In this document: piece after piece, positions 1-22,255 of the stretch
Layout: each line of letters begins with the position of its first letter
Position numbering within the stretch: position 1 is the first letter of the stretch
From: a virus
IMG/VR virus record: IMGVR_UViG_3300025102_000327
Location: 1-22,255 of that record
Length of the DNA: 22,255 nucleotides
Reading direction: 5' to 3' (one strand)
The notes under the pieces: generated by a model
Seen by the model: only the letters and a program-made list of their open reading frames with translations
What the model was told of the DNA's origin: nothing
Databases searched by the model: none
Made by a program: the position numbers and the translations under genes

Positions 1-3000
1 TGAAAGGCAGAAACTGGTTAAGACCATGTAGGGCTATGTTTCCGTTCTTGTCTTCCCACTTCGACTTACCACTGAAGGGACTAATTATGGTTTCAGCGCC
101 AAGCACCTTGGCTACCATGGTTCCACCAGGGAAAGCACCAGCGATGATGCGCTGTAGTTCGCTGTTGTACTCCAGCATGTCCGGGGCCAAGGCCTTAGAC
201 ATTTGCCTACGGAGCCCAGCAAAGGGGATGGCGGTGTTTAAGAACTCAAATCCTTCACGGGCAACATTGACGTTGCCAACAGTGCCAGGGTTGAGATACC
301 CAACAGCAGCTTGAATACCTTTGAAGTAAGAACGCTCAGTATAGGCCTTAGTAAAGGTCCACCAGAGCTGTGCTTGGATTCTATTGGCGTCACGTTCGGG
401 GAGGAATGGTCCGATCTGTTGCAAGTCAGCAGCAGCCGCGAACATTACGTTCAGAGGTTCAATCGAAGCATAGGAGATCCACTTATCACCAATCTTGATT
501 GACTGGGGTTGGTTGGATTCACGCCAGATCCTGTTCATATCAGGATCAGCAGGTCCATTGCCTGTCAGGAGGCCCTGTGAAGCGAATGAGAAACCTGTAG
601 CTAGTACACCAAAGCCCATGGCTTGGCGTCCATACAGCATGGCCTTAGCGGCCTCATCTGTGCCCCTCAGGATGTCCTGTGATTCCTTGAGGAATAGACC
701 CAGTCCAGGCATATGAGTACCCGCATAGACGGCTAGGTTGTGCGGGGTTCTGATAAACGGAACCGCATACTTAGCCAGGGGGTTGGACTCAATCGTTGCC
801 TGCAGTTTGGAGGCAAAGCCTTCCAGATCCTGCTGGAACGTACTCTCTTTGGCTAGTTGGAGCAGACCTTCGTCGTTGATTTGACCATCGACAATCTTCT
901 CCTTAATCAATGCCTCATAACGCTCAGGATCAAACCGGATAGTTCCAGCATCATCCAAAGACTCCATCATTACGCGCCGCTTCAGCTCCATGCGGGCATT
1001 CATGATCTTGAAGAAGTCGTCACCTGCGTTCAGAGCATTAGCAGGGGCGTTGAGGATGGCGTTCTGATGCAACATGCCGATGAAGTCGGCTGTCATCTTC
1101 TTAGAGGGGGTATCAGCGTTCTGCTTCAGGATCTCAATAGCCCTTGCAGTCTCTGATCCCTTCATCCCTTTGATATCAAACTTACCTGCACCGTTCATGG
1201 AGCCTTGTTTGAAAGCCTTGCTGCCCGCAGTTAATGCTTCAGGGAACGAATCCATGATGGCGGACATAGATGCCATCGAGGCCTTAGCAGCCCCCAGGTT
1301 GCCCTGCATGGTGTAACCCAGAGCCATAGTCATAGGCCTCAGCACCATCACACCAGCGTTACCGATGGCGTTACGTGCGTGAGTAATAGGGCCAGACAGC
1401 AGGGAGTTATAGAAGCTCTTCCAGGCTGCTTGCCATCCGAGCTGTTTACCTAATGCACCCCAGGTCATGATCTTCAGAGGATCACCATCAGCCAGGGCAA
1501 GCCCATTCATCATGAGCTTCAATTCTTGGATCTGCTTCTCATCACCTGAGCGCAGTTTATCCTTGGCATCTCTGAACACCTTGTCGATATCATCCAGCGA
1601 CTTGGCCACTTCTGTCTCGGTATAACCCATCTTGATGGGGCCTAATTTCTTAGCAAATACACCGAACCGACCCCACTCCATGGTTGTCCGCTTGTAGAGC
1701 TTTGCTAGCCCTGACAGGCGATCCAGCATCATCACACCCTGTGCATAGGGGAGATCTCTGCCAGTACCAAGTAGGTCTAAGCCCACACCTGCAATATCAT
1801 TGATATCCAGGGCTAGGCCAGCGATCATGGTCTTAGCCGCCACCATGCCTGATTCACTCAGGGTTCTAGCGCCGGTCTCGTTGTTGACCTTAGTTACGAA
1901 GTTCAGAGTATCTAGAGCTGTATCAGTCGATGCTTCTGCAGGTACACCCATAAAGCCACGAATGGCGTTGTAGGTGTTGACCTTGAATTGCTCTGTACTG
2001 AGGGCTACTTGCTTCCGAATCTCGTTGACATCGATATTGCTAGAGACATCAGTCAGGACCTTTTCAAGTCCATCAGCAGCCTCCTTAGACATGCCTGCAT
2101 TGAGCTGACCCATCGTGGAGTCAGTAACAATGTTCTGCTCTCCATTGATAAGCTTGACGGCATTGTCATTGAGCAGAGGCTTGGCACTTCTACCATCAAG
2201 ATCACCAACAAAGGGATCTGTTCTGGTCTGAGATACAGCAACATCGTTAGGAGCTGCTGTAGTTAGACGAGTTGCTTTCTCGTCAATTTCATACTGTGCA
2301 GGCCGTATAGGCGAGCCACCGTATGCAATGTCTGCAGCCTGCCTTTTGGTTGCGATTTCCTCTGGACTAAGGATCCAGCGGATATCCACATCACCATCTT
2401 CATCAGCCAGGTCAGCCATACGAGCAGCCTCTTCGGCTACCTTCTCGTTCTTGACTTTCGTCTTGAGGGCTTCTAGGTCAGCATTAACCTCTTGAGCAGC
2501 CTTAGTAAGGGCCTCATCAGCCATCTTGGCTTGCTCTTCAGGGCTAGCTTTGACGAACTTCAAGGCGTCCTTAAAGTCCATCCCTTCTTTCTTAGCCTTA
2601 GCTTTTGCAGCCTTAGTTAGTAGAGCTTCCTTGTACTTACGTCCACGTCGGAAAATACCGATAGTTTCAGCAACAGAGTCAAGTGAAGCACCAAGGATTC
2701 CACCTTCAGCCATGCCAGCAAGTTTGGCTTCCCATGGGTTGGAATCATCATCAATGGTCATAGCCTTGACGATGGGGCCCAGGAGAGGATGATCTTCCTC
2801 AACACCAAACATCTTTGCAGCGGTCTGGACCATTGTTTCTTCGTCAGAATCAATAGCCAGGAAGTCAACAGCAAGGCCTCTAGCGCCTTCCATGCCGATT
2901 CGGCTTGCACGAGAGGCTAGATTTCTACCGACAGGATTAGCGCCCAGCAGAGGCACCTTACGGAGCAATAGAAGACCAGTCGTGAACTTCAATGCTCCAC

Positions 3001-3622
3001 GAACAAAACCACCAATAGCGGTTTGATTCTCGGACATTGTGATGTTGTATTCAGCCCTCTTGTATTCAGGGTTGGCTGATCCATCATCTTCCCAGACCTT
3101 ATCTTCTTCACTAGCAATACCCATCCAGGTCTTAACGGTGTCTCCGAAGAGATCAGCCGTTTCCAGCGTCTCTTTAACGAAGTCCATAGGACCACCGATG
3201 AGAGCTCGGCCTGTCTCCTTAAAGAAGTTCGGATCTAGGTCTGACTCGACCTGTTCTCTTACCTTCTCCTCGTCAAATGCAGTCCGCTCTTCGGCTCTAT
3301 CTTCAGCAATCTGTTCCGCATTCCGACTGCTGTCTAGCATGTCTGAAATAGGGATGACGAGGTTTTCCTCGATCATCTTTTGGATAGGGTTTAGATTATC
3401 TGCTTCGGTTTCTTCCCTGCGTCTTTCGACTTCAGCATCAATCTTGGCATTCTCTGCCTGTTCTTTTACTTCTCGTTCAGAAAGACTGGCCTGGAACTCC
3501 TGCTGTTTAGCAGCAGCTTGGGCTTTTAGTTCTTCCTCATCGATCTCGATGTCTTCGTATTCTGTACCTGAAAAGAGTTGATCATCTCTTGGCTCAACAA
3601 AACCTTGTCCCGTAGGATCCAT
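1..3622 (-). CDS. Internal virion protein, T7 gp16-like (partial, C-terminus beyond left edge)
   Basis: An open frame runs from an ATG at 3622 off the left edge, giving at least 1207 residues. It has no stop inside the window, so a simple ORF listing misses it; I translated it directly. Several internal methionine codons spread over the length stay in one frame. An AAGGTAGAG Shine-Dalgarno-like stretch lies just before the ATG. The N-terminal 150 residues are highly charged (many Glu and Lys, likely coiled coil). Around residues 197-215 there is a hydrophobic stretch (sequence GGFVRGALKFTTGLLLL), and long Ala/Gly/Leu-rich helical regions follow. By position, as the last and largest gene after gp13-, gp14- and gp15-like genes, it should be the ejection protein that forms part of the inner core and the DNA-translocating conduit. 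Unlike T7 gp16, no lytic transglycosylase motif is seen in the N-terminal region. The assignment rests on synteny and size more than on motifs. Confidence 0.85.
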   Translation of the reverse strand, partial: MDPTGQGFVEPRDDQLFSGTEYEDIEIDEEELKAQAAAKQQEFQASLSEREVKEQAENAKIDAEVERRREETEADNLNPIQKMIEENLVIPISDMLDSSRNAEQIAEDRAEERTAFDEEKVREQVESDLDPNFFKETGRALIGGPMDFVKETLETADLFGDTVKTWMGIASEEDKVWEDDGSANPEYKRAEYNITMSENQTAIGGFVRGALKFTTGLLLLRKVPLLGANPVGRNLASRASRIGMEGARGLAVDFLAIDSDEETMVQTAAKMFGVEEDHPLLGPIVKAMTIDDDSNPWEAKLAGMAEGGILGASLDSVAETIGIFRRGRKYKEALLTKAAKAKAKKEGMDFKDALKFVKASPEEQAKMADEALTKAAQEVNADLEALKTKVKNEKVAEEAARMADLADEDGDVDIRWILSPEEIATKRQAADIAYGGSPIRPAQYEIDEKATRLTTAAPNDVAVSQTRTDPFVGDLDGRSAKPLLNDNAVKLINGEQNIVTDSTMGQLNAGMSKEAADGLEKVLTDVSSNIDVNEIRKQVALSTEQFKVNTYNAIRGFMGVPAEASTDTALDTLNFVTKVNNETGARTLSESGMVAAKTMIAGLALDINDIAGVGLDLLGTGRDLPYAQGVMMLDRLSGLAKLYKRTTMEWGRFGVFAKKLGPIKMGYTETEVAKSLDDIDKVFRDAKDKLRSGDEKQIQELKLMMNGLALADGDPLKIMTWGALGKQLGWQAAWKSFYNSLLSGPITHARNAIGNAGVMVLRPMTMALGYTMQGNLGAAKASMASMSAIMDSFPEALTAGSKAFKQGSMNGAGKFDIKGMKGSETARAIEILKQNADTPSKKMTADFIGMLHQNAILNAPANALNAGDDFFKIMNARMELKRRVMMESLDDAGTIRFDPERYEALIKEKIVDGQINDEGLLQLAKESTFQQDLEGFASKLQATIESNPLAKYAVPFIRTPHNLAVYAGTHMPGLGLFLKESQDILRGTDEAAKAMLYGRQAMGFGVLATGFSFASQGLLTGNGPADPDMNRIWRESNQPQSIKIGDKWISYASIEPLNVMFAAAADLQQIGPFLPERDANRIQAQLWWTFTKAYTERSYFKGIQAAVGYLNPGTVGNVNVAREGFEFLNTAIPFAGLRRQMSKALAPDMLEYNSELQRIIAGAFPGGTMVAKVLGAETIISPFSGKSKWEDKNGNIALHGLNQFLPF

Positions 3623-3644
3623 ACTCTACCTTTTCGATAAAATT

Positions 3645-3675
3645 AAAAGAGAGAAGGTCCCGTAGGACCCTCCCT
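3645..3675 (-). terminator. Rho-independent terminator-like hairpin after the gp15-like gene
   Basis: Read on the minus strand, the sequence directly after the TAA of the gp15-like gene forms a stem of about 11 bp with two or three G-U pairs. The core GGTCC/GGACC is closed by a C(TACG)G tetraloop at 3661-3664, a very stable UNCG class. The stem is followed by TTTT, AA, TTTT. Stem, stable loop and T-run together are the classic intrinsic terminator form. It sits in the only clear gap between the two largest ejection-protein genes. Confidence 0.8.
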
Positions 3676-6600
3676 TTAACCTGTAACTGCACGAATAGCT
3701 TTAATATCAGCCTGTGTAATTGGCCTCAGCAATCCACCCGCATGAACGTGGGTGTCGTGACCCTTATCTCCGGGGCCTAACACCTCTTCAAACAAGCCGA
3801 GACCTTGAAGGACTTCCTTCAGTCTTCGTGTGTAAGCAATAGAAGTGTTGTAGTCGCCGGTCTGATGGGTGATATCAAAGGCTTCGTCATAGTTGTGATA
3901 ACTGTTGCCAGCATGTACAGGAGCTGTGCCCCCGTATTGGCTGTGCTCACCTATCTGAAAGCCAGCTCCCTGCAATGCAGAGGCAGCTTCTGTATAGGAC
4001 TCTTGGTTATCTCTATAAGTCAGAGCGCCTGTAAAGCTCCTAACACCAGTTCGCTTAGCTGCGAGCTCAGTATTAGATGTACGCTGGAACATTGAAGATG
4101 CTCGCCTCACCTGTGCAGCCGTAGCCGAAGGTGAACTCAAGTACCTTGCTGTTCTAACTGCATCACGTTCTGACATTGATGCCCCACCCTTAGATTCAGG
4201 CTTAGCAGGACCGATCCATTGGCCAATACCATTGGATGAAGATCTAAGCAGATAAAGAGCTAGGGCGTCTTGTAACTGTGGAGTGAACTTGGCGCTGGTA
4301 TCTAGTCCTGTTTGTTGGACAATAGATGCAAGGGTACTACCAATGAACTGATAGCGGCCTACAGCATGAAGCCTGCCTGCATCCCTCCACTCTTGATTAG
4401 ACATGGAGTTCCGGGCTTGTAGGTCCATGATCTCTTGGACTGTGAAATCAGTCAGAGGACGCCCCTGGTGCTGACGCATGTTGCGTATATCACCGGAGTA
4501 CATACCAAGTTGAGATCCTGTACCGTGTCCGCCTCGGTCTCCATATTGATTAACTGCGTTATACCCTCCAACACCGTCTGATTCATACTTGCCTATAACA
4601 TCTAAAGCCTTAGTTTCTATAGGATCTGCGTCAGACATAGGCGAGAGACCCTGCTTGAGCTGGGCATCTCTTTCGACCTTTAGGTCTCTTGGTGAGCCGT
4701 AGGCTTTGAACTGGTTCTGTAGAAATTCACCAGGGCTTTGCTTCAAAGCTTCGGCTAGAACTTTGACTCTTTGGGGAACATTGGTAGCACCCCCAGCAGC
4801 CCACAAATCACCAGCCTCTTTAAGGTCCGAGTATTTGAGAATAATGTCATCTGTAGAGTCGATATCGTTGTTTGTACCGTTTTCCCCGACGTTAAATTCC
4901 GACAAAGACTTAACAGCTTCTGCTAGTTCTCTTGTCGTTAAACCCCGCAGGTCACGAGCCATGCGGTAGTTACCATTCTGAGGATCTACATGTCTTTTCC
5001 TTTTCAGAGTAACAGCAAGGTTTGGATTCCCTGTTGGTACGTACTGATAAGTTTTACCTGCATCCTTAGCGGCTTGCTCATCCCTAGCAATCTCATCACT
5101 GATTCTTCTCTTGATGTCGCGTAGCTCGTCGCTAATCTGCCCAGGCTTAGCGTCTGGGTTCAGTCGGATGAAGTTTTCAAACTCCCTATTAATCCTGATT
5201 TGAAGATCAAGTCTGACAGCAGCACCACCATCAGGATCACCTGCTGCATTGATAATAATGTCAGGTTGTGCCTGTTTCAGGAGGTCGTTAGCAATACCTT
5301 TGATATCGGTCTTGTACTTCTTGACTTCATCCTGCACACGCTTAGCGTCTGGGTCTACCCTTCGCCTCAGCTCTGCTATCTGCTCAGGTTTAGAAACCAC
5401 ACCCATATCGATAGCTTCCTCGACAGCCTGGGCATCAAGACCAGGATCCTCCAGAAGCAGGTTGTAAGCCGTGACTGAGTCAGTCAGGCCACCAGATTGG
5501 ATCTCTTGAATGAACTTCTGAGCATTCAACCCTCCAATTCCACGAGCACGATCGATGAAGGACTTCTCTACTTCCCTGATCTTGTCGGGATCTGCACCAG
5601 CAGCCTCCAAGGCCTGAGCACGCTCTGCCTTGAGATCATCAAGGGCATAGCCACGATCAGTTCTAGCGTTCCTTTCTGATGTCCTCTGACCATCAAGAAT
5701 CTTCTTCTTGGCGTCCATCAACTGCATCGCATAGACAGGGTGATCCTTGTACTTAGTACCAGTACCGGGGATCTCAGAGTTGAGGATTTGATCGATGATG
5801 CCGGGGTCTTTGTTTTGCAGGATTGCAGCATCAACAAAAGCATTAATGCCATCTGTTCCTGCTTGCACCATGCCTCGACCACCAACACCAACAAAGGAGT
5901 TGACAGTGTCAGCTAGGAGCTGGGCTGGGGATACTTCGCCACCATTGCCAAAGGTATCTGTGGAGTTCAGACCGGCGAATGCCAAACCCTTAGCAGTAGC
6001 TTCTGCTGCTGCTGCAACCTCCTGGTCGATGAGAGCTCCCCTTGTACGGCGGAAGCTATTGACAGAGGCATTGATGCGGGGCAGCAGAGACCTAACGATG
6101 GTCTCCCTGCTCATTCCATTTACACCAATCTTGGATCGGTAGTTGGAAAGAGCGAAGCCGATTGCGGCCTCCATATCAGCCCTAGAAGAGGCTGTAGCAG
6201 GCGTGAACTCAGAGCCATCCGGACGTTTGATAACGATGTCCCGGCTGCTCATAAAGCTGTCTAGGTAGCCGTCAAAGCCTGCTGTTGCTTGATAGGCGTT
6301 AGTCCTAGATACGTTCCGAGCAATGCCTGCTTTTACAGCAGGACGCTGCAGCTCAGATTGCATACCGGGGTCACCATCAGCAACATCGATAGTTGCCGTA
6401 GCAGCAGCCTGTTGGCTTAGTCCGAACTGCTGATCTTGAGCGACAGCAGTAGGAGCCATGTTCTCGATCGAATAACCCCCAGGTGGCATCTCAGGGAAAG
6501 CAGCATCGATCTGGGCTTGCAGATCATCTTGCTCAGCCTGGAACTTCAGGTGATTACCAATACCTTCAGCAAGCGTGCCGGAGAGGCTAATAAGACCGTT

Positions 6601-6846
6601 GATGGTTTTGTTTTGAGCCACCATGTTGGACCGCTGCACGCGCTGCTGTGCATCTAATACAGTCCGTTCGATCGCTTGCTTACGTTCTAGAACCTGCTGC
6701 TCTGTACCAATATCATCAACAATCTCTTTTGTACGTTGTTCTATTTGTCTTGTACGATCAACTGCCTGAACAGGGTTGAAACCGCGTGACTGTGCTTGGC
6801 CTTGGAATGTAGTTCCGTAGCTATCTGATTGATAAATTCGAGCCAT
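3676..6846 (-). CDS. Internal virion protein, T7 gp15-like, with lysozyme-like and M15-peptidase-like C-terminal domains
   Basis: The protein has 1056 residues, far longer than T7 gp15 (about 750). Residues 1-740 are mostly polar helical sequence, expected for an inner-core ejection protein. Residues about 745-880 look like a goose-type lysozyme or lytic transglycosylase: a KYES motif with candidate catalytic Glu755, a GGYNAVNQYGDRGG stretch, and GRYQFIGSTL at 830-839. Residues about 930-1045 look like a zinc D,D-peptidase of the M15/VanY type: SYHNYDEAFD (His984, Asp991) and HDTHVHAGG (His1033, His1035) give the expected metal-binding pattern. It starts directly after the gp14-like stop codon, with GGAG about 10 bases upstream. 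The inferred role is to be ejected into the periplasm and open the cell wall for DNA entry. The domain calls are by motif only; the virion-protein call is well supported by context. Confidence 0.88.
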   Translation of the reverse strand: MARIYQSDSYGTTFQGQAQSRGFNPVQAVDRTRQIEQRTKEIVDDIGTEQQVLERKQAIERTVLDAQQRVQRSNMVAQNKTINGLISLSGTLAEGIGNHLKFQAEQDDLQAQIDAAFPEMPPGGYSIENMAPTAVAQDQQFGLSQQAAATATIDVADGDPGMQSELQRPAVKAGIARNVSRTNAYQATAGFDGYLDSFMSSRDIVIKRPDGSEFTPATASSRADMEAAIGFALSNYRSKIGVNGMSRETIVRSLLPRINASVNSFRRTRGALIDQEVAAAAEATAKGLAFAGLNSTDTFGNGGEVSPAQLLADTVNSFVGVGGRGMVQAGTDGINAFVDAAILQNKDPGIIDQILNSEIPGTGTKYKDHPVYAMQLMDAKKKILDGQRTSERNARTDRGYALDDLKAERAQALEAAGADPDKIREVEKSFIDRARGIGGLNAQKFIQEIQSGGLTDSVTAYNLLLEDPGLDAQAVEEAIDMGVVSKPEQIAELRRRVDPDAKRVQDEVKKYKTDIKGIANDLLKQAQPDIIINAAGDPDGGAAVRLDLQIRINREFENFIRLNPDAKPGQISDELRDIKRRISDEIARDEQAAKDAGKTYQYVPTGNPNLAVTLKRKRHVDPQNGNYRMARDLRGLTTRELAEAVKSLSEFNVGENGTNNDIDSTDDIILKYSDLKEAGDLWAAGGATNVPQRVKVLAEALKQSPGEFLQNQFKAYGSPRDLKVERDAQLKQGLSPMSDADPIETKALDVIGKYESDGVGGYNAVNQYGDRGGHGTGSQLGMYSGDIRNMRQHQGRPLTDFTVQEIMDLQARNSMSNQEWRDAGRLHAVGRYQFIGSTLASIVQQTGLDTSAKFTPQLQDALALYLLRSSSNGIGQWIGPAKPESKGGASMSERDAVRTARYLSSPSATAAQVRRASSMFQRTSNTELAAKRTGVRSFTGALTYRDNQESYTEAASALQGAGFQIGEHSQYGGTAPVHAGNSYHNYDEAFDITHQTGDYNTSIAYTRRLKEVLQGLGLFEEVLGPGDKGHDTHVHAGGLLRPITQADIKAIRAVTG

Positions 6847-7509
6847 TTACGCGAAACTCCATTCGGGCATTTCTAGACCTTTCATTCCGTAGGGATCCAG
6901 AACAGGAGCCTGAGGTGTGATCTGTAGTTGATTAAAGGCTGTATTAGCCGAAGACTTAGCTTGTGAGAAGGCCACGTCAGAAGCAACATCGGCTTGCTTC
7001 TCTGCACTTCTGATAGTTGCATTCTCCTGGGCCAAGGCAAACCCAGCCTGTCTTTCTGCATCAGATACGAGGAGTCCTACAGACTGACCGGATTGACCAG
7101 CCGCAAGGACACTGCCCTGCATACCAATAGACTTGGCGAGGATTTCCTGGCTCTTAAATGCAGCAGCGTCTTTCTTCTCCTGGAGCTTAACTTGCTCCTG
7201 GACATAAGATTTGTTTGCTGCTTCGTTGACGTTCTGAAAGTTTCTTTCGTAGGCAAGCCTTGATTCCTGTGCAGCCCTAGATCGGCCTGCATAGTCTGCC
7301 ATTGTTCTCTTATTAGCGAGCTGAGCAGCTTCTCGCTGCTGTCGCATCTGCATGTCAATCTGCTGCTGGGCCTGCGCGGCTTGCATCTGTGCAGACTGTT
7401 GAGCCTGAGCAATACCGGCAATCGTGCCGACCATCGAGACGACTGTTCCGACTGTACTCAGTGCACTACTTATTCCGGCGGCTCCAGCCGCTGCTGCGGG
7501 TAAGCACAT
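6847..7509 (-). CDS. Internal virion protein, T7 gp14-like
   Basis: This 220-residue protein starts MCLPAAAAGAAGISSAL, resembling the MCW...AAIPIAISGAQAI start of T7 gp14 (196 residues). Residues 1-35 are Ala/Gly/Val-rich and hydrophobic, a likely membrane-interacting helix. Residues 35-75 are extremely Gln/Ala-rich, and the rest is helical with many Gln, Ala and Ser. In T7 this protein is ejected first and forms a pore in the outer membrane. Its start lies inside the end of the gp13-like gene (40 bp overlap) and its stop abuts the ATG of the gp15-like gene. Identification is by synteny and overall composition. Confidence 0.85.
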   Translation of the reverse strand: MCLPAAAAGAAGISSALSTVGTVVSMVGTIAGIAQAQQSAQMQAAQAQQQIDMQMRQQREAAQLANKRTMADYAGRSRAAQESRLAYERNFQNVNEAANKSYVQEQVKLQEKKDAAAFKSQEILAKSIGMQGSVLAAGQSGQSVGLLVSDAERQAGFALAQENATIRSAEKQADVASDVAFSQAKSSANTAFNQLQITPQAPVLDPYGMKGLEMPEWSFA

Positions 7510-7952
7510 AGTTTTACAATCTCTAGATAGGGGAGGTTATTAGGACCACACGGGTATGAGGCAATAGCCTTAAACCCGAGCATCTTCAAAAGTTTGTGGT
7601 GGTAATGGTTCCTAGCGTCTGCCAGGTTCCACAGGAGGCGGTAGTTGCTCTGTTCTTTCTTAAGCCACTTCTTGGCTTGTCGAACAAAAGTATGTGGCTG
7701 TGTTTGTACGATTGGGGTACATAGCATCCAGATAATCCCGACACCCTCCCTAGGGTCCGGGCATATACCTGCAACACCAGCTATCTCCCCCTCATCATTC
7801 CAGAAGGAGACAGCAACATCACTAATTAGAACACTAAGAGGTAGGCCCAGGCGGTTATGACCTAGGCCTTCTATCTCTTGTAAATCCTCATCTCTGAGGT
7901 TATTGGCAACTTGTAACGCATCCTTCACCGTGGCGGTGCGGATGTTATTCAT
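7470..7952 (-). CDS. T7 gp13-like protein with GNAT acetyltransferase-like fold
   Basis: The 160-residue protein begins MNNIRTATVKDALQVANNL, a typical first strand and helix of a GNAT acetyltransferase. GEIAGVAGI (about 55-63) and the C-terminal NLADARNHYHHKLLKMLGFK fit the later strands and the characteristic NxxxxxLxxxGF ending of that fold. T7 gp13 (138 residues), needed for virion morphogenesis, lies at the same place between tail tubular B and gp14 and ends in a similar way. The ATG overlaps the TGA of the tail tubular B gene (ATGA), so translation is probably coupled. No clear acetyl-CoA-binding R/QxxGxG/A loop is visible, so a structural role is more likely than catalysis. Confidence 0.8.
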   Translation of the reverse strand: MNNIRTATVKDALQVANNLRDEDLQEIEGLGHNRLGLPLSVLISDVAVSFWNDEGEIAGVAGICPDPREGVGIIWMLCTPIVQTQPHTFVRQAKKWLKKEQSNYRLLWNLADARNHYHHKLLKMLGFKAIASYPCGPNNLPYLEIVKLCAYPQQRLEPPE

Positions 7953-10945
7953 TGAAGGGCAGAGATTCCTCTGTTGTTGTAAGAGCCCTCCCAGCTATAG
8001 CCAGTGATGGCTGATGGGTAGGGATCAGGGGCTTCGATTGTTGTCTTGACGATGTTGCCTGCACTGAAGATAGGCATAGTTGCTAAACCGATCTCAGCAA
8101 TAGGAACAGCATTTGCGTCGTAGACATTGGCCGGAGTAATCTCGATGGCCCTAGTAACATCCTGATAACCAAGCTTCGAGACGGTGACGTTGTATCTACC
8201 TGAGTAATAGAGATCCAGATAGAGGAAGGAGACCTGAGGGATATTGACCCTGTCAGCCTTAGCGTCTTGCTGGACAAAGATAGAAGGTAGTACCACCGTG
8301 CTTGTATATCCAACACCTACTACGAAGTCAGAGTTGGCTACATCCAGCCCAGCCATGAAGAAGGGGCCAGTGGCATCCTCCTGGATCTCTACAGTTGTGA
8401 AGAAACCATCTAGGTCACCACCAACAACCATAAGGACATAGGGCTCTGTGGTGAACACTCTGTTTACTGCAGGAAAATCAACACGAGCTTCTGATGCCCC
8501 AGCTGTGATCGTGCAGATATCATCACCAAACATATAGTCCAGACGGGGGCTGAACTGGGAAAAACCTACATCGATAGGTGCAATGTCTGGGTCATCCACC
8601 AGTTTTGATTTTAATAATGAATGATTTATACCGTCTGAAGCTACGATATATAGGGTGTCATCCTCTGAGGACAAGTTCAGGATATCTGAAGGATATGTCC
8701 ACTTAGTCCACCCAGCCATCTGCCGCTTATCCCCGTTGTTCATAAACTTGAACACAAAGACATTCTCTGTCCCATCGCCTAGGAACAACATGTTGTTGTT
8801 CGCAGTTACATCCTCCCAGACAAAGTCAGGAGGCAGAAACTCAGGGATCACTCGGGTAATATCAGCCACCACTGGGCGGTTATCAACAGAGTCAATAGCC
8901 ATCTCCAACACCTTGGCGTAGGTCTCGTTCTCAGAGACAAAAGCAACGGAGATACCTGTGTTTAGGGGTAGGACATTGGAGCGGTAGAAATAGTTGCTGA
9001 TCTCGGTCATCTTGACTGTTGCTGCGGCGAAGGTGAGCTCCGATGTAGACATCAGGAACTGACTACGCTCAGCAAACAAGAGAAGACCCTTAGCCGTAGG
9101 CACAGCAGCTTTAAGGATTGCTGGTCTAGTTGAGGAAGCCGTCAGGTCAATAGGATCTGAGTCAGCTACAGCTAAGGCTGATGTAGTGAAGAAGTTAAAG
9201 TAATCACCAGGCTGAGACATGATCACAGCATCCTCAGAGAGGAAGCCCAGGCGGTTATTAAAGAAGAACATATTGGAAATAGATCTTCCCACAAACGAGG
9301 GCTCGGGATTTGTCTTCTCGTCACCTACTTGTCTTGGAGCCCAACCATCAAAGGCAGAGTCTGTATTAAGTGCATCGATAACGAACGATCCATCAGCCTG
9401 CCTTACAAGGGCATGTGGCATGGTGGAACTGTTTAGGGTAGTCAGTATGCCTGGGGCTACTGTTTCTTCCCATGAGCCAGCTCCTGGCATCCCCTCAGAG
9501 ACCGTTACGAATCGGACGTAGTAATCATCAGAATCAGACTCTTCGGTGTTGTTTACCTTAAGGATTGAACCTGGAAAACATTGAGCAGGCAGCTCAGCTA
9601 CATCCTGTGCAACGCCCCTAATAGCCGTCATGGCATTTGAGGTTACGCCACCTCTACAGGAGAGGTTGAAGTTCTCAAATTGAGAAGATTGAATCCTAAT
9701 AGTATTGCCAATAGAATCTGCACTAAACCCAGTTATGTTATTAATTGCAGTAGTAAGAGATGTGACCACTAGGGCCATGTCTAGAGTACCACTTGATGTA
9801 TCTGCAGGTGATGTATAGCTTGCAGTACCTGCACTATTATAAGCATAAGTGAATCGCTCTTCAGTAACACGCACAGTGAAACTGACGCCATTCATAGTTA
9901 CAGTGGTCTCATCACCTTTGCGCCAACCTGATCCACCATTTTGGAGTAGAACATCAGTCGTATAGCGAGATCTATAAGCTTTATCAGAGCCTTGTCTTTC
10001 TTCCCAAGAACTTGTCTGAACTACGTTTCCGTTAGAACCTGTAAATGTTCCTTGAATCCTATTTCTTTCAAAGCTTGTCCCTGTAACTCTGTAGTAAACA
10101 TCCCAGCCATAATCAAAGTCATAGCTCAGATCCCATTCAATATTAAAACCTGGGAATGTCTCAGTAGCTATGCCTCCACCATTGTTGTTAAAAATAGTGT
10201 CTGGGTCATCTAGTGTGTTGACGTTGGTTAGTTTGGATTCTTTGAAGTCACTACCACCCAGGAAGGCCTGACACTGGTTTACCAGTCGGAAGTTAAGACC
10301 TGTCTTCGCACCATCCGTAACAGAGAAGTTCTGAGCATCTACATCACTACAAGCACCACCATCACCCACATCATAAGAGCCAGGGATGACTTCTAAGCCT
10401 GTTGCTGTGTAGACCTTCGTAGGCGTACTAGAAGTATCCTTAGAGATATCGATGTTGTAACTGGTGTTGTAAGCGATCTGATCAATAGTGACAAAGCCCT
10501 CAACAGCTGCTTCTGCACTAGAGGTTCCGCTCATTGAGATGAGGCGGTTCCTGTTAGTCATGAGCGTGTAGTCAGCAATAGTGATCTGCTCTACATCGAG
10601 CTGACTAGCACCATCGAAGTAAGCTGCAGCACTATTAGAAATAGTGACGGTACGCTCTGAACCATCATTGAGGTCCCACACCCTCACAACCAGGGCGGGG
10701 TTGTTGTACATCGCTACGGCATACCGCTCAGCGTTATCTCGGAAGATATTGAACCAACGAGCATTAAGGGGAATATTAGACCCCATAGTCGCAATAAACT
10801 CTGTACCTGGACGCTTACGGCACCCAAAGGTGGGGTCCAGATAAACATTAGTAGCCTCACGAACCTGACCGGGCAGCTTCACGGGGTCTGGTTGTTGACT
10901 AACCCCACCTAGTAGGTTGGGGATTTTTTGTGAAACTGCAGCCAT
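7949..10945 (-). CDS. Tail tubular protein B (T7 gp12-like nozzle)
   Basis: This 998-residue protein is larger than T7 gp12 (794). Its start, MAAVSQKIPNLLGGVSQQPD, is the hallmark beginning of T7-type tail nozzle proteins, followed by FGCRKRPGTEF around residue 40. It also has the typical SISNMFFFNNRLGFLSEDAV segment near residue 560 and the DPIDLTASS region that follows. It forms the lower tail tube together with the gp11-like protein encoded immediately upstream (2-base gap). Residues about 170-430 are rich in Asn, Ser, Thr and Tyr; by eye the DNA there is more AT-rich than on either side and probably accounts for the extra length. This may be an inserted or fast-evolving surface domain. 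The family assignment is secure. Confidence 0.95.
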   Translation of the reverse strand: MAAVSQKIPNLLGGVSQQPDPVKLPGQVREATNVYLDPTFGCRKRPGTEFIATMGSNIPLNARWFNIFRDNAERYAVAMYNNPALVVRVWDLNDGSERTVTISNSAAAYFDGASQLDVEQITIADYTLMTNRNRLISMSGTSSAEAAVEGFVTIDQIAYNTSYNIDISKDTSSTPTKVYTATGLEVIPGSYDVGDGGACSDVDAQNFSVTDGAKTGLNFRLVNQCQAFLGGSDFKESKLTNVNTLDDPDTIFNNNGGGIATETFPGFNIEWDLSYDFDYGWDVYYRVTGTSFERNRIQGTFTGSNGNVVQTSSWEERQGSDKAYRSRYTTDVLLQNGGSGWRKGDETTVTMNGVSFTVRVTEERFTYAYNSAGTASYTSPADTSSGTLDMALVVTSLTTAINNITGFSADSIGNTIRIQSSQFENFNLSCRGGVTSNAMTAIRGVAQDVAELPAQCFPGSILKVNNTEESDSDDYYVRFVTVSEGMPGAGSWEETVAPGILTTLNSSTMPHALVRQADGSFVIDALNTDSAFDGWAPRQVGDEKTNPEPSFVGRSISNMFFFNNRLGFLSEDAVIMSQPGDYFNFFTTSALAVADSDPIDLTASSTRPAILKAAVPTAKGLLLFAERSQFLMSTSELTFAAATVKMTEISNYFYRSNVLPLNTGISVAFVSENETYAKVLEMAIDSVDNRPVVADITRVIPEFLPPDFVWEDVTANNNMLFLGDGTENVFVFKFMNNGDKRQMAGWTKWTYPSDILNLSSEDDTLYIVASDGINHSLLKSKLVDDPDIAPIDVGFSQFSPRLDYMFGDDICTITAGASEARVDFPAVNRVFTTEPYVLMVVGGDLDGFFTTVEIQEDATGPFFMAGLDVANSDFVVGVGYTSTVVLPSIFVQQDAKADRVNIPQVSFLYLDLYYSGRYNVTVSKLGYQDVTRAIEITPANVYDANAVPIAEIGLATMPIFSAGNIVKTTIEAPDPYPSAITGYSWEGSYNNRGISALQ

Positions 10946-10947
10946 AA

Positions 10948-11541
10948 TTAGTATCTAAGAGCAGCGAACGAAGGTCGGTAGGTTCTGTAATTGCGGTTAT
11001 CTGCTGTCCCAAGCATGTTGTAATCACCCTGCTGGGTCTCATACTCAAGCATTGCTGCTCGGGCCTGGGCCTCTTCACGCTCACCAAACTTGACGGCTTC
11101 CTTGGAACCCACAGCACGACCTGCAAACAGGTTTGCTGCACGCATGGTGACGTAGTTCTTAAAAGCTTCTGGCATGTCGTCGAATTCCACTAGCCAGATA
11201 ACATTAAGTTCCTGCTGTGTGGTGAATGTAAACGAGTGAGTTCTCTTGTCATAGAGAAACCCCTCCCTGATCACTACATCACAGTCACTTAGGTAGTCAG
11301 TATCAAGTGCTAACACATTGTTTGGAATTACAATGCGGTTGTCAGTATTAGGAGTGAATGGATAATCATACTCTTTGTTAAATACCCAGCCATCTGACTG
11401 AACTGAGTTAGAGACTTCGTCCAGAGTATTAACAGCCATAACAACCATAGGGTTGTCATTATCAATAGTAGTAACAGCAGCCTGTCCAATGTTGGATAGA
11501 ACGATATTGACCGCTGATAATTTTGTTTGTTTAGTTGCCAT
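10948..11541 (-). CDS. Tail tubular protein A (T7 gp11-like)
   Basis: The 197-residue protein matches T7 gp11 in length (196) and position between capsid and tail tubular B. It begins with a Lys/Thr-rich start and then LSAVNIVLSNIGQAAVTTID, typical of this gatekeeper family, which forms the dodecameric adaptor ring between portal and nozzle. WVFNKEYDYPFTPN around residue 53 and the FKNYVTMRAANLFAGRAVGS segment around 125-144 are also characteristic. The C-terminus (YRTYRPSFAALRY) is Tyr/Arg-rich. The gene is the first after the stem-loop that follows the capsid gene. Confidence 0.95.
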   Translation of the reverse strand: MATKQTKLSAVNIVLSNIGQAAVTTIDNDNPMVVMAVNTLDEVSNSVQSDGWVFNKEYDYPFTPNTDNRIVIPNNVLALDTDYLSDCDVVIREGFLYDKRTHSFTFTTQQELNVIWLVEFDDMPEAFKNYVTMRAANLFAGRAVGSKEAVKFGEREEAQARAAMLEYETQQGDYNMLGTADNRNYRTYRPSFAALRY

Positions 11542-11560
11542 TTAATTTCTAGGGAATGAG

Positions 11561-11590
11561 AAGCCCCGAGGGCCCCAGATTGGGACCCAA
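11561..11590 (-). terminator. GC-rich stem-loop between capsid and tail tubular A (T7 terminator position)
   Basis: On the minus strand GGGTCCC (11588-11582) pairs with GGGGCCC (11576-11570) around a 5-base loop, a 7-bp stem with one G-T pair. A competing fold pairs GCCC (11573-11570) with GGGC (11666-type run at 11566-11563) and is followed by TTCTC. T7 has its single late terminator exactly here, between genes 10 and 11. There is no real T-run after either fold, so it may be a weak terminator, a processing site or an mRNA-stabilising structure. Confidence 0.45.
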
Positions 11591-11603
11591 GAGGTATAAA
11601 TAA

Positions 11604-12602
11604 TCAGGCAGCTTGCAGGCTTCCAGCAACAGAAACTCGGAGAGTATCTGCGCCCATAGCTAATTTTCCGACGATTAAATCGCCCTGGTATTGGACATGG
11701 AAGTCCCCTGAAGTTGTCTCGATAGAAGGAGCAATAGCTTCAACAGTACCGGCTGCTTCCTTATGGAACACGAGGCCAGCAAGGTTCGAGCAGTCGACCT
11801 TGTAGTCGTTCTCTTCACCGGTTACGTCGGTGTTGAAGTTGGTTCCGTACATATCTGCAAGCACGTTGGACTTGAAGATACGGATGCCAGCGATGCTGTA
11901 CAGACCCTTACCGCTGTTCATGTCACCCTGGGTGTTACCGATTTCACGGTTCAGGATGTTTGTATCAACAGAGGAGATTAGGGAGTAGTACTGGCGTGGG
12001 CTGAGCACGGCGCAACGTCCTGACTGGGGAGCTGCACGTTCGTCGAGGACCGCCGCTGCCTCGAAGAAACCGTCGACAATCGCCTGGGCGTCGTTTGTGT
12101 TGCCAGAGCCAATGCTTACTTCAAAGCCACCGGGCTCATCTGTAACAACAGAGGACTCAGTTGCACCCTTTGCAAGGATACGAGCGATGCGCTCATCGTA
12201 GTGCAGGGCCATGGCTTCACCGATCTGTTTTGAGATCTCGCTGCGACTTGACCACTGCGACAGAATCTCATCCAAGTCGTAGCAGAACTGGCTGGATACG
12301 AGGAGCTGATCCATGACGATCGTCTTCTCGTTGCTCTTCAGTCCGTCATCGGGAGTGATAGCGGAGCCAGCAGTATGGTAGCCGCTGGAGAGCTTTCCTG
12401 TCAGCAAGAACTGCTTGCTCTTTCCACCACGAAGGGTGTAATTGCGAACCAATCCTTTAAAGATACAGGCGCTATTGAAGGCATTAAATACCTCGCCACT
12501 GAACAGCTTTAGTGCTGTAGCGTAACGAGTATCGTAGTTTTGTGTAGGGGTACGATTACCGTCTGCGACGTTATTACCCTGAAAAGCTGTAAAATCAGAC
12601 AC
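11604..12602 (-). CDS. Major capsid protein (T7 gp10A-like)
   Basis: The 332-residue product is close in length to T7 gp10A (345) and has the HK97-type capsid pattern of this family. FSGEVFNAFNSACIFKGLVR occupies about 34-53, followed by SKQFLLTGKL, DEILSQWSSRSEISKQIGEA, and a C-terminal AGIRIFKSNVLADMYG segment. The start is GTG at 12602 (Met-Ser-Asp-Phe). Upstream in frame there is no ATG before a TAA, so GTG is the best choice, although no clear Shine-Dalgarno sequence precedes it. A hairpin-rich leader of about 280 bases lies upstream and a stem-loop follows the stop. I see no sign of the gp10B-type frameshift extension known in T7. Confidence 0.95.
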   Translation of the reverse strand: MSDFTAFQGNNVADGNRTPTQNYDTRYATALKLFSGEVFNAFNSACIFKGLVRNYTLRGGKSKQFLLTGKLSSGYHTAGSAITPDDGLKSNEKTIVMDQLLVSSQFCYDLDEILSQWSSRSEISKQIGEAMALHYDERIARILAKGATESSVVTDEPGGFEVSIGSGNTNDAQAIVDGFFEAAAVLDERAAPQSGRCAVLSPRQYYSLISSVDTNILNREIGNTQGDMNSGKGLYSIAGIRIFKSNVLADMYGTNFNTDVTGEENDYKVDCSNLAGLVFHKEAAGTVEAIAPSIETTSGDFHVQYQGDLIVGKLAMGADTLRVSVAGSLQAA

Positions 12603-12659
12603 TTGAATTAAAAGGTTAAAAGTAAACTTATGGACTAACGATCTAGATCTGTTTTGTTT

Positions 12660-12694
12660 GACTGTTTAGGCCACAGTCTGGGCGCATGCACCCA
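12660..12694 (-). other. Two adjacent stem-loops 58 bases before the capsid start
   Basis: On the minus strand TGGGTG-CATG-CGCCCA (12694-12679) forms a 6-bp stem with a 4-base loop and one G-T pair. It is followed with no spacer by GACTGT-GGCCTAA-ACAGTC (12678-12660), a perfect 6-bp stem with a 7-base loop. Neither is followed by a T-run, so termination is unlikely. A stabilising or RNase-processed 5' end of the capsid message is a reasonable inference, since T7 late mRNAs are shaped by RNase III hairpins. Confidence 0.55.
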
Positions 12695-12728
12695 AAGAGT
12701 TGTCTCACCATAATGAGGCTCTAAGGGC

Positions 12729-12801
12729 GAATACCAGGCAGGGGAGTCGAACCCCTGCTACTCCAACTGGCAGGCAACCGGGCTTTCCGTTCCCGGCATC
12801 C
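12729..12801 (-). ncRNA. tRNA-like structured element with a T-arm hairpin
   Basis: At 12758-12738 the minus strand forms a 7-bp perfect stem around the loop TTCGACT; its core GGTTCGACTCC matches the universal tRNA T-arm (B-box) consensus. GGATGCC (12801-12795) can pair with GGTATTC (12735-12729) through seven pairs, two or three of them G-U, closing a 73-nucleotide unit of tRNA size. GGG-AACGGAAAG-CCC forms a second arm with GGA in the loop. A canonical cloverleaf does not result: U8 and a normal D-arm are missing, the T-stem is too long, and there is no 3' CCA. It could be a decayed tRNA, a tRNA mimic, or a chance match on a stable mRNA-leader hairpin. Confidence 0.35.
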
Positions 12802-12868
12802 GTAACCGTCTCCTCGTGTTGTACAAGGAAAGTAATTGCACCATCAATCAGGCACAAGCGGGATACAA

Positions 12869-12883
12869 AGCCTCCCGAAGGCT
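12869..12883 (-). terminator. Small terminator-like hairpin overlapping the DUF4278-like stop codon
   Basis: AGCCT-TCGGG-AGGCT forms a 5-bp perfect stem on the minus strand, starting within the TAG stop of the micro-gene and running into TTTG. The T-run is only three bases, so efficiency would be low at best. The sequence CCTTCGGGA in its centre recurs after the preceding small gene at 13041-13032. Confidence 0.35.
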
Positions 12884-12983
12884 ATTTGACTAGCAGATAA
12901 CGGACTCCCCTATAGGTGAGCTTCTGCTGCTTAGCGGTGGCCTTCTGAAGGCGTACCGCTTGCTTGACTTGAACGTCAGTCAT
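12882..12983 (-). CDS. 33-residue DUF4278-like micro-protein
   Basis: An ATG at 12983 opens a 33-codon frame ending in TAG. The product starts MTDVQVKQAVRLQKATAKQQ and continues with LTYRGVRYLLVK. The KLTYRGVxY signature is the start of DUF4278 (PF14105), a family of very small proteins common in cyanobacteria and their phages; here it sits at the C-terminus behind a basic helix. A good Shine-Dalgarno sequence, GGAGAT, lies six bases upstream, which few genes in this window have and which supports translation. A 26-base inverted repeat (12934-12959) lies inside the gene. Function is unknown. The gene lies between a 79-residue orphan and the capsid leader. Confidence 0.6.
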   Translation of the reverse strand: MTDVQVKQAVRLQKATAKQQKLTYRGVRYLLVK

Positions 12984-12987
12984 GTGG

Positions 12988-12993
12988 ATCTCC
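12988..12993 (-). promoter_or_regulatory. Ribosome binding site of the DUF4278-like micro-gene
   Basis: GGAGAT on the minus strand, with GGAG ending six bases before the ATG at 12983, is one of the clearest Shine-Dalgarno matches in the window. It is the main reason for accepting a 33-codon frame as a gene. Confidence 0.65.
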
Positions 12994-12998
12994 AAAGG

Positions 12999-13022
12999 CC
13001 TAACCCCCGTTCCATGGTTAGG
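12999..13022 (-). other. Stem-loop upstream of the micro-gene ribosome binding site
   Basis: CCTAACC (13022-13016) pairs perfectly with GGTTAGG (13005-12999) around a 10-base loop. It lies five bases before the GGAGAT ribosome binding site, so it could influence translation or mark a processing point between the 79-residue orphan and the micro-gene. No T-run follows, so termination is unlikely. Confidence 0.4.
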
Positions 13023-13057
13023 TGTATTGCGTCCCGAAGGATGAACGTACTAGGAGA

Positions 13058-13297
13058 TCAATTAACAGGCGGGCGCATGTAGTTGTCCCACAGCTCCCTG
13101 AGATCGATCAGCACGTCTTTGAAGTAGTAGCCGCAAGCGCTGTATCGCTCACCGTAGTCCTCAGGGAACCAGTCGGTGTGGATGTGAATGAACCAGCCGT
13201 CTCCACTGCCGATTGGCAGATCTGGACGTTCGTAGCTGTGACACCACGGCGCATCGTCTAAGTCGGCAATGGTGCGAGGAAACTTGTAGTTGTTCAT
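13058..13297 (-). CDS. Hypothetical protein, 79 residues, aromatic and acidic
   Basis: I do not recognise this protein. From the ATG at 13297 it reads MNNYKFPRTIADLDDAPWCH, followed by a segment rich in Trp, Tyr, Asp and His, including GDGWFIHIHTDWFPEDYG, and it ends LWDNYMRPPVN. A GTG at 13324 would add nine residues (GLSCYRRG), but those look random and neither start has a clear Shine-Dalgarno, so I chose the ATG. There is no signal peptide or membrane segment. The balanced composition and the position in a tightly packed head operon, downstream of hli, suggest a real gene. The two closely spaced His residues in WFIHIH are too little for a metal-site claim. Confidence 0.6.
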   Translation of the reverse strand: MNNYKFPRTIADLDDAPWCHSYERPDLPIGSGDGWFIHIHTDWFPEDYGERYSACGYYFKDVLIDLRELWDNYMRPPVN

Positions 13298-13348
13298 ACC
13301 GCGACGATAGCAGCTCAATCCCACTAAAGGGGCTGAAGTAACAAATCG

Positions 13349-13465
13349 TTACCAGATGCTGCCAGTTACCAGATAAGTAACAACAGCAGCTACGACTCCA
13401 ATCATTGCGAGTCGACCATTCCAACGCTCGGCGCGTTCCCAGTGGGTTTCGTATTCAGGTCTCAT
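13349..13465 (-). CDS. hli: High-light-inducible protein (Hli), chlorophyll-binding
   Basis: A 38-codon frame too short for routine ORF lists starts at the ATG at 13465. Its core, ERWNGRLAMIGVVAA, carries the ExxNGRxAMIG chlorophyll-binding motif of the Hli/LHC superfamily in a single transmembrane helix (about residues 16-34). VTGSIW follows, corresponding to the TG.I ending of phage and Prochlorococcus Hli proteins, cut short. Hli proteins insert in thylakoid membranes and protect photosystems; cyanophages express them to sustain host photosynthesis during infection. The ATG overlaps the scaffold TGA (ATGA) and no Shine-Dalgarno is present, so translation is probably coupled to scaffold. 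This gene is the strongest evidence that the host is a cyanobacterium. No psbA is present in the window. Confidence 0.92.
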   Translation of the reverse strand: MRPEYETHWERAERWNGRLAMIGVVAAVVTYLVTGSIW

Positions 13466-14295
13466 AAAAGGTTAGTAGATCGGGATAGTTTATTTTCAAC
13501 GTCCTGGCGGAATGCAGGGTCGTCGTTGTAGCGAGGATCAGCAATGGCCCTAGCGAGCTCTGCATGACTCCTGAAGGCGTCCTTAGTGGGCGCTGACTTA
13601 CGTCCGGTCACCAGTGGGGCTTCGTATCCTTCAGCGTTCTTGTAGCGATTGCTGAGGGCTTCTACAGCGAACTTGATGGCAGCAGTGTTACCACTCGTAG
13701 TTACTTCGTTGTATGCAGAGATTTCATCTTCAGACAGGTTTGAGCCTGCCCACTGCACCATCTCCCCATAAGCTTGCTCTCCTCCAACAGAATCGAGAAT
13801 GGCTTTCTGAGCCGACTCGTCTACTGCCTGGGCTTGAGCTTTGTTTTGGTTCTTGGCATAGGAGCTGACATATGCCTCGATCAGATCTTTGCTGTCGAGT
13901 TTGGATAGTTCAGCAATTGACTCTTCAGTCAGCTTCCCTTCCTTTTCATATGCAACAGAGGCACGGCTGATAGCAGACTCAGCTTCGGAGATTTGCTCCT
14001 CTGCTTCTGCTTCCTTCTCAGGCTCAGCCGTCTCCTCTGTTGACTCCTCTTCTGTTTCACCAGAACTCATCTTTTTCTGAAGTTCCTCGTAAGCCTTCAG
14101 CAGCTCATCCTGTGATTTGAACTTACCGGCAATCAGCTCGGGGTTGTCATTCTCAAGGTCTTGCTGCTGAAACTTGCGCTCACGATCCTCCTGCTCCATT
14201 TGAGCAATCTTTTCGCCTTGCTCTAGTGCAGATGCCTCGGCAGCCTTCTGATCATCAGATGGCCCTTCGGATGGATCAAATACGGTAGTGGGCAT
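13462..14295 (-). CDS. Capsid assembly (scaffolding) protein, T7 gp9-like
   Basis: The 277-residue protein is very acidic and helical with long Glu/Ala/Lys stretches, for example ESTEETAEPEKEAEAEEQ around residues 83-100. Its length is near that of T7 gp9 (307), and it lies between portal and capsid as gp9 does. Such scaffolds guide prohead assembly and leave before DNA packaging. The C-terminal third has the DAFRSHAELARAIADPRYN motif at about 245-263, typical of podovirus scaffolds and probably the capsid-binding end. The start lies two bases after the stop of the 84-residue gene, and the stop codon overlaps the ATG of hli. Confidence 0.9.
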   Translation of the reverse strand: MPTTVFDPSEGPSDDQKAAEASALEQGEKIAQMEQEDRERKFQQQDLENDNPELIAGKFKSQDELLKAYEELQKKMSSGETEEESTEETAEPEKEAEAEEQISEAESAISRASVAYEKEGKLTEESIAELSKLDSKDLIEAYVSSYAKNQNKAQAQAVDESAQKAILDSVGGEQAYGEMVQWAGSNLSEDEISAYNEVTTSGNTAAIKFAVEALSNRYKNAEGYEAPLVTGRKSAPTKDAFRSHAELARAIADPRYNDDPAFRQDVENKLSRSTNLL

Positions 14296-14297
14296 AA

Positions 14298-14552
14298 TCA
14301 GTTGTATTTAGTGTGTGCATTTCCAATGCCTGGGCGATTCACCCTCGGCTTCTTGGCATACCTTCCGGCAGTGTTATTGGAAGGCCCCTCAATCTTTGGA
14401 GGTTTCATGTACGACTTCTTAGGAAGTGCAGGGGTAACTTCTGTGGGCTCCCATGCTTCATTTAGATCCGGTGTTGTTGGGTCATTCCCCTTGTACGTAC
14501 CATCAGCCTTCCGGGCTCGGCGTCTCTTCGGGGCTGGCTTGTTGCTGTCCAT
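14298..14552 (-). CDS. Small basic protein between portal and scaffold, function unknown
   Basis: This 84-residue protein begins MDSNKPAPKRRRARKADGTY and has a long, low-hydrophobicity, Pro/Lys/Arg-rich sequence with DPTTPDLNEAWEP around residues 25-37. Its C-terminus is basic as well. It has no membrane segment or catalytic motif and is likely disordered; a small head-associated or nucleic-acid-binding role is possible. The first 50 bases overlap the end of the portal gene in another frame, and scaffold follows after two bases. I judge the gene real from its coherent composition and coupling; I do not know a T7 equivalent. Confidence 0.7.
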   Translation of the reverse strand: MDSNKPAPKRRRARKADGTYKGNDPTTPDLNEAWEPTEVTPALPKKSYMKPPKIEGPSNNTAGRYAKKPRVNRPGIGNAHTKYN

Positions 14553-16152
14553 TCTGTGCTTGCTGCATCATTTGATCGGTTAGCTGCTCAGCCATTGGCG
14601 ACTTAGCCAACTGACCAGCTTGATTAACCAGCGAAGATTGCATCATCTGTTGTTGCATCTTCTGCTGTTCCTGTTGCATTGTTTCTGGGCTCTTCACAAG
14701 TTCGAGCGTGTCAATCCCAGAAGCTGCTGCTAGGCGCTTAATAAACTCGGTAGGTGAGATGTACTTCATGAGGGCTTCAGGCCCCATGGTCTGACCAATT
14801 GTTGTGACGAACTGCATGAGAGATGCCTTATCCTGGCCACGTCCAACACCACCCAGACCGGCTACAACAGTAGGCATAACCAAACCCTTAGGCAGAGTTG
14901 GGATACCTCTCTGACGTTGCAGTAGGAAGAGCTTACGGTTCAGATAGGGGGTCAATAGTTCGACAGTAAGATTGCCGAAGATTCCCCCGAGTTGTTCATT
15001 CAGCTCTTGCTGAACGGCTTGGACTTCGGTTGCTGTTGTGCGCTCAGACTGCCTCACGTTGAGGATCAAGAACGCATCAGACAGACGCTGGGTCAGGTCC
15101 TGAATCATTGTCTGGACCGTTCGGAAGTCTGCGGTCTTACCGACCTGCACAACACCGACATCATCGGGACGACCTTGGATGATTGCACCGTTAGATGCAG
15201 CAGCCAGGGACTGAGGTTTGGTAGTAGCAGAGGGGGACACCATGAACACAACCTTGGCGGCTGCAGCAGATCCTTCGACCATTGCTTGCATCAACCTTTC
15301 AAGGCTCTGTAGATCTCCTAAGAACTCCTCTACGCGGGATCTACCGTACGACTCCCCATCCACCACGTTGAATCTCAGCGGAGTCCAGGGGGTGTGCTTC
15401 AGGGGGCTGGAAGACTTGGTCTTAGCGATGATCTTTCCATCGCATTCTTGATGCCAATGGTGTTGACCATCCTTCAGCTTGACGTGGGTATAAACCACAG
15501 CATCATCTGACTGTCCCTTGTTACCGGCAGCGGCTACACCGAACTTCGGTCCATCCTCTCCGGGGGAGTTTGAATCAGCGAGACCACCAAGGCCTCCCTC
15601 ATTCTGAAATTCTTTTGGTAATAGAGACCGATCAACGATCTCTTTTGTAATCATTTCTGTAACTGTTCCATCACCGTCCCGCTCAATAACATAGCGATCG
15701 AGTGGGTAGACCTTCAGGGATTTCTTCCCGGCAAAGATAAGAGCATTGCCTGTGACAACTAGATGCTTCATGGCAACCGTCAGCTGCACCCTGTCGGATG
15801 TCTCGGAGATCTGTTCCATAACAGTCCGCTCCATCTTGGAGAGGCTTAGGTCGATCTCGGAGCGCACCTTAGGAGTGAGCTCAGGTATTGCCATCAACTC
15901 AGCATCATTTAATTGCAGCTTGAAAAAGCTAGTGTTGATAGGGAAGAGGCTCAACATTAATTTTGAGCTGAGCACGTTGACACCTTTGGCCCCTAGTGAT
16001 TGCCACGGGGTCCGTAGCTTTCCACCTTCTGTGTGACCATCTTCGGTCAGAAGGTAGGGGAGAGTTAAAGCCGCACAGCGGCGGCCCATGTCTAGAAAGT
16101 CCTCACGGTCCGAAGTCAGTTGCTGATATCTAGCCTGAGCATTCGTTTCCAT
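14503..16152 (-). CDS. Portal (head-tail connector) protein, T7 gp8-like
   Basis: The 549-residue protein fits T7 gp8 (536) in size and place. Characteristic parts include ALTLPYLLTEDGH (about 28-40), WQSLGAKGVNVLSSKLMLSLFP (50-71), which is diagnostic of the T7 connector family, and ERTTATEVQAVQQELNEQLGG near 373-393 in the long helical stem region. The C-terminus is Gln/Met-rich (QQEQQKMQQQMMQ). The protein forms the dodecameric ring at one vertex through which DNA enters and leaves. The start is directly after the stop codon of the Pro-rich gene with no Shine-Dalgarno, suggesting coupling. Its last 50 bases overlap the next gene. Confidence 0.96.
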   Translation of the reverse strand: METNAQARYQQLTSDREDFLDMGRRCAALTLPYLLTEDGHTEGGKLRTPWQSLGAKGVNVLSSKLMLSLFPINTSFFKLQLNDAELMAIPELTPKVRSEIDLSLSKMERTVMEQISETSDRVQLTVAMKHLVVTGNALIFAGKKSLKVYPLDRYVIERDGDGTVTEMITKEIVDRSLLPKEFQNEGGLGGLADSNSPGEDGPKFGVAAAGNKGQSDDAVVYTHVKLKDGQHHWHQECDGKIIAKTKSSSPLKHTPWTPLRFNVVDGESYGRSRVEEFLGDLQSLERLMQAMVEGSAAAAKVVFMVSPSATTKPQSLAAASNGAIIQGRPDDVGVVQVGKTADFRTVQTMIQDLTQRLSDAFLILNVRQSERTTATEVQAVQQELNEQLGGIFGNLTVELLTPYLNRKLFLLQRQRGIPTLPKGLVMPTVVAGLGGVGRGQDKASLMQFVTTIGQTMGPEALMKYISPTEFIKRLAAASGIDTLELVKSPETMQQEQQKMQQQMMQSSLVNQAGQLAKSPMAEQLTDQMMQQAQNGQQQASPEETPSPEG

Positions 16153-16425
16153 TTAAGTAGGGATGTTTAGTGAAGAGACGTTTTTGTCTGGTGTGACGCC
16201 AGTGTTCAACGGGATGCGTAGAACATTGGCACCTTGAGAAGCTTGCTGTAGCTGCTGTCTCTTGGACGTGCGCTTCTTAATCTTCGGGGCATCGTCACCA
16301 TCAGTGACGTTGGTTGGGGGAGGAGAAGGAAGCTTGGGCTCAATCATTGGAGCCGGTGGTGGGGGAGTTGGAGCCGGGGGTGGCGGTTCTGGCATTGATG
16401 GCATTGAGGGGGAACTCATGCACAT
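16153..16425 (-). CDS. Proline-rich small virion protein candidate (T7 gp7.3/gp6.7-like position)
   Basis: The 90-residue protein starts MCMSSPSMPSMPEPPPPAPT and is almost pure Pro/Ala/Ser/Met up to residue 38. A basic patch (KIKKRTSKRQQ, about 48-58) follows, then NVLRIPLNTG. A basic stretch followed by a short L-x-I-P-type end recalls the C-terminus of T7 gp7.3, which is encoded just upstream of the portal and joins the tail. GGAGAC lies upstream and overlaps the previous gene's stop region. The assignment is by position and composition; a direct homology claim cannot be made from reading alone. Confidence 0.65.
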   Translation of the reverse strand: MCMSSPSMPSMPEPPPPAPTPPPPAPMIEPKLPSPPPTNVTDGDDAPKIKKRTSKRQQLQQASQGANVLRIPLNTGVTPDKNVSSLNIPT

Positions 16426-16427
16426 AG

Positions 16428-16613
16428 TTATGTCTCCGATTTTGCTTTGATGTACTCGACAACAGAACGCTGTCCAGCGCGATACATGATCACGCTCATG
16501 TCGTCTGTTGGGTTTGGGTTAAGAGGTGGATACATGGCATCCAGCTCCTCGGTGAGTTTGGTGAGAAAAGTTTCCCCACCAAAAACCATTTCAGCGGATA
16601 GTTCTTTAGCCAT
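16428..16613 (-). CDS. Hypothetical protein, 61 residues
   Basis: I do not recognise this protein. The ATG at 16613 (MAKELSAEMVFGGETFLTKL) overlaps the last eight bases of the reductase beta-subunit gene. A TTG ten codons further upstream is less likely. The sequence is soluble, mixed charged, with a Pro/Asn patch YPPLNPNPTDD in the middle and a helical C-terminus. Tight spacing with the following Pro-rich gene (two bases) supports it as a real operon member, probably a small head or accessory protein. Confidence 0.65.
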   Translation of the reverse strand: MAKELSAEMVFGGETFLTKLTEELDAMYPPLNPNPTDDMSVIMYRAGQRSVVEYIKAKSET

Positions 16614-17325
16614 ACTTTGGCAAGTTATTATTTGAGGCCTCAAAAAAAGCAGGCATCCTGGCTCGTTGTGTATCAGCCAGGCCCTTAGCTTTACCTGAGG
16701 TGTAGAGATTGTCGGACTGTTTGATCCAGAAATCCTTATCCAGATACTTGTCCTGGTTGACGCCCAGACCGTCCATAACCCAGGCCACGGTTGCCCTCCT
16801 CAGCTTGTTTAACTTCGCTGTAGAGGCGTGGCCGAGGTCATGAGCGACCATGGCGTGGATCGCCGTGTGTGTCTGTTCATCCCTTGAGATGTCAGATGCC
16901 ACAGTCCTAATTCCCATTGATCCGTTGAAGCGAAAGAAAGGGAGCAAGACAAAGAACACCGATCTTTCGAGGATCGCTGTCTTAAGGATCGGATGCTCGG
17001 GAGCAGCGAGCCAGGCCTTGCGGATGTTTTCAGCCTCCCGCTCTGCCCGCTCATCAACACCGTGAGCATCAACAATGAAGCCAAGAGCTTTGTCGTGTTT
17101 ATCTTCATCGGCCATGTTCGACAACAGAGCAGGTAGAACTCCCGGATCATCAGGGAGCTCACGCTCTAGACCTTGCTGCAGCATCTCCTTCACAGGGAGC
17201 TCCAGGGTCCGCAGGGCCAGGGCTCTAAACATTGCAGCCTCTGACCCATCTTTAATGTCACCCTTATCAACGGGGACAGGTGTCCAGGTTCTTTTTCTGG
17301 ATACGATTTCTGTGTACTTAGACAA
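16606..17325 (-). CDS. nrdB: Ferritin-like diiron protein, probable class I ribonucleotide reductase small (beta) subunit
   Basis: The 239-residue protein has two E-x-x-H motifs, EDKH (Glu74, His77) and DEQTH (Glu150, His153), plus Glu120 thirty residues before the second and Glu42 about 30 before the first. This is the carboxylate/histidine ligand pattern of R2-type proteins. The residue four after His77, where the radical Tyr stands in E. coli NrdB, is Leu81. The protein is short for the family (320-375 usual). It begins with TTG at 17325, two bases after the large-subunit stop. From memory, the analogous gene of cyanophage P-SSP7 was reassigned as a beta subunit after long being hypothetical. 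The role would be to generate the radical or oxidant for the alpha subunit; the ligand set is clear, the function inferred. Confidence 0.75.
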   Translation of the reverse strand: MSKYTEIVSRKRTWTPVPVDKGDIKDGSEAAMFRALALRTLELPVKEMLQQGLERELPDDPGVLPALLSNMADEDKHDKALGFIVDAHGVDERAEREAENIRKAWLAAPEHPILKTAILERSVFFVLLPFFRFNGSMGIRTVASDISRDEQTHTAIHAMVAHDLGHASTAKLNKLRRATVAWVMDGLGVNQDKYLDKDFWIKQSDNLYTSGKAKGLADTQRARMPAFFEASNNNLPKYG

Positions 17326-17326
17326 T

Positions 17327-18700
17327 TTACTCAGCGCAAGAAGAACAAAAGTTGTCCTCCTCTTCTATTCCAAATATATCGTGGTAGTCCTCATCGAGGA
17401 TCGATGTGACATCATCCTTGCGGAGGGTGTCCGGCATCACCTGAAGTGCATAATAGAGGGAGGTTTGAGGGGACTGAAGCCACTCCTCGATGAAGGCCTG
17501 ATCGTAGGTAACAACGTCACTCCATGAATTGAAACTATATCCATGGAAGAGGCCAGTATCTGCAAGCAATTTGCAGATGCCGTCTGCGACGGACTTGAAG
17601 GCATCCCACCCTACTTCTGAGGCGATTTCTACATCGCCATAGTCATAGGATTGAACACCGAAGGTGCCGCTATCACGGTCAACCTGTCGACTAATAGGCG
17701 GTGCAATCTCTGGACAGGTAGTGAACCCATCTAGATCTGTGTATCTGTAGGAGCAGCTTGCGGTGGGGGCGATGACAAACGCTCGGTCCATGTTGTTGAC
17801 ACGGGCCACGGTTGCAGCACCAGCAATAGCGCAAGCCAACTCACGGGCAACAACCAGTGCCGGTGTGCGTTCAGCATCAGTGTCATCAATGAGGGTTAAC
17901 GCTTCTCCGAATGCTGCGTAGGAGACACCTTGACGATGCAGGAAGTTAGCCAGTCCGAGCATTCCGAGGCCAACCTGACGATCCACTGTCGAGCAAAGGT
18001 ACTCGCCAGTTTCCCCCACTCCGGTCTTTTTATGGAGATCACACAGTCGGGACATTCCGTTTGTAAAAGCGGTAAAGAGATCTCCCAATTCGCAGGCACC
18101 CATATTAATGTGCGACAATAAACAAGTGCCCCGCGATTGAATCCATACTTCGAGGCAAACGTTACTAAATATACGCTCGCCTTGCTGGTCGTACTTGACT
18201 TTACTAAGCCAAATGTCCCCAGCTTGGATCGCTTTGTAGAGCTTTTCTCGGACAGGTTCGGTAATTTCATCCCACCATTCCTGATTAATTTGAATGCACT
18301 TCTTTACCCATGGAAGTTCATGGCGTGGTGCATCAATAAATTCTTCTAGGTCTGGATGACATGCGTCCAGTGTTACAACACAGGCACCGTTCTTGTACGT
18401 ACCACCTCTTCTAAGTACTTCATTAAGGACGGAGTACATCCTTGCAAACGACACTGGGCCAGAAGCGACAAGGCCCTTTCCGTTCTCTGAACCCCGTGGG
18501 CGGAGCTTAGAAAGATGCACAGCGACTCCGGCTGCATTGCGTAGGGCATGGCTGACGAATCTCCAGCTGGCCTCGATTCCATTTGGTCCCTCCATTGTGT
18601 CTTCGACCTGGAAAACCGTGCAGCTCACAGGCAGGCGAGATTCAGGGTTGTCGAGCCAGGATTGAACTCGACCAGTTACGGCAATCTTTTCACAAGTCAT
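17327..18700 (-). CDS. nrdA: Ribonucleotide reductase large (alpha) subunit, compact cyanophage type
   Basis: The 457-residue protein lacks the N-terminal ATP-cone and is much shorter than usual alpha subunits (over 700). The catalytic motif NVCLE (Asn180, Cys182, Glu184) is present, with redox partners Cys27 (PVSC) and Cys193 (GTCLLSHINMG), the PTAS-type loop PTASCS (312-317), and a C-terminal CSSC shuttle (Cys452, Cys455). LYYAL (Tyr416-Tyr417) matches the Tyr-Tyr radical relay of class I enzymes, arguing against the class II label often given to such phage genes. It reduces ribonucleotides to deoxyribonucleotides for phage DNA synthesis. Its ATG overlaps the MazG stop (ATGA), and the probable beta subunit follows two bases later. 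Confidence 0.92.
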   Translation of the reverse strand: MTCEKIAVTGRVQSWLDNPESRLPVSCTVFQVEDTMEGPNGIEASWRFVSHALRNAAGVAVHLSKLRPRGSENGKGLVASGPVSFARMYSVLNEVLRRGGTYKNGACVVTLDACHPDLEEFIDAPRHELPWVKKCIQINQEWWDEITEPVREKLYKAIQAGDIWLSKVKYDQQGERIFSNVCLEVWIQSRGTCLLSHINMGACELGDLFTAFTNGMSRLCDLHKKTGVGETGEYLCSTVDRQVGLGMLGLANFLHRQGVSYAAFGEALTLIDDTDAERTPALVVARELACAIAGAATVARVNNMDRAFVIAPTASCSYRYTDLDGFTTCPEIAPPISRQVDRDSGTFGVQSYDYGDVEIASEVGWDAFKSVADGICKLLADTGLFHGYSFNSWSDVVTYDQAFIEEWLQSPQTSLYYALQVMPDTLRKDDVTSILDEDYHDIFGIEEEDNFCSSCAE

Positions 18701-19086
18701 ACTAAGTCTTCGAGAATTGGTGGTTGATAGTTAGGCCCTTTCTGTACTTTTCCGGCCTCATTCTTCAGCGGTTTGCCATCGACCAGCTTGCTCATGTTGG
18801 ACTCGTGGACCCTGTCCAGGGCCTCGTCGAGTTCCCAACCGGCAGCAGCGGCGTACTGAAAGCAGACATATACGAGATCTGCTAATTCTTTGAGAGCATC
18901 TTGACGTGCTCTCGGGTTCTGTACATATTTCAGAGCCTCATCTTGTGCTTCGAGAAACTCTTTGAATTCCTCAACGATCAAAGATAGCTGAAGCTTGAGA
19001 CTCGAAGGAGTAAATGTCCCCGTCGGTTGTCCCATCGCTGTCCTGAACTTGATCGCTTGGCCCAGGAGATCCGGTGTGTACTTCAT
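18697..19086 (-). CDS. mazG: MazG-like nucleotide pyrophosphohydrolase
   Basis: The 129-residue protein carries the all-alpha NTP-PPase signature: EExxE at Glu39-Glu40-Glu43 and ExxD at Glu67-Asp70 (KELADLVYV), with Asn97 in HESNMSKL and a conserved-looking C-terminal Lys/Asp tail. These acidic residues bind Mg2+. Substrates of phage MazG proteins are debated: (d)NTPs such as dGTP and dCTP have been reported, whereas ppGpp cleavage, once proposed, has been questioned. The start at 19086 is needed to keep the first helix (AIKFRTAMGQPTG) and creates a 116-bp overlap with the DUF3310 gene. The stop overlaps the reductase start, tying it to nucleotide supply. Confidence 0.9.
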   Translation of the reverse strand: MKYTPDLLGQAIKFRTAMGQPTGTFTPSSLKLQLSLIVEEFKEFLEAQDEALKYVQNPRARQDALKELADLVYVCFQYAAAAGWELDEALDRVHESNMSKLVDGKPLKNEAGKVQKGPNYQPPILEDLV

Positions 19087-19276
19087 TGTTAATCAGTTTG
19101 TGTAGATATGCTTTGGCCTTGAGAAGATCATCGAGCTTTGTCTCGGTGTGCTTCTTTCCAGCGCGGGTGATGTACTTAATGATGTTGCCTTCGAGGTAGC
19201 CAAGATCATGGGAGCAGATGTAATCCCAAGTCTCGATGCCTTGGCGGTAATGATTAGGAGAGAACTTCGAGTTCAT
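18971..19276 (-). CDS. DUF3310-family protein
   Basis: The ATG at 19276 gives 101 residues. HYRQGIETWDYICSH (9-23) and LEGNIIKYITRAGKK (28-42), followed by LDDLLKAKAYLHKLI, are the complete DUF3310 signature, common as a small nucleotide-metabolism-associated protein in tailed phages, often fused to or near replication genes. I chose this start because the 27 residues upstream of it in frame lie in the coding region of the 52-residue gene and look random. The tail beyond residue 64 is Gly/Ser/Asp-rich and overlaps the start of mazG by 116 bases in another frame. The biochemical function is unknown. Confidence 0.85.
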   Translation of the reverse strand: MNSKFSPNHYRQGIETWDYICSHDLGYLEGNIIKYITRAGKKHTETKLDDLLKAKAYLHKLINNEVHTGSPGPSDQVQDSDGTTDGDIYSFESQASAIFDR

Positions 19277-19412
19277 CGGTGACTTTGGATAAGAGTGATT
19301 CCATCCATGGCTCCCAGACAAGAGGAGCCAGGGGGATGTCTGTGTAGCGGTAGGCACGACGAGCTTGCAGGTTGTTCCTTACAAACTGCAACTCAGTTGT
19401 GGTGAGTTTCAT
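19254..19412 (-). CDS. Hypothetical protein, 52 residues, coupled to the exonuclease
   Basis: An ATG at 19412 overlapping the exonuclease TGA (ATGA) opens a 52-codon frame ending in TAA at 19254. It begins MKLTTTELQFVRNNLQARRA and continues YRYTDIPLAPLVWEPWMESLL; the last residues are acidic and helical. The frame fills the space between the exonuclease and the DUF3310 start, which otherwise would be non-coding, and it overlaps the latter by 23 bases. I do not recognise a family. T7 also has several small genes after gene 6. Confidence 0.65.
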   Translation of the reverse strand: MKLTTTELQFVRNNLQARRAYRYTDIPLAPLVWEPWMESLLSKVTDELEVLS

Positions 19413-20143
19413 GGGGTGAAGAGGATAGGTTGCTGAGTCTTTGCATCCCAGTCTTTGAACTGGAGGATGCGTGCTAATCGGAGATTTCGCAGGGCATCAT
19501 CTTCTGTTAGTCCTGCTTCTTTGTAAGTTTCGACGCAAGCGTCCCAGTAAGATCCCTTACGCTTGTCAAGGATGTCACCAGCACGTTTCGGGCCAGCTCC
19601 CGGACAACCCTTGTAGCCATCTGTGCTGTCTCCACATATGCATTGCATGTAGAGAAGTCTCTCGGCAAGTTCAGGGGTCTGGGTGTATTCCGTTTTGAGG
19701 TCATAAATACGACAAGCAATTTGAGCCATATCTTTGTCAGGCGAGACAAGGACAAAGTTCTCAACGCTGCCGTTGGTGGCAATGATGCCGAGACAATCGT
19801 CTGCCTCTAGTCCAGGTTTCATGATTGAGGGATAGGTCTCCATCCCCCAGTTCTTCAATTTCAGATACCCACACGGCTTGCGTTTGGTTCTGTTTCCCTT
19901 GTAGTTGGGGTCGATTGACTTTCTGAAGTTCACCCTGTCGGTAAAGAACAGCAGCAGATCGTCGGTGTCGAATCGAGACCGGAGCTTGCTCAGCTCCTGC
20001 TCAACAATCCGCTTGCCCTTAGTGAAGTCCCCGACAATGACGGTTAGCTCCTCGTTGTAATCGTGCTCGTCTTCAGCCGCACTTGCTGCTCTGTAGAAGA
20101 AGAAGTCTGCATCGACGAGCAGTTTGGTGGGCTGTAAGGACAT
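19409..20143 (-). CDS. 5'-3' exonuclease, T7 gp6-like
   Basis: From the ATG at 20143 the protein has 244 residues. It shows the FEN/5'-nuclease metal-site series: LLVDADFFFYRA (Asp11, Asp13), FTDRVNFRKSIDPNYKGNR (66-84), GLEADD (111-116), SPDKDM (134-139), and GDSTDGYKGCPGAGPKRA (171-188), the last being the helix-hairpin-helix K+ site. The ending ARILQFKDWD...LFTP parallels the T7 gp6 C-terminus. T7 gp6 degrades host DNA and removes RNA primers. An upstream start at 20245 adds 34 residues lacking family features and lying inside the nuclease gene, so it was rejected. The first 71 bases overlap the upstream gene. Confidence 0.92.
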   Translation of the reverse strand: MSLQPTKLLVDADFFFYRAASAAEDEHDYNEELTVIVGDFTKGKRIVEQELSKLRSRFDTDDLLLFFTDRVNFRKSIDPNYKGNRTKRKPCGYLKLKNWGMETYPSIMKPGLEADDCLGIIATNGSVENFVLVSPDKDMAQIACRIYDLKTEYTQTPELAERLLYMQCICGDSTDGYKGCPGAGPKRAGDILDKRKGSYWDACVETYKEAGLTEDDALRNLRLARILQFKDWDAKTQQPILFTP

Positions 20144-20567
20144 CGTGTTTAGTGGGATTAGCGGGAAAATTTTTTGCCCAGAAATACTCCAGGCCTTTTG
20201 GTGCTCGGTTCCTGATCCAACGAACCTTCCAATCGCAGATGTCACCCTCAGGTGTGACTGCTACAGGGAAGACGGGATCCTTAACCTTGCAGGTGTTAGC
20301 TGCTTTCCAGATGTGGCGTTGATAGTCCCAGGAGTCAGCCTTCACATCGAGGGCGTAGGTAACACCATCGACTTTGATTAGCAGATCAGCAGGGCCTGTC
20401 GTATTGAGGTTTGGATACACCTCAGCACCTTTCCATGTGGCAAGGAACCCCACCCACATCTCAGCTAAATCACCGAGACGGTTTGGTTCAATGGCAGTCC
20501 GCCCACGTCTTACCGATTTTTGCTTCGGCGTCGAGTTCGCAGCGGAACTTAAGTTGGTGTTGGACAT
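20073..20567 (-). CDS. Putative PD-(D/E)XK-fold nuclease
   Basis: The 164-residue protein has a basic N-terminus, then RLGDLAEMWVGFLATWKGAE (30-49), with Glu36 in the usual first-helix position. GPADLLIKVDGVTYALDVKA (58-77) gives Asp61 and Asp74-x-Lys76 in the D-(x)n-D-x-K arrangement of PD-(D/E)XK nucleases. It differs from T7 endonuclease I (gp3) in length and motif spacing, so I cannot say whether it is the resolvase. It overlaps the polymerase end by 80 bases and the exonuclease start by 71, so almost a third of it is dual coding. The last 15 residues look unconstrained, suggesting the exonuclease frame dominates there. Confidence 0.65.
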   Translation of the reverse strand: MSNTNLSSAANSTPKQKSVRRGRTAIEPNRLGDLAEMWVGFLATWKGAEVYPNLNTTGPADLLIKVDGVTYALDVKADSWDYQRHIWKAANTCKVKDPVFPVAVTPEGDICDWKVRWIRNRAPKGLEYFWAKNFPANPTKHDVLTAHQTARRCRLLLLQSSKCG

Positions 20568-22239
20568 CTTTAATAGCGGCGGTAATTAAAAAAGAGGATT
20601 GCTCGGCGTGCTCTGGTGCAACCGACAACTGGAATTCGTCGTGGATGAAACCGAGAGGCCGATAATCAACTCCTGCCTCGGTGAGTAACTCGAAGGCTCG
20701 TAATAGCCAAGACTTACAAATACAGGAGCCAGCAGACTGCAGGAGATAGTTAGTAGAGGCATGATTTTTACCTTGTAAACGTATGGGCCGACCATCTAGA
20801 GCTTTAAGGACGCCAGTTTCGGCACGCTCTGAGATGGCCTTAGAAAGCTCTGCAAAGCCATCTAGCCCTTCCATGATGCGTTTCCTTATCTCTGCACCTT
20901 TCTTGGCTGCAGTGGCCTTAGAAGCGCCAGCCGTGAGGCCTAACTTCATATTGCCACCACCATATATCAAACAATAAGTAACACCCTTGGAGGTCTTCCT
21001 GTCGGTTTGATAGATGTCGGCTAGCTTCTGGTGAATGTCACCTTCAACCACTTCTTTAGAGAACTTAGAGTTGTCCCAGGGTGCCAAATAATGTCCCAAA
21101 CACCTAAGCTCCAAAGAAGAAGCATCAGCACCACATTGGACACGACCCACTCCAGGACCGAATAGTTTTCTGTATTCAGGGTCCGACGGCACCTGACTAA
21201 TGTTCGGAGATAAATGGCACATTCGTCCCGTATTTGTATTAAGAATACAAGAATGATGGATAAGTCCTTTACGCTCCTTTTTAAGCCAGGCATTTTTACC
21301 TTCCGAGAGTTGGCCTAGGTGTTTCTGTAGTTCAAGAATGCGGGCGAACTTCAGAGCCTCGGGAGTGCCGATTTCTTTCAGGACTGTGTCGTCAATCTTG
21401 GGTGTACCTGTTGCTGTCCTCTCGATCGGAGTCCAGCCTCTGAACTGTTCAAAAGCGAACGCGATGTGGTGGCGACTGGTCGGGTTGAACTCTTTCAGCT
21501 TGCACATAGACGCATCAGCAAAATACCCTTGGGTTTTGTTGTTGCGCTTAGGGGTGAAAAGACCACCATCCACAAATAGGAAGGTGGAACGCATCTCGTC
21601 TGAGATTACGTCGAGTTCTGTCCGTAACTTGGCCTCCAGTTGTTGAGCAGCTTTTACGTCGAATGGCCATCCTGATCGTTCTTGCCACGCCATGTACGTA
21701 GCGAGTTGGTGTTCAGTGTTAATTGCAGTTGAATACTGTTCAAGCTTAGGCTCAAACATTTTCGCAAGCTGGACACTGACAACCACATCCCGACTGCAAT
21801 ACTCAAGCATGGCAGGCGAATAAGAAGACCAATCTCCCTCCAGCGATTTGCCGAATTCGGACTTGTGGACTCCGAGACGATGCCCCCACGCCTCAAGTGA
21901 ATGCCTGCCGTAAAGGTTGGCGGGCATGTTCGCAGGACGTGATCGGAAGTCTCTGTCCAGGATGTCTGTGAATAGGAGCCTGGAAAGGATGAGCGTGTCG
22001 TAGAGACGAGCTCGATATGTCCAAGAAGGAACGATCTCCTTGATTGCTTCGATGTCATAGCCGACGATGTTGTGTCCCCAGAGCTCATCAGCGTTAGCCA
22101 GAACTTCTAGGCCGGACGGGATATCCCCGTTGTCCCAGCGATACTCCTCATTGGTGTCGAGGTCGCGGGCAACGATGCAGTGAATCTTTGTGAGACCGCG
22201 TAGCAAGCCATCGGTCTCGATGTCAAATACTAATCTCAT
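20488..22239 (-). CDS. DNA polymerase, T7 gp5-like family A with 3'-5' exonuclease
   Basis: The 583-residue protein is shorter than T7 gp5 (704) but complete. Exonuclease motifs: FDIETDG (Asp6, Glu8), HNIVGYDIE (Asp62), and YCSRD (Tyr147, Asp151). Polymerase motif A: GADASSLELR (Asp372). Motif B: DRKTSKGVTYCLIYGG, with Arg414, Lys418 and Tyr426. Motif C: FIHDEFQ (His533, Asp534, Glu535). The residue matching E. coli Pol I Phe762 is Tyr422, as in T7. It replicates the phage genome; T7 uses host thioredoxin as a clamp, and the shorter length suggests a reduced thioredoxin-binding loop here. The ATG at 22239 is 17 bases from the right edge, so the upstream gene is not visible. Confidence 0.97.
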   Translation of the reverse strand: MRLVFDIETDGLLRGLTKIHCIVARDLDTNEEYRWDNGDIPSGLEVLANADELWGHNIVGYDIEAIKEIVPSWTYRARLYDTLILSRLLFTDILDRDFRSRPANMPANLYGRHSLEAWGHRLGVHKSEFGKSLEGDWSSYSPAMLEYCSRDVVVSVQLAKMFEPKLEQYSTAINTEHQLATYMAWQERSGWPFDVKAAQQLEAKLRTELDVISDEMRSTFLFVDGGLFTPKRNNKTQGYFADASMCKLKEFNPTSRHHIAFAFEQFRGWTPIERTATGTPKIDDTVLKEIGTPEALKFARILELQKHLGQLSEGKNAWLKKERKGLIHHSCILNTNTGRMCHLSPNISQVPSDPEYRKLFGPGVGRVQCGADASSLELRCLGHYLAPWDNSKFSKEVVEGDIHQKLADIYQTDRKTSKGVTYCLIYGGGNMKLGLTAGASKATAAKKGAEIRKRIMEGLDGFAELSKAISERAETGVLKALDGRPIRLQGKNHASTNYLLQSAGSCICKSWLLRAFELLTEAGVDYRPLGFIHDEFQLSVAPEHAEQSSFLITAAIKDVQHQLKFRCELDAEAKIGKTWADCH

Positions 22240-22255
22240 TTTGGTTGGTACATGT

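Follow-up and report, generated by a model that had tools for sequence, protein, structure and literature searches.

How does a ribonucleotide reductase (RNR) start catalysis when its beta subunit carries no tyrosine at the radical site? The question is raised by the viral record IMGVR_UViG_3300025102_000327, whose 22,255 bases, analysed as a whole, are referred to here as the window; the RNR alpha and beta genes both lie on its minus strand (Table 1). The original prediction read the pair as a compact class I RNR with an unusual beta subunit in need of another oxidant.

Table 1. Positions of genes and catalytic codons in the window
Feature	Positions	Strand	Remarks
Family A DNA polymerase	20488-22239	-	
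Small protein	20073-20567	-	
Exonuclease	19409-20245	-	
DUF3310/"nucleotide kinase"-type protein	18971-19357	-	
MazG-like nucleotide pyrophosphohydrolase	18697-19086	-	phrog_671, E 2.6e-34; upstream of alpha, 4-base overlap with alpha start
Class Ø/Cyano SP RNR alpha, catalytic	17327-18700	-	457 aa, without ATP cone
Alpha Cys182 codon (thiyl radical Cys)	18155-18157	-	C185 of S-CBP4 alpha
Alpha Tyr416-Tyr417 codons (PCET dyad)	17450-17455	-	Y420/Y421 of S-CBP4 alpha
Alpha C-terminal CSSC codons (Cys452-Cys455)	17336-17347	-	CXXC-type tail
Class Ø ferritin-like RNR beta	16606-17325	-	239 aa, TTG start
Beta Leu81 codon	17083-17085	-	site of E. coli radical Tyr122
Beta Phe131 codon	16933-16935	-	site switching together with 81
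Bbp19-like protein	16428-16643	-	71 aa; phrog_4970, E 2.8e-18; downstream, overlaps beta end
Portal	14503-16152	-	
Scaffold	13462-14295	-	
Capsid	11604-12602	-	tail genes further on

Gene order in the window is that of Synechococcus phage Syn5 (DNA polymerase, exonuclease, MazG-like protein, alpha, beta, portal, capsid). The MazG-like, alpha, and beta genes correspond to Syn5 gp32, gp33, and gp34, with 75% identity for alpha and 78% for beta, and Syn5 has a small gene, gp35, where the window has the Bbp19-like gene. On the strength of this order and these identities, we take the record to be part of a Syn5-like, T7-like cyanophage genome. The Syn5 beta gene differs from that of the window in having an ATG start and in overlapping the end of alpha; in the window, a single base (17326) lies between the alpha stop codon and the beta TTG, which agrees, within counting, with the two bases first reported. 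TTG is the chosen beta start in 10 of 156 relatives and ATG in most others, and beta adjoins alpha in most relatives. The window polymerase contains the motif KGVTYCLIYG, which places a Tyr at the 762-type position (register assigned by eye), in agreement with the link described between Tyr762 PolA polymerases and Cyano SP RNRs (PMC6302109).

Every feature first listed for the 457-residue alpha subunit is present: the NVCLE segment, N180-V-C182-L-E184, which carries the thiyl Cys182; both redox cysteines; the Tyr416-Tyr417 dyad; and the CSSC tail. The redox pair, C27/C193, corresponds to C30/C196 in the structure of S-CBP4 alpha (PMC9531940). The catalytic region begins near residue 10, and the ATP cone is absent. 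A phmmer search of the PDB matched alpha to 7urg, the S-CBP4 class Ø alpha, with an E value of 3.2e-206 over 434 aligned residues, and the matches after it reached only 7e-9; Pfam PF02867 was matched at 6.6e-22. C27, C182, C193, Y416, and Y417 are invariant in all 195 distinct full-length alphas, and CXXC is the commonest tail among the relatives.

The class I label was harder to sustain. The best named NCBIfam model was class II NrdJ (E 4e-20), followed by NrdE/NrdA (E 7e-16); every one of these scores fell far short of the curated cut-offs. The Tyr-Tyr pair had been taken as diagnostic of class I; it also occurs in some class II sequences, and it has already been described in class Ø alphas, which form a separate clade nearer class II by sequence (PMC9531940). 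What stands is an RNR alpha/beta pair with an R2-fold beta (see below), its designation as class I being contested. The closeness to class II, seen in the PDB and NCBIfam matches and in PMC9531940, would also suit a B12-dependent alpha accompanied by an accessory ferritin-like protein, such as a metal store or repair protein, and marine picocyanobacterial hosts both produce B12 and carry RNRs of class II (PMC6370689). We regard this as highly improbable, however: in the class Ø cryo-EM structure, 7urg, the Tyr dyad stacks beside catalytic C185 and occupies the place of the class II adenosyl group (PMC9531940), and the residues for proton-coupled electron transfer (PCET) are invariant in both subunits.

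By sequence, the window pair is a class Ø RNR (Burnim 2022, PMC9531940), a group also delineated as the Cyano SP clade (Harrison 2019, PMC6370689). It shows the sequence features of class Ø: a short alpha, an adjacent beta of ∼240 residues, the EEHEEH ligands with two Asp residues, Leu81, the Tyr dyad, a penultimate Tyr, and a CXXC tail, the class having tails of either the CXXC or the CXC type. The class Ø RNR of Synechococcus phage S-CBP4 (7urg; PMC9531940) resembles it in alpha size, lack of an ATP cone, Tyr-Tyr dyad, and redox Cys pair, and the downstream gene likewise encodes a beta of ∼240 residues whose radical site is Leu/Phe and whose next-to-last residue is Tyr; identity is 69% for alpha and 51% for beta. 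The Cyano SP RNR of Prochlorococcus phage P-SSP7 (PMC6370689) shares the eight metal-site residues, the missing Tyr, and the alpha-beta order, with 49% identity between the betas. P-SSP7 was annotated as class II until 2019, which bears out the statement that such cyanophage pairs were once annotated as class II plus a hypothetical protein. The enzyme was thus read correctly and is a new member of class Ø, not a new class. The novelty implied at first falls away, the class having been described already (PMC6370689, PMC9531940), and the oxidant question predates the present finding. The same two papers state that the radical Tyr is missing from Cyano SP/class Ø betas. According to Burnim et al., these betas average 240 residues, carry Phe or Leu in place of the radical Tyr, have Tyr as the last residue but one, and lack a tail for binding alpha (PMC9531940). 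It has been suggested that the class Ø branch is ancestral to the class I and class II RNRs.

The 239-residue beta subunit has the predicted diiron ligand set, E42, E74, H77, E120, E150, and H153, with D73 and D149 as second-sphere residues; this E E H E E H pattern with D D is that given for P-SSP7 in Table 3 of PMC6370689. Leu81 lies four residues after H77, as Tyr122 of E. coli NrdB lies four residues after His118, which confirms its assignment to the radical site. The only tyrosines of the window beta are Y4, Y194, Y208, and Y238, and none of the four falls in a ligand-bearing helical segment; this rules out a Tyr from elsewhere filling the radical site of this protein. With that Tyr absent, the case for another oxidant is supported. 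The chain ends one residue past Y238, without the C-terminal tail by which class I betas bind alpha.

Sequence searches with beta gave a strong match to one family, phrog_6799 ("ribonucleotide reductase class Ia beta subunit"; E 3.5e-113, full length). No Pfam or NCBIfam family was assigned at default thresholds, a single-sequence search of the PDB gave no meaningful match, and a PF00268 profile search of the whole virus record found none. Scored directly against PF00268, beta reached 11.3 bits, below the curated sequence cut-off of 33.6, and the best E value among 91 beta relatives was 7.7e-4. A profile search of the PDB yielded weak matches, all to Chlamydia R2 and not significant (E 0.2 to 0.3). 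Profile-profile alignment to ten class I betas brought all motifs into register with E. coli NrdB, at a probability of 3% (P = 0.014); given this low probability, the R2 assignment rests on the fold instead.

Structure prediction, proposed with the original prediction, gave an R2 fold, so that the original prediction withstands this attempt at refutation. The AlphaFold2 model of beta, built with 91 relatives in the alignment, had a pLDDT of 90.5 and a pTM of 0.87, with residues ∼221 to 239 poorly modelled. All 50 matches listed by VIA-align were R2 proteins of known subclasses (Z 18.2 to 19.8 over 213 to 234 residues), well over the level stated as common for helical models; the top match had a Z score of 19.8 over 217 residues, and the class Ic R2 of Chlamydia scored 19.7. 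In Foldseek, R2 proteins made up 49 of the 50 matches listed and AurF, a diiron oxygenase, was the remaining one; E values reached 1.9e-4 at best. The phrog_6799 match, the VIA fold, and the invariance of the six ligands in 233 relatives together rule out a chance similarity.

The six ligands, along with D73 and D149, are identical in all 233 distinct betas. At site 81, 195 of these have Leu, 38 have Phe, and none has Tyr; Leu, first presented as an oddity, is the rule, and "Phe or Leu" was already published. W14 and Y238 are kept in every beta aligned there (231 sequences), Y4 is kept in 228, and D145 is Asp in 229 of 233. As judged from these alignments, both ends of a class I-type radical path are retained (W14-Y238 in beta and Y417-Y416-C182 in alpha), and no sampled member of the family has the Tyr store.

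We therefore favor, with a probability of roughly 60%, a reading in which the phage encodes this class Ø RNR for its own use and beta holds a metal-centered, high-valent oxidant, with Mn/Fe as the most likely metals. In this scheme the RNR would supply dNTPs during lytic replication. Beta would bind two metals through the six conserved ligands and react with O2 or a reduced oxygen species, the hole staying on the high-valent metal pair and not on a Tyr. The hole would then pass from W14 (E. coli W48) to the penultimate Y238 (E. coli Y356), and on through alpha Y417 and Y416 to Cys182, whose thiyl radical would start nucleotide reduction; C27/C193 would be oxidized and then re-reduced via the CSSC tail. 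A beta of 239 residues with no Tyr in its metal-binding segments comes near the minimum size for studying how two metals by themselves might start DNA synthesis. The literature consulted on class Ø betas yielded no activity, metal content, or EPR results. Burnim et al. describe the class Ø mechanism as not classifiable, the protein as unstable without metal, and the biochemistry of beta as ongoing (PMC9531940), and a 2026 preprint calls the group biochemically uncharacterized (PMC12918982).

Mn/Fe is preferred by analogy with class Ic (PMC4118035), which likewise combines a Glu first ligand with a redox-inert radical site. The class Ic R2 of Chlamydia trachomatis (Mn/Fe) shares both properties and the R2 fold with the window beta; it is ∼100 residues longer, gives no significant sequence match, and has Phe127 in place of Leu81. 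Two further class Ic features are missing: D73 stands where class Ic has Glu (Glu119 in C. trachomatis), and, in a gap-free alignment, D145 stands where Chlamydia has Tyr222, a relay residue that helps reduce Mn(IV)/Fe(IV) by relaying the activating electron (PMC4118035). Phylogeny also sets the Cyano SP beta apart from class Ic (PMC6370689). The ligand pattern EEHEEH is common to classes Ic and Id (PMC6370689) and fits diiron monooxygenases as well, which means that sequence does not identify the metals.

The two missing class Ic features leave a dimanganese cofactor of the class Id type as a real rival, one we consider possible though rather unlikely. Here Mn2(III,IV), made with superoxide, would be the oxidant, and no tyrosyl radical would be used. 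The first sphere of class Id is identical to that of beta (PMC6370689, Table 3), its alpha lacks an ATP cone like that of the window (PMC9531940), and the dimanganese R2 structures 6cwo, 6cwq, and 8dq4 were among the Foldseek matches of the beta model. Class Id, however, keeps its (unused) Tyr and has Cys/Ser at the position of D73, and the phylogenies of PMC6370689 place Cyano SP apart from the known subclasses. The R2lox Mn/Fe ligand-binding oxidases also resemble beta: their site holds two metals, possibly Mn/Fe, and the first ligand is Glu. They differ in that they are not RNR subunits, contain a Tyr-Val cross-link and a ligand channel, and have neither a C-terminal PCET Tyr nor a paired alpha (general background and PMC4118035).

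Site 81 varies together with a second position, residue 131, which lies 11 residues after E120. Phe81 occurs with Tyr131 in 38 of 38 betas and Leu81 with Phe131 in 188 of 195; among the 233 distinct betas, the Phe81/Phe131 combination was not found, and the sole Leu81/Tyr131 sequence is that of the distant Microcystis phage Mic1, for which the alignment is less sure. The window beta has the Leu81/Phe131 design, as does that of Syn5; the beta of Cyanophage SS120-1 is an example of Phe81/Tyr131. APC-corrected mutual information ranked the pair 6th of 27,495 (z = 7.2). On a tree built without columns 81 and 131, the state changed six times; well-supported branches force at least three of these changes, and in the branch pairs tested (three supported, six in total) the two sites switched together; a sign test on the three supported pairs gave a P value of 0.25, three being too few for significance. 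We checked whether block recombination could account for the coupling in two Phe81 lineages, L090 and L074, and do not favor it: in both, the stretch from 82 to 130 is nearest to Leu81 sequences, once L090's own twin is set aside. The alpha tails of Phe81 pairs are CXXC in all 32 scored, with no CXC; this may be a lineage effect alone.

The pocket around E. coli Y122 is formed by F208, F212, and I234 (PMC7615503), which by register would correspond to F124, L128, and I146 of beta. L128 is invariant among the relatives, at a site where 99% of R2s have Phe (PMC7615503). Helix periodicity would place residue 131 on the face of F124 and L128, which makes a contact between residues 81 and 131 plausible. 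The switch to Phe81/Tyr131 would thus bring a Tyr onto that helix face, which, with the retention of W14 wherever it is aligned, lends something to the idea that, with an ordinary diiron cofactor, the hole is stored on another protein residue, such as W14 or the Tyr131 of the Phe81 group. We find this doubtful: residue 131 is Phe, not Tyr, in the window and most relatives, and the Trp radicals of known R2s have short lifetimes.

Class Ø betas could comprise two coupled radical-pocket designs, exchanged several times, that may represent two ways to hold or relay the oxidizing equivalent (metal only, or metal plus an extra Tyr); we offer this tentatively, as one of the less probable readings. 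If it were true, either design would be a radical-initiation scheme unmatched by classes Ia to Ie. The coupling was not found described in the class Ø literature consulted, which left most subscription journals outside its coverage. It is a modest new lead, and the switch provides a natural variant pair for comparison.

Several more distant relatives were encountered. A contig of Calothrix membranacea FACHB-236 (L098:5001-5717) encodes a complete class Ø beta with 49% identity, the ligands and the penultimate Tyr being kept; its neighbors are cell-like genes (for a histidine kinase and a cytochrome c-type protein), and alpha is absent from the vicinity. A search of the 8.8 Mb of Calothrix genome data likewise gave no class Ø alpha, and of 291 genomes in the order, one encodes a class Ø beta. 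On these grounds we rejected the idea that filamentous cyanobacteria possess a cellular class Ø pair; the Calothrix beta may be phage acquired or orphaned. A PF02867 search of the same 8.8 Mb (L098, G001) returned no RNR alpha at all, so the organism would have another RNR type, e.g., a monomeric class II enzyme, or carry the gene on contigs outside these data. Mic1 (L081:3983-4753) encodes a distant class Ø beta (35% identity), annotated as NrdB; no alpha lies within 4 kb, and its neighbors are all on the opposite strand. The beta gene of S-CBP4 (L082:3001-3713, NC_025464; also HM559717) is split into two reading frames in both records, giving two tblastn pieces and an annotated protein of ∼205 residues; the frame break could be a sequencing error or real. 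Lastly, class Ø pairs were present on contigs from bins assigned to Planctomycetota, Verrucomicrobia, Bacteroidetes, Euryarchaeota, and others (L089-L104). These are likely cyanophage contigs misbinned into MAGs; if so, published figures for the bacterial share of class Ø could be too high.
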